Positions 1-49,739 of a stretch of DNA of 49,739 bases are shown piece after piece. The position numbers and the translations under genes were made by a program. Location of the stretch: contig NZ_JANIBK010000017.1 in the NCBI RefSeq assembly GCF_024505165.1, positions 1-49,739 of the forward strand. The letters are read 5' to 3'. The notes beneath the pieces are model-generated. The model worked only from the letters and a program-made list of their open reading frames with translations, had not been told where the DNA came from and ran no database searches. Numbering within the stretch: the stretch's first letter is position 1; every line of letters starts with the position of its first letter. Origin of the DNA: Methylomonas rivi. GTDB taxonomy: Bacteria; Pseudomonadota; Gammaproteobacteria; Methylococcales; Methylomonadaceae.

Positions 1-144
1 GGCAATGCGGGTAAAGGCGCGGCGATTGGCGCAGCGGCCGGCGGCATAGGCGGCGGCGCCAAGCAAGGCATCCAATCCGACGATGCGTATAAAAATGCTT
101 ACAGAAGCTGCTTAAGACAGCGCGGCCATACCGTCCTTAACTAA
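1..144 (+). CDS. Glycine-zipper family protein, C-terminal end (partial)
   Basis: The window opens inside a reading frame that runs 47 codons to TAA at 142-144. The visible part is very rich in Gly and Ala with small residues spaced every few positions (GAAIGAAAGG and IGGGA), the pattern of glycine-zipper segments in outer-membrane or periplasmic small proteins. It is followed by a short polar tail containing YKNAYRSC. The start lies outside the window, so length, signal peptide and lipobox cannot be judged. The hairpin at 162-188 closes the unit. This ORF is seen directly; the family is an inference from composition only. Confidence 0.6.
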   Translation, partial: GNAGKGAAIGAAAGGIGGGAKQGIQSDDAYKNAYRSCLRQRGHTVLN

Positions 145-161
145 CCATCCTTTCGCGATTG

Positions 162-188
162 CAGGCGGCCGATGTCTTCGGCCGCCTG
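162..188 (+). terminator. Strong hairpin after the glycine-zipper gene
   Basis: An 11-bp perfect stem (CAGGCGGCCGA pairing with TCGGCCGCCTG) has a 5-nt loop and begins 17 bp after the stop codon. The downstream sequence is only moderately T-rich, so it may be a weak intrinsic terminator or an RNA 3' stabiliser. Confidence 0.6.
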
Positions 189-419
189 TGGTTATTAGCG
201 CAGCCGTGTCTGCGGACCTTGCTGTTTTTTACCTGTTACTATGGCTTAGGCAGCCGAGCAGCTCATTAAGTCGGTGTTGTCGGCTTGCCTGTGCGTATTC
301 GCCAAGCGCTAAGCTTTCGCTTATGAGTGTCGAATACTTTGCATAAAACACGGGGCGATTAAGTTTTTTTTCAAAAAAAGGCCTAAAATTTACCGGGATT
401 ATAAGAATAAGGTGTGGAC

Positions 420-965
420 ATGAAACCTAGCATTACCCCCAATAAAACAGAATATAAGTTGGCCGAGGAGGATTTTATCGTCTCCAAGACCGACAAATCG
501 GGCCGGATTACCTATGCTAACCGGATATTTATGGAAATAGCAGGCTACCCGGAGCACGAGTTGCTGGGCGTGCAACATAACATCATTCGCCACCCCGACA
601 TGCCGCGCGGGGTATTCCGGTTTATGTGGGATACCCTGAAAGCCGGCGACGAGTTTTTCGGGTTTGCCAAAAACCTCTGCGCGGATGGCGGTTTTTATTG
701 GGTCTTTGCCAATATCACGCCGGACTATGACAAGGATGGAAAATTGCAGGGTTATTATTCCGTGCGGCGTAATCCGCCGCGTTCGGCGCTCGAAGCGATT
801 ACACCGATTTATAACGAAATGTTGGCTATCGAAAAAAACAGTTCCGTCAAGGAAGCGCCGGTACGGTCATTGGATTATCTTTTCGATGCGGTTAAGCATG
901 CCGGCGCCAAAAGTTATAACAATCTGGTGCTGCAGTTGTATAAACCCAACGGAGTGTTGAAATGA
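420..965 (+). CDS. Aer-type PAS domain protein (soluble sensor of a split energy-taxis receptor)
   Basis: This is a 181-residue soluble protein with one PAS domain at about residues 15-125. The segment [14 protein letters not shown] matches the E. coli Aer PAS core, where Arg57, His58, Asp60 and Trp70 bind FAD; the corresponding R, H, D and W are all present. No membrane segment or output domain follows. An in-frame GTG at 414 would add two residues; ATG 420 is preferred because AAGG at 409-412 is well spaced. The stop overlaps the chemoreceptor start by 4 bp (ATGA), so the two are translationally coupled. The pair resembles Campylobacter CetB (PAS) and CetA (transducer), or an Aer receptor cut in two. 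The likely role is sensing redox or electron-transport state through FAD and signalling to the partner. PAS identity is strong; cofactor and role are inferred from family knowledge. Confidence 0.85.
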
Positions 966-2434
966 GCCGATCCAATGCCAATATTCCATTCTTGAAAACC
1001 CGGGTTAATTATGCTGTTGCGGGTATCTTATTTTTTGCCTTGGCGTTGTTTGCCTATTGCCTGATAGCCATAGGTTTTTCCTGGGTCGCGCTGGTCTTGA
1101 CCATTCCGCACCCCGTTATAGCTTGGTATATCTGGAAAACCGCCAAACAAAACCTGGATGTACTGGATCGCATGGAACAGGTTTTGGAATTGACCAACCA
1201 GGGCGAACTTTACCACCGCGTTACAGGTACCCGCGGCTTGGGCGAAGTGGGCAAGGTGGCCTGGGAGCTGAACGAAACGCTGGACATCATCGAATCGTAT
1301 TTTAAGGAAATCAATACCTGTTTCAGTGAGGCCGGCAAAGGCAATCACGACCGCTATGCAATGGGAGACGGCTTACCCGGCTTGTTAAAGCAATCCACCC
1401 AAAACATAAACCTCGCCTTGGAGCATATGAATGAAAATGTCAGGTTAATGGTGAGAAGACGCCTCTCCGCCGGCCTGCACAGCTTGAATACGGCCAATTT
1501 GTCCGGCAATTTAAAGGCCTGCCAAAACGATTTGATCGGCATCACCGAACAATTGCAAAAGGTGGAGAACATTGCCGCGGAAACCGGCCGGAATGCCGAC
1601 GACAGTTTGGGTACCGTCGAACAGATCAGTTCGTCGTTGCAAAACATCAATTCCACGGTTTTTTCGGTGTCGGAGGTGATTGCCGACTTGATCAACGACA
1701 GCAAAAAAATTACCGAATCGTTATCGATGATTACCGGGATTGCCGATCAAACCAATCTGCTGGCCTTGAACGCCTCCATAGAAGCGGCCCGTGCCGGCGA
1801 GCATGGCCGCGGCTTTGCCGTGGTGGCCGATGAAGTTAAAAACCTGTCTGAACATACCAAAAACGCCGCGCTGGAAGTGTCCAAAACTTTGCGCGCTTTC
1901 AACAAGCGGGTCGAACAAATGCACCAGGAAGCGGAAAGCTCTTCTACACTGTCGCAGGAAGTCATGCAACAGGTCAGCTCGTTCCGGCACCAGTTTTCGG
2001 GGTTATCCGATTCGGCAAAGGCGTCCGTGGGATACATTACCTATGCCAGGGATAAATCGTTCGGTTTGCTGACCAAGCTGGACCATATTATTTATAAACA
2101 AAACGGCTATATTGCGATCGAGCATCCGGAAGATTGTCCGCAATACCATGCCATCAAGGTAGACAACCATAACTGCAGGCTGGGCAAGTGGTATTACGAG
2201 GGCATCGGCTACGAAAAATTCCGTACCACCGAAGCGTACAGCCATTTGGAAATACCGCATCGGGATGTCCATAGAACCACGCAATTGGCCTATGAACTTT
2301 CCCGAGGGGATTGGGTGAACGATGCATTCAAGCTCGACGAAATCATTAAGCAAATGCATGCATCGGAGGCGGCCAGCGGATTGGTCATGCAATACATCGA
2401 CGAGATGGTGGAAGAAAAATATCGTACGAGATAA
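962..2434 (+). CDS. Methyl-accepting chemotaxis protein with C-terminal CZB zinc-binding domain
   Basis: This 490-residue chemoreceptor has two adjacent hydrophobic segments at about residues 15-58 separated only by a tight turn, so it has almost no periplasmic sensor. A linker of HAMP-like length follows. The signalling hairpin tip is intact ([20 protein letters not shown], then [14 protein letters not shown], about residues 258-295). The C-terminal ~110 residues form a CZB (chemoreceptor zinc-binding) domain, recognised from the H...NCRLGKWYY motif and the later PHRDVH. Free-living CZB domains bind zinc through three His and one Cys; candidates are present here. Lacking its own sensor, it probably takes input from the coupled upstream PAS protein and possibly from zinc or oxidant at the CZB. 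It would signal through CheW/CheA encoded elsewhere. The bidirectional hairpin at 2440-2467 follows. Confidence 0.92.
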
Positions 2435-2439
2435 AAAAG

Positions 2440-2467
2440 CCCGGATGGCAGGCAAACACCATCCGGG
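2440..2467 (-). terminator. Intrinsic terminator between convergent genes
   Basis: A 9-bp perfect stem (CCCGGATGG and CCATCCGGG) is followed, reading on the minus strand, by six Ts (complement of the A-run 2433-2438). It is placed just after the stop of the large minus-strand gene and just after the chemoreceptor stop on the plus strand. The T-tract makes it a proper terminator for the minus strand and a weaker one for the plus strand. Confidence 0.8.
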
Positions 2468-2473
2468 ACCTTA

Positions 2474-5400
2474 TCATGCGGTTTGTTGGGGCGGTTTCGA
2501 GGCGGATTTTGTTTTCCAGACGCCGCCTCCGGCGAAACACGACCAGCCCCATTGCAGCCAATTCAACAGCGCCAGGGCCATCCATAAAGACCAGCCCAAC
2601 ATCATTAAACGGTAGACCATCATCGGCACGGCTACCACGGTTGCAGTGGGCAAGATGGCGTCGCTGCGGTCCTGATACCAGTTCAAGTTTAGCGCCGCGG
2701 ATTGATTGCCGGTAATTTGCATATCCGGCGCGCCGAGCAGGCCTTGCCGGACGGCGGCAAATAGCAACATCACCGCTGTCAGCGTCAACAGCCCTAAACC
2801 TACTTGCGCCAAATTAAAATAGCGTGGAGACGCCGGAGGGCATTTTGCCCGCGATCCCAGGGCAAACAGCCAGGCTATTACCAGCAGGCCGGCGGCGATA
2901 TGGATTTGGCTCAGGCCCAACAATAGCAAAAACCAATGCCAGGTTTTTAAAGGCGTTAATGCGGTTTTGCCTAGTCCAAGGGCCAATAACAGCAACACGG
3001 CCAATAAGCCCCAAATCAACGCGGCCGGGCCGAATTTAGGGCCGAACGTGAATAATACCCAGCGATCCTGACCGGAAGTTACCTGTATTTGGCTGTTGAC
3101 GCTAGCGATTCCTAAATCAACCGTGGGGGTGGTCAAGATCGTTGCCTGCTCGGTTTGCGTCTGCCAGTCCAACGTTATTTGCTGCTCGCCCGGCCTGATC
3201 GGCAGCGTGACGGTTCGGTCTTTTTGCCGGACAGGCTGACTGACGCCGTCAATTGCGACGTTTTGCAATACGGCGCGCGGCGGCAACTGTACATTATGCT
3301 GGCCGCCCTTGGAACTGCGCATGCGCAAATTCAAACTGGCTTGCTGGCTGCGTTTGCCGGGCTGGATGCTCAGCTCGGTTTTATCTATGGTCAGGGTTGG
3401 CCCCGGCACGGCTTGCGGCCGGCTGATTTGCAAGCTTACGCTATCGCCCGGCCAGGGCCGCCATTCCGGCAGCCATGCGCCCTGTTGGTCTTGATGGTGC
3501 ACAACCGCAATGCCGCTGATTTGTAAATGCCAGATAGGGCTGACGTCGGCGCGCCATAATTCGCTCCAGGGGGCATTTTCGGCGGCGGTTAACTGCAATT
3601 GCTCGCGTTTTTCCAATAGCGATTGCCATTCCAGGCCTGCTTGCCCGGCCGGTAGGTTGACGAGGACTTTGCCGTCTTTAATGTGCATTTTAGCGCTGGT
3701 GACCGCTTCTCCCGGTAGTAGCGGGAGCTCCAATACCACCGGACTGTCGTTGCCGGCCAGTTTGACCACCCGGGTGGCGATGCGCCAGTCCAGGCCCAAT
3801 TGCAGGGTCCTTTCAACGCGTACAAACGCCGGCATGGCGGTTTGCCGCAAATGCTCGGTTTGCCGGGTTGCCTCGGGGTCGAGGCGGGTAAATTCCAGCT
3901 GCGGGCCGGTTTTAGCGTCTTCGTACAGCCCATCGACCCGCCAGCCGTCGCTGTCGATATGCGTTTGTTGCGGTTGCAATGGCAGGGGCAGGGTAAATTT
4001 ATAGTGCGGCGCATGCCGGCCCCGCAGCAAGACTTCATGTACGCCCGGATCGAGACCCAGCCAGAGCGTGCCGTCGTTTTGCCTGAACAGGGCGCGGGCG
4101 GGTTGGCCGTCGGTACTGACCTGTTCCGGAAACCACTGCTGCAGTTGCGCGGGCAACGGTACGGCGACGGCTTCCTGCGCATGAATCGATAATGCTATCT
4201 GCATGCTGTCCGGTTGGATCCTAATTGTCATGCCGGCTATTTGCGCGCAGGACGGCAAACACTTCGGCGCTTGCAATAGCCGGGTTTTTAACTGGTCCAG
4301 CAGGGTTTGGTCGGGGATGTCCGCCGAACTGTCGTGGCCTGGCAGCATCATTACCGGTACCAGCAGCCAGACAGGCGAAGCCGGAAAGGCGATACGCCAG
4401 GGCTTGTCGGCCAAACCTAGCATTTTTAAAGCCAGCAAGGCGGCCAGCAAGGCTTGCGCAAGGTGCAGCAATAAAGTCCAGCCGGGCGGCAAATACCAGA
4501 GCCGGATTTGCTGTTGGCTATCCACGGCGCCGTTCCAGGCCAGTTGTACGGTTTGCCATTGCCATTGCGGCAAGCCGGGGCCGGTTTGCAGATTGGCTTC
4601 CGGATCGATACGGTCGAAATTGGCGGCGGCACCGGCATAATCGGCCATGCTGGAATAGGCCTTGCTCATCATTTTTCCGGCCATGCGCGGGGCGGGCGCC
4701 GGCGATGCAGGCATGGCCATGGTCCGTTGTTCTTCGGCAACGCCCTCGCTCTCGGCCATGCTCTCGACATAAGCGCCGGTTTGAATCGGTTGCCAAGGCT
4801 TTTCCAGTTGCGGGTAAATGCCGATACGGATTTGCGCGATCATGAACGGCACCACGATCGCGATCAAACCCAGCCAGCACGCATTGCGATACCACTTGAC
4901 CCAATCCGAAAAGCGGCTGGCCGGCAGCACTTTCAATAAAGCCAGCGCCGCCAGCGTATGCAGCCATATCCAGCGGGGCGCCTCGGCTTCATGCCAAAAC
5001 AGGATTAGGCTAAACAGGGCCAGCAGCCCCCATTGCCAGCACCACAGGCGGCCAATCGCCAGGGCCGCGATCAGTACCAGGAACAAGTCCAGCAAGGTCC
5101 AACGGGTCAGCCAGCTGTCCGGGTCGTTGTCCACGCCGCTGACCGCCAGCAGGCGCCAGCCGGGCGGGATATTCAGTTCGGCTTGGGCTTTTTGAAACGC
5201 TTGTTGCCAACCGACCGCGTTCAGGCTGCCGATAGCGTTATCGATGCGGCTATCGGCCTGTAATTGCAGCGCGCCCCGGCGCACCTCGATACCTTGCCGG
5301 TCGCCGAGTTGGGTGATCAATTGATTTTGCCCGTTCAGCAGCACCTGTCCCAATAGCGTGTCCGGCAAGGCGTTCAAGCGCCAGTCGCGGGTCATTTTGC

Positions 5401-6508
5401 CGTCGATCCGGTCGCTGACGGTGTAACCGCCGCCATCGAAGTCCAGCCAGAGCTTGCGTTGCAGATTCAGACGGTTGGGTTCCGGTTCGGGGTCGCCTTG
5501 GCGGATCAGCTTGAATTGCATGCTTTGCCCTTGCTTGATTTGATAGGCCGGCAAATGCCGCCATTCCGCGGGCAGGTTGGTTTGGCTGGCGTCTACGGCG
5601 GGCAAGGCTTCGATTTCCACCAAGCGCAGGGCAGGCACGGCCTGAAACGCCCACAACTCGGATGCCGGCCAGTCCGGGTCTTGAACGGCCAAGTCCAGCT
5701 TCAACAACGGCTTGGGATGGCGGGCGAGTAGGGTGATGTGCCAGCGGCCGGGGCGGATTTGCAGCAACAGGCTGCCATCTGTTTCGATGCGGGCGGGCAG
5801 CGGGCTGTCGAGCCGAACCGGAATAAAGTCCGGTAATAAAGCATGGGGCAGACTGATTTCGCGGGCCGTGCCGGAGACGTTTAATTCCAGGCGGGTGGAG
5901 AGTTGAAGCGGGTTGTCGTCTATGACTTGCCGAAAGACTTGTAAATCCAGGTTGTCTTGTTGGCTGTCCGCCGACGTGGCTGCCTGGCCTTGCAACCAGA
6001 GCGCGCCCTGATCAATGCGCGGATAGGCGATGGCTTGGCCGTTCAGGATCAGTTCGATCAAGCCTGAATCCTGGGCAATGGCGAGGCTTTCCGGCAATTT
6101 GTCCCAGCTGAATTCGCCGCTGATTCGATAATGGCCGGCCGGCATCCAAATGGTCGGTTTGTCTTGCCGTTCGATAACAACGGCCGGTTTTCGGTCGATC
6201 AGCACCTGTTGCGGCCAATGCCGGTTGTCGCCGGGCAAGCCGATCCAGCCGGGCCGATACAGAGTCCATTCGCCGTTGAAGCGGCCATGGCGCTCATGCA
6301 ATTCCAGCTGTAACGGACCGGGCCAACCGCAGTCTTTCTGTTGAAAATTGTTATGGAAAAACGGGCAATCGAATTGGGGCTGATCGGCCAATACCCACGG
6401 AACCCAGGGTTTTAATGCATCCGGCAGGGATTGGCTGTCTAGCGCCGCGGCCGGATAGACCCGGCAAAGCAACAGCAGGAATATCAAAAAATTGCGGGCA
6501 CTATTCAT
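2474..6508 (-). CDS. Very large exported multi-pass membrane protein of unknown function
   Basis: About 1344 residues. ATG 6508 is chosen over an in-frame upstream start at 6538 because it has GGAG about 8 bp upstream and begins directly with a signal peptide (MNSARNFLIFLLLLCRV, then AAALDS). Layout: an N-terminal exported region of about 470 residues rich in Trp, Gln and Leu; three or four hydrophobic helices (about 470-590); a helix pair near 690-730 around a proline-rich stretch; a second large exported region predicted to be beta-rich (about 730-1140); and four or more C-terminal helices (about 1155-1330). I see no catalytic or binding motif and do not recognise a named family. Alternating exported domains and helix bundles would fit an envelope assembly or transport protein, but that is speculation. 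It is monocistronic, flanked by a terminator downstream and a divergent promoter region upstream. Confidence 0.85.
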   Translation of the reverse strand: MNSARNFLIFLLLLCRVYPAAALDSQSLPDALKPWVPWVLADQPQFDCPFFHNNFQQKDCGWPGPLQLELHERHGRFNGEWTLYRPGWIGLPGDNRHWPQQVLIDRKPAVVIERQDKPTIWMPAGHYRISGEFSWDKLPESLAIAQDSGLIELILNGQAIAYPRIDQGALWLQGQAATSADSQQDNLDLQVFRQVIDDNPLQLSTRLELNVSGTAREISLPHALLPDFIPVRLDSPLPARIETDGSLLLQIRPGRWHITLLARHPKPLLKLDLAVQDPDWPASELWAFQAVPALRLVEIEALPAVDASQTNLPAEWRHLPAYQIKQGQSMQFKLIRQGDPEPEPNRLNLQRKLWLDFDGGGYTVSDRIDGKMTRDWRLNALPDTLLGQVLLNGQNQLITQLGDRQGIEVRRGALQLQADSRIDNAIGSLNAVGWQQAFQKAQAELNIPPGWRLLAVSGVDNDPDSWLTRWTLLDLFLVLIAALAIGRLWCWQWGLLALFSLILFWHEAEAPRWIWLHTLAALALLKVLPASRFSDWVKWYRNACWLGLIAIVVPFMIAQIRIGIYPQLEKPWQPIQTGAYVESMAESEGVAEEQRTMAMPASPAPAPRMAGKMMSKAYSSMADYAGAAANFDRIDPEANLQTGPGLPQWQWQTVQLAWNGAVDSQQQIRLWYLPPGWTLLLHLAQALLAALLALKMLGLADKPWRIAFPASPVWLLVPVMMLPGHDSSADIPDQTLLDQLKTRLLQAPKCLPSCAQIAGMTIRIQPDSMQIALSIHAQEAVAVPLPAQLQQWFPEQVSTDGQPARALFRQNDGTLWLGLDPGVHEVLLRGRHAPHYKFTLPLPLQPQQTHIDSDGWRVDGLYEDAKTGPQLEFTRLDPEATRQTEHLRQTAMPAFVRVERTLQLGLDWRIATRVVKLAGNDSPVVLELPLLPGEAVTSAKMHIKDGKVLVNLPAGQAGLEWQSLLEKREQLQLTAAENAPWSELWRADVSPIWHLQISGIAVVHHQDQQGAWLPEWRPWPGDSVSLQISRPQAVPGPTLTIDKTELSIQPGKRSQQASLNLRMRSSKGGQHNVQLPPRAVLQNVAIDGVSQPVRQKDRTVTLPIRPGEQQITLDWQTQTEQATILTTPTVDLGIASVNSQIQVTSGQDRWVLFTFGPKFGPAALIWGLLAVLLLLALGLGKTALTPLKTWHWFLLLLGLSQIHIAAGLLVIAWLFALGSRAKCPPASPRYFNLAQVGLGLLTLTAVMLLFAAVRQGLLGAPDMQITGNQSAALNLNWYQDRSDAILPTATVVAVPMMVYRLMMLGWSLWMALALLNWLQWGWSCFAGGGVWKTKSASKPPQQTA

Positions 6509-6640
6509 GTTTATTGCTCCGATGGGGAATGCAATCACAAGTGTAGCCGGAAATAACGGTTAAAATATTCGAGGATAATAAATTGCAATAGTGGGATCAG
6601 GTTGCGACGCCGACGAAAACTGTTGAGAGGGTGTGCTTCA

Positions 6641-7618
6641 ATGTTAAGCTTTGGACGGGGTTGGGTTTTATGCTGTTGCTTCTGGCTGGCGTGCTTGAAC
6701 CCCGCTTGCGCCGGCGCCGGCGAAACCGCCGATGCAGGCGACTGGCTGCACCGGTTGCGGGATTATTTCGGCGGCCGGCCGGGCGGCCATTATCAACCGA
6801 CATTTAGCGCGCAACCCAGGGAGCAGGTAAAGGAATATATTGTCGGTATTCACCCGCTGCACAACCCCAAGCGGCTGTTTGAAGTCTATGGGCCTATCGT
6901 CGAATATATCAACCAGCGTACGCCCGGCATTGAATTTAAGCTGGAAGCGTCCCGTAATTATCCGGAATTCGATAAAAAACTCTATGGGAGGTATTTCGCT
7001 ATCGCCATGCCTAACCCCTACCAAACCATCAATGCCTTGCGGCACGGCTATCGGGTGTTCGGCAAAATGGCGGACGACGAGGATTTTCGCGGCATTATCC
7101 TGGTGCGCAAGGACAGCGGCATTCACAGCGTGGCCGACCTCAAGGGCCGGGCGGTTTCATACCCGGCCAAAACGGCGTTGGCCGCTACCATGATGCCGCA
7201 ATATTATTTGCATACCCACGGCCTGGATGTGAACAAGGATATCGAAAACCGCTATGTCGGCTCGCAGGAGTCATCGATCATGAATGTATTGATGGGCGAG
7301 GTGGCGGCGGCGGCCACTTGGCCGGTGCCCTGGAAAATATTTCTGGCCGAGCACCCGGAACAAGCCGGCGAATTGGTCGTGAAATGGCAAACGGAACCGC
7401 TGCAAAACAATGGTTGGGTGGCGAGAAACGATGTGCCGGCCGACGTCGTCGATAAATTTTCCGGTTTATTATTTTCATTGCAGGATAGCGAAGCCGGCCG
7501 GGCCATGCTGGCCGCCGTGCCCGTGTCGCGCTTCGAAACCGCCGACGATCAAACCTATGCCCCGGTCGAGGCGTTTTTAACGCGCTTTAACCAAACCGTG
7601 CATTCGATTGAGCCATGA
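6641..7618 (+). CDS. PhnD-like periplasmic substrate-binding protein, probable sensor partner of the downstream GGDEF-EAL protein
   Basis: This 325-residue protein has a signal peptide (hydrophobic WVLCCCFWLACLNPACA). It resembles the phosphate/phosphite/phosphonate-binding PhnD family: an opening VGIHPLHNP strand, YGPIVEYIN, the VRKDSGIHSVADLKG block and AVSYPAKTALAA. A TTG at 6602 would lengthen it; ATG 6641 is preferred because GAGAGGG lies nine bases upstream and the signal peptide then starts normally. No ABC permease or ATPase gene is nearby. Instead its stop overlaps the start of a membrane GGDEF-EAL protein by 4 bp. This suggests it works as a ligand receptor for that enzyme, as the Vibrio NspS binding protein does for MbaA. 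The ligand cannot be predicted; PhnD-like folds bind diverse small anions. Family call firm, sensing role inferred. Confidence 0.85.
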   Translation: MLSFGRGWVLCCCFWLACLNPACAGAGETADAGDWLHRLRDYFGGRPGGHYQPTFSAQPREQVKEYIVGIHPLHNPKRLFEVYGPIVEYINQRTPGIEFKLEASRNYPEFDKKLYGRYFAIAMPNPYQTINALRHGYRVFGKMADDEDFRGIILVRKDSGIHSVADLKGRAVSYPAKTALAATMMPQYYLHTHGLDVNKDIENRYVGSQESSIMNVLMGEVAAAATWPVPWKIFLAEHPEQAGELVVKWQTEPLQNNGWVARNDVPADVVDKFSGLLFSLQDSEAGRAMLAAVPVSRFETADDQTYAPVEAFLTRFNQTVHSIEP

Positions 7619-10600
7619 GCGATTTTTTGCGTTTCCGATTATGGGCGTCGTTGCGCCGCTTTGGGCGGGAATCCATCCACCGCCGCCTGGCCTTGGCATT
7701 CGGCGGGGTTTCCCTGCTGATGATGTTGGGCCTGGCCGGCTTGTTGCTGAAGCAGCAGCAGAACTTTCTGGATCAGGCCGGCATATTGCGGGCGAAGACG
7801 CTGGCTAACGGGCTGGCAAACAGCAGCAGTTCCTGGGTATTGGCGAACGATGTGGCCGGTTTGCAGGAGGTCTTGCAAGGCTATGCGGATACCCCTAATT
7901 TAATCAGGGCGTTCGTGCTTTCGCCGCGCGGACAGGTACTGGCGTCCACGCGGAGCAACGAGACCGGTTTATACGTGACCGACGAATTGAGTCAACGCTT
8001 GCTCGGCCGGCAGCCGGCAACCCCCCGTTTAATACTGGCCGACCGGGATATGATCGATGTGGCCGTGCCCATCTTGGCGAATCAACGCCTGGTGGGTTGG
8101 GCGCGTATCGAATTGGACCAACAGGCCACTCAAGCCAATCTACGGGCGGTTGCCATTGCCAGTTTGCAGTTTATTGTGGCGACCGTGCTGATTTTGCTGC
8201 TGGTGTCGCTGTGGTTGTCGACCAGTCTGATCAAGCCCTTGCAGTCCTTGATGGGGGTGGCGTCCGCGATTGAAACGGGCTCCCGCACCGAACGCAGCCG
8301 GCTGGAAGGCAATAATGAAATCAGCCAGTTAGGCCGTTCCATGAACCATATGCTGGATACCCTGGTGAGCTCCGAGCAGCAATTGGATTTGTTGAACCGG
8401 GTGTATGCGGCCTGGACGGAAAGCGTGGCCGCCATCGCGCGCGAAGCCGACGAATACAGTTTGCTGACGCGGATATGCAATATTTTGGCGGAAAAAATTC
8501 GCCTACGCTTGGTATTCGTCGGCATGCTGGATACATCGGGCCGGATCGATGTGCTGACGCATAGCGATAGCGAACCGGGGTATATCGGCAAGCTGCATAT
8601 TAGTATCGACCCCCGTTCGCCTTATGGGCAAGCCGTATTGGCGCGGGCCATACGCCAAGAACAACCCTGCATTTTGAACGATTTTATCGGCGAGCCGGAT
8701 ACCCGCATCTGGCATGAATCGGCCCGGGAGGCGGGTATCCGATCGGTTGCCGCTTTTCCGCTGTTGCGCAATAAGCGGATTATCGGCGGATTGGCGGTGT
8801 ATTCCGAACGGGCCGGCTTTTTTAGCGACAACATCATTACCCTGTTGAATGGCTTGGTCAACGATATGTCCTACGCCCTGGACAATTTCGACCGGGAAAG
8901 ACAGCGCAAACAGGCGGAAATCGAACTCGCCCTGGCCGCCTCGGTGTTCGAGAATAGCCAGGAAGGCATTTTGATTACCGATGCCGACAAGACCATTCTC
9001 AGGGTTAATCGGATGTTCAGCGAGTTGACCGGTTATGCGGCCGAGGAATGCATCGGTAAAACCCTGCGGCAAATTGCCTGCTGGCCTAGGCAAGCGGCGT
9101 TGGATCAGACTGTTTGGGACAATGCCGATGCGCAACAATGTTGGCAGGGCGAGGTCGACAGTTGCCGCAAGGACGGCCGGCATTATCCGCAATGGTTGTC
9201 CCTCATTAAAGTCGTAAATCCGCAGGGGAATTTGACGCATTATGTGGTGACATTTACCGATATTACCGAGCGCAAGCTGAATGAAGAACGCATTTATAAA
9301 TTGGCGTTTTACGACCCCCTGACGGATTTACCCAATCGCCGGCTACTGCTTGAAAAGCTGGAAGCCGCATTAATAGCCAACCAGCGCAAAGGCGGCTATG
9401 GCGCCGTGATGTTTTTGGATTTGGACCGCTTTAAAATTTTAAACGATACCCAAGGCCATAATTTAGGCGATCAGCTGCTGGTCGAAGCCGGCAGGCGGCT
9501 GTGCCGGTCGGTCCGGGAAGTGGATACGGTTGCCCGGCACGGCGGGGACGAATTTGTGGTTTTGCTGGGAGAATTGTCGGCCGATGAGCAAACCGCGGCG
9601 ATTAACGCGCAAAAAATCGGCAACAAAATTCTCAATGAAATGAATCAGATCTACCGCTTGCTCCAAGCCAACCCCGAAGGCGGTACGGCCCTAGTGGAAC
9701 ACTATTCCAGCGTCAGTATCGGCGTGGCGCTGTTTCGCGGCGCCGACATCGATAGCGAAGAGTTGTTGAAACAGGCGGACATGGCTATGTATCAGGCTAA
9801 ACAGGCCGGGCGCAACACCTTATGCCTGTTCGATCCGCAAATGCAGGCAGGGTTGAATAAGCGGGCCGCATTGGAGGCCGATTTGCGCAACGGCTTGGAA
9901 CAAAATCAGTTCAAGTTGTTTTATCAAGTCCAGGTAGACAGGCACGGCCGGCCGGTAGGCGCCGAGGCGGTGTTGCGGTGGGAGCACCCTCGGCGCGGCT
10001 TGGTGGAACCGGGAGAATTTATCGGTCTTGCCGAAGAAAGCGGTTTGATTGTGGTGCTGGGGCGCTGGGTTTTACTGGAAGCCTGCGCGACGTTGGCGAA
10101 TTGGGCCCGGCAGCCGGCGATGGCCGAATTGAGTTTGGCGGTGAACATCAGCGCCAAACAACTGCGGCAGCAGGATTTTGCCGCGCAGTTGCAAGGCCTG
10201 CTCGGCCGGACCGGCGCTAACCCGCAGAGGCTGAGACTGGAAATTACCGAGAATGCGGTATTGGGCGGCGTGGAAAATACGATAGCCATGATGCAAGCGC
10301 TAAACAAACTGGGGATAGTCTTTTCGATGGACGATTTCGGCACCGGATATTCATCCTTGACCTACTTGCAGCGTTTGCCGCTGGCTCAGATAAAAATCGA
10401 TCGTTCTTTTGTCGGCGGCCTAAACGATGAAAACCATCACGCGGTGATTGTCCGCATCATTCTGGCCTTGGGCAATAGCCTGGATTTACAAGTCATCGCC
10501 GAAGGCGTGGAAACCGAGCGGCAGCTGGCCTATTTGGTCGCCAATGGATGCCGGTATTTTCAAGGTTATCTGTTTGGCGGCCCCGAACCCGTGGCGCAAT

Positions 10601-10623
10601 TTAATGCCCGCTTTAACGGCTAA
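7615..10623 (+). CDS. Membrane GAF-PAS-GGDEF-EAL c-di-GMP enzyme
   Basis: 1002 residues. In order: TM1 (about 25-47), a periplasmic domain of about 130 residues, TM2 (about 180-203), HAMP (203-255), GAF (275-430), PAS (442-555), GGDEF (565-740) and EAL (755-1000). The cyclase site is intact: RHGGDEF near residue 642, with the inhibitory RxxD (REVD) five residues before it. In the EAL domain the signature reads EAV rather than EAL (GAEAVLRW), but the later motifs are present: EITENAV, DDFGTGYSS, IKIDRSF and IAEGVET. Phosphodiesterase activity is therefore plausible. The gene overlaps the PhnD-like binding protein by 4 bp, so the periplasmic domain probably reads that protein's ligand state. 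It would make or degrade cyclic di-GMP at the inner membrane. Which activity dominates is unknown. Confidence 0.93.
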   Translation: MSDFLRFRLWASLRRFGRESIHRRLALAFGGVSLLMMLGLAGLLLKQQQNFLDQAGILRAKTLANGLANSSSSWVLANDVAGLQEVLQGYADTPNLIRAFVLSPRGQVLASTRSNETGLYVTDELSQRLLGRQPATPRLILADRDMIDVAVPILANQRLVGWARIELDQQATQANLRAVAIASLQFIVATVLILLLVSLWLSTSLIKPLQSLMGVASAIETGSRTERSRLEGNNEISQLGRSMNHMLDTLVSSEQQLDLLNRVYAAWTESVAAIAREADEYSLLTRICNILAEKIRLRLVFVGMLDTSGRIDVLTHSDSEPGYIGKLHISIDPRSPYGQAVLARAIRQEQPCILNDFIGEPDTRIWHESAREAGIRSVAAFPLLRNKRIIGGLAVYSERAGFFSDNIITLLNGLVNDMSYALDNFDRERQRKQAEIELALAASVFENSQEGILITDADKTILRVNRMFSELTGYAAEECIGKTLRQIACWPRQAALDQTVWDNADAQQCWQGEVDSCRKDGRHYPQWLSLIKVVNPQGNLTHYVVTFTDITERKLNEERIYKLAFYDPLTDLPNRRLLLEKLEAALIANQRKGGYGAVMFLDLDRFKILNDTQGHNLGDQLLVEAGRRLCRSVREVDTVARHGGDEFVVLLGELSADEQTAAINAQKIGNKILNEMNQIYRLLQANPEGGTALVEHYSSVSIGVALFRGADIDSEELLKQADMAMYQAKQAGRNTLCLFDPQMQAGLNKRAALEADLRNGLEQNQFKLFYQVQVDRHGRPVGAEAVLRWEHPRRGLVEPGEFIGLAEESGLIVVLGRWVLLEACATLANWARQPAMAELSLAVNISAKQLRQQDFAAQLQGLLGRTGANPQRLRLEITENAVLGGVENTIAMMQALNKLGIVFSMDDFGTGYSSLTYLQRLPLAQIKIDRSFVGGLNDENHHAVIVRIILALGNSLDLQVIAEGVETERQLAYLVANGCRYFQGYLFGGPEPVAQFNARFNG

Positions 10624-10881
10624 AAACCGTGCTAATTTCCGGAAAGCCGCGTGTCAAGCAGTATCTGTCGGATCATCCGCTTCGGAGAGGGTTGCGGTGA
10701 GGGGGGTGAAAATCAATAACCTGTTGTTTTATATGCTCTCATCTTAACGATCATGAATGCCTTTACTTCGCCCCGGCTCATGAAAGCAGTATCCCCGGGT
10801 ACGGTTGCTTGTGGAACAGGACGCCGTGAATACGTCCGTGTCGGCTCGGCGCCGTCATCCTTGCCGCCGACGCCTGTCGGC
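10624..10881. other. Intergenic region with decayed repeat sequence
   Basis: No gene is supported here. It holds a short palindrome (GGACG at 10819-10823 pairing with CGTCC at 10833-10837) inside a GC-rich stretch ending at the left repeat element. It also has a GA/GT-rich segment near 10683-10708 that looks like a dispersed intergenic repeat. Both are only visible as structure; their copy number in the genome is unknown. Confidence 0.4.
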
Positions 10882-11022
10882 CGATTGTGTTGAAAAAATC
10901 GGTTTTTTAAGAATTTTGACCAATTTTACTGTTCGTCAAAAGCATAACCATTTGTTTTTATTGGATTAAAAATTAGGCATACAACTGAGTTTTTCAGAAA
11001 ATGGCCTTTTTCAACACAATCG
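10882..11022 (+). mobile_element. MITE-like element, left copy
   Basis: A 141-bp AT-rich element begins CGATTGTGTTGAAAAA and ends with its exact inverse complement TTTTTCAACACAATCG. In this copy the terminal repeat extends outwards to GGCC/GGCC (10879-11025). It encodes nothing credible. The right copy at 16909-17049 is its inverse complement with three mismatches. Non-coding sequence with perfect terminal inverted repeats and near-identical copies is the definition of a MITE; the parent insertion sequence is not visible here. I could not identify a convincing target-site duplication. Confidence 0.8.
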
Positions 11023-11199
11023 GCCAAAACCCGACCGTCGGGGTTGCTATCCAATTTCAATAGATTAGGTTACCAGTGCTCCTTTTGACTGTCAGGTATT
11101 GGGCGAGAAAAATGGCATTGTCACTGGCCGCTACGACCATAACAGAATGTGCTAAGGCAAATAGTTAACCCTAATTTAACACCGATAATAGAAAAACCT

Positions 11200-11760
11200 A
11201 TGGAACGAACGGCTTTAATGCTAGTTGACGTGCAGAGAGGGTTCGATAACCCGCAATGGGGTATCAGAAATAACCACGATGCGGAACGGAACATCGCGCG
11301 ACTGCTGACACGTTGGCGAACATTGCAATCACCTATAATCCATATTCAACACCGTTCCACCACTGCAAATTCGCCATTGGCGCCCGATCAACTTGGCTGT
11401 GATTTCAAACCGGAAGCCACACCCATCGCCGGCGAACCGATCTTCGGCAAACAGGTCAATAGTGCTTTCATAGGAACAGGGCTGGATCAGTTTCTGCAGG
11501 AGCAAGGCATACACAAACTTGTCATCGCGGGTTTCACCACCGACCATTGCGTTTCTACCACGACCCGCATGGCGGGCAACCTCGGCTATGAAACCGTACT
11601 TGTGTCAGATGCGACCGCCACCTTTAACCGCCGAGGACTCGATGGTGTCAATATCTCCGCAAATGACATCCATAATGCACATTTGGCCAGCCTTGACGGC
11701 GAGTTCTGTATGGTTAAAACCACCGACGAAGTTTTGATCGATTTATTTAAACCGCGTTAA
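11200..11760 (+). CDS. Cysteine hydrolase of the isochorismatase fold
   Basis: 186 residues from ATG 11200 (a GTG at 11149 would add 17 residues not typical of the family; no clear ribosome site helps the choice). The catalytic triad of the family is visible: Asp in MLVDVQRGF, Lys in GKQVNSAF and Cys in FTTDHCVSTTTR. The HCVSTT loop and the nearby VIAGF strand are diagnostic. Members hydrolyse isochorismate, nicotinamide or other amides and N-carbamoyl compounds; the substrate here cannot be assigned. It is followed 15 bp later by an SRPBCC gene in the same orientation, both convergent with the LysR gene. It is the first gene inside the left repeat. Confidence 0.85.
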   Translation: MERTALMLVDVQRGFDNPQWGIRNNHDAERNIARLLTRWRTLQSPIIHIQHRSTTANSPLAPDQLGCDFKPEATPIAGEPIFGKQVNSAFIGTGLDQFLQEQGIHKLVIAGFTTDHCVSTTTRMAGNLGYETVLVSDATATFNRRGLDGVNISANDIHNAHLASLDGEFCMVKTTDEVLIDLFKPR

Positions 11761-11775
11761 CTTGAGAGAAAGCCA

Positions 11776-12213
11776 ATGAATAGCTATCGCTTACATACCG
11801 AAATTGAAATAGCTGCCACGCCGGAGCACGTTTGGTCCATTCTGACCGATTTCCCGTTTTACCCGGAATGGAATCCATTTATCGTCAGTATCAATGGCGA
11901 CATTAAACATGGCGCCAAGCTCCAAGTACGGATACAGCCGAACGGCGGAAGAGCCATGACGTTTCGGCCGCGTCTTGTGGTTGTTCAGCCCGGAAAGGAG
12001 TTGCGCTGGCTGGGCCAATTTTTGTTCCGCAATCTCTTTGATGGCGAGCATCGGTTTGCCATTGAGCCTATCGCCGATGGACGCGTCCGCTTTACGCAGA
12101 GTGAGCATTTCAGCGGATTGCTGCTGCCGCTATTCCAAAAAAGCCTTGCGCAAAATACCAAAACGGGCTTTGAAGCGATGAATCGAGCCATCAAAGCCCG
12201 CGCCGAAACCTGA
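11776..12213 (+). CDS. SRPBCC (START-like) domain protein
   Basis: 145 residues making up one complete SRPBCC helix-grip domain: an opening beta strand with IEIAATPEHVWSILTDF, then YPEWNPFI, and a final long helix containing FEAMNRAIKAR. The WNPF element is typical of polyketide-cyclase/dehydrase-like members that bind hydrophobic ligands in a deep cavity. GAGAGAAAG precedes ATG 11776 at normal spacing. It probably forms a two-gene unit with the upstream hydrolase. No catalytic residue can be named, and the ligand is unknown. Confidence 0.85.
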   Translation: MNSYRLHTEIEIAATPEHVWSILTDFPFYPEWNPFIVSINGDIKHGAKLQVRIQPNGGRAMTFRPRLVVVQPGKELRWLGQFLFRNLFDGEHRFAIEPIADGRVRFTQSEHFSGLLLPLFQKSLAQNTKTGFEAMNRAIKARAET

Positions 12214-12245
12214 CACCACCTGTATTTTGCTTTTCACAGGGTGCA

Positions 12246-13154
12246 TCACAACCCGATAGCCCTGATGCTCGAGCGCAGCCAAGCTAGTTCGAGATTCCGG
12301 TCGGCGCCTGCCCGCCAGATCGATACAAAGTCGAAGTTGGGTATTGCAAACGGCGGTTCCAACACAACAAGATTGGGAGAGATTTTTTCAATATTGATGG
12401 CTCGTGCGGCAATGGTTAGCAGTAAATCCGTTCCCACCAGCAACTCGGCGGCAACCGTAAAATGCGGCACCAACACCGCTATTCGACGCTTCAATCCGCG
12501 CGCCGTCAGAGCGTTATCGACATGACTGTGGTGCATGGCCTGCGTTGAAACATGGATATGCGGCGCCGCAAGGTAATCGCTAAGCGATAGACCGGTTGGG
12601 GGCGTCAGGTTGCGACGATCCGTTACCAATACAAAGCGCTCCTGAAACAGAAGATCGCTTTCCAGTTCCTCGGGCAGCAGCGGAAACACACCGATGCCAC
12701 CATCCAATTCACTTTCCGCCACTTGACGCAGCATCTCCAGTCGCGATGATTGGGACACAACCAGATTTACGCCCGGCGCCTCGACGCGAACACACTGCAA
12801 TAGCCGAGGCAGCACAACCGCCGAGCCATAATCCGACATACCCAGACGAAAGGTTCTCTGGCAATTTACTGGTTCAAAGGGCCCCGACATGACGACTTTA
12901 CGAACATGAGAAAGCGCTTCGGTAAGCGGCCCGATCAGGGTTGCGGCTTTAGCCGTCAAGCGCATTTCATTGCCAACCCGTACTAACAACGGATCGCCTA
13001 TCAACTCGCGCAGTCGATTGAGCGCATGGCTAACAGCCGGCTGTGTCATCGCCAATCGGTTGGCCGCGCGCGAGATATGCCGCTCGTCCAACAGTGCGTC
13101 GAGAACCACCAGCAGATTCAAATCAATATGCCGCAAGTCATGTACTGAATTCAT
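12246..13154 (-). CDS. LysR-family transcriptional regulator
   Basis: 302 residues. The N-terminal winged helix-turn-helix is classic LysR: LRHIDLNLLVVLDALLDERH, then SRAANRLAMTQPAVSHALNRLRELIGDPLLVR. This is followed by the two-lobe effector-binding domain (about residues 90-300). The D-L-N-L-L opening resembles the NodD/NahR branch, whose members often answer aromatic compounds. It is divergent from the VOC-EamA pair and convergent with the hydrolase-SRPBCC pair. A dyad with T-N11-A spacing lies in the divergent promoter region (13179-13197). It most likely controls VOC-EamA and its own gene, and possibly the hydrolase pair. The effector is unknown. Confidence 0.93.
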   Translation of the reverse strand: MNSVHDLRHIDLNLLVVLDALLDERHISRAANRLAMTQPAVSHALNRLRELIGDPLLVRVGNEMRLTAKAATLIGPLTEALSHVRKVVMSGPFEPVNCQRTFRLGMSDYGSAVVLPRLLQCVRVEAPGVNLVVSQSSRLEMLRQVAESELDGGIGVFPLLPEELESDLLFQERFVLVTDRRNLTPPTGLSLSDYLAAPHIHVSTQAMHHSHVDNALTARGLKRRIAVLVPHFTVAAELLVGTDLLLTIAARAINIEKISPNLVVLEPPFAIPNFDFVSIWRAGADRNLELAWLRSSIRAIGL

Positions 13155-13178
13155 AGGCCACTTACAATTTATTCATTT

Positions 13179-13197
13179 CTATTCGTCTACAGAATAG
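13179..13197. promoter_or_regulatory. Candidate LysR operator in a divergent promoter region
   Basis: CTATTC and GAATAG form a perfect 6-bp dyad around a 7-bp centre (GTCTACA). The inner TTC-N7-GAA gives the T-N11-A pattern of LysR boxes. It lies 25 bp upstream of the lysR start and 68 bp upstream of the VOC gene. Confidence 0.5.
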
Positions 13198-13264
13198 CTG
13201 AAACTGCTTACAACGGGTTTAGCCGAAGCCATAGTGGTATCGGGCCGGTGTCAGGAGATTAAAC

Positions 13265-13693
13265 ATGTCGAATTCAAACTTACCCCTGGAATTTTCCAAT
13301 GGTATCCACGTCGCACAAATCAGGATTGCCAGACCTACCAACCAATTAGACACCGTTGTGCGGTTTTACCGAGACGGGCTAGGCTTGCCGGTGATTGGCT
13401 CATTCCAGAATCATTCCGGCTATGACGGTGTCATGCTCGGTTTACCAGGACGCAACTATCACCTGGAGTTTATCCAGTATGCATCCGGGGCTCCCTACTC
13501 GCGGCCTTCTGCCGAAAATCTTTTGGTGTTATATGTAACCGATGCCGAGCAGCGACAAAAACTGTTTGCTAACCTAACCGCAGTCGGGGCCAAGGAAGTC
13601 AATCCGGAGAATCCCTATTGGCTGGATAAAAGCCGAACGTTTGTGGACCCCGACGGTTGGCGGGTGGTGATTTGTTCGGTCGTCGGCGTCTGA
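13265..13693 (+). CDS. VOC-family (glyoxalase/bleomycin-resistance fold) protein
   Basis: 142 residues forming one VOC domain made of two beta-alpha-beta-beta-beta units: VAQIRIARPTNQLDTVVRFYRDGLGLPV in the first half and TFVDPDGWRVVICSV at the end. The conserved FYRDGLG and DPDGW elements are clear. The ending DPDGWRVVI resembles lyases and dioxygenases that use a metal ligand there, but metal-site residues cannot be assigned with confidence. GTCAGGAG lies upstream of ATG 13265. The EamA transporter starts 3 bp after its stop, so the two form an operon divergent from lysR. It may modify or sequester the compound the transporter exports. Confidence 0.88.
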   Translation: MSNSNLPLEFSNGIHVAQIRIARPTNQLDTVVRFYRDGLGLPVIGSFQNHSGYDGVMLGLPGRNYHLEFIQYASGAPYSRPSAENLLVLYVTDAEQRQKLFANLTAVGAKEVNPENPYWLDKSRTFVDPDGWRVVICSVVGV

Positions 13694-13696
13694 CCG

Positions 13697-14575
13697 ATGA
13701 TGGCGCCGCGACACATCTTGCTTGCCCTATTGTGTGTGTTGGTTTGGGGCGGCAGTTTTTCGGTGATCCGTTGGGGCTTACGGGATTTACCGCCATTGGC
13801 TTTTGCCAGTCTCCGCTTTGGTTTGGTGGCTTTGCTAATACCGTTTGTCCCACGGCCAACCATTAACTGGTCAACCATATTCTTATATGGGACAGGCTGG
13901 GGAGCGGTTCAATTCAGTGGCCTTTTTCTAGCCATTCACCACGGGCTGCCGACGAGTCTCAGCTCCGTCTTGGCGCAATCGCAGGTATTTTTCACGCTGT
14001 TGTTTGCTGTCGTTTTTCGGTTGGAACGGCTCTGTATGCGTAAAGTTTTGTCCTTGGGGCTAGCGATCACTGGGGTAAGCGTTATTGCTAGTGACCAAAC
14101 TTCTGTGGTGTCGTCGTTTGCCATTGCCTTGAGCTTATTCGGGGCTAGCGGCTGGGCATCGGGAAATATTGTCGTCAGAATGGTAGCGATTGACGGGCAG
14201 AGGTCTGATTCCCTGACGTTTATCGTCTGGGCATCGCTGATACCTGCTGTAGTACTGGCATTTATGAGTGCTCAGTTTGAAAACCATCAGACGATTTTCA
14301 ACTTGAACCCGGCCGCCGCCTTTCGTGCGATCCTCGCATTGATCTATCAGTCGATCGGTGCATTGCTGATAGGCACTTTGGCCTGGAATCGGTTGCTGAC
14401 CCATTACCCGGCGAGCACAGTTTCCCCTTTTTCCTTACTGACACCGTTGATAGGCCTATCAATCGGCTACCTTCTTTGGGGGGAGACACTTTCAACCGCG
14501 GCGTTTGTCGGCTCGATACTGTTATTTTTAGGCTTGATCAGCAATCTATCAATTGCGAAAGTGCAATCCAAATAG
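13697..14575 (+). CDS. EamA/DMT-family inner-membrane transporter
   Basis: 292 residues with ten predicted helices, arranged as two repeats of five. The opening segment LLALLCVLVWGGSFSVIRWGL is the typical EamA first helix, and the second-half repeat begins near ALSLFGASGWASGNIVVRMV. Such proteins export amino acids, nucleotides or xenobiotics by drug/metabolite antiport. It begins 3 bp after the VOC stop codon and is surely co-transcribed with it. Two consecutive ATG codons (13697 and 13700) are available as start. It is convergent with the MerR gene. Substrate unknown. Confidence 0.9.
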   Translation: MMAPRHILLALLCVLVWGGSFSVIRWGLRDLPPLAFASLRFGLVALLIPFVPRPTINWSTIFLYGTGWGAVQFSGLFLAIHHGLPTSLSSVLAQSQVFFTLLFAVVFRLERLCMRKVLSLGLAITGVSVIASDQTSVVSSFAIALSLFGASGWASGNIVVRMVAIDGQRSDSLTFIVWASLIPAVVLAFMSAQFENHQTIFNLNPAAAFRAILALIYQSIGALLIGTLAWNRLLTHYPASTVSPFSLLTPLIGLSIGYLLWGETLSTAAFVGSILLFLGLISNLSIAKVQSK

Positions 14576-14632
14576 TCATCTTGCCTGCGCGTTGGTTCAC
14601 CAAATCATCAGTTATTCAGCAGTTTGCACGCC

Positions 14633-15055
14633 TCATTTAAATTTGTTTTCCTTCAATTTACTTGGCTGTCTAAACCGATTCTTACCTGCAACACGGAGAA
14701 GACGAAGAAATTTTGGACACTCAAAATGGTTTGGTGCGTTGCAGACCGCAGCATGACGGAGTCCATTTCGCATGGCCGTCAGTTCTTTAATCTTTCTGTC
14801 CAACTCATCCGCCTTGGCCAAAAGCAATGCTCTATTGATTTCGGGGCCTTCAGGGGTAAACATTTCACTGATCTCATCAAGCGAAAAACCGGCGCCACGC
14901 CCCAAACCGATTAAAGCCAGCCGCTCTAGCACATCGGAATTGAATAGACGGCGCAGACCCACGCGACCAGTAGACTGGATCAATCCTTTTTCTTCATAGA
15001 ATCGTAACGTCGAGGCTGGTAATCCAGATACCTTTGCGACCTCAGTTATATCCAT
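14633..15055 (-). CDS. MerR-family transcriptional regulator
   Basis: 140 residues. The N-terminal MerR winged helix is clear (ITEVAKVSGLPASTLRFYEEKGLI, then GLRRLFNSDVLERLALIGLGRGAGFSLDEI). A dimerisation coiled coil follows (ALLLAKADELDRKIKEL). The C-terminal part has two Cys flanking an NHFEC element (VCNAPNHFECPKF), which could hold a metal or a reactive thiol; the final 20 residues are Lys/Arg-rich. It is divergent from the methyltransferase-TauE pair. The intergenic region holds a MerR-type promoter (15080-15110), so this regulator almost certainly activates that pair. Inducer unknown; a metal, a metalloid or an oxidised sulfur/thiol compound would fit the context. Confidence 0.92.
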   Translation of the reverse strand: MDITEVAKVSGLPASTLRFYEEKGLIQSTGRVGLRRLFNSDVLERLALIGLGRGAGFSLDEISEMFTPEGPEINRALLLAKADELDRKIKELTAMRNGLRHAAVCNAPNHFECPKFLRLLRVAGKNRFRQPSKLKENKFK

Positions 15056-15079
15056 AATTTTACCTGTCGAAATTAATAC

Positions 15080-15110
15080 TTGACTTCAAGTTGACTTGAA
15101 CTTTTATCCT
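15080..15110 (+). promoter_or_regulatory. MerR-type promoter and operator for the tpm-like/TauE pair
   Basis: The -35 box TTGACT (15080-15085) and -10 box TATCCT (15105-15110) are 19 bp apart. That is the over-long spacer that MerR proteins correct by DNA distortion. The spacer contains a perfect dyad, TTCAAGT-TG-ACTTGAA (15085-15100). All of this is read directly; only the assignment to the adjacent MerR gene is inferred. Confidence 0.85.
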
Positions 15111-15191
15111 AACTCGGAACACAACTTGGTTCAACACTGAAACATCAAGGCAGTGGTGATTTTTAATACGTCAATGATTTAAGGAGTCGAT

Positions 15192-15836
15192 ATGGAAGCA
15201 AGTTTCTGGCATCAAAAATGGGAACGCGGTGAGATTGCGTTTCATGAAAGCGAAGCAAATCCTTTTCTGGTAGCGCATTTCGAAAATCTAAATTTGGCAA
15301 AAGATAGTCGTGTATTTCTGCCGTTGTGTGGAAAAACACGGGATTTTGCCTGGTTGCTTACCTTCGGTTATCGAGTGGTTGGCGCAGAATTGAGCAAACT
15401 TGCCGTCGATGAGTTGTTTAAAGAACTTGGCTTAGAGCCGAAAATCTCTATAGAAGGCAAATTGACCCGGTACAGCGCTAAAGACATAGACATTTTAGTG
15501 GGCGATGTTTTTGATCTGTCTACTGAAGATATTGGGACCATAAGTGCGATATATGATCGGGCGGCTTTGGTTGCCCTACCAGCCGACATACGAGAGCGCT
15601 ATACCTCCCATCTGATGAACATTTGCGGCACGGCTCCGCAGTTACTGATTACTTATGAATACGACCAACGTCTGATGGATGGGCCTCCGTTTTCAGTGAC
15701 CGAAAACGAAGTCAAGCGACATTATGGAGCTGCTTACCGATTGAGGCCAGTTGAAAGCAAGAATATCGAGGGAGGACTGAAAGGGGAAGTAGCAGCAACG
15801 GAGACCGCCTGGTTACTCCAAAACGCTAATAAATAG
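15192..15836 (+). CDS. Thiopurine S-methyltransferase-type SAM-dependent methyltransferase
   Basis: 214 residues, about the usual length for bacterial TPMT. The family signature is present: FWHQKWERGEIAFHE at the N-terminus, RVFLPLCGKTRDFAWL (SAM-binding motif I region), GYRVVGAELSKLAVDELF and DRAALVALP. AAGGAG precedes ATG 15192. Bacterial TPMTs methylate thiols and also selenium and tellurium oxyanions to volatile products. It is transcribed from the MerR-type promoter with the TauE/SafE gene 11 bp downstream, suggesting detoxification of a sulfur, selenium or tellurium compound. The gene is AT-richer than the window core. The substrate is an inference from family and context. Confidence 0.88.
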   Translation: MEASFWHQKWERGEIAFHESEANPFLVAHFENLNLAKDSRVFLPLCGKTRDFAWLLTFGYRVVGAELSKLAVDELFKELGLEPKISIEGKLTRYSAKDIDILVGDVFDLSTEDIGTISAIYDRAALVALPADIRERYTSHLMNICGTAPQLLITYEYDQRLMDGPPFSVTENEVKRHYGAAYRLRPVESKNIEGGLKGEVAATETAWLLQNANK

Positions 15837-15847
15837 GCTGGTTTTAT

Positions 15848-16651
15848 ATGCCCGGTGTCGAATGGATATTGTTTTACCTTGTATTGGGTGCTTTGGTTGG
15901 TTATATGGCGGGTTTGTTGGGGCTTGGAGGTGGGGGAATATTGGTTCCTTTGCTGTCATCCATTTTTCTTCAGCAAGGTATTAGCGTGGATAAGGTCGTT
16001 CATGTGGCATTGGGAACGTCATTGGCTTGCATGCTGATTGCTTCAGTAGCAAGTATCCGCGCACATGCTTCTCGAGGTGCGGTTGATTGGCAAATCGTTC
16101 GGGGAATGTCGCCGGGAATTATTGTTGGCTCTTTTCTGACGACCCAACTCGCCGCCAACGTTAACTCGGCCTTTATTGCCCTATTTTTTGCGCTATTTAT
16201 GGCACTTATAGCTGTGCAAATGTTTATTAATTGGCAACCAAACCCTAGTCTAACGCCGACAAGTTTCGGCAGACTAATTGTGGCTGGTGTGGTGGTCGGA
16301 TCGGTATCAGCACTTGCCGCAGTGGGTGGCGGTTTCCTTACGATTGTATACTTAGGATATAAGAATGTGGACATTAAAAAAGCTATTGGTTCTTCGTCGG
16401 CAATTGGGTTTCCAATTGCTGTTACGGGTACTGTTGGCTATATGATTAGCGGCTGGCACGACTCATTAAGCAATCCCTATGTCTTCGGGTTCATCAATGT
16501 GCCGGCATTTTTAGCAATATCGATTGCTAGTGCTATTGTCGCCCCCTACGGAGCTGCCTGCTCCCATAGTCTGCCTGTAGTTTATTTGAAAAAGATATTC
16601 GCCATTATTTCGCTGATTTTGAGTGTAAAGATGCTAGTTTCGTTCGTTTAG
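15848..16651 (+). CDS. TauE/SafE-family sulfite/sulfur-compound exporter
   Basis: 267 residues with eight or nine hydrophobic helices in two related halves. The family signature is at the start: GALVGYMAGLLGLGGGGILVP. The matching GVVVGSVSALAAVGGGFLTI appears in the second half. Members export sulfite, sulfoacetate or other organosulfur anions. It lies 11 bp after the methyltransferase gene with a weak ribosome site, so translation may be coupled. Together they form a MerR-regulated two-gene unit: one enzyme that methylates a thiol or chalcogen and one exporter. Visible AT-bias marks it as likely acquired. Confidence 0.9.
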   Translation: MPGVEWILFYLVLGALVGYMAGLLGLGGGGILVPLLSSIFLQQGISVDKVVHVALGTSLACMLIASVASIRAHASRGAVDWQIVRGMSPGIIVGSFLTTQLAANVNSAFIALFFALFMALIAVQMFINWQPNPSLTPTSFGRLIVAGVVVGSVSALAAVGGGFLTIVYLGYKNVDIKKAIGSSSAIGFPIAVTGTVGYMISGWHDSLSNPYVFGFINVPAFLAISIASAIVAPYGAACSHSLPVVYLKKIFAIISLILSVKMLVSFV

Positions 16652-16908
16652 TATTGATCTGAGATTATTAGCTTCAACAATGCCATAAGCAGGAACGAAA
16701 AGTGGCGCGATAAAGATTTCGTAGGCATGACGGACATATCGGAACGGCAGTTTTAAAGCACATGCTTGTCATTGCACTAAATTTCCTGACCGTATCTTGT
16801 TGGCGGCTTGGTTGAGTTCGCCAACGACTGGTTTGTAGTTCGCCAGCCTTCAGAAACTGGCTTTGGCCGACTGACCGGTTTGGAGAAACGTGACAGACCG
16901 GTTTGGGT
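16652..16908. other. Non-coding stretch before the right repeat element
   Basis: No gene is supported. A 10-bp sequence, ACCGGTTTGG, occurs twice about 24 bp apart (near 16874 and 16898), and an open frame that continues into the repeat element looks spurious. The region may be a decayed gene or repeat. Confidence 0.4.
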
Positions 16909-17049
16909 CGATTGTGTTGAAAAAGGCCATTTTCTGAAAAACTCAGTTGTATGCCTAATTTTTAATCCAATAAAAACAAATTGTTACGCTTTTGACGAAC
17001 AGTAAAATTGGTCAAAATTCTTAAAAAACCGACTTTTTCAACACAATCG
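16909..17049 (-). mobile_element. MITE-like element, right copy (inverted)
   Basis: A 141-bp element is the inverse complement of the left copy at 10882-11022 with three mismatches, and has the same CGATTGTGTTGAAAAA terminal inverted repeats. It lies between the TauE/SafE gene and the ruvX terminator region and encodes nothing credible. Confidence 0.8.
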
Positions 17050-17168
17050 GTCGTAACAAGACGATCATGCCTTACCTAACCAAGCGGTGAATTTTACGAG
17101 AACCGAATTTCAATCATGTGATTGAACTCAATGATTAAGCCTAGCGGCTTGCATTCCAAACTTATTTT

Positions 17169-17201
17169 GCGATTAGCGGAAAAAACGAAAGGAAAAATCG
17201 C
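17169..17201 (-). terminator. Weak terminator candidate after ruvX
   Basis: A 6-bp dyad (GCGATT and AATCGC) encloses a T-rich loop on the minus strand just after the ruvX stop. The stem is short and the call is tentative. Confidence 0.3.
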
Positions 17202-17204
17202 CGC

Positions 17205-17690
17205 TCATTTTCGTTCTTCGTCCTGTCTCTTTGCGTTGTCGGCAAATTGGTTAAACCAGCTTTGCAGAATCAGTTGCGCGGCCAGTTGGTCCTGAACTGC
17301 CCATAGTTTACCGGCACTGACTTTAAGGTCATCAAATAACAATTGCTTGGCGGCAAAAGTGGTCAGGGTTTCGTCGATTTGATGCACTGGCAGATTGTAG
17401 CGGCCGTTGAGTTGGCGGCAAAATTTTTGCATGCGCGGGGTGACGATATTGTCCGAGCCGTCTTGTTGCCGGGAAATACCCACCACCAAACCGAGCGGAC
17501 GCCATTCCGCAATCAGTTTGCCGATGGCATCCCAGTCCGGCACTTGGTTGAGCGAGCGTAGGGTTTGCAAGGGGCTGGCGATGCCGGTATCCGCGTAACC
17601 CACCGCGACGCCGATTTTTTTATTGCCGAAATCGAACCCCAAATAAGCGTCGCTGCTGAATTTGGCGGCCAGCGGGTCGGGCTTAACCAT
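17205..17690 (-). CDS. ruvX: RuvX/YqgF-family putative pre-16S rRNA nuclease
   Basis: 161 residues. The RNase H-like fold is shown by YLGFDFGNKKIGVAVG near the N-terminus (first acidic ligand) and by LVVGISRQQDGS. The segment IDETLTTFAAKQLL and the late DQLAAQLILQ supply the other acidic residues. ATG 17690 is used; a longer open frame upstream runs inside yqgE and is not credible. It overlaps the end of yqgE by 8 bp, so they are translationally coupled. Members process the 5' end of 16S rRNA; an older proposal was Holliday-junction resolution. The order gshB-tonB-yqgE-ruvX is conserved in Pseudomonas. Confidence 0.92.
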   Translation of the reverse strand: MVKPDPLAAKFSSDAYLGFDFGNKKIGVAVGYADTGIASPLQTLRSLNQVPDWDAIGKLIAEWRPLGLVVGISRQQDGSDNIVTPRMQKFCRQLNGRYNLPVHQIDETLTTFAAKQLLFDDLKVSAGKLWAVQDQLAAQLILQSWFNQFADNAKRQDEERK

Positions 17691-18249
17691 GGCCGGCGGC
17701 GGTAGTGAGGCGATTGATGTCGATGCCCAGTTGGCTGGCGGCGGCATTCCAGCGTTGATTGACCGGGGTTTCGTACAAAATGGCTTCCCCGCAAGGCGTA
17801 TTAAGCCAGGCATTTTCGACGATTTCCTTTTCCAGTTGCCCGCTGCCCCAGCCGGCATAACCTAGCGCAATCAGGTAATGGGCCGGGCCTTGGCCCTTGG
17901 CGATGGCTTCCAGAATGTCGCGGGAGCTGGTCAGGTTGATGTTGTCGGCGGTCGAGATACTGGAATCCCAGGTTTGTTCGCAGGGGCTGTGTATTACGAA
18001 GCCGCGTTCCTGCTGCACCGGGCCGCCGGCAAAAACCGGCGTGTTCAACACCTGTTCCAGGTCGGTTTCTATGCCCATTTGCTCGAAAATATCCTTCAAT
18101 TTCATATTGGTGGGGCGGTTGATGACGATGCCCAGCGCGCCTTCCCGGTTGTGTTGGCACAAATAGGTCACGGTATGAAAGAAGTGCGGATCGAACAGGC
18201 TGGGCATGGCGATCAAAAATTGATTATTCAGGTAAGTGCTATCTGTCAT
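17683..18249 (-). CDS. yqgE: YqgE/AlgH family protein (UPF0301)
   Basis: 188 residues, full length for the family. Signature: YLNNQFLIAMPSLFDPHFFHTV at the start, then GALGIVINRPT and VFAGGPVQQERGFVIH, and ALGYAGWGSGQLEKE late. The biochemical role is not established; the Pseudomonas homologue AlgH has been linked to alginate gene expression. It is the third gene of a minus-strand operon, 17 bp after tonB and overlapping ruvX by 8 bp. Confidence 0.95.
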   Translation of the reverse strand: MTDSTYLNNQFLIAMPSLFDPHFFHTVTYLCQHNREGALGIVINRPTNMKLKDIFEQMGIETDLEQVLNTPVFAGGPVQQERGFVIHSPCEQTWDSSISTADNINLTSSRDILEAIAKGQGPAHYLIALGYAGWGSGQLEKEIVENAWLNTPCGEAILYETPVNQRWNAAASQLGIDINRLTTAAGHG

Positions 18250-18266
18250 AACTATGCTGGGTTGGG

Positions 18267-19160
18267 CTAGCGGGCGGTCATGCCGGTTTCGTCTGAAAAC
18301 TTCCAGACCCGGGTAATGACTAAAACGTTCACTTCCTTGAGTAAGTCCGTCGGTAATTCCGCGAACGGCGCGCTCATTTTGACGATGCGTTTGGCCGCTT
18401 CGTCCAGCGCGGCGTTGCCGGACGATCTGACGATGCGCATGCTGTAAATGCTGCCGTCGGCGTTGATACCGACATCCATGGTCAGCGATTGCGACGCGCC
18501 GGGTTTTCTGGCCGCCGCGGGATAATTGAGATTGCCGGTGCGTTCGACCTTGTCTTCCCAGTCCTTGACGTATTGCGCCGCCAAATATTTATGGGTGCTG
18601 ACCGAGCTGACGAATTTGATTTTACTGTCTTCGGCGCTTTGCCGGGTATTGCGGATCTGTTCGCCCAATTGGGCGATTTGCTGCTGCAAGGCTTCGGCGG
18701 TGAGTTTGGGTTGTTCCGTATTCGTTTCTTCCACCGGCTCTTCGACCGTTTCCACGGGGGCGGCGACTTTTACCGGGGCCTTGGCTTGGGTAACGACTTT
18801 TTGCGGCGTCGGTTTTTGAGCCTCGCGGGCGGGTTGTTTGGGCGGTTCGGCTCGAACGGGCGTTGCGGCCCGAACTGGCGGCGCGGGCAAGCTTTGCTTA
18901 ACGGGTTCGGGTTTTTGGGTGGCGTCGCCCGCCCCCAGTTGATGATCCTGGGCCAGGTATTTGGCTGGCTTGGGGGCCTTTTTTAAGGGGGCGTGCGACA
19001 AGGTGATCTCGATCGATCTGTTAGCCTTCGGCGCTTGCGGGGCTTTAAAATTGATGCCCAGTAAAATGCCGACGTGCACCAGCGTTGCAACGAATACCGC
19101 CAGTAACAGCGAGTCGTCGTTGGAAAGCGGTGAGCTCGTGAGAGGCTGGTCTTGCATCAT
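18267..19160 (-). CDS. TonB-family energy transducer (TonB3-like)
   Basis: 297 residues: one N-terminal membrane anchor (about 21-40, LLLAVFVATLVHVGILLG); a long Pro/Lys/Ala/Glu-rich periplasmic spacer (about 60-150); a short coiled coil (LTAEALQQQIAQLGEQI); and a C-terminal TonB domain (about 200-290, with NLNYPAAARKPGASQSL and GSIYSMRIVRSSGNAALDEAA). No exbB or exbD is nearby. In Pseudomonas aeruginosa the TonB-like gene in this exact neighbourhood (tonB3, next to gshB) is needed for twitching motility, so a pilus-related role is possible. Two Met codons stand at the start; the first is 6 bp after gshB. Confidence 0.9.
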   Translation of the reverse strand: MMQDQPLTSSPLSNDDSLLLAVFVATLVHVGILLGINFKAPQAPKANRSIEITLSHAPLKKAPKPAKYLAQDHQLGAGDATQKPEPVKQSLPAPPVRAATPVRAEPPKQPAREAQKPTPQKVVTQAKAPVKVAAPVETVEEPVEETNTEQPKLTAEALQQQIAQLGEQIRNTRQSAEDSKIKFVSSVSTHKYLAAQYVKDWEDKVERTGNLNYPAAARKPGASQSLTMDVGINADGSIYSMRIVRSSGNAALDEAAKRIVKMSAPFAELPTDLLKEVNVLVITRVWKFSDETGMTAR

Positions 19161-19166
19161 CGGGAT

Positions 19167-20123
19167 TTACTGTTTCGGTTGTAGCCGGTTTTGGATATGG
19201 TCCATCAGTTGCGCGCTGATATTGATGCCGAATTGCTTGTCGAGTTCCTGCACGCAGGTAGGGCTGGTGACGTTGACTTCGGTCAGATAGTCGCCGATCA
19301 CGTCCAGGCCGACGAAGACCAGACCCTTCTCGCGCAGGGTAGGACCGACCTGTTCGGCAATCCAGCGGTCGCGTTCGCTGAGTTCGCGGCCTTCTCCGCG
19401 GCCGCCGGCGGCCAGATTGCCTCGGGTTTCGCCGCTGGCCGGAATTCGGGCCAGACAATACGGCACCGGCTCCCCATTCACCATCAAAATACGTTTGTCT
19501 CCGTCCTTGACCGCCGGCAGATATTTTTGCGCCATGATGTAGCGCGAGGCATGCTCGGTCATGGTTTCCAGGATCACGCTGAGGTTGGGGTCGTTTTCGC
19601 GTACATGAAAAATCGAGGCGCCGCCCATGCCGTCCAGCGGCTTCAGGATGATTTCCTTATGTTGCCGCAAGAAGCCGCGAAGTTTTTGCGGGTCGCGGGC
19701 GACAAACGTGTCGGTGCAGCATTGCGGAAACCAGGCGGTATACATTTTTTCGTTGGCATCGCGCAAGGATTGCGGCTTGTTGACCACGTAAACCCCCTGC
19801 CGTTCCGCTTGTTCCAGCATGTAGGTGGCATAGATGTATTCCTGGTTGAAGGGCGGGTCCTTGCGCATCAGGATCACGTCCAACTCGGCTAAATGGATTT
19901 CCCGCTCGCCGGTAAAACGATGCCACTGGAGCTCGTTGCGCTCGACCTCCAGCAAGCGGGAGCGGGCAAATGTCTGGCCGTTTTGCAAAAACAGGTCGCC
20001 CAGTTCCATGTAATGCAGCTCCCAACCGCGCGCTTGCGCCTCCAGCAGCATGGCGAAACTGGTGTCTTTTTTGATGTTGATCTGGCCGATGGGATCCATG
20101 ACCATGCCGAATTTAAGCGTCAT
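19167..20123 (-). CDS. gshB: Glutathione synthetase
   Basis: 318 residues, the normal length. This ATP-grasp enzyme joins gamma-glutamylcysteine and glycine. Recognisable stretches are GMVMDPIGQINIKKDTSFAM at the N-terminus, MRKDPPFNQEYIYATY, VVNKPQSLRDANEKMY, ILKPLDGMGGASIF (ATP-grasp loop), RILMVNGEPVPYCLARIP and GLDVIGDYLTEVNVTSPTC at the metal/ATP end. It is the first gene of the gshB-tonB-yqgE-ruvX unit and is divergent from rpmB-rpmG. Confidence 0.98.
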   Translation of the reverse strand: MTLKFGMVMDPIGQINIKKDTSFAMLLEAQARGWELHYMELGDLFLQNGQTFARSRLLEVERNELQWHRFTGEREIHLAELDVILMRKDPPFNQEYIYATYMLEQAERQGVYVVNKPQSLRDANEKMYTAWFPQCCTDTFVARDPQKLRGFLRQHKEIILKPLDGMGGASIFHVRENDPNLSVILETMTEHASRYIMAQKYLPAVKDGDKRILMVNGEPVPYCLARIPASGETRGNLAAGGRGEGRELSERDRWIAEQVGPTLREKGLVFVGLDVIGDYLTEVNVTSPTCVQELDKQFGINISAQLMDHIQNRLQPKQ

Positions 20124-20193
20124 TCGCGTCCTGTTTTAATTAAGTATCGAAAGATAATTGCAAAATTCTAACAAATTATTTTTAAGAATGTTG

Positions 20194-20222
20194 TTTACCG
20201 GCAAAAGTATTTTTGGTATAAA
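20194..20222 (+). promoter_or_regulatory. Candidate sigma-70 promoter for rpmB-rpmG
   Basis: TTTACC (20194-20199) and TATAAA (20217-20222) are separated by 17 bp, about 40 bp upstream of rpmB. The -10 is near consensus and the -35 matches at four of six positions. Confidence 0.5.
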
Positions 20223-20262
20223 GCTCGGCTATTTTGAATCAAAAGCTCGCATTGAGGTAGTC

Positions 20263-20499
20263 ATGTCCAGAGTATGCCAAGTAACCGGTAAGCGTCCCGT
20301 CAGCGGGCACAACGTTTCACACGCAATGAACAGAACCAAAAGACGTTTTACGCCGAATCTGCATCATCACAGATTTTGGGTTGAAAGCGAAAACCGTTGG
20401 GTTCGCCTGAGAGTATCCTCAAAAGGCATGCGTATTATTGACAAGAACGGTATCGATGCCGTGTTGGCCGACATCCGCGGCCGCGGCGAAAAAGTTTAA
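20263..20499 (+). CDS. rpmB: 50S ribosomal protein L28
   Basis: 78 residues, exactly the common length. It starts [20 protein letters not shown] and contains [17 protein letters not shown], the diagnostic L28 core, ending in [13 protein letters not shown] at 20254-20257 supports ATG 20263; a longer open frame upstream is not used. rpmG follows 11 bp later, the near-universal rpmB-rpmG pair. Confidence 0.98.
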
Positions 20500-20510
20500 G
20501 GAGAATTAAC

Positions 20511-20666
20511 ATGCGCGATAAAATCAAATTGGTTTCGACAGAAGGTACCGGCCACTTCTACACCACCACCAAAAACAAAAAAACCATGCCCGAGAAAATG
20601 GAGATCAAAAAATTCGATCCCGTGGTTCGCAAGCATGTGATGTATAAAGAAGCCAAAATCAAATAA
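20511..20666 (+). CDS. rpmG: 50S ribosomal protein L33
   Basis: A 51-residue small gene with AAGGAG 7 bp upstream of ATG 20511. The translation begins [20 protein letters not shown] and continues [17 protein letters not shown], the L33 signature. It has no Cys pairs, so it is the zinc-independent form. It is the second gene of the rpmB-rpmG operon. Confidence 0.98.
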
Positions 20667-20691
20667 CCGGCTTTTTGTTGTCAAAGCGACA

Positions 20692-20721
20692 GGCTAGTCA
20701 AGCATTCCGCTTGCGCTAGCC
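20692..20721 (+). terminator. Hairpin between convergent rpmG and cNMP/rhodanese genes
   Basis: GGCTAG pairs with CTAGCC, with an inner AAGC/GCTT pairing. There is no T-tract on either side, so termination strength is uncertain. Confidence 0.4.
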
Positions 20722-20727
20722 GACGCT

Positions 20728-22059
20728 TCAGTTCTTCCCCCCCATTCTTTCCTGCTCGGTTTTAAATTTTTCCAGTTGCCTGGTCAGCGACGAGCATTTC
20801 AATTCCAAGGTCATTTTTTCCGCCTCCAGCGCCCGGCATTTGGCTTTGAGCTGCTGAACCACTTGCCTTAAGTCGCCGGTTGCCGCTTCTTCCGTCCGCT
20901 CGTCGGTTTGCTCTGCCAGGGTCAACGGAGACGGTTCGCCGACGGGGCCGGAAAGGTTGCCGGTTTCGGTGCCGTCGTCAATGCTAAACGAGGCGGGTTC
21001 GGCGCGCAGTTGCTCCGGGTCGAGGCCGCTAATGCCGTTTTTCAGGATCAGCGCGTTGAACTTATTCTGCTGCAGTATAAAGGCCGCCATTTCGCTGGTT
21101 TTGCCGTCTTTGCAAACCACAATGACCGGATGATGGCGATTCAGGGTTTTCAGATACATGCGCAGCGAAAAAAACGGCACATTCGTGCTGTTCGGCAGAT
21201 GGCTGTTCTTGTATTCATCGGGGCCGCGCACATCTATCACTTCCGCGCCCTGGCGCGTGTGCTCGTGCAGGCCGTCGATACCGATGTATTTGAGCGTGGG
21301 CAGCTTGATCAGGTTAATGAACTGTTCCTTGCCCAGCCGTAACAAGGTCATGTCGGTGATCGCCGTAACCGTGGTGCTTCTCGGTTCGCCGGAAATCAAG
21401 GCATCTTCGCCGAAGGTATCCAGGTCGGCCAGTTTGGACAGTTTGATATCCTTGGCATTGGGAGACGGCTTGCGGCTGATTACGGCCTGGCCTTTTTTGA
21501 TGATGTAGTAATAATCGCCCGGTTCGCCCTGGCGAATGATGGGCACGCCCGGAGCGCAGCTGATTTCTTGTAAACTCATCAGCAGTTTTTGCAGGTTGGC
21601 GGGTGGCAGCGCGCGAAAAATAGGCGACTTCAATAAAGTCGTCATCCAGTCACCGTTCGCGTCCAAATCGTCAACCATCATAGTGCTTTCGTTCTCTTCA
21701 TAAGCGGTTTCTGTTGTTATTTTCATCATATCAGCATTCAAACGCAAAAACTGAATTCTGCTATTGGCTACCGCATCAACTTTTCTGGGTACTTGGTGGG
21801 CGATCGCAAAACGGGCCGAATCGCTGCCGGCCTTGAGGGTTTCTATTGTGAACGTTTCGGTTTGCAAATTAATCGAGCCGTCCAGCAAATAATAAAGGCT
21901 GGTGTTCCGGTCGCCGCGCTTGAACAAAACCGCGCCCTGTTCGGCGTGTTCGAGCTGTAATTGCGCGCACAGGCTGATAAACGCTTGCGACGGCAAGGTC
22001 GATAGAGGAATCAATTGCCGGATGATGCGGGCTTCTTCGGACTGGGAATCGACTGCCAT
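20728..22059 (-). CDS. Double cyclic-nucleotide-binding and rhodanese domain protein
   Basis: 443 residues, soluble. There are two cNMP-binding-like beta rolls: the first (about 15-115) is degenerate; the second (about 145-260) has GEPGDYYYIIKKG and the phosphate-cassette-like FGEDALISGEPRSTTVTA with Glu and Arg in place. A rhodanese domain follows (about 270-350: EVIDVRGPDEYKNSHLPNS, then VVCKDGKTSEMAAFIL), with the active-site Cys present in loop CKDGKTS. The tail is acidic and low-complexity and ends in a coiled coil (about 395-440). There is no DNA-binding domain, so it is not a CRP-type regulator. The combination suggests a cyclic-nucleotide-gated sulfurtransferase or binding scaffold. 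Function unknown; domains are clear. Confidence 0.88.
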   Translation of the reverse strand: MAVDSQSEEARIIRQLIPLSTLPSQAFISLCAQLQLEHAEQGAVLFKRGDRNTSLYYLLDGSINLQTETFTIETLKAGSDSARFAIAHQVPRKVDAVANSRIQFLRLNADMMKITTETAYEENESTMMVDDLDANGDWMTTLLKSPIFRALPPANLQKLLMSLQEISCAPGVPIIRQGEPGDYYYIIKKGQAVISRKPSPNAKDIKLSKLADLDTFGEDALISGEPRSTTVTAITDMTLLRLGKEQFINLIKLPTLKYIGIDGLHEHTRQGAEVIDVRGPDEYKNSHLPNSTNVPFFSLRMYLKTLNRHHPVIVVCKDGKTSEMAAFILQQNKFNALILKNGISGLDPEQLRAEPASFSIDDGTETGNLSGPVGEPSPLTLAEQTDERTEEAATGDLRQVVQQLKAKCRALEAEKMTLELKCSSLTRQLEKFKTEQERMGGKN

Positions 22060-22199
22060 GGTTTGACGCAGGATGAGCGCGAATTAAAATGCCGGGAGCA
22101 AAAGCGCCTATCATAGACGATTATGCGTTAATATTTTTTAGTGAAACATTTTTACAGCCGGCTTGTCCATGCTGGCTCATTGACTGCCGGAAGACACTT

Positions 22200-23549
22200 A
22201 TGACCAACAAGACAAAAATAGGGCTGTTTTTTTCACTCGTTTTCACTGTTTGGCAAACCCATGCCGCATTGCCGCTGCAAGTGGATGGCGAGCAATTGCC
22301 GACCCTGGCGCCGATGCTGGAGCGCAGCATGCCGGCCGTGGTAAACATTTCCACCTCCACCAATGTGCGCATGCAGGACAATCCGTTACTAAACGATCCG
22401 GTGTTCCGGCATTTTTTCGGCATACCCAATAATCCGCGCCAGCAGCAGCGGAACAGTTTGGGCTCGGGTGTCATCATCGACAAGGATGAAGGCTATGTGC
22501 TGACCAACAACCATGTGATCGACAAGGCCGACAAAATAACCGTCACGCTTAGCGATGGCCGGCAATTGAACGCCAAACTGTTGGGCACCGACCCCGAGGC
22601 CGACGTGGCGGTGATCCAAATTCCGGCCGACAATTTATCCGCGTTGAAGATTGCAGATTCCAGCCAATTAAAAGTAGGCGATTTCGTGGTGGCGATCGGG
22701 AACCCTTTTGGATTGGGGCAAACCGTTACCTCCGGCATCGTCAGCGCCCTGGGCCGTTCCGGCTTGGGCATAGAAGGCTATGAGGATTTCATTCAAACCG
22801 ATGCCTCGATCAATCCCGGCAACTCCGGCGGCGCGCTGGTGAACTTGCGCGGCGAATTCGTCGGCATGAATACGGCGATTCTGGCGCCCAGCGGCGGCAA
22901 TGTCGGCATCGGTTTCGCCATTCCGTCGAATATGGCCGTCAAATTGATGGAGTCGCTGGTTCAGCATGGCGAAGTCCGCCGCGGCTTGCTGGGCGTGACC
23001 ACGCAGGATTTAACCGCGGAACTGGTGAAGGCCTTTAATTTGAAAGGCCAGCACGGCGCGGTCGTCAGCCGCGTTGACGCCGGTTCGCCGGCGGAAAAAG
23101 CCGGTATCGAACCCGGCGACATAATCGTCGCGGTTAACGGGCAGGAAATCAGGAACGGCAGCAGCCAGATCCGCACCGCCATCAGTTTGTTGCAGGTGGG
23201 CGATACGGCCAATATCGAGGTCATGCGCGGCGAGGAACGTTTGAGTTTGCAGGCCGTGATAGGCAAACCCAAGCGTCCTGAAATCGCGGGCGACAAGATA
23301 CATCCGATTTTGAAAGGGGTGACTTTGGGCGTGACCGGTAAAGGCCAGATCGAAGGCGTGTTATTGGAAAAAATCGAGCCTAAATCGTATGCTTGGAAAA
23401 CCGGTTTGCGCCCAGGCGATATTATCGTCAGCGCCAACCGCTACCGGGTCAGAAATCTGGATGAATTTAAACAAGCAGTCGACCCGCAATCCGCCTTATT
23501 AATCAATTTGCAACGCAACGGGGAAGGTTTTTTCGTCGTACTGCAATAA
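22200..23549 (+). CDS. degQ: Do-family periplasmic serine protease (DegQ/MucD-like)
   Basis: 449 residues from ATG 22200, which starts a proper signal peptide (IGLFFSLVFTVWQTHA). An in-frame upstream ATG at 22089 would bury the signal. The catalytic triad is visible: His in LTNNHVIDKA, Asp in DPEADVAVIQ and Ser in NPGNSGGALVN. Two PDZ domains follow (about 265-350 and 370-449; KAGIEPGDIIVAVNGQEI and KTGLRPGDIIVSANRYRV). The loop after the first strands is short, as in DegQ and MucD rather than DegP. It degrades or refolds misfolded envelope proteins. It is divergent from the cNMP/rhodanese gene; the symbol is the best match rather than proof. Confidence 0.93.
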   Translation: MTNKTKIGLFFSLVFTVWQTHAALPLQVDGEQLPTLAPMLERSMPAVVNISTSTNVRMQDNPLLNDPVFRHFFGIPNNPRQQQRNSLGSGVIIDKDEGYVLTNNHVIDKADKITVTLSDGRQLNAKLLGTDPEADVAVIQIPADNLSALKIADSSQLKVGDFVVAIGNPFGLGQTVTSGIVSALGRSGLGIEGYEDFIQTDASINPGNSGGALVNLRGEFVGMNTAILAPSGGNVGIGFAIPSNMAVKLMESLVQHGEVRRGLLGVTTQDLTAELVKAFNLKGQHGAVVSRVDAGSPAEKAGIEPGDIIVAVNGQEIRNGSSQIRTAISLLQVGDTANIEVMRGEERLSLQAVIGKPKRPEIAGDKIHPILKGVTLGVTGKGQIEGVLLEKIEPKSYAWKTGLRPGDIIVSANRYRVRNLDEFKQAVDPQSALLINLQRNGEGFFVVLQ

Positions 23550-23555
23550 TGCCGA

Positions 23556-23589
23556 GTTGGCGCCGGCCGGGTTCAGGGCCTGCGCCAAC
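23556..23589. terminator. Hairpin between convergent degQ-like and sensor genes
   Basis: An 8-bp perfect stem (GTTGGCGC and GCGCCAAC) has further GC pairing inside. There is no adjacent T-tract, so it may work as a stabilising 3' structure for both transcripts. Confidence 0.5.
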
Positions 23590-23627
23590 GCTCGATTTCC
23601 GCTACGGACGGTTTTCGCGGTTCCGCG

Positions 23628-25694
23628 CTACCGGCGGTGCTCGGCTTCGTCCATGTCCAGCGCGAAGGCAATGTCATCGGCCATGTCGCCCAGCAGCTTG
23701 ATCGCCTGATTGGTAAATGCGCCGGTGGTACCCGCGTATAGCGAAAACACCCCCCGTACCCTGCCCTTGACCGTGATAGGCAGGGCCAGCACGCTATGGT
23801 AGCCCAAGGCTAACGCTTTATGCCGCCAGGCCTGAGTACGCGGATCGCGTTCGATATCGTTGCTGCCGACGCTACAAGCTTGATTGTAGGCGGCATTGGC
23901 CGGATAGGTATTTTGATCGCCGGGCGCGGCTAAATTATTGAGTTGCTCCAGGGTTTCCCTATCGATACCGGCGAAAGCGGCCGGAACCAGCGCCTTGCCG
24001 CCGGCGTCCGGCCAACCGACCCAGGCCATGCCGAAGCCGCCATCCTGTACGGCAATGCGGCACACTTCTTTTAACAGTATATCCGTATCGCGCAAGTGCA
24101 CGATAGCCTGATTGATGTTGCTTAACAGGGTATACACGCGGGTCAAATTGGCCAGGCGCGTTTCGGCATGTTTACGCTCGGAAATGTTGTCTTTTACCGC
24201 AATGAAATGGGTGATGCCGCCGTCCCTGTCGCCAACCGGGGTGATGGTCAGCGATTCGGTATATGAAAAGCCGTCTTTATGCGTATTGACAATTTCCCCG
24301 CGCCAGACCCGCTTGCCGAGGATGCTGATAGACAAGGCCCGATAAAATGCTTCGCTTTGCAGCCCGGAGCGGACTAGGTCTTTGGGCGGTTTGCCGAGCG
24401 CGTCTTCCAAGGGGAAGCCGGTCAGGGCGGCAAAAGCCGGATTGGCCCAGCGGATGACGGCATGATTGTCGGTAATGACGACGGCATTGGCGGCTGCCTT
24501 GAGCGCCGCGTTCGGCAATTGCAAGCGGTTTTCGGTTTGCTCGCGCAAAGCCGCGGCCTCCTGCAATTGGGCGGTGCGCTCCGCTATCAGCTTGTGCAGA
24601 TTTTGCTCGGATTGCAGTAGTTGGGCTTGCAAATGTTTTCCGGATTGACGCAGGCCGGCCAGCTTCCAGCAACCGATACCTTCCAAAAGCAACAGCGCCA
24701 GCATCGATCCCAGAACAGGCTTGAACAAAGCCCGGTCGCCGTACAGCGCCTCGGAGGGCAACAGGGAGACAATTTTCCAGGCATTTGCGGTTACCTCGTC
24801 CGGCCGGGCGTCATCGTCCCGGTCGGGGTAGAGCGTATCGAAAGTCCAGACCCCGGCGGCGTCCTCGAATTGGCCGCGCTCGGCTTGCTTAATCCGCTCC
24901 CAGATTTCGGGGTAGTGATTAGAAAAACCGGGCGTTGTGGGCGTGAAAATAAAGCCACGGTTTTTGTCGGGCAAAGGGCTGTTTAGCCAGAAGCCTTGCG
25001 GATTAAGCAGCATGGCGCGGCCGGCAATTTCGGTTCCGGCCTTCTCGAAGCGGGCCAATAATTCGGCGCCAAAATAATTGAGAACTACAATGCCGCGCCG
25101 CCCGCCAAGGCTGTCGAATACCGGCGCTGCAATACGCAGCATGGGCTTGTGGGGGAATTCCAGATTGGCATGTTCGATATTCAGGTCCAGGGGGGACACG
25201 TAAACCGCGCCGGCATTTAATTTATGGGTTTCCATAAAGTAATATCGGCTGCTTTTGTCTTGCAATTCCGCCTCGGGTGTCCGCGATGGCTTGCCATTGT
25301 TATAATCGATGCGCACTCGCTCATAGCCGGATTCGTCTATCCAGCGAATCTGGTCATAAATTTTGGTCGCGGCCGATAGGTTAAGCATATCCAGTTCGAA
25401 GTTATGCAACGCGTCGGGGGACGGATGCTCGAGGATGCGTTTCAGCTGGTAGTGGTCGGTAATCAGGCGGAGATCGCGCCTTGCCGTCCGCAGGAGGTTG
25501 TCGAGGGCGTCTTTTTTGAGTTCGACGCCGATGCGTTCATGCGCCCTATTCCGAATGGAAATGCGCTCTTGAACGCCGTGGTAAAAATAGTAAGCGCCCG
25601 CGCAGGTCAATAGGGCCAGGAATAAATAGCGTTTTAGAAACTGCGCCAAGTAAGGTCGGCTCAGGCTAAATGTTATCAATTTAGCCTTTACCAT
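23628..25694 (-). CDS. Membrane Cache-PAS-GAF sensor without an output domain
   Basis: 688 residues: TM1 (about 20-38); a large periplasmic Cache-like sensor (about 45-315, with KIYDQIRWIDESGYERVRIDY); TM2 (about 325-345); a coiled coil; a PAS domain (about 393-508, VITDNHAVIRWANPAFAALTGF); and a GAF domain (about 518-680). It stops a few residues after the GAF end (DIAFALDMDEAEHRR*). Close relatives usually run on into a GGDEF or histidine kinase at this point. Only about 80 bp separate its stop from the convergent degQ-like gene, and I see no continuation in another frame. It either signals through a partner protein or has lost its effector. There is no sign of a frameshift in the body of the gene. 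Confidence 0.88.
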   Translation of the reverse strand: MVKAKLITFSLSRPYLAQFLKRYLFLALLTCAGAYYFYHGVQERISIRNRAHERIGVELKKDALDNLLRTARRDLRLITDHYQLKRILEHPSPDALHNFELDMLNLSAATKIYDQIRWIDESGYERVRIDYNNGKPSRTPEAELQDKSSRYYFMETHKLNAGAVYVSPLDLNIEHANLEFPHKPMLRIAAPVFDSLGGRRGIVVLNYFGAELLARFEKAGTEIAGRAMLLNPQGFWLNSPLPDKNRGFIFTPTTPGFSNHYPEIWERIKQAERGQFEDAAGVWTFDTLYPDRDDDARPDEVTANAWKIVSLLPSEALYGDRALFKPVLGSMLALLLLEGIGCWKLAGLRQSGKHLQAQLLQSEQNLHKLIAERTAQLQEAAALREQTENRLQLPNAALKAAANAVVITDNHAVIRWANPAFAALTGFPLEDALGKPPKDLVRSGLQSEAFYRALSISILGKRVWRGEIVNTHKDGFSYTESLTITPVGDRDGGITHFIAVKDNISERKHAETRLANLTRVYTLLSNINQAIVHLRDTDILLKEVCRIAVQDGGFGMAWVGWPDAGGKALVPAAFAGIDRETLEQLNNLAAPGDQNTYPANAAYNQACSVGSNDIERDPRTQAWRHKALALGYHSVLALPITVKGRVRGVFSLYAGTTGAFTNQAIKLLGDMADDIAFALDMDEAEHRR

Positions 25695-25873
25695 GCCGGT
25701 AAAGTCGGAGTAAAGGGCGTGCCGAATGCATATAGAGCGGATGCGGAGGTTTAAATTGGATACAGGGCCAGTATATCGCAGTCCGGACGAATTGCCAGCC
25801 GGCTGGAGAATAGGTTGAGGGCGTGAGCCACCGGCTTATACGGTTCCGACGGCGTGCGGAATAAACCGGCGGG

Positions 25874-27880
25874 TTATGCCAGCATTTCCCGCAGTTGCGC
25901 CAGACTGGCCTTGCCGCGCTGTTTGATCTCTTCCGGCGGCAGTTGTTTTTTATTGGCCCATTCCAGATCGTCAGCCGGCAGTTCGCTTAAAAACCGGCTG
26001 GGTTCGGATTCGCTGATTTCGCCGTAGCGTTTGCGATGGGTGCAATAACTGAAGGTCAGGGTTTTCTGTGCCCGGGTGATGCCGACGTAGGCCAGCCGGC
26101 GCTCTTCCTCGATATTGCCGCTGTCTATGCTGTTTTGATGCGGCAACAGGTTTTCCTCCATGCCGATCAGAAACACATGCGGAAATTCCAGTCCCTTGGC
26201 GGCGTGCAGCGTCATTAAACTAACCTGGTCGCCGGCTTCCTGTTCCTGGTTCCTGTCCAGAATATCCAGCAACATGACCTTGGCGATCACATCCGCTAGC
26301 GATTTCCCCTCGCCCTGTTCGTTGCCGGCAATCCGCTGCAGCCATTCGATCAATTCGTACACATTGCTCATGCGGCGTTCGGCGGCGGCCGGGGTTTTAC
26401 TGTTTTCCTGCAACCATTGCCGGTATTCGATCTGCTCCAGCATTTGCTGGATGACTTTAAAGCTATCTTCCTGCTCGATTTTGCGGGCGGTCTCGTTGAT
26501 CCAGCCGCAAAATTGCCCCAACCTCTGCACCGATTTTTCCGACAGCCGCTGCTGCAAGCCAAACTCGGAACAGGCGTCGAACAGGCTGATATGGCGTTCG
26601 TTGGCGTAGGCACCCAGCTTTTCCAGCGTGGTGGGGCCGATTTCCCGCCGCGGGGCGTTGATGATGCGCAGAAAAGCCGCATCGTCGCCGGGGTTGACCA
26701 TTAACCGCAGGTAGGCCAGCACGTCCTTGATTTCCGCATAGCTAAAAAACGAGGTGCTGCCGCTGATGAAATACGGCACGTTGTTTTCGCGCAGTTCCTT
26801 TTCGAACAGGCGCGACTGGTGGTTGCCGCGATACAGAATCGCGTAATCGGCATAGCTGCCGCCGTGCTTGAAGCGGTGGTGGACGATTTCGGCGGCAATC
26901 TGCTTGGCTTCGTGCTGATCGGATTTATGGCTCAATACCCGCAGCGGATCGCCGTAGCCCAGTTCGCTCCAGAGTTTTTTCTCGAAGGTATGCGGATTGT
27001 TGGCGATCAATTGGTTGGCGACTTTCAAAATCCGCCCGCAGGAGCGGTAGTTTTGCTCCAGTTTGATGACTTGCAGGCGGCCGTAATCTTTCTGCAACTG
27101 GCCGAGGTTTTCCGGCTGCGCGCCGCGCCAGGCGTAAATGGATTGATCGTCGTCGCCCACCACGGTGAAGCGGCCCAAATTGCCGGCCAACAAGCGCACC
27201 AATTGGTACTGGGTGATGTTGGTATCCTGGTATTCGTCCACCAGCAGATAACGGATTTTGTTTTGCCATTTTTCCAGTACCGGCGCATGTTGCTGAAACA
27301 GTAATACCGGCAGCAAAATCAGGTCGTCGAAATCGACGGCGTTATAGGCCTTCAGGCTGCGGGTGTAAGCATCGTAAAGCCGCGCGGCGGCAAGAGTGGT
27401 AGCATCGGCGTGGCCGAGAGCCTGTTCCGGGGTGACGAAAGCGTTTTTCCATTGGCCGATTTGCCGGTTATATTGCTCGACCTCGTCGAGGTCGCAGTCT
27501 TTCAGGCCGTGGCCGATCAGATTGCGCAACAAGGCCAGCCGGTCCTGTTCGTCGAACAGGGTGATGGCGGCTTTGTAACCCAGGGTTTTGTGCTCCGCCC
27601 GCAGGATGTCCAGCCCTAGCGAGTGAAAGGTCGATACCCGCAGGCCGCGGCTTTGTTTGTCGTCCAGCAATTTGGACACCCGGCTTTTCATTTCCCGCGC
27701 CGCCTTGTTGGTAAAGGTGACGGCGGCAATATGACGGGCGGGCAGGCCTTGTTGCACCAAATAGGCGATTTTCTCGGTAATCACCCGGGTCTTGCCGCTG
27801 CCGGCCCCGGCCAGTACCAGCAGGGGACGGTCTATGATTTTAACGGCGGCTTGTTGTTGCGGGTTGAGTTTGGGCGACAT
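25874..27880 (-). CDS. rep: ATP-dependent DNA helicase Rep
   Basis: 668 residues, close to E. coli Rep (673). This UvrD/Rep superfamily 1A helicase has LNPQQQAAV (Q motif), VLAGAGSGKTRVITEKIAYL (Walker A), TFTNKAAREMKSRV (Ia), VDEYQDTN (Walker B), VVGDDDQSIYAWRGA (III), LEQNYRS (IV) and VSLMTLHAAKGLEFPHVF (V). An upstream in-frame start (27946) adds 22 residues unlike the family, so ATG 27880 is used. Rep moves 3' to 5' on single strands, removes proteins ahead of the fork and helps restart. It is transcribed alone on the minus strand. Confidence 0.96.
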   Translation of the reverse strand: MSPKLNPQQQAAVKIIDRPLLVLAGAGSGKTRVITEKIAYLVQQGLPARHIAAVTFTNKAAREMKSRVSKLLDDKQSRGLRVSTFHSLGLDILRAEHKTLGYKAAITLFDEQDRLALLRNLIGHGLKDCDLDEVEQYNRQIGQWKNAFVTPEQALGHADATTLAAARLYDAYTRSLKAYNAVDFDDLILLPVLLFQQHAPVLEKWQNKIRYLLVDEYQDTNITQYQLVRLLAGNLGRFTVVGDDDQSIYAWRGAQPENLGQLQKDYGRLQVIKLEQNYRSCGRILKVANQLIANNPHTFEKKLWSELGYGDPLRVLSHKSDQHEAKQIAAEIVHHRFKHGGSYADYAILYRGNHQSRLFEKELRENNVPYFISGSTSFFSYAEIKDVLAYLRLMVNPGDDAAFLRIINAPRREIGPTTLEKLGAYANERHISLFDACSEFGLQQRLSEKSVQRLGQFCGWINETARKIEQEDSFKVIQQMLEQIEYRQWLQENSKTPAAAERRMSNVYELIEWLQRIAGNEQGEGKSLADVIAKVMLLDILDRNQEQEAGDQVSLMTLHAAKGLEFPHVFLIGMEENLLPHQNSIDSGNIEEERRLAYVGITRAQKTLTFSYCTHRKRYGEISESEPSRFLSELPADDLEWANKKQLPPEEIKQRGKASLAQLREMLA

Positions 27881-28141
27881 GGACCAGGTTTGCTTTAGTG
27901 GTTTTTTTGCGGGCGGCCGCGGATATCGAATCGGCAATCGCGGCACTGTTGTTCCGTGCCGGATATGCGGTGTTCAACGCGCCATTAACGTAGCCCGGGG
28001 CGCTGAAATTCACGCTGTCCACGGCATTTTCCGGCTGCTGAAAATTTCAACGGATTATTGGGCATTACCGGCCAAAGCGCAATGCCGATTCGGTTTGCCG
28101 CAATGCTTATGAAGAAAATCGGCTCAAATAATACGCCGGTA

Positions 28142-30310
28142 TTATTCCACCGTCCCCTGCAAGCGGGTAATCCAGGCCTGTTTGGCTTGCGGGTCGACGT
28201 GAAAACCCAGCGCCCAGGGTTTGTGCAGCAGGCCGTCCTCGCCGGAGGCATTGGGGTTGAGCTGGCGTTTTTGCACGAAATCCACCATGCGTCTGACGTT
28301 GTAAATAGCCAGCACCCTGTTGTGCTCGCTGCCGCGATAAACCAAATAACCGACATTATCCTCGCTCAAGGCCGGGTTGCGCTCGATCAGGGCTTTTAAG
28401 GCGCCGTCGTAATGCCGGGCCATGTTCTTCAATACCGAGTCGTGATGACGGCTCATGATGGTTTTGAAATGCGGCGCCAAAGTGCGGGCGATTTGTTGCT
28501 CGTGCAGGTGTTCGATGTCTTCGTCGTACATTAAAAAACTTTCCGCCACCAGATAATGCTGGTCGCGCTCGCCGTCGTTGGCGAACAACGAAAGTTTCGC
28601 CAGCGCGGTATCCTGCAAGGCCAGCAGAAAAGCCTGCGGCGAGCGGATGTGTTTGTCTATGGTGACCACCCAGGGCAGGGCCCGGCCGGTGGCTTCGTAA
28701 CGCGATTTGACGCTGCCGATCACGCCGGCCCGCGACAACTCTTCTTCCCGCCCGGCCGGTTTGACCAGAAACGCATCGACGGCGGTGATTTGAGTATGGA
28801 AGCCGGCGCTTTGAAACTGGCTGATCACGGTCGAGTAACGCGGTTGATAAGGAATGCCGGTACCGTCGTATAACAAATTGATGCGATTCTGCCGGGCGTG
28901 GTCAGCCACCAAATCCCGCAAGCGGTTGGCGAACGGCTCCACGTAAACGTAATCGTCGCTATGATGATTGGCGGCGGTCAGCAGGCAATACAAATCGCTG
29001 AGTTTGCGGAATTCGTCCAGCGAGGCCACCACGAAATTGTCCCCGCACTGGGAGCGGGCGATTTCCTCCACCGCTGTTTTGCCGGCCCCGGCCCCGCCCA
29101 TGCACATGAACAGCTTCGGTTTATCGACGGCGGTTTTGCCGTTAAAGATGTTGCGTAGCGCGGTTTGCAAGGCCAGGTTGATTTTGCCCAAGCGTTTATA
29201 GGCAATTTCTATGGTGCGTTGCAAACGGCTTTCGCCGTGGGTGGCCGCCAGCATTTTGTGTTTTAGGGCCGGATTGTCCGCCAGTACAAACACCTTGGCC
29301 TGTTCGCCGGCAAATTGCCTGATTAAATCCAGTAGTTCGGCGTGACTGGGCGGGCGCAGGCTGGTCAGCATGTTGATGTCCAGGCAGAACAGCGGCGCCA
29401 CGCCATCCTCGCGAACCGGGATGGCGTCGATTTCGGTTTTGCCTGGCGCGCGCAACTCCTCGGTGCCGGGCAAATAGCCTATGACGTGTTCCGAGACGCT
29501 TAAAGAATTATCGGCAAAATGCTGGCCGGTAATGAATTGGTCGACTTGGATGCTGTCCAGCGGCACCAGGCCGCCGTTGACGGTCACCAGGCAATCGATG
29601 CCGTCCGCCGTGGTGTGGGATAAAAACGGAATGCCTTGCAGAAAGCGCTTGTTTTCCGGCCATTTGCCGTAGCCGTTGGCCTTGTTGACCAGGCTATGGG
29701 TGCGGGTCGGATCCAGCGCATTGCTAAACGCCTGGGTGATGGCGGCATGGTTGCTGTCCGGGTCGTGCAAGGCAATGGCATCCGCATGCGCCAGACGGCG
29801 GAAGTCTATGCCTTGTTCGTATACGGCCTTGAAGGCCGGCAAATTCCCCAGCGCGGTAATAAACAGATCCAGGGTAATGCGGTTGCCGAAGGAATAGGGG
29901 CGAATAACCCGCAGTTCCTGATAAAAACTGGCCAGGCGGGCGGCGATGTCGTCGCATTGCATGACAAAGCCGTTGTTGTCGAAAATCGCGCTGTCCTGAT
30001 TGCTGTCGCCATCCAGCACCAGGCGTTCGATGGCAATCCGGAAGCGTTTGCGCTTTTCCTTCTCCAGCATGGTGCCCGGCCGGTGGTTGACCGTGATCTG
30101 TTCCCTCCAGTCGCTGAACATCTCCCGGTGGATGCGGGTGAACAATTCGGTCATATAAGTGACGCGCTTGGTTTGGTCGTGGGAGACGGTGGATTCCAAC
30201 TCCTGCAGCAGCCGCGACAACAGCCGGCTGCCCTGGGCAATCCCCAAAGCGGTTCGCAAGCGCTTTAGTTGCCGATAACCCGGAATGTCTCGGTTCGGGT
30301 TTTTATTCAT
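28142..30310 (-). CDS. Zeta-toxin-like P-loop kinase with Fic-like N-terminal region
   Basis: About 722 residues; ATG 30310 is preferred over ATG 30316 because GGGGG then sits at normal spacing. The C-terminal half is a P-loop kinase of the zeta-toxin type: Walker A MGGAGAGKTAVEEIA (about 400-415), then VVASLDEFRKLSD, INLLYDGTGI and a later GVIGSVKSRYEATGR. The N-terminal region has a Fic-like pattern, with ELFTRIHREMFSDW followed by IRPYSFGNRITLDLF (about 132-146). This sits where Fic proteins carry HPFxxGNGRTxR, but the catalytic His reads Arg and the pattern is degraded. No antitoxin gene is adjacent. The kinase may phosphorylate UDP-sugars like zeta toxins, or another small molecule. The P-loop part is solid; the Fic relation is inferred by eye. 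Confidence 0.75.
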   Translation of the reverse strand: MNKNPNRDIPGYRQLKRLRTALGIAQGSRLLSRLLQELESTVSHDQTKRVTYMTELFTRIHREMFSDWREQITVNHRPGTMLEKEKRKRFRIAIERLVLDGDSNQDSAIFDNNGFVMQCDDIAARLASFYQELRVIRPYSFGNRITLDLFITALGNLPAFKAVYEQGIDFRRLAHADAIALHDPDSNHAAITQAFSNALDPTRTHSLVNKANGYGKWPENKRFLQGIPFLSHTTADGIDCLVTVNGGLVPLDSIQVDQFITGQHFADNSLSVSEHVIGYLPGTEELRAPGKTEIDAIPVREDGVAPLFCLDINMLTSLRPPSHAELLDLIRQFAGEQAKVFVLADNPALKHKMLAATHGESRLQRTIEIAYKRLGKINLALQTALRNIFNGKTAVDKPKLFMCMGGAGAGKTAVEEIARSQCGDNFVVASLDEFRKLSDLYCLLTAANHHSDDYVYVEPFANRLRDLVADHARQNRINLLYDGTGIPYQPRYSTVISQFQSAGFHTQITAVDAFLVKPAGREEELSRAGVIGSVKSRYEATGRALPWVVTIDKHIRSPQAFLLALQDTALAKLSLFANDGERDQHYLVAESFLMYDEDIEHLHEQQIARTLAPHFKTIMSRHHDSVLKNMARHYDGALKALIERNPALSEDNVGYLVYRGSEHNRVLAIYNVRRMVDFVQKRQLNPNASGEDGLLHKPWALGFHVDPQAKQAWITRLQGTVE

Positions 30311-30439
30311 GCTCATCCCCCTGATTGCTGGCCCTGCTCTTGGACGGTGGGCTCCGCTGGTTTTAATAATTATTATGCCGGCCTTGTCCCTGGCCTTCGT
30401 GCCGGCTAATGCTGGGCCGCGCCGGCCCCTGCTACGCCA

Positions 30440-31396
<957 letters not shown>

Positions 31397-31490
31397 CTAA
31401 CAGCTTTTGCGGGGTTTGCGCAAATCAATACGCATTCGGAATGCTATACCGGTCCGGCCCATGCCTCTGCAATACCATGGCAAGCCGGAT

Positions 31491-31512
31491 GCCCAAATGC
31501 ATGCATTTGGGC
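31491..31512. repeat. Perfect 22-bp palindrome
   Basis: GCCCAAATGCA joins directly to its inverse complement TGCATTTGGGC with no loop. It lies in the gap between the small cytochrome gene (3' side) and hemF (5' side). It could be a protein-binding site upstream of hemF or part of a dispersed repeat. Confidence 0.6.
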
Positions 31513-31517
31513 TAAAA

Positions 31518-31562
31518 CATAAAACGCTATTGGATATGCCCTAAGCAGCAGGCCGTTTTATG
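31518..31562 (-). terminator. Hairpin downstream of the small cytochrome c gene
   Basis: CATAAAACG and CGTTTTATG are 9-bp inverted repeats with a 27-bp loop, 26 bp beyond the minus-strand stop of the cytochrome gene. On the minus strand it is followed by TTTTAG. The long loop makes it a tentative terminator. Confidence 0.4.
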
Positions 31563-31587
31563 CTTGTTTGCGTTGAACGACTCCGCC

Positions 31588-31845
31588 TTATTTGACGATT
31601 TCCGCGGCGGCGGCTTTTAATTTGGCTTCATCGGCCTGAATGGATTTCATCATCGGATTGGTAGAGCTTTTAGCGCCCGCCACCAAGGCATCGGCGGTTT
31701 TAAACTTGGTTTTTAGCGCGTCGACGGCCGGTGCGACCGAACCGTTGTGGCAACCTTTGCAAGTATCCGCGGCGCCGGCGACCGCCAGGGACGGCAGCAA
31801 GCCGACCAAAGCCAGTATGGTGAGTGCCAATAGATTTTTTTTCAT
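31588..31845 (-). CDS. Small periplasmic cytochrome c
   Basis: 85 residues with a clear signal peptide (MKKNLLALTILALVGLLPSLAVAG) and one haem-binding motif, CKGCH, about 10 residues into the mature protein. A Met in NPMMKS is the likely sixth haem ligand. The tail is Ala/Lys-rich and helical. AGGAG precedes the start at good spacing. It is a single-haem electron carrier of the class I type; its partners are not evident. The gene stands alone between hemF and a non-coding stretch, with a hairpin after it. Confidence 0.9.
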   Translation of the reverse strand: MKKNLLALTILALVGLLPSLAVAGAADTCKGCHNGSVAPAVDALKTKFKTADALVAGAKSSTNPMMKSIQADEAKLKAAAAEIVK

Positions 31846-31963
31846 TCCAGTCTCCTCGGTTTTATAGTTGTTATGTATCTTTAGAGGTAACGTTCGAACG
31901 CTTTCTCGCTGATGTCCAAACGTCTGATGCGAATGGTTTTATCCCTCCGCGAAAAAATTTCTA

Positions 31964-32443
31964 TCACAGCCTTAATTTCGATGCAAATTCTTTACGCTTA
32001 CCGGGCCGTCGTTCTCCGGCAACCGGCAAGCGGTCAATCCGCTCCTTTACGGCTGATGGGTGTATTAAAAGCGCGAGACTCCCGGCCATCAACCCGAATG
32101 CGGCCGCATCGGCATCGTTATTCCGAGCATCCGGTTCGGGAGTTACACTGCCGCTAACCGGCGCGGTTAACAGAAACGAATCGCCTATTTTCTGCGGGAA
32201 TGTAAGGTTGAGGAACGCGTGAAGATTGTCCAGCTCCGCCGCCAAGATTTTCGCGGATGCGCCGGCATAATCATTGCTTTCGCCGACACCTAACAGGGAA
32301 ACCGCGCTACCGGAAAGCGTTTCGACAGGGCTATTGCTATTCCGTGCAATAGACGAAATGAAATCCAAATTGGATTGATAGATGCTGCCGGTTAAGGGTA
32401 AAACAGGATTGAATGTGGTTGCGGCCAAGCCGCTGATCGGCAA
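31964..32443 (-). pseudogene. Possible decayed exported (PEP-CTERM-like) protein
   Basis: A 159-codon open frame with no ATG or ribosome site at its start; upstream in the same frame a stop codon appears soon. The first residues (PISGLAATTFN) look like the end of a signal peptide. Near the end a TPEP motif is followed by a hydrophobic run (FGLMAGSLALLI) and basic residues, the order seen in PEP-CTERM sorting signals, but with a polar insertion between them. Both ends look damaged, so I read it as a remnant of an exported protein. A chance open frame cannot be excluded. Nothing else convincing lies in the 700-bp gap 31846-32551. Confidence 0.25.
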
Positions 32444-32551
32444 AAGAGCCCTGCACAGCCAGCTCTACGGTAATATCCGCTCTTGTCGGCGGACTGGGAT
32501 TTGCCGGTCCGATTAACGTTGTATTTAAACTTAAAGCGCCCGGAGATCGTT

Positions 32552-33139
32552 ATGAATTCGAAATTTAGCTATCGCTTATTACCCTTATTGATCATGGCGG
32601 CGCCGGTATTGGCCGTCGACGCCGATAATCCGCACGATCTGCAAGAAAGCCGCCGGATTGCGCAGGGCTTCGTGCAGCGCCTGGGCGGCACCTTGAAACA
32701 GCAATTGGCAACCGCCGGTCCGGCCGGCGCGATCGGTGTTTGCAAACATGTCGCGCCGGCCCTGGCGGCGGAGTATTCCCAGGACGGTTTTCTGGTCGGC
32801 CGGGTATCGCTGAAAACCCGCAACAAGACGCTGGGTACTCCCGATGCCTGGGAGCGCGCCATACTGGAAAAATTCGACCAGCAACAGGCGCAAGGCAGCG
32901 CGCCGGCGGAAGTCAGCGAGCTAACCGAAGACGCCGACGGCCGCTGGTTTCGCTACCTAAAACCCATACCGACCCAGCCCATGTGCCTGCAATGCCACGG
33001 CCAGCCGGACGACATGGCCACCGAAGTCAAGGCAATGCTGGCCCGGGAATATCCGGACGACCAAGCCACCGGTTATCGGGCCGGCGATATTCGCGGCGCC
33101 ATCACCATCAAGCGCAGGCTGGGGGACGCGGGCGAATAA
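32552..33139 (+). CDS. DUF3365/Tll0287-like haem-binding periplasmic protein
   Basis: 195 residues from ATG 32552, preceded by CGGAG. The signal peptide is YRLLPLLIMAAPVLA. The body matches the DUF3365 sensor domain: a helix with RRIAQGFVQRLGGTLKQQL, GAIGVCKHVAPALA, VGRVSLKTRNKTLGTPDAWE and WFRYLKPIPTQPMCLQCHG. CLQCH is a c-type haem motif near residue 150. Such domains occur alone or in membrane receptors and are thought to sense redox state or gases through haem. Here it is free-standing and may be an electron carrier or a haem sensor; the target is unknown. A longer start at 32483 is rejected. Confidence 0.88.
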   Translation: MNSKFSYRLLPLLIMAAPVLAVDADNPHDLQESRRIAQGFVQRLGGTLKQQLATAGPAGAIGVCKHVAPALAAEYSQDGFLVGRVSLKTRNKTLGTPDAWERAILEKFDQQQAQGSAPAEVSELTEDADGRWFRYLKPIPTQPMCLQCHGQPDDMATEVKAMLAREYPDDQATGYRAGDIRGAITIKRRLGDAGE

Positions 33140-33158
33140 GCTGTCATAAAAATGTAGG

Positions 33159-33227
33159 TGCGATTAGCTTTCGTAATCGCACATTTTGAAATTAACATTC
33201 CTCCGATTACGCTATCGCTAATTGGAG
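33159..33227. repeat. REP-like pair of hairpins
   Basis: Two short hairpins lie side by side: TGCGATTA with TAATCGCA (33159-33181), and CTCCGATTA with TAATTGGAG (33201-33227, one G-T pair). Their sequences are related and mirror one another, as in bacterial REP doublets. They sit just upstream of the DUF4145 gene. Confidence 0.6.
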
Positions 33228-33272
33228 CTACGCGGGCTATTTAATAACTTGTTATGAGTCATGGGGAGCGAA

Positions 33273-33968
33273 ATGACTGATCGAACGAAAATATATTGCA
33301 ACACCTGCAAAGGCGAGACCAATCACGATATTAAATTAACTCATGATCAGTCATATTACGAAGAGTATGAAGATCATGGACAGAAGTTCCTTGGATACTA
33401 CGAGGAAACAGAATATCGATTTATAGTCTGTAGAGGTTGTGATACTGCTACTTTAGAGGAGAAATGGACTTCTGCTGGAATGTGCGATCAAAATGGAGAC
33501 AACATTTATTCCTACAATTACCACCCCAAAAGAAAGAATCTAGGTGAAAGAGAAATCAAAAAATTTCATCATGTGGATAAAAAACTAAATGAAACGTACA
33601 AAGAAATAATATCTGCTTTTGAACAAGGGCTTGGAATTGTTACAGCTATGGGAGTACGGGCATTACTCGAGGGAATTTGTGTGCTTGAGGGGATTAATGA
33701 TCAAGATACTTGGGGATTAGCTAAAAAGATAGACAAGCTTAAAGAGGTTTCCAATATCCCAATTAGCATTATTGACGGTCTTAAGGGAATAAAATTTGTC
33801 GGAGATGATGCAGCTCATAGACTAAAAGCTTGCGATAAACAGAGTTTAAGCTCAGCAATCGATCTTTTAGAATCTCTTATGATTCATATGTATGAAGCGA
33901 AAATAGATCTTGAGCGTAAAGCTGAAATAATGATGAAAACTCATAATAAGGCTAATTCAGTCCAGTAG
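33273..33968 (+). CDS. DUF4145 domain protein, AT-rich
   Basis: 231 residues from ATG 33273, with GGGGAG upstream. The N-terminus has two Cys pairs (YCNTCKGETNH and VCRGCDTAT), likely a zinc ribbon. The C-terminal half matches DUF4145: GVRALLEGICVLEGI, then LKGIKFVGDDAAH. DUF4145 is often found in restriction or defence proteins and as a free-standing protein of unknown role. The gene is strikingly AT-rich compared with its neighbours and is framed by REP-like repeats (33159-33227 and 33965-34054), the second covering its stop codon. This suggests recent acquisition into a repeat site. Function unknown. Confidence 0.85.
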   Translation: MTDRTKIYCNTCKGETNHDIKLTHDQSYYEEYEDHGQKFLGYYEETEYRFIVCRGCDTATLEEKWTSAGMCDQNGDNIYSYNYHPKRKNLGEREIKKFHHVDKKLNETYKEIISAFEQGLGIVTAMGVRALLEGICVLEGINDQDTWGLAKKIDKLKEVSNIPISIIDGLKGIKFVGDDAAHRLKACDKQSLSSAIDLLESLMIHMYEAKIDLERKAEIMMKTHNKANSVQ

Positions 33969-34054
33969 GTCACGTTGCCGCGACAGCGGTTACGTGACAT
34001 TCGAAGCCATGAACTCCGACTTTGTCAGGGAACGCTCCGCGCACCCTGACCTAC
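33965..34054. repeat. Palindromic repeat doublet overlapping the DUF4145 stop codon
   Basis: The outer ends GTAGGTCA (33965-33972) and TGACCTAC (34047-34054) are inverted repeats. Inside are two strong hairpins: GTCACGT/ACGTGAC with inner CCGC/GCGG (33969-33998), and GTCAGGG/CCCTGAC (34024-34050). The layout is that of a REP or BIME element. The TAG stop of the DUF4145 gene lies inside its left end. Confidence 0.65.
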
Positions 34055-34197
34055 CGTCCGCGCGCCTAAAAATCCAGGTGACAGCTGTGATTTTTCCGAT
34101 ATCATCACATTGCGAGCCGGGCAACAGACCGAGGAAGTTCTTAACCAGCGCTCAATGATTCTTAAGCGATAGCTGACAAACAAATAGGAGAGAAAAG

Positions 34198-34641
34198 ATG
34201 GCATACGAAGCAGACTTTTACGTTCCGGAAAACATAATCGGCTACACGGGAGACATTGACGATAAACCCACCGTGTATTTCAAACGGGTTGAAGCGGATG
34301 GGATGATAACCTTCGGACATATTACCCAAAACTGGTTTGACGGAACGTTCGGTGAAAGCAATAGCCCTAACGTTGGCCGGGAAGAGGTGCGGTCCGCCAA
34401 AGACTATACTATCGAGAATGTGAATAATGCCATGCTGGAGCAAGCGCCCAGCATCAACTTTCGTCATCCGTCCCGCAGCAAGATTACCCTGTTGGACAGG
34501 GCATCGAAGGCAAGTACCAAGTACAAGTTGAGCCTTGCGATAGCAAACTTCACCTGCCAAAAGCATTGGGAACGCCTCACGGACAATGAAAAAGAGCAAT
34601 TCGCCAAGGGGGCGAAATATCTCCACAGTAAAAAACCATAA
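34198..34641 (+). CDS. Hypothetical protein of 147 residues
   Basis: I do not recognise a family. GAGAGAAAAG lies just upstream of ATG 34198, and the frame is open for 147 codons with ordinary composition. The sequence has an N-terminal beta-like part (YEADFYVPENIIGYTGDI and VYFKRVEADGMITFGHI) and a C-terminal helical, basic part (KHWERLTDNEKEQFAKGAKYL). There is no signal peptide or membrane segment, so it is probably cytoplasmic. It stands alone between two palindromic repeats, so it may be a small acquired unit. It is not related in sequence to the adjacent DUF4145 gene. Confidence 0.65.
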   Translation: MAYEADFYVPENIIGYTGDIDDKPTVYFKRVEADGMITFGHITQNWFDGTFGESNSPNVGREEVRSAKDYTIENVNNAMLEQAPSINFRHPSRSKITLLDRASKASTKYKLSLAIANFTCQKHWERLTDNEKEQFAKGAKYLHSKKP

Positions 34642-34646
34642 GCCCC

Positions 34647-34710
34647 GTAAGTCGGAGCCGACCGCGCCTTGTAAGGAACGGTCGGCAACGGCTCCTGGCT
34701 TACCCGACTT
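34647..34710. repeat. Palindromic repeat with two competing hairpins
   Basis: GCCGACCG (34657-34664) pairs with CGGTCGGC (34679-34686). The overlapping GGAGCCG (34654-34660) can pair instead with CGGCTCC (34689-34695). An outer AAGTCGG/CCGACTT dyad encloses both. It may terminate the upstream gene or be another REP-type element. Confidence 0.5.
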
Positions 34711-34799
34711 CCCTCATAATCACGGTAAACCAATCTCCGCTTGCAGCCGCCCTGCTCGGACTGTATCGTTGCCGGTTTGAACCTTACGCCGCAACCCGC

Positions 34800-37541
34800 A
34801 TGTCCGCACATTCCGCCAACACTCTGATTCTGGTCGACGGCTCGTCGTTTTTATTCCGCGCCTTTCATGCCGTGCCGCCGTTGAGCAATGCCCAGGGCCT
34901 GCCGACCAATGCCGTTTACGGCGTCTCCAACATGCTGCGCAAATTGATCAACGATTACGACACGCCCTACGTCACGGTGGTATTCGACGCGCCGGGCAAA
35001 ACCTTTCGGCACGACTTATACGATCAATACAAGGCGCACCGGCCGCCGATGCCGGACGATTTACGGGTGCAGATTCAACCTTTGCACGACTTGATTCGGG
35101 CGCTAGGTCTGCCGCTAATCATCGAACACGGCGTGGAAGCCGACGATGTACTGGGCAGTCTGGCGCAAAATGCCGCCCGGCAAGGCTTCCATGTGGTGAT
35201 TTCCACCGGCGACAAGGACATGGCGCAACTGGTCACCGAACAAATCACGCTGGAAAACTCCATGACCAACACCCGCATGGATATTGCCGGTGTGGTGGAA
35301 AAATTCGGCGTCAAACCCGAGCAAATTATCGACTATCTGGCCTTGATGGGCGATACGGTGGATAACATTCCCGGTGTGCCCAAGGTCGGCCCGAAAACCG
35401 CCGCCAAATGGCTGCAGCAATACGACACACTGGACAACTTGATTGCGCATGCCGACGACATCAAAGGCAAGATCGGCGACAATTTGCGCGAGGCTTTGTC
35501 GCAACTTCCGCTGTCGCGGCAATTGACCACCATTAAATGCGACACAGCCTTGCACTACAGCCTGGACGATTTGAAACGCCGGGAGCCGGACATCGCCGCG
35601 TTGAAGCAACAGCTGGGGCATTTGGGCTTCGGCAGCTGGTTGAAGACTTTGAACGGCAATGGCTCAACGCCCGCTACAATGGACGAAGCTCAATCGGCCT
35701 CCTCAACGGAGAAGCCGCCGGCTTCCGCGGCAAGCCGCGATTATCGAACCGTCCTCACCCAAGCCGATTTCGATGCTTGGCTGGATAAACTCCGGCAGGC
35801 CGAACTGTTTGCCTTCGACACCGAAACCACCAGCCTGAATTACAGCGATGCCGAAATCGTCGGGATCTCGTTCGCGGTGGAAGCGGGGCAGGCGGCCTAT
35901 GTGCCGTTGGCGCATGATTATCCCGAGGTTCCCGTTCAATTGGACAGACAAACCGTACTCGAGGCGCTGCGGCCACTATTGGAAGACCCGGCAAAACCCA
36001 AATTGGGTCAAAACCTGAAATACGACGCCCACGTGCTGGCCAACCACGGCATCAGCCTGCGCGGCGTCCAACACGACACCATGCTGGAATCCTATGTATT
36101 GAACAGCACCGCCAGCAAACACAACATGGACGATCTGGCCAAGCATTATCTGGGCGTGGACACCATTCATTTCGAGGACGTGGCCGGCAAGGGCGCCAAG
36201 CAGATCGGCTTTCAGGAAGTGCCGATCGAACAGGCCGGACAGTATGCGGCGGAAGACGCCGACATCACGCTACGTTTGCACCAAACTCTGTCGGCGCAAT
36301 TGCAACAGCTGCCGCGTTTATGGGATTTATACAAAGACATCGAAATTCCGCTGATAGACGTGCTGGTGCGTATCGAGGAAAACGGCGTACTGATCGACAG
36401 TGCCATGCTGGATCAGCAAAGCCTGGAGCTGGCCAATCGCATGATAGGTATCGAACAACAGGCCCACGATCTGGCCGGCTCGGCGTTTAATCTGGGTTCG
36501 CCGAAACAAATTCAGGAAATTTTGTACGACCGCCTGAACCTGCCGGTGCTGAAAAAAACCCCGAAAGGCCAGCCGTCCACCGACGAATCGGTATTGCAAG
36601 AACTGGCCGTGGATTATGCCTTGCCCCGGCTGATTCTGGAATTTCGCGGCATGAGCAAGCTGAAATCCACCTATACCGAAAAATTGCCGCAGCAGATCAA
36701 CCGCAGGACCGGGCGGGTGCATACCTCTTACCACCAAGCCGTGGCCGCCACCGGGCGCTTGTCGTCGTCCGACCCCAATTTGCAGAACATTCCGATCCGC
36801 AGCGAAGAAGGCCGCAAAATACGCCAGGCCTTTATCGCCCCTACGGGCTACAAAATCGTCGCCGCCGACTATTCGCAAATCGAGCTGCGCATCATGGCGC
36901 ACTTGTCCGGCGACGCCGGCTTGCTGGCGGCATTTTCGCAGGGCGTGGACGTGCACAGCGCCACGGCGGCGGAAGTTTTCGAAGTCGATCTGGATCAAGT
37001 CACTCACGATTTACGTCGCTCCGCCAAGGCCATTAACTTCGGCTTGATTTACGGCATGTCGGCTTTCGGCCTGGCGCAACAGCTGGGATTGTCCCGCAAC
37101 CAGGCGCAAGCCTATATTGATCTATACTTTAGCCGCTATCCCGGGGTGAAACTGTACATGGACAACATCCGCGAACAAGCAAAGCAACTGGGCTATGTAG
37201 AGACCCTTTTCGGCCGCCGCCTGTATTTGCCGGACATCAACGCCCGCAACGCCGCGCAACGCCAATATGCCGAGCGCACCGCCATCAACGCGCCGATGCA
37301 GGGCACCGCCGCCGACATCATCAAGCGGGCCATGATTGCCTGCGATGCCTGGATACGCGACAGCAAGGCCGATGTAAAAATGATCATGCAGGTGCATGAC
37401 GAGTTGGTGTTTGAAGTAGCCGAAGCGCAATTGGCCGGCTGCATGGCCGAGATTCGCGGCATCATGTCGGCCGCGGCCGATTTACAGGTGCCGCTGCTGG
37501 TGGAAGTGGGTTGCGGCGAGAATTGGGACCAAGCGCATTAA
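34800..37541 (+). CDS. polA: DNA polymerase I
   Basis: 913 residues, full length. The 5' nuclease domain (about 1-290) has LILVDGSSFLFRAFHA and ISTGDKDMAQLV. The 3'-5' proofreading exonuclease (about 310-500) keeps its acidic residues (FAFDTETTSLN, LKYDAHVL and YAAEDADITL), so it should proofread. The polymerase domain (about 510-913) has SSDPNLQNIPIR, DYSQIELRIMAHLSGD, RRSAKAINFGLIYGMSAFGL and MQVHDELVFEV. ATG 34800 gives the standard N-terminus; no strong ribosome site is visible. It functions in repair and in maturing Okazaki fragments. engB lies three genes downstream, as polA and engB neighbour each other in many gammaproteobacteria. Confidence 0.99.
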   Translation: MSAHSANTLILVDGSSFLFRAFHAVPPLSNAQGLPTNAVYGVSNMLRKLINDYDTPYVTVVFDAPGKTFRHDLYDQYKAHRPPMPDDLRVQIQPLHDLIRALGLPLIIEHGVEADDVLGSLAQNAARQGFHVVISTGDKDMAQLVTEQITLENSMTNTRMDIAGVVEKFGVKPEQIIDYLALMGDTVDNIPGVPKVGPKTAAKWLQQYDTLDNLIAHADDIKGKIGDNLREALSQLPLSRQLTTIKCDTALHYSLDDLKRREPDIAALKQQLGHLGFGSWLKTLNGNGSTPATMDEAQSASSTEKPPASAASRDYRTVLTQADFDAWLDKLRQAELFAFDTETTSLNYSDAEIVGISFAVEAGQAAYVPLAHDYPEVPVQLDRQTVLEALRPLLEDPAKPKLGQNLKYDAHVLANHGISLRGVQHDTMLESYVLNSTASKHNMDDLAKHYLGVDTIHFEDVAGKGAKQIGFQEVPIEQAGQYAAEDADITLRLHQTLSAQLQQLPRLWDLYKDIEIPLIDVLVRIEENGVLIDSAMLDQQSLELANRMIGIEQQAHDLAGSAFNLGSPKQIQEILYDRLNLPVLKKTPKGQPSTDESVLQELAVDYALPRLILEFRGMSKLKSTYTEKLPQQINRRTGRVHTSYHQAVAATGRLSSSDPNLQNIPIRSEEGRKIRQAFIAPTGYKIVAADYSQIELRIMAHLSGDAGLLAAFSQGVDVHSATAAEVFEVDLDQVTHDLRRSAKAINFGLIYGMSAFGLAQQLGLSRNQAQAYIDLYFSRYPGVKLYMDNIREQAKQLGYVETLFGRRLYLPDINARNAAQRQYAERTAINAPMQGTAADIIKRAMIACDAWIRDSKADVKMIMQVHDELVFEVAEAQLAGCMAEIRGIMSAAADLQVPLLVEVGCGENWDQAH

Positions 37542-37556
37542 CGGGGGATTAACGTT

Positions 37557-38399
37557 TTGACCAGCCTGGATGAAGAGCAGTTATTGGCATTTGTCGACAA
37601 AATGCCTGCCTTCCGCGGTAGCGTACAGCGTTTGCTGGTGTTGGCGGCCGATCTGGATGCCGATAGCCGGGAAATCGTCCAGGTGATCGAAACCGACCCG
37701 TTGATGACGGTGAAAATTCTGAAAGTGATCAATTCGCCGTTCTATGGCCTGGCGCAAAAAATCAGCTCCGTGCAGCGCGCGGTGGTGCACCTGGGTATCA
37801 ACACCATTAAGAACCTGGCCTTGTCGGTGGCCGCCATCGGCGTATTACCCAGCCAAAACCAAGCCGGCTTCGATACGCACGCCTTCCTGTTGCATTCTTT
37901 GACCAGCGCCGCCCTCTGCAAACTGTTGGCCGAACGCCTGAACGTTTCGTCTATGCAAAGCAGCGATTATTTCGTGGCCGGCTTATTGCACGACTTCGGT
38001 AAGATCGTGTTCGCGGAATTTATACCCGCCACCTATAAACAGGTTTTGCATGCCGCTCGCGCACAGGAAATAAACCTGTTTCAGGCAGAGCTCGATCTTT
38101 TGGGTACGGACCATAGCCGGGCCGGCAAGCTGCTGGCGCAGCATTGGGGTCTGGCCGATGAATTGATCGAAGCCATCGACCACCACCACAGCGAACATCG
38201 GCATACGCAGTTGGGCGACTGCCTGTTCGCCGCCAATCAAATCAGCAAAAAATTGCAGTTCGGTTTTGCCGGCAACCCGGTAGTCGATGAATTGCCGCCC
38301 GGCACGGCGCGCGTTTTCGGCATGAATTTGGAGGGTTTGATCGCCGACCTGGGCGACCTGTCTCCGATCAAAAACGAAGCCTTGGCTTTTATCGATTAG
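37557..38399 (+). CDS. HDOD domain protein
   Basis: 280 residues. The HDOD fold covers about 10-210: LVDKMPAFRGSVQRLLVLA-like opening, EIVQVIETDPLMTVKILKVIN, LGINTIKNLALSVA, VAGLLHDFGKIVFAEF and HSRAGKLLAQHWGL. The His-Asp pair of HD hydrolases is retained in LLHDFGK, though most HDOD proteins are thought not to be enzymes. The start is TTG at 37557, with GGGGG nine bases upstream. HDOD proteins take part in signalling linked to c-di-GMP, motility or stress. It follows polA by 15 bp and the MBL gene follows it by 12 bp, so the three may be co-transcribed. Confidence 0.9.
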   Translation: MTSLDEEQLLAFVDKMPAFRGSVQRLLVLAADLDADSREIVQVIETDPLMTVKILKVINSPFYGLAQKISSVQRAVVHLGINTIKNLALSVAAIGVLPSQNQAGFDTHAFLLHSLTSAALCKLLAERLNVSSMQSSDYFVAGLLHDFGKIVFAEFIPATYKQVLHAARAQEINLFQAELDLLGTDHSRAGKLLAQHWGLADELIEAIDHHHSEHRHTQLGDCLFAANQISKKLQFGFAGNPVVDELPPGTARVFGMNLEGLIADLGDLSPIKNEALAFID

Positions 38400-38411
38400 G
38401 CGGGGCGGGCG

Positions 38412-39296
38412 ATGAAATTCAAATTTTGGGGCGTCAGAGGCTCCATTCCCACCCCCGGCCCCAACACTGTCGAATACGGCGGCAACACCACCTGCATCGA
38501 AGTCAAAAACGCCAGTAACGATCTGTTGATTCTGGATGCCGGCACCGGCATTTTCGCCTTGGCGCAAACCCTGGGGCAGGCGCCCGTCGTCGCGCACATT
38601 TTGATTACCCATACCCATTGGGACCATATTCAGGGCCTGCCGTTTTTCCTGCCCTTGTTGTCCGCGCAAAATCAAATCCACCTTTACGGCGGCATGGACC
38701 CGGTCACGCAGCAGGGTATCGAAAGGGCTTTAACCGTCCAGCTGCAATACAGCTACTTTCCTATCATCGAATCGCAGTTGAAAGCCGAGGTGCATTACCA
38801 CACTCTCAGGCCCGGCGAAGCCTTACAAATCGGCAGCACCAAAATCACGCCGACGGTATTGAACCACCCGGTATTGAATCTAGGGTACCGGCTGGACGAT
38901 AGCGACGGCGGTTCGCTGTTTTTTACCGGCGATTACGAAGCCCCTTGCAACCTCTATTCCGCCGACGATCCGGACTACGTTTCCAACCAGCAATTTATCG
39001 AAGCCAGATTGCGCGAAGTGCATGCCGCCATGCGGGGCGTGGACGCGCTGATAGTGGATTCGTCCTACACCGATGCCGAATACGTTAAAAAAGCCGGCTG
39101 GGGCCATGGCACCTATGGCGCCGCCTTACAACTGGCCCGGCAGGTACAGGCGAAAAAACTGTTTTTGACCCACCATGAACCTACCCGTAGCGACCGGGAA
39201 TTGGAAGCGATTTTTCGGGATGTCCTGGCCAAGGCCGGCCCGACGGATTTTGAGATTGCGCTGGCTCGGGAAGGCGTCGAGCATGTATTGCGCTAA
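38412..39296 (+). CDS. MBL-fold metallohydrolase
   Basis: 294 residues with the metallo-beta-lactamase fold. [17 protein letters not shown] opens it, followed by [17 protein letters not shown] and the zinc motif [12 protein letters not shown] (HxHxDH). Later come [20 protein letters not shown] and [11 protein letters not shown], with further His and Asp ligands. The GVRGS opening is typical of the branch that includes class-II cAMP phosphodiesterases and RNase Z-like enzymes. A nucleotide or phosphodiester substrate is likely but not proven. Its stop overlaps the convergent engB stop by 4 bp. Confidence 0.92.
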
Positions 39297-39910
39297 GCCG
39301 GTTTTTCAGCCGTATTGAACCCGAACCATTCGTCCAGCAGTTGGTGAATATCCTCGACACCGGTTTTATTCAAGGCGGAAAACAACTGCAAGGTCACGGT
39401 AATGCTGCTCCGGCCCAATTCCCGCTGCACGGCCAGCAGGGTGTTTTTGGCGGCGCCGAATTTTAACTTGTCCGCCTTGGTCAGCAAAATATGCAAAGGT
39501 TGACCGGTATGCTCGCACCATTCCACCATTTGCCAGTCGAATTCGGTCATGGGGTGGCGGATGTCCATTACCAACACTATGCCGCAGAGGGCTTGGCGGT
39601 TTTTCAGGTAGTTTTCCATCATTTTTTGCCAATCGCGCTTAACCGCCACCGGCACCTTGGCGTAGCCGTAGCCGGGCAAATCGACCAGCTTGCGTTGTGC
39701 GTCTATTTCGAAAAAATTCAGCAGCTGGGTGCGGCCGGGGGTTTTACTGACTCTGGCCAATGCGGTTTGCTGTACCAAGGTGTTGATGGCGCTGGACTTG
39801 CCGGCGTTGGAACGCCCGGCAAAAGCGATCTCCATGCCTTGATCGGGAGGCGCATCCTGCAAGCGGGGCGCGCTGTTGATGAATTTGGCCTGATGGTAGA
39901 TTGGATTCAT
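39293..39910 (-). CDS. engB: Ribosome biogenesis GTPase EngB (YihA/YsxC)
   Basis: 205 residues, normal size. TRAFAC GTPase motifs are present: G1 [14 protein letters not shown]3 LVDLPGYG, G4 LTKADKL and G5 near [10 protein letters not shown]. The [14 protein letters not shown] start is typical. It binds GTP and helps assemble the 50S subunit, and is usually essential. It is divergent from cytochrome c4, as in Pseudomonas, and convergent with the MBL gene. Confidence 0.98.
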
Positions 39911-40020
39911 CGCTGTCTCGCTTAAGGGTTATAAATCGGTTAGAATCCGGGCATTATAGCGTCCGGCAGTATATTTAAGGCTGCTTGTCGTCGATTAACC
40001 TTCCTGAACAGGGGCCAATA

Positions 40021-40701
40021 ATGATAAAAAAACTGCTGACTGTTTCCATTGCCTTGGCGCTTGCCACCAGCACCGGTTTTGTTTATGCGCAAGGTAATGC
40101 CGGCGCGGGTAAAGAAAAAGCCGCGTCTTGCGCGGGTTGTCATGGCGAAGACGGCAACAGCATGATGCCGGGCTTTCCAAAACTTGCCGGCCAACACCAG
40201 GGTTATCTGGTCAAGCAATTAAAGGCTTTCAAGGGCGGCGAGCGTATTTCGCCGATGATGGCCCCGCTGGCGATGGGGCTTGACGAGAAGAGCATGGAAG
40301 AGATTGCCGCTTATTACGCTTCGCAAAAAATCTCCACCAACCCCGCCCCTGTTTTACCGGCCGGCGATGAAGACGATGATAAAGCGGCCAAAACCGATGA
40401 GGAAAAGCAAGCCGAGCTGGCTAACTTGATCGAGCAGGGCAGCGATTTATACCGCAACGGCAACATCGGCCGCGAAGTCTCGGCTTGCGTGGCTTGCCAC
40501 GGCCCGTATGCGGAAGGCAATAAACCGGCCGCGTACCCGGCCTTGCATTCTCAACATGCCGACTATTTGATCAAAACGCTGACCGACTTTAAAAACGGCG
40601 CCCGCAGCAATAACCGCGAAAACATGATGCATATGATCGCCAAAAAAATGACCGATGAAGACATCAAAGCCGTGGCCTACTACATCTCGACCATGAAATA
40701 A
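40021..40701 (+). CDS. Dihaem cytochrome c4
   Basis: 226 residues from ATG 40021, where a normal signal peptide begins (IKKLLTVSIALALATSTGFVYA). Two haem-binding motifs, CAGCH (about 37) and CVACH (about 155), each follow the class I pattern and give two similar domains with Met ligands (MMPGF and similar). Between them lies an unusual acidic linker (GDEDDDKAAKTDEE). It carries electrons from the bc1 complex to terminal oxidases in the periplasm. The order engB-c4-(System II genes)-dsbA is conserved in gammaproteobacteria. A double hairpin follows the stop. Confidence 0.96.
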   Translation: MIKKLLTVSIALALATSTGFVYAQGNAGAGKEKAASCAGCHGEDGNSMMPGFPKLAGQHQGYLVKQLKAFKGGERISPMMAPLAMGLDEKSMEEIAAYYASQKISTNPAPVLPAGDEDDDKAAKTDEEKQAELANLIEQGSDLYRNGNIGREVSACVACHGPYAEGNKPAAYPALHSQHADYLIKTLTDFKNGARSNNRENMMHMIAKKMTDEDIKAVAYYISTMK

Positions 40702-40719
40702 CCGGCCACGGTTAGCCGC

Positions 40720-40772
40720 TCCGGCGGATTCGGCCGCCGGAACTCAATAAATCCCCGTCTGGGACGGGGATT
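40720..40772 (+). terminator. Tandem hairpins after cytochrome c4
   Basis: TCCGGCGG/CCGCCGGA (40720-40741) is followed by a 10-bp perfect stem, AATCCCCGTC/GACGGGGATT, with a 3-nt loop (40750-40772). There is no T-tract. It separates cytochrome c4 from the decayed maturation gene. Confidence 0.6.
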
Positions 40773-40791
40773 GTAAGAAAGTCCTTAGTTC

Positions 40792-41547
40792 ATGCCGCAA
40801 TCGACCTTTCCTATTCTGCCGCGCTTTTCAGGTTCGATGAACCTGGCGATTGCCGTAGCCGCGGCGATAGGCACGGTGGTGCAACAAAATCAGCCTTATC
40901 CCGATTATGTTTTGAAATTCGGGCCGTTCAATGTCAATCCCGATCCCGGTGGCGAGAAAAAATTCGTCAATCTCGGCCCCAGCTTCCAATACAAGCTCCG
41001 CCAGGCCGACGAATATCCGACCTTGCAACCCCACGGACGATTGTTCTATCTGCGCGGCGGTCGGCATTCAACCCTTAATACCGGCCTTGAACAGTTATTG
41101 GATGAAAATCCACGTATCGGCTAATTTCGTCGGTTACGGAGCATTTTCCCTGGCGGCCATGATAGGCTTGGTATATGTATTAAAATGCCGAATCGGGGCC
41201 GCCAATCCGGCGGGGGCATTATCCGTCAGACTGCCGGAACTCGCTTTGTTGGACGGCTTGATGCATAAAGCATCGCCTTGGGATTTGCTTTTTTCACTCT
41301 GGCAACCATACTCGGTGCGTTATGGGCGGCGGAGGCCTGGGGCGGCTATTGGTCCTGGGACCCTAAGGAAACCTGGGCGCTGATCGTCCTGGTTGAATTA
41401 CGCCGCCTGGCTGCACATGCGGCCGACCAAGGGCTGGAGCGGCAAACCCATGGCCCGGTGGGCGATAATCGCTTTTTTGTCACCCTGTTTGCGTTTCTGG
41501 GCGTGAACATGTTTTTATCTGGTTTACATTCTTACGGAGAACTTTGA
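40792..41547 (+). pseudogene. Decayed System II cytochrome c maturation gene (ResB and CcsA/ResC remnants)
   Basis: Fragments of two genes are visible. ResB: FSGSMNLAIAVAAAIGTVV then NQPYPDYVLKFGPF (its N-terminus), joined across a large deletion to GGEKKFVNLGPSFQYKLR and GRLFYLRGGR. CcsA: LIPALNSYWMKIHVSANFVG in a second frame from about 41066, then the haem-handling WWD region (AWGGYWSWDPKETWALI) in a third frame after a 1-nt loss near 41270. Just after it, WLNYAAWLHM is recovered only by a one-base shift near 41387, and the frame returns near 41470 to FFVTLFAFLGVNMFLSGLHS. Most of ResB and the N-terminal part of CcsA are gone. The order of parts is as in an intact resB-ccsA locus, so this is decay in place. 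Its stop overlaps the dsbA start. Confidence 0.9.
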
Positions 41548-42152
41548 TGTTGAAAAAAATTGCATTCCTGGCGCTGTTTTGCTTGACCGGTTTAGCCCGC
41601 GCGGAAGGCGGCTACGAAGCCGTATCGCCCGCGCAGCCGGTACAAAATCCGGACAAAATCGAAGTCATCGAGTTTTTCTGGTATGGCTGCCCGCATTGCT
41701 ACAGTCTGGAGCCTTCCTTGGCGGCTTGGCTGAAAACCAAGCCCGCCAATGTCGAGTTTATCCGCCAGCCGGCCGTTTTCAGCGATTTGTGGGGCAAGCA
41801 CGCCAAGGCCTTTTTTACCGCCGAAGCCTTGGGTGTGGGCGAAAAAGTCCATGCCGATTTTTTCGACGCCATTCAAAACAAAAAACAAAAACTGACCTCG
41901 GAAGACGAACTGGGCAAGTTCTTTGCTGCTCACGGGGTAAAGGATGAGGATTTCCGCGCCGCCTACAACTCGTTTATGGTCGACGCCAAAATGCGCCAAG
42001 CTGAAACCATGGCGGCCCGCTACGGCATCAGCGGCGTACCGGCCATCATCGTCAACGGCAAGTACAGAGTAACGGCAACCACCGCCAAATCCCAGGAAAA
42101 TATGATTGCCGTTACCAGTCAGCTGATTCAACAGGAATCGCAAGCCAAATAA
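41547..42152 (+). CDS. dsbA: Thiol:disulfide interchange protein DsbA
   Basis: 201 residues with a signal peptide (LKKIAFLALFCLTGLARA). The active site is FFWYGCPHCYSLEP (CPHC near residue 49), as in E. coli DsbA. The helical insertion follows, and the cis-Pro loop GISGVPAIIVNG is present. ATG 41547 has CGGAG upstream; an upstream TTG adds only one residue. It oxidises Cys pairs in exported proteins in the periplasm. It starts within the stop of the CcsA remnant, so it may once have been translated as part of that operon. Confidence 0.97.
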   Translation: MLKKIAFLALFCLTGLARAEGGYEAVSPAQPVQNPDKIEVIEFFWYGCPHCYSLEPSLAAWLKTKPANVEFIRQPAVFSDLWGKHAKAFFTAEALGVGEKVHADFFDAIQNKKQKLTSEDELGKFFAAHGVKDEDFRAAYNSFMVDAKMRQAETMAARYGISGVPAIIVNGKYRVTATTAKSQENMIAVTSQLIQQESQAK

Positions 42153-42174
42153 ATCCGCCGGTTTTATTGCGTCT

Positions 42175-42200
42175 TTGCCGGCCACTTTTGTTGCCGGCAA
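42175..42200 (+). terminator. Hairpin after dsbA
   Basis: TTGCCGGC and GCCGGCAA form an 8-bp perfect stem around a 10-nt loop, 23 bp after the dsbA stop. The sequence after it has only a short T-rich stretch. Confidence 0.55.
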
Positions 42201-42222
42201 TTCGTTATCGGTAGACTATAAT
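42194..42222 (+). promoter_or_regulatory. Candidate promoter for the GGDEF pair
   Basis: A perfect -10 box, TATAAT (42217-42222), lies 40 bp before the first GGDEF gene. At 17 bp upstream is CCGGCA, a poor -35, so an activator or weak constitutive use is possible. Confidence 0.45.
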
Positions 42223-42262
42223 CACACATCGATTGCCGTTTATTCCGAGGTAATAAGTCTTC

Positions 42263-43792
42263 ATGAGCTTTTTCAAAACTAAGGATGATTTGCCGGTCAA
42301 GTGGAAGGAAAAATACTTCGACTTGCTGGACAGTCAGGAAAAACTTGAGAAAGAATATAAAACCAACCAAGACTTGCTGTGCAAAACGATTATCCGCTTC
42401 GCGCTGGCCGCCAAGGGTTTCAACAAGACGCTTGATCCGCATTTGGATCGTATCCGCGATTTATTAAAAGCCGGCATAAAAACCCAACCATTACGCACCG
42501 AGCTCGAAGTGTTTTCCAATGCCCTAATGGCGATGGAGGACCATTCGAGCAGCAGCCAAGTCGATGCCTCGCTGTTATTCGACTTTTTGGCCGCCCATTT
42601 TCCCGGCCGTTTAGCCGAGCTGCGGAAAATTCGCCAGAGTTATGACGCGCGCGAATTTATTAATCCGCAACGCTTATTCATAGCCTTGGCCGAAATTCTG
42701 GAGGGCGATAATACTCCGCCGGAAGCAGACGATTTTGCCAACGAGCTGGCATTGGCGGACACAAAAGCGATTAGCCAACAGCTGCTTGGATTGTTGGAAA
42801 ACGCCGATTTGCCCCTGGAGTTTCTCGACGAGGGCAACAACCTAAGGCTCCGCTTGCAAAGCGGCCAACCGCTCGGCCCGGTATTTGAAGACGCCGTTAA
42901 CCTGCTGCTCGCGATTAAAAAACATCTGCAGCTTGAGCAACAGGAAATGGCGGATTTTCTGTCGTCTTTAACCGAAGAATTGGCCGAATTGGGTTTAATC
43001 GCCGCGGGCGTGAATATCGCCGCCGAAGATGCGGAGAAAAAACGCAACAACCGGGAACAAGATGTCGCGGCGCAAATGGCCGATTTACAGAAAAAATCCG
43101 CAACCGCCACGCAGTTGGAGCCCTTGAAACAACTGGTCAGCATCCGTTTACACGGTATTAATCAGCAACTGCAATCGTATGCCTTGCAGGAACAATTCGA
43201 ACGAGAGAAAACCCAAAAAGAATTAAGAAATCTGCTGCAGAAAATCAGAGAAATGGAAACGGAAACAACGGAACTGCAATCCCGGCTGGAAGCGGCTCAA
43301 AGCAGAGCAACGCGCGATCCGTTAACCAATTTGCCCAACCGGCTGGCTTTCGAGGAGCGGCTGACCGATGAGATCGCCCGCTCCCACCGTTATGGCACCA
43401 CGCTGATTTTGGCGGTATGGGACATCGATTTTTTTAAAAACATCAACGATACTTACGGTCATAAATCCGGCGACAAAGCCTTGCAGGTGATTGCCAAGTT
43501 GCTGTCCAAGCATTGCCGGGAAGCCGATTTCGTGGCGCGTTTCGGCGGCGAGGAATTCGTTATGCTGCTGCCGGAAACCACGCTACCGTCGGCTTTGAAA
43601 ATGGCGGATAAATTGCGGGAAAACATCGAAAAGAGCAGCTTCCACGCCAACGGAGACAGGCTATCCATTACGCTGTCTTGCGGAATTGCTCAATATAACA
43701 AGGGAGATGACAATGAGTCGCTATTTATTCGGGCGGACGGTGCCTTGTATCAAGCCAAACAGAATGGCCGCAATCGATGTATAGCCATATAA
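42263..43792 (+). CDS. GGDEF diguanylate cyclase with long helical N-terminus
   Basis: 509 residues, soluble. About 1-340 is mainly helical and acidic; the first 90 residues (LCKTIIRFALAAKGFNKTLD) recur in the next gene, and a coiled coil precedes the cyclase domain. The GGDEF domain (about 350-509) has DPLTNLPNRLAFEERL, WDIDFFKNINDTYGHKSGD and FGGEEF (about 427), with the inhibitory RxxD (READ) five residues before. It should therefore make c-di-GMP with product feedback. The position after dsbA matches the Pseudomonas aeruginosa PA5487 (DgcH) locus. No sensor domain is recognised in the N-terminal part. Confidence 0.95.
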   Translation: MSFFKTKDDLPVKWKEKYFDLLDSQEKLEKEYKTNQDLLCKTIIRFALAAKGFNKTLDPHLDRIRDLLKAGIKTQPLRTELEVFSNALMAMEDHSSSSQVDASLLFDFLAAHFPGRLAELRKIRQSYDAREFINPQRLFIALAEILEGDNTPPEADDFANELALADTKAISQQLLGLLENADLPLEFLDEGNNLRLRLQSGQPLGPVFEDAVNLLLAIKKHLQLEQQEMADFLSSLTEELAELGLIAAGVNIAAEDAEKKRNNREQDVAAQMADLQKKSATATQLEPLKQLVSIRLHGINQQLQSYALQEQFEREKTQKELRNLLQKIREMETETTELQSRLEAAQSRATRDPLTNLPNRLAFEERLTDEIARSHRYGTTLILAVWDIDFFKNINDTYGHKSGDKALQVIAKLLSKHCREADFVARFGGEEFVMLLPETTLPSALKMADKLRENIEKSSFHANGDRLSITLSCGIAQYNKGDDNESLFIRADGALYQAKQNGRNRCIAI

Positions 43793-43803
43793 GCTGACAT
43801 GCG

Positions 43804-45123
43804 ATGAGCGCCCTGCCCCCCCCCCCGCATCCCGACCAAGAAAAACTGCTTTATAAGCTGGTAATACAGTTTTTAATTTTTTGTCAGGGCAGCCATAAAT
43901 TATTGGAACCGCATTTGCTGCAGATCGGCAAGCGCCTGAAATCCGGCGCCAACTTGAACGAGTTGACGCCCGAATTACAGGCGATTTCCAAAACCTTGCT
44001 ACACATTTCCAAACAGCCCGAGGCCGACAAAAAGGACACGGGCGAAAGCCGGCAAAATAATTATTTATTGCAGCGCCTGGACGAGCTGCTGGCCGATAGC
44101 GATGTGCCCCTTCGCTTTCAACAACAGAAAGCCGCGCTAAGGCAACGCGTCAAAACCAACGCGGACGACCAGTCATTCAATAAAGTCATCGATTCGGCGG
44201 TGGCCTTGCTGGTCGATATCAAGGACTACGCCGTATCGGAACAAAAGGATATCGGGGGGTTTTTAACCCAGTTATCCACCCAATTAGGCGAACTCGAGCA
44301 ACACGTGGAAATGGTCGGGTATTCCAATCAACTGTCTTTCGATCAACGCCAATACCTCGATGTAGAAATTAACCAGCAACTCGGCGACATCAAAGACGAC
44401 ACCCGCCAAGCCGAGGAATTAGCGGCATTAAAAACCATTACCGGCGAGCATCTCGACCGTTTAATGATGCAATTGATGGAGCACAAACAACAGGAAGGCG
44501 AAAGGCAGCTGCAGGCACAACAACAAATTGCCTTGATGACGGAAAAGCTGCAAGCGCTGGAAACGGAAACGGAAGCCCTGCGCACCAAGCTTAAAATCGA
44601 ACACGACCGGGCGCTGTGCGATACCCTGACGGGGCTGCCGAACCGGTTGGCATATATGGACCGGGTGGAAATGGAAGCGAACCGCTGGAAGCGCTATCAC
44701 GCCCCCTTGTCGTTATTGATTTGGGATATCGATTATTTCAAGCCCGTCAACGATAACTACGGCCACAAGGCCGGAGACAAAACCCTGATCCTGGTCGGCC
44801 AGTTGCTGCTGAATAATTGCCGTTCGACAGACTTCGTCGCCCGCTACGGCGGCGAGGAATTCGTCATGCTGATGCCGAATACCCAGGCCGTCCAGGCGTT
44901 CGCCATGGCGGAAAAAGTCAGGGCCTTGATAGAAAAATGCGGGTTTAATTATAACGGCGAAATGATTAATTTAACCATCAGCTGCGGTATCAGCGAGTTT
45001 GGCTCCGGCGACCAGCATGACGAAGTGTTTGTGCGCGCGGACCAAGCCTTATATCAAGCCAAGCAGGCCGGCCGCAACCGTTGCGTGGTTTATCGAAACG
45101 ACCCTAATCTCCCGCCGGCTTAA
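43804..45123 (+). CDS. GGDEF diguanylate cyclase, paralogue of the upstream gene, with 5' poly-C tract
   Basis: 439 residues. The helical N-terminus (LLYKLVIQFLIFCQGSHKLLE) is clearly related to the previous gene, so this is an old tandem duplication. A coiled coil (LMEHKQQEGERQLQAQQQ and neighbours) leads to the cyclase domain: DTLTGLPNRLAYMDRV, WDIDYFKPVNDNYGHKAGD and YGGEEF (about 350), with RxxD (RSTD) five residues before. All catalytic and feedback residues are present. The start region reads ATG AGC GCC CTG, then 11 consecutive C, giving Pro-Pro-Pro-Pro in the present frame. No good ribosome site is seen, so translation may depend on the upstream gene, 11 bp away. A length change in the C-tract would switch the gene off. 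Confidence 0.92.
   Translation: MSALPPPPHPDQEKLLYKLVIQFLIFCQGSHKLLEPHLLQIGKRLKSGANLNELTPELQAISKTLLHISKQPEADKKDTGESRQNNYLLQRLDELLADSDVPLRFQQQKAALRQRVKTNADDQSFNKVIDSAVALLVDIKDYAVSEQKDIGGFLTQLSTQLGELEQHVEMVGYSNQLSFDQRQYLDVEINQQLGDIKDDTRQAEELAALKTITGEHLDRLMMQLMEHKQQEGERQLQAQQQIALMTEKLQALETETEALRTKLKIEHDRALCDTLTGLPNRLAYMDRVEMEANRWKRYHAPLSLLIWDIDYFKPVNDNYGHKAGDKTLILVGQLLLNNCRSTDFVARYGGEEFVMLMPNTQAVQAFAMAEKVRALIEKCGFNYNGEMINLTISCGISEFGSGDQHDEVFVRADQALYQAKQAGRNRCVVYRNDPNLPPA
43816..43826 (+). repeat. Homopolymer of 11 C in the 5' coding end of the second GGDEF gene
   Basis: Eleven consecutive C begin 12 bases after the start codon. With one more C the frame ends at TAA after 17 codons; with one fewer it ends at TAA after about 20 codons. 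This is the classical layout of a slipped-strand phase-variation tract. Confidence 0.85.
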
Positions 45124-45134
45124 AGGATCGAAAC

Positions 45135-45821
45135 TCAACGGCCCGAAAATGCCGGCGTATTGCTCCAACGCTCATGTTGCTGGGCCGATAGGCATGCATC
45201 GAAAATAGCGATCGCCTCGTCGCAGCTGATGATTTCCTGCCGGCTATCCAGAATAAAGTTCGCCAAACTCCGAATGCAGGCCCAATGCCGCGGATGGTCG
45301 ATGAAGCGGTAGGCCTGTGCGAGCAATTCCGCCAATTTTTTTTCGCGATGCGGCTTGGAGGTGATGAAATACTCCAAATAATATTGCGCTCTCTCCAAAT
45401 CGCTATGCCCGCCATAATGCCGCAGCGCTTCCAAATTCATCAGTTCCAGATTAAAAATTTCGCCATCGCGGATAGCGACATGTTTGGCTTCGGCGAGAGG
45501 CCCCACCAGCAAGTTGACCACGTCGGCTTCGTATGCGCGTTGGCAACTGTGCTGGCCGGTACCGGTCATGGAAGAAAAACTTTCGATTACGGCAATCGGT
45601 AGATTTTGAATCAGGTTGCCATCGACTACTTTGGCGAAAAATCCGGATTCGCCGGCATGGGGTCTCTTGACTTGAATTTCGAAGAATACAGGCGGCAGCT
45701 GTTTTTGTCGGTTGCGGAGATGAATAGCGGCGGCGTGACCGGCTTCGTGAAAGGCCGTTCGGCAATGCAGCTCGTCCGGATGTACGAAAACGGCGGCGGC
45801 GACTTGATAGTTTCTTTCCAT
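45135..45821 (-). CDS. Stand-alone M41-like (FtsH peptidase type) zinc metalloprotease domain
   Basis: 228 residues. CRTAFHEAGHAAAIHL near residue 25 is the HEAGH zinc motif of FtsH peptidase domains. As in FtsH, a second element follows with EADVVNLLVGPLAEAKHV, where FtsH has its GGRAAEE region. HYGGHSDLERAQYYLEYF comes next, where FtsH has GASNDLERAT; its Asp is the third zinc ligand. There is no AAA ATPase, membrane segment or signal peptide. It is thus an FtsH-like peptidase domain without the unfoldase, perhaps acting on unfolded or small substrates or with a partner. Weak GAGG precedes ATG 45821. It is convergent with the second GGDEF gene. Confidence 0.75.
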   Translation of the reverse strand: MERNYQVAAAVFVHPDELHCRTAFHEAGHAAAIHLRNRQKQLPPVFFEIQVKRPHAGESGFFAKVVDGNLIQNLPIAVIESFSSMTGTGQHSCQRAYEADVVNLLVGPLAEAKHVAIRDGEIFNLELMNLEALRHYGGHSDLERAQYYLEYFITSKPHREKKLAELLAQAYRFIDHPRHWACIRSLANFILDSRQEIISCDEAIAIFDACLSAQQHERWSNTPAFSGR

Positions 45822-45835
45822 AATCGACCTCGTCC

Positions 45836-45862
45836 AAAAAAAGATGCGGCATTGAGCCGCAT
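45836..45862 (-). terminator. Intrinsic terminator or leader hairpin upstream of the M41-like gene
   Basis: ATGCGGC and GCCGCAT form a perfect 7-bp stem with a 5-nt loop, followed on the minus strand by seven Ts (complement of 45836-45842). It ends transcripts coming from the GH17 gene or attenuates the M41-like gene, which starts 15 bp beyond. Confidence 0.75.
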
Positions 45863-46031
45863 TTGAGGAAGGATATTAAAACTCTTTCCCTTAGGAGAGG
45901 GAGCGCATACAAGAGTTGCACACAGTTTAATAAACAAGTGGGACTTTGAAAATGTGACAAATTGCCGCGCACAAAACCGTCGGCAGCGCAAAAGGCGCGC
46001 GGGCTAACGTCCAACCCGCCCCCGCATTAAC

Positions 46032-47735
46032 TTAAGCCTTGGCTCTATTGCCGTTATTCGACCAAAAAGGCAGCGTTAAAACCACTAAACACGCCAGCCA
46101 CATAAGCAGTTGCCGATTATAAAGAGCGTATCCCAAGGCAAACGGTAAACCTTCCGATAGCCCGGGATGGGCTTGAATAAAATCCCTGCCATCCATAAAG
46201 GCCATGGTTTCCCCCAATACCATGGCCATCGCCGCAAAACTTAAGCCGTAGGCAATCAGACGGTCGCGCCGCCCTTGTATACTCCAGCCGCATAAATAAT
46301 CGAAACTTAATCCATGGCTATTGATTTTGCCGCTAATAAGGTATCGGCAAAACAAAAGCCCCAAAATGCCGATGGCGGGAAGCGCGAATTGCTCGACCGG
46401 AAAACTCAGATAACGCCCTGCAACGGCCAAACCATAGGTTTTATAAAGCGCCAGCAATATAAAGAACAAATAGCCGTTCCTGAGCCTGCCCGCCAATACC
46501 TCATTACCCGGTTTATCATGCAGAATATCCAGGTAACGTTGAACCAACAGCGCGGCCAGCGCCACGTTTGCAACAGTCATAAAAACGGTATAGCCGCGCT
46601 GCATTCCGCTGTAACTGGTGTACCAGAGAAAATGCGCCAACGTCACCAAACAAACGCTAAACAACTGGGTAAACGCTAAAAAAACCAGCAATCGCGTCCA
46701 CGCTAGGGGCCGGATTTTCTTAGCGCAAACCGCGATTATCAACCACCATATTGCTGTTGCCGCCGCCCAATGGATGGCCCAATCCGGATTTTCGTATACC
46801 GGGCCGGTCAGGGGGAAAACCGGCTTTCTATCGGCCGAAAACAAGCCCCAATTGGCACCGACCACGCCTTCTAAATTGCTTTTCCAAGGCTGGTTAAACG
46901 CCTCCACGATGTTGTAATCGAAGCCGTGCCGGGTGGCGACTTGTATCATGCCCCGGATAAATTTGGCTTCGTTGACGACACCGGGAATAGCCAAACCGCG
47001 CTGCCTACCCGCGCTGGGCCAGCCGGATTCGCCAATCAAGATCGGCTTACCCGGCGCAATGCCGCGGGCTTCGTCTTCCACCTGTTTGACGATTTTTTCC
47101 AGATGTTCCGAAGCATGCTCCACCGAAATAGGCTCGTCTTCCCAATACGGCAAAATATGGATGGTGATGAAGTCCACTTCCTTGATCAACTGCGGGTGCT
47201 TCATATACATCGACCAAACATCGGCGTAGGAAACCGGTTGTTTAACGGCCCGTTTGACTTCGCGGATATAGCCGATCAGGCGGTCGACATCCATATCGCC
47301 GCGCAACAACACCTCATTGCCGACAATCACCCGCTTGACCACATCGGGGTTGGCGTTGGCGGATTTGATCAAGGCCTCCATTTCTTTTTTATTATCCATG
47401 TAACCATAACCCAACCAGCAACCCTGGATTACCCCCAGCCCATGCTTGCGCGCCAATTCCGGCACATTTTCCATGCCGCCGCCCAAACTGGAATAGGTAC
47501 GGATGCTATGCGTCTTGTCCGCCAATAGGCGTAAATCCTCCTCCACGTGTTCCCGCGGCGGAAAAACTTCTTCCAAAGGGCTATAACCCTCCCGAAAAGG
47601 CGCAAACGATAAGCTCATCAACTTGCCGGAAGGCACATCGACGCCAGCATCCTCGGGCCGGTTAAGAAACCAGGCGAAACTAGCGTGAACTAAAAGCACC
47701 AATAAGGCACAAAGCAATAATCGAGCTGAAGGCAT
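46032..47735 (-). CDS. Membrane-bound GH17-family beta-1,3-glucan-acting protein
   Basis: 567 residues from ATG 47735; an earlier TTG (47792) is rejected because the signal anchor begins at the ATG (ARLLLCALLVLLVHASFAW). The glycoside hydrolase family 17 domain (about 30-320) has the acid/base VIVGNEVLLRGD and the nucleophile ILIGESGWPSAG, both Glu present. It is followed by seven or so membrane helices (about 330-560). GH17 enzymes cut or transfer beta-1,3-glucan; bacterial ones can also remodel glucans as transglycosylases, as in NdvB-type systems. Here the catalytic domain should face the periplasm. No glucan synthase is adjacent. Substrate inferred from family only. Confidence 0.88.
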   Translation of the reverse strand: MPSARLLLCALLVLLVHASFAWFLNRPEDAGVDVPSGKLMSLSFAPFREGYSPLEEVFPPREHVEEDLRLLADKTHSIRTYSSLGGGMENVPELARKHGLGVIQGCWLGYGYMDNKKEMEALIKSANANPDVVKRVIVGNEVLLRGDMDVDRLIGYIREVKRAVKQPVSYADVWSMYMKHPQLIKEVDFITIHILPYWEDEPISVEHASEHLEKIVKQVEDEARGIAPGKPILIGESGWPSAGRQRGLAIPGVVNEAKFIRGMIQVATRHGFDYNIVEAFNQPWKSNLEGVVGANWGLFSADRKPVFPLTGPVYENPDWAIHWAAATAIWWLIIAVCAKKIRPLAWTRLLVFLAFTQLFSVCLVTLAHFLWYTSYSGMQRGYTVFMTVANVALAALLVQRYLDILHDKPGNEVLAGRLRNGYLFFILLALYKTYGLAVAGRYLSFPVEQFALPAIGILGLLFCRYLISGKINSHGLSFDYLCGWSIQGRRDRLIAYGLSFAAMAMVLGETMAFMDGRDFIQAHPGLSEGLPFALGYALYNRQLLMWLACLVVLTLPFWSNNGNRAKA

Positions 47736-47974
47736 AATTGTAAACCGACGTTTGGTTGGCGATCGTTTAAGGTGAAAAAAACCCGCAAGCAAGATTATAA
47801 CGAGTTTCCGGAATGGACGTGTTTCAGCCGGCCTCGGCCGTAGTAATGAAAGACATTTTTCGAAATAATTTCTGTACTTTACCTATGGGTTCTGGTTACA
47901 GTATCGGGCTTTCCTGATATTGGAACCGTAATTCGTTATCCAATAGACTCGTGTCAATTTTTATGAGGCTTTCT

Positions 47975-49699
47975 ATGCATAAAAAAGTTCTTCCCATTCT
48001 GTGTGGGGCCATGCTGCTGCCTATGCCACCCTTGGCCACGGCCGTAGCCGACAAATTGCCTGCTTCCAGCAATGTCGCAATAGGTACCGCGGAAGAGGTA
48101 TGTTCCGATTTTACGGATCCGAAATGGCGCGATGCTCAAGTCATTGATGGCGTGGAGATTCAGGAATCAAGGATGTGCAACCCTGATAATCCCGCCGATA
48201 TTGCGGCATTCGTCAAAGGCACCAACAACATCTCCATGGAAACGCTGATGCAAACTCAGCTGGCCGCCGATGCCATTACCGTCAGCAACGACATGGATGG
48301 GGACGGCGACCCCGATCATTACATCATCAAACTGGAAATCGCCGAATTAAACGGGCACTCGCCCGATTCGCAGTTGCCCACCACGACCTTCGACATTGCG
48401 CCCGGCATCCAGCCTACTTTTTGGGTCTATGCACCCAAAACCCGCGACATGTCTACGTTAAGCCTGTATGAACCGATCGCCAATCCCTTGCTACGCACGC
48501 CCTCCCCGGTGATACGGGTCGAGCAGGGCGATATTATTTGGCTAGTATTGGAAAACAGCCACTATTTACCGCACTCCATCCATTTACACGGCGTCGACCA
48601 CCCGTACATGGACCACGGCGGCGAAGGTAACGACGGCGTGGGCCAAACCGGCCAAATGGATGTCATGCCCGGCAGCAGTAAAACCTACGTCATCAAACCG
48701 CGCCAGCCCGGCACGCAGTATTACCACTGTCACGTACAGCCGCACACCCATATTCCCATGGGTCTGCAAGGGATTTTCGTGGTCGAGGAAAACCGTCCGA
48801 ACAACTGGGTGCAGGTTTTCAACGTCGGCGCCGGTCAGGTCAGACACCCATCGGTGGCCGTCAAGGAAAAATACGCTTACGAATACGATATGCACTACCA
48901 GTCCGCGGACAAGGAGCTGCATGAAATGGCCCGCTCGGCCAACGATCCGCGCTTGATCGGCAAACGCCTGAATCTGGAATACGACATCACCGATTCCACG
49001 CCGGACTATTTCATGCTGAACGGCCGCTCTTTCCCTTACACGCTGAGGGAATCGCTGATCGTCATGGAAGAAAACAAAAAAGCCAAAATACGCATACTTA
49101 ACGGTCATGAAGAAGCCTTTGCCATGCACATTCACGGCCACAAACCCATGGCGACCCATTACGACGGTGTCGACAACGGCCCGGCCAGCTATATCAAGCG
49201 CGATGTGCACGGCATGGTACCTGCCCAGCGCTTGGACTTGGAATTGAGCGGCGTCGACGACGGCTTGAACAGCTTCGGCCAGGGCGTATGGATGTTCCAT
49301 GACCACGTCGAAAAGTCGTTCACCACCGACGGCATTGGCGAAGGCGGCGATATCAGCCTTGTGGTATACAAAAACTTTTTGGATGCGAAAGGTATTCCCG
49401 AAGTGCACGGCATGAGCTTGCTGCCTTATTTCACCAAGGAATTCTGGCAAGGCAAGTATGCCGCCTGGCAGGATTACGATAAATGGAAAAGCTTGGGCTT
49501 GCCGGAAATTAGAACGGCCAAGGAAAAGGCTTTTGTCGTACCGCCGCCCTCCGCCAGCCCGACCAGCCAAGGTCAAGTCAGTGCGGCGGCGGACAAGCCG
49601 TCGTTTATCGGCCAACTGCTGTACGGCTTTGCGCTAGGCCTACTGGGCTATACGCTGTATATCAAACGCAAAGACATCATGGCTAAATTCGGCAAATAG
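47975..49699 (+). CDS. Membrane-anchored multicopper oxidase
   Basis: 574 residues from ATG 47975, with GAGG upstream and a signal peptide (LPILCGAMLLPMPPLATA). Copper-site motifs: SIHLHGVDHPY (about 204), YYHCHVQPHTHIPMG (about 250), AMHIHGHKP (about 385) and MFHDHVEKSF (about 443). The Cys of the type 1 site is in the first cupredoxin-like domain (HCH...H...M), and the second half has only His clusters. That is the two-domain type C pattern, as in the Nitrosomonas europaea blue copper oxidase. A C-terminal helix (LLYGFALGLLGYTLYI) and basic tail anchor it in the membrane. It oxidises metal ions or phenolic or other reductants with O2; the substrate is unknown. Confidence 0.93.
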   Translation: MHKKVLPILCGAMLLPMPPLATAVADKLPASSNVAIGTAEEVCSDFTDPKWRDAQVIDGVEIQESRMCNPDNPADIAAFVKGTNNISMETLMQTQLAADAITVSNDMDGDGDPDHYIIKLEIAELNGHSPDSQLPTTTFDIAPGIQPTFWVYAPKTRDMSTLSLYEPIANPLLRTPSPVIRVEQGDIIWLVLENSHYLPHSIHLHGVDHPYMDHGGEGNDGVGQTGQMDVMPGSSKTYVIKPRQPGTQYYHCHVQPHTHIPMGLQGIFVVEENRPNNWVQVFNVGAGQVRHPSVAVKEKYAYEYDMHYQSADKELHEMARSANDPRLIGKRLNLEYDITDSTPDYFMLNGRSFPYTLRESLIVMEENKKAKIRILNGHEEAFAMHIHGHKPMATHYDGVDNGPASYIKRDVHGMVPAQRLDLELSGVDDGLNSFGQGVWMFHDHVEKSFTTDGIGEGGDISLVVYKNFLDAKGIPEVHGMSLLPYFTKEFWQGKYAAWQDYDKWKSLGLPEIRTAKEKAFVVPPPSASPTSQGQVSAAADKPSFIGQLLYGFALGLLGYTLYIKRKDIMAKFGK

Positions 49700-49739
49700 A
49701 CCGGCACCGCCGGCACCATTAAAAAACCGCGCCAACCTT

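Follow-up and report, generated by a model that had tools for sequence, protein, structure and literature searches.

In integrons, a tyrosine recombinase gene lies beside the recombination edges, and most of the exchangeable, diverse cassettes do not encode a recombinase themselves. Group II introns are found at the integron recombination edge. The dif sites have a length of 28 bp and are used by the host recombinases XerC/XerD. The pdif modules of Acinetobacter plasmids are, in the accessible parts of two papers, described as bounded by recombination sites and without an own recombinase, the enzyme being encoded elsewhere (PMC13141974, PMC12907356). GInts, widespread in bacteria, are site-specific islands that rely on tyrosine recombinases and carry cargo of 2.5 kb or more; according to the accessible text, they need the ginABCD operon (three integrases plus one small protein), and they leave imperfect direct repeats behind (PMC5385486). 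A TIME-COMP consists of two Tn3-derived MITEs around transposase-free cargo, as far as the available part of the source describes it (PMC13367494). Simple tyrosine recombinases are short, comprise a core-binding and a catalytic domain with no arm-binding domain, and some of them move elements (PMC8138268, accessible part).

The analysed stretch ("the window") comprises 49,739 nucleotides of Methylomonas rivi (contig NZ_JANIBK010000017.1). The initial annotation had noted two 141-bp inverted elements with perfect ends and three mismatches, enclosing eight accessory genes, and had read the segment as a MITE-bounded composite moved in trans or as an invertible segment. Both the elements and the eight genes are present, and the genes could be assigned to Pfam families (Table 1). 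No match to a transposase or integrase family was found among the eight cargo proteins in Pfam. The stretch from the left end LE (11022) to the right end RE (16909) is probably a non-autonomous, site-specifically inserted cassette whose ends serve a compact tyrosine recombinase. It seems to be one of many cassettes moved by a small recombinase that is supplied from elsewhere.

Table 1. Features of the cassette and its flanking elements in the window
Feature	Position	Strand	Remark
GGCC, left target duplication copy of MITE 1	10879..10882	.	
MITE 1, 139 bp	10883..11021	+	Ends GATTGTGTTGAAAAA; non-autonomous IS1182-family relative
LE, left cassette end	11022..11127	+	GGCCAAAACCCGACCGTCGGGG...
Isochorismatase-family hydrolase, cargo	11200..11760	+	Pfam PF00857
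SRPBCC / polyketide cyclase-like protein, cargo	11776..12213	+	Pfam PF10604
LysR regulator, cargo	12246..13154	-	Pfam PF00126/PF03466
YycE-like glyoxalase-fold protein, cargo	13265..13693	+	Pfam PF22658/PF22659
EamA-family exporter, cargo	13697..14575	+	Pfam PF00892
MerR regulator, cargo	14633..15055	-	Pfam PF13411/PF09278
TPMT-family methyltransferase, cargo	15192..15836	+	Pfam PF05724
TauE/SafE-family exporter, cargo	15848..16651	+	Pfam PF01925
RE, right cassette end	16799..16909	-	Outer to inner on - strand: GACCCAAACCGGTCTGTCACG...
MITE 2, 139 bp	16910..17048	-	Three differences to MITE 1 over the 141-bp repeat
GGTC, right target duplication copy of MITE 2	17049..17052	.	

Like the pdif modules in the accessible descriptions, the window cassette is bounded by ends and lacks its own recombinase. 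Unlike the 28-bp dif sites, its ends are ~105 bp long, and LE differs from RE. The E. coli dif sequence had 0 matches in the window at ≤3 mismatches, a search that a divergent dif could escape. In contrast to GInts, as far as the available text describes them, the unit in the window has no integrase gene, and repeats flanking it were not noticed. The LE/RE units resemble integrons in their exchangeable, diverse cargo mostly without an own recombinase, in the recombinase gene by some edges and in the group II introns at the edge. They differ in being two-ended (LE is not RE), kilobases to 18 kb long and dispersed, and in lacking a conserved folded attC-like structure. No conserved fold was found in LE or RE (consensus -1.72 and -0.89 kcal/mol, with 6 and 3 pairs), and folded single-stranded ends of the IS200/605 or attC type were ruled out for this reason. 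Moreover, the candidate enzyme scored 24 bits on the integron-integrase model TIGR02249, against a cut-off of 265 bits.

The two 141-bp repeats lie in opposite orientation, show three differences in a comparison by eye and share the exact 16-base ends CGATTGTGTTGAAAAA. The window held four exact matches to this end. With ≤3 mismatches there were 5 matches versus 0.82 expected, and 5 were reached in 0 of 100 shuffles. Directly outside the 139-bp transposable parts lie 4-bp target duplications, GGCC on both sides of MITE 1 and GGTC on both sides of MITE 2. The inner copies belong to the cassette as well: the first four bases of LE double as the right duplication of MITE 1, and the outermost four bases of RE double as the left duplication of MITE 2. 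An alignment with Methylomonas sp. SURF-2 (L090) starts at GGTC, position 17049.

A full-length insertion sequence with the MITE ends, suggested as a check, was looked for, and two were found: the 15-bp ends of L027 (1568 bp) and L028 (1573 bp) are identical to those of the MITEs. An IS1182-derived MITE has its ends in common with a full-length element encoding an IS1182-family transposase, as is the case here. Two pieces of the L027 transposase match NF033551 IS1182 at 2.5e-55 and 8.5e-71; owing to an interruption of the reading frame, both fall short of the curated full-length cut-off. A relative with 91% identity is encoded by L028. The only MITE copies found by searching the source genome (an assembly of 382 contigs) were the two in the window. 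Identical 4-bp flanks were seen in 10 of the 15 copies having both ends, and the flanks differed in the other 5. Five of the 19 MITE copies coincided exactly with an LE/RE edge; as two of these five come from the window and two others (G003, G011) from one and the same kind of unit, the number of independent events is smaller. IS1182-type elements, and also group II introns, insert at cassette edges, which would explain why two MITEs bracket the window cassette.

It is very improbable that the block is a composite in the manner of the Tn3-derived TIME-COMPs, with the IS1182-type MITEs as its outer ends and an IS1182 transposase mobilising all of it in trans. The block is indeed bracketed by two near-identical inverted MITEs, full-length elements with MITE ends exist, and the source genome has, at the end of a contig, a related IS1182 piece (85% identity over 87 residues). 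However, each MITE has its own duplication and was therefore inserted separately, and a composite would require matching outermost flanks, which are not seen here (GGCC on the left, GGTC on the right). In many genomes, units with other cargo and no MITEs have the same LE and RE, the LE/RE units of the genus being mostly free of MITEs, and the genome search found no other two distinct MITE copies close together on any contig. Judged from the sequence, the MITEs of the window are later, separate insertions at the cassette edges. The MITE pair around transposase-free cargo that the initial annotation had pictured is a likeness to TIME-COMPs as they appear in the available part of the source; the differences are that the window MITEs are IS1182-type, separately inserted and not the ends of the unit. 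Nor was the invertible segment borne out: the intact duplications argue against a net inversion, which would have swapped them. What stands of the proposed unit is an accessory block with no encoded transposase and with plausible movement in trans, only not with the MITEs as its ends. The same genes without the repeats at this site had been named as counter-evidence. This applies in part: much of the cargo does occur in G010 and part of it in G006, with a non-MITE outer flank at RE, but at other sites.

Of 37 Methylomonas genomes, 30 have LE and 30 have RE, with 138 places listed for LE and at least 150 for RE. Among the matches listed, LE/RE neighbours 20 bp to 20 kb apart (20 kb being the chosen ceiling on the span) were oriented inward in 47 cases and outward in 5. 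Random orientation gave a mean of 14.7 inward pairs and a maximum of 29 in 2000 trials. The 47 inward spans measured 1.8–18.1 kb (median: 4.9 kb), and the cargo between the ends varies, as seen by eye from ORF starts. Some LE and RE ends directly adjoin one another. RE is also present on Paraburkholderia, Caballeronia and Thauera plasmids; in P. terrae, RE and LE are 10.9 kb apart with a catabolic gene set between them. The RE consensus had no match in phages, and an exact search of viral contigs with a 32-base RE core had none either.

The cassettes have sharp limits (C|GGCC ... GGGTC|G), and no target duplication was noticed at LE/RE edges. The outer base at -1 was C in 46 of 50 LE edges and 46 of 50 RE edges, counted without duplicates, short flanks and profile matches starting after position 3. 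For plain edges, where the neighbour is not a MITE or other module, C was found at -1 in 35 of 37 LE and 43 of 47 RE edges (14 late-starting matches, 3 short-flank ends and 1 duplicate were omitted). The plain-edge LE flanks match the RE-flank matrix far above background (p = 3e-10), which suggests a target composed of two inverted half-sites. Two chromosomal joined-flank tests yielded no clean empty site; what they showed was either another insert at an identical base position or a region that was shorter and lacked the site. Two plasmid tests yielded half matches only. A circular LE-RE junction was looked for and not found.

The best candidate for the mover is a tyrosine recombinase of ~208 aa with apparently little beyond the catalytic domain. 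Its Methylomonas homologue matches Pfam Phage_integrase at 2.5e-15, and candidate motifs for the catalytic residues R, K, HxxR, H and Y were placed by eye in the L339 protein. It has the short length and the lack of an arm-binding domain in common with the simple tyrosine recombinases. On the models of these enzymes, it matches the catalytic part only, in which it differs from those enzymes as described in the accessible part of their source. A listed LE or RE lay ≤200 bp from the 3' end of the recombinase gene at 9 of 23 Methylomonas places, four of them at 95–97 bp from LE; at 14 of 23 there was no listed end within 200 bp. These places derive from 25 rows (E ≤ 1.4e-17) with split rows merged; the N-terminal fragments of G017 and G044 were dropped because they have no 3' end. 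At 13 loci of other taxa inspected by eye, GGGTC|G was present upstream of the recombinase gene in 5 and C|GGCCA just downstream in 9. No recombinase gene adjoins the window cassette itself. The best match in the source genome was a 43%-identical fragment, with no intact copy, and the window cassette probably depends on an enzyme in trans for this reason.

At the genome level, the recombinase gene and the ends did not co-occur significantly (Fisher p = 0.68, 37 genomes): of the 16 genomes that carry the gene, 14 have ends, and of the 21 that lack it, 17 do. The mean number of listed ends per genome was 11.1 with the gene versus 5.2 without (raw, uncorrected for assembly quality). A point against the recombinase reading is that ~105-bp ends would be long for an enzyme with no arm-binding domain. 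A simple motif scan of the loci for recombinases gave little information: it picked up one frame of serine type, while known tyrosine recombinases escaped it. A Tn554-like recombinase pair beside one unit was rejected as the mover; the TnpB-like gene matched strongly in 5 of the 37 genomes, with one further weak match and none in the source genome.

A DDE transposase acting in trans, which would recognise LE and RE and make a 2-bp CG duplication, appears unlikely. By eye, LE and RE have an imperfect terminal motif in common and similar internal copies, like Mu- or Tn7-like ends, and a 2-bp duplication would yield the identical "CG" edges at both junctions. On the other hand, no transposase is common to the LE/RE units (an assessment by eye of where ORFs start, with 12 unit proteins profiled), and the ISL3 gene beside one RE was rejected because it is a 28-copy insertion sequence of a single genome, to which two further genomes have short partial matches. 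The fixed CG and the inverted half-site target fit site-specific recombination better, and a tyrosine recombinase gene adjoins some of the ends. Quite improbable, too, is an old repeat family in which cargo differences arose by homologous recombination between repeats, with no dedicated recombinase. Such a history would suit the resemblance of the ends between units (mean column identity ~80%), the abutting ends and the inversion of gene block A relative to block B in G010. Base-sharp edges with unrelated outer flanks are not expected from exchange inside 105-bp repeats, though, and the strong inward pairing also argues against it.

Under the preferred reading of a cassette served by a tyrosine recombinase, the ~105-bp ends would hold the binding sites of the enzyme, most likely the compact protein of ~208 aa encoded beside such ends elsewhere in Methylomonas and in Burkholderiales. 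This protein would join the LE and RE edges at the C|G step. The target would consist of two inverted half-sites, roughly GAAYGGCNGNWATC|G, and insertion would leave no target duplication. The cargo would be exchangeable because any gene set between LE and RE would be a substrate. We infer recombinase action on LE and RE, circular intermediates and movement in trans in the source genome.

It is conceivable, at just under an even chance, that this is a cassette system separate from integrons and dif modules. It would combine a compact tyrosine recombinase, two different double-stranded ends of ~105 bp, cargo of 2–18 kb in Gamma- and Betaproteobacteria, operon swaps at fixed chromosomal and plasmid sites, and edges hosting IS1182-type elements and group II introns. 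No published description of the LE/RE ends was recognised in the literature searched, in which coverage of subscription journals was thin. If true, many transposase-free accessory operons of methanotrophs and soil Betaproteobacteria (metal efflux, hydrogenase, phage defence, catabolism) would be cassettes of one mobile system. Annotation based on transposases and integrases would overlook these cassettes, and two end profiles would detect them. The compact enzyme with defined ends would also be a tractable tool for site-specific recombination, and the recurrent sites would permit a direct test of cassette exchange.

Two chromosomal replacement sites were found, at which the inserts of different genomes differ but begin at an identical base. 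At one of them, a 2.7-kb LE/RE unit in G049 and a different 16.5-kb insert in G048 both lie between ...TTCAATC| and |GATAGCGG. At these two sites, the LE/RE profiles detect the G049 and G006 units only. The other inserts (L279, L282-L286, L292-L297) have the terminal bases alone in common with LE/RE units and may therefore be a divergent family. At the other site (akr/TPR), the left edge GAGTTC|GGCC is common to G006, G044, G046, G049 and G010, and the sequence beyond it differs. Deviating edges at this site were CTACC|G (G010) and GGGAT|G (G012) on the right, and TAGTTC (G023) and GAGTTT (G024) on the left.

The two near-identical inverted repeats that the initial annotation had described around the eight accessory genes of the window (isochorismatase to TauE/SafE exporter) were confirmed. 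They lie in opposite orientation with three differences, and their length is 139 bp (141 bp by the initial count). Their proposed role as the ends of a mobile unit was not borne out: the repeats have separate 4-bp duplications, GGCC at one and GGTC at the other, and conserved edges of another kind (LE and RE) lie just inside them. The suggested search for a full insertion sequence with the same ends yielded two full-length elements, both in genome G024. Transposase pieces from one match the IS1182 family model; in the other, a relative with 91% identity is encoded. Because of the separate duplications and these full-length elements, we classify the repeats as IS1182-type MITEs that were inserted separately. 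A genome search found no copy of the 139-bp element in this genome beyond these two; when 41 genomes were searched, related copies turned up in 11 (this genome included), all of the same genus. Left of MITE 1, the flanking sequence has many 76–89% matches in Methylomonas genomes and is probably an unrelated intergenic repeat.

In the search with the cargo, both edges of the cargo appeared as repeats themselves, often paired several kb apart around other genes. Aligned copies gave two sharp-edged modules of ~105 bp, with LE beginning GGCCAAAACCCG and RE beginning GACCCAAACCGG; no conserved fold was found in either alignment. Sequence-only models identified 138 LE places and at least 150 RE places, and by the search tallies each end occurs in 30 of the 37 Methylomonas genomes. 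Among the matches listed, 47 pairs of LE/RE neighbours 20 bp–20 kb apart pointed inward (spans of 1.8–18.1 kb) and 5 outward. As the expectation for inward pairs under random orientation was far lower (mean: 14.7, a maximum of 29 in 2000 trials), LE and RE act as a pair.

On this sequence pattern, we read the window cassette as LE–cargo–RE. It is inserted with a repeat-rich region behind a GGDEF-EAL gene on one side and the ruvX operon on the other. The gene after ruvX is pyrR in Methylomonas sp. SURF-2 and in other relatives. Here, pyrR is on another contig beside a piece of an IS1182-type element (85% identity over 87 residues), and the contig breaks inside that element; the neighbourhood was therefore probably rearranged. 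Much of the same cargo was found in G010 and part of it in G006, adjoining an RE. In G010, the first gene block, which runs from isochorismatase to EamA, has the opposite orientation to the second.

Coordinates of the features in the window and in the compared sequences
Feature	Sequence	Position	Strand
Intergenic repeat (probable)	window	10745-10877	
MITE 1	window	10883-11021	
LE	window	11022-11127	
Window cassette	window	11022-16909	
RE	window	16799-16909	
MITE 2	window	16910-17048	
pyrR	G000:C167 (L034)	around 6762	
Recombinase copy	L228	796-1344	-
Open recombinase copy	G010:C1	199767-200372	
IS1182-like element (annotated)	L339	4393-5832	
IS1182-like element (annotated)	L339	9202-10647	

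For the cargo survey, 53 stretches around ends and cargo were fetched and their ORF starts were read. The cargo differs among LE/RE units; one type of unit, carrying a LysR regulator and two membrane proteins, was seen in many genomes. Other cargo comprised hydrogenase genes, RND efflux and PEP-CTERM-like or adhesin-like proteins (by eye), and AbiL-like and AriA/AriB-like defence proteins, a MACPF protein and an ammonium transporter fused to GGDEF-EAL domains (by profile). Several units contain ordinary insertion sequences; no transposase recurred across the units of the 53 stretches. PADLOC profiles identify a PARIS-type, AriA/AriB-like defence pair in an LE-bounded stretch of this genome (L210, G000:C228), where RE is matched only in part.

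Judged by its matches, the LE/RE system extends beyond the genus Methylomonas. RE was found on 18 plasmid records (nine Paraburkholderia, six Methylomonas and one each of Thauera, Caballeronia and Methylotuvimicrobium) and LE on six (four Methylomonas, one Methylotuvimicrobium and one Paraburkholderia). P. terrae has an RE and, 10.9 kb away, a weaker LE match (E = 7e-5). The two enclose a catabolic gene set under LysR regulation, and the gene table shows no transposase there.

The candidate mover was reached from the flank of the P. terrae unit, which is similar to the leader of a gene for a ~208-aa tyrosine recombinase. At 13 recombinase loci in other records, read by eye, GGGTC|G was present upstream in five and C|GGCCA just downstream in nine. 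The profiles confirmed two ends by the gene: an LE in the Paraburkholderia plasmid L339 and, in the Methylomonas plasmid L376, an RE on the 3' side of the recombinase gene. Within Methylomonas, 25 recombinase matches (E ≤ 1.4e-17) were found in 16 of the 37 genomes; two N-terminal fragments were dropped, and 23 places were kept for the distance count. Among the matches listed, LE or RE was ≤200 bp from the recombinase 3' end in nine of the 23, including four with LE at 95–97 bp, and genomes with the gene had more ends (on average 11.1, versus 5.2 without it; uncorrected for assembly quality). Among plasmids, 448 records carry a relative, with identity below 60% in 256. As co-occurrence of recombinase and ends across the 37 genomes was not significant (p = 0.68) and homology search gave only a weak fragment in this genome, the enzyme is graded only as the likely mover. 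One copy inside the G010 hydrogenase cassette is apparently interrupted close to its end; elsewhere in G010 there is an open copy. In most Methylomonas leaders, the ribosome-binding site and start codon lie within a palindrome (CATGACAA...TTGTCATG), which suggests self-regulation.

The base outside the edge was C in 46 of 50 LE and 46 of 50 RE edges, and in 35/37 and 43/47 after removing edges bordering a MITE or another module. At plain edges, the LE outer flanks fit the RE flank matrix (p = 3e-10); the target therefore resembles a pair of inverted half-sites flanking C|G. Comparing pairs by eye, we noticed no consistent target duplication around the units, with the exception of unit L205 (similar 9–10 bp flanks). 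Two sites carry different inserts at the same base across genomes. One, by a gene that reads by eye as cysteine-synthase-like, holds a 2.7-kb LE/RE unit in G049 and another insert, of 16.5 kb, in G048. At the other, by an aldo/keto-reductase-like gene, the left edge GAGTTC|GGCC is common to five genomes that differ in the sequence behind it; two of them have an IS1182-type end within that GGCC, and deviations concern the right edge in G010 and G012 and the left edge in G023 and G024. The profiles match only the G049 and G006 units at these sites; the other inserts share just terminal bases and may represent a divergent family. A further end-like repeat (GATTGCGGTAAATCAACAATC...) begins at the C|G junction in the right flank of L251 and also occurs in G012 (four places) and G023 (one); GGGTC precedes it in three of those five copies, and it may represent another family of ends.

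Among known kinds, LE/RE units probably belong with tyrosine-recombinase cassette systems. An integron was rejected, since LE and RE have no conserved fold and the enzyme, which matches XerA/XerC-type models over the catalytic part only, was rejected as an integron integrase on its model matches. The criteria run for a GInt also did not identify the window cassette as one. As for dif modules, the E. coli dif sequence gave no match in the window at up to 3 mismatches, though a more divergent dif site may be present. We consider it reasonably probable that this is a non-autonomous, site-specifically inserted LE–cargo–RE cassette, most likely moved by the compact tyrosine recombinase. That the system would form a class of its own, separate from integrons and dif modules, is close to an even call. 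Confidence in both readings is slightly lower because most inserts at the two shared sites escape the profiles.

The cassette edges appear to attract other elements, which would be why two MITEs frame the window cassette. Five of 19 MITE or IS copies examined lie at the very edge of an LE or RE: two belong to the window, and another two, in G003 and G011, are at the same kind of unit. Group II introns were found in L212, L228, L229 and L282 (Rfam RF02003/RF00029); in the first three, the intron apparently begins exactly at the RE edge (GGGT|GTGCG; edge by eye), resembling the group IIC introns that occur at integron attC sites. An annotated IS1182-like element in P. largidicola abuts an LE-like end (by eye). 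On the Paraburkholderia plasmid L339, two annotated IS1182-like elements are near cassette edges, one of them abutting an LE-like end by eye, and the edge preference of IS1182-type elements may thus extend beyond Methylomonas.
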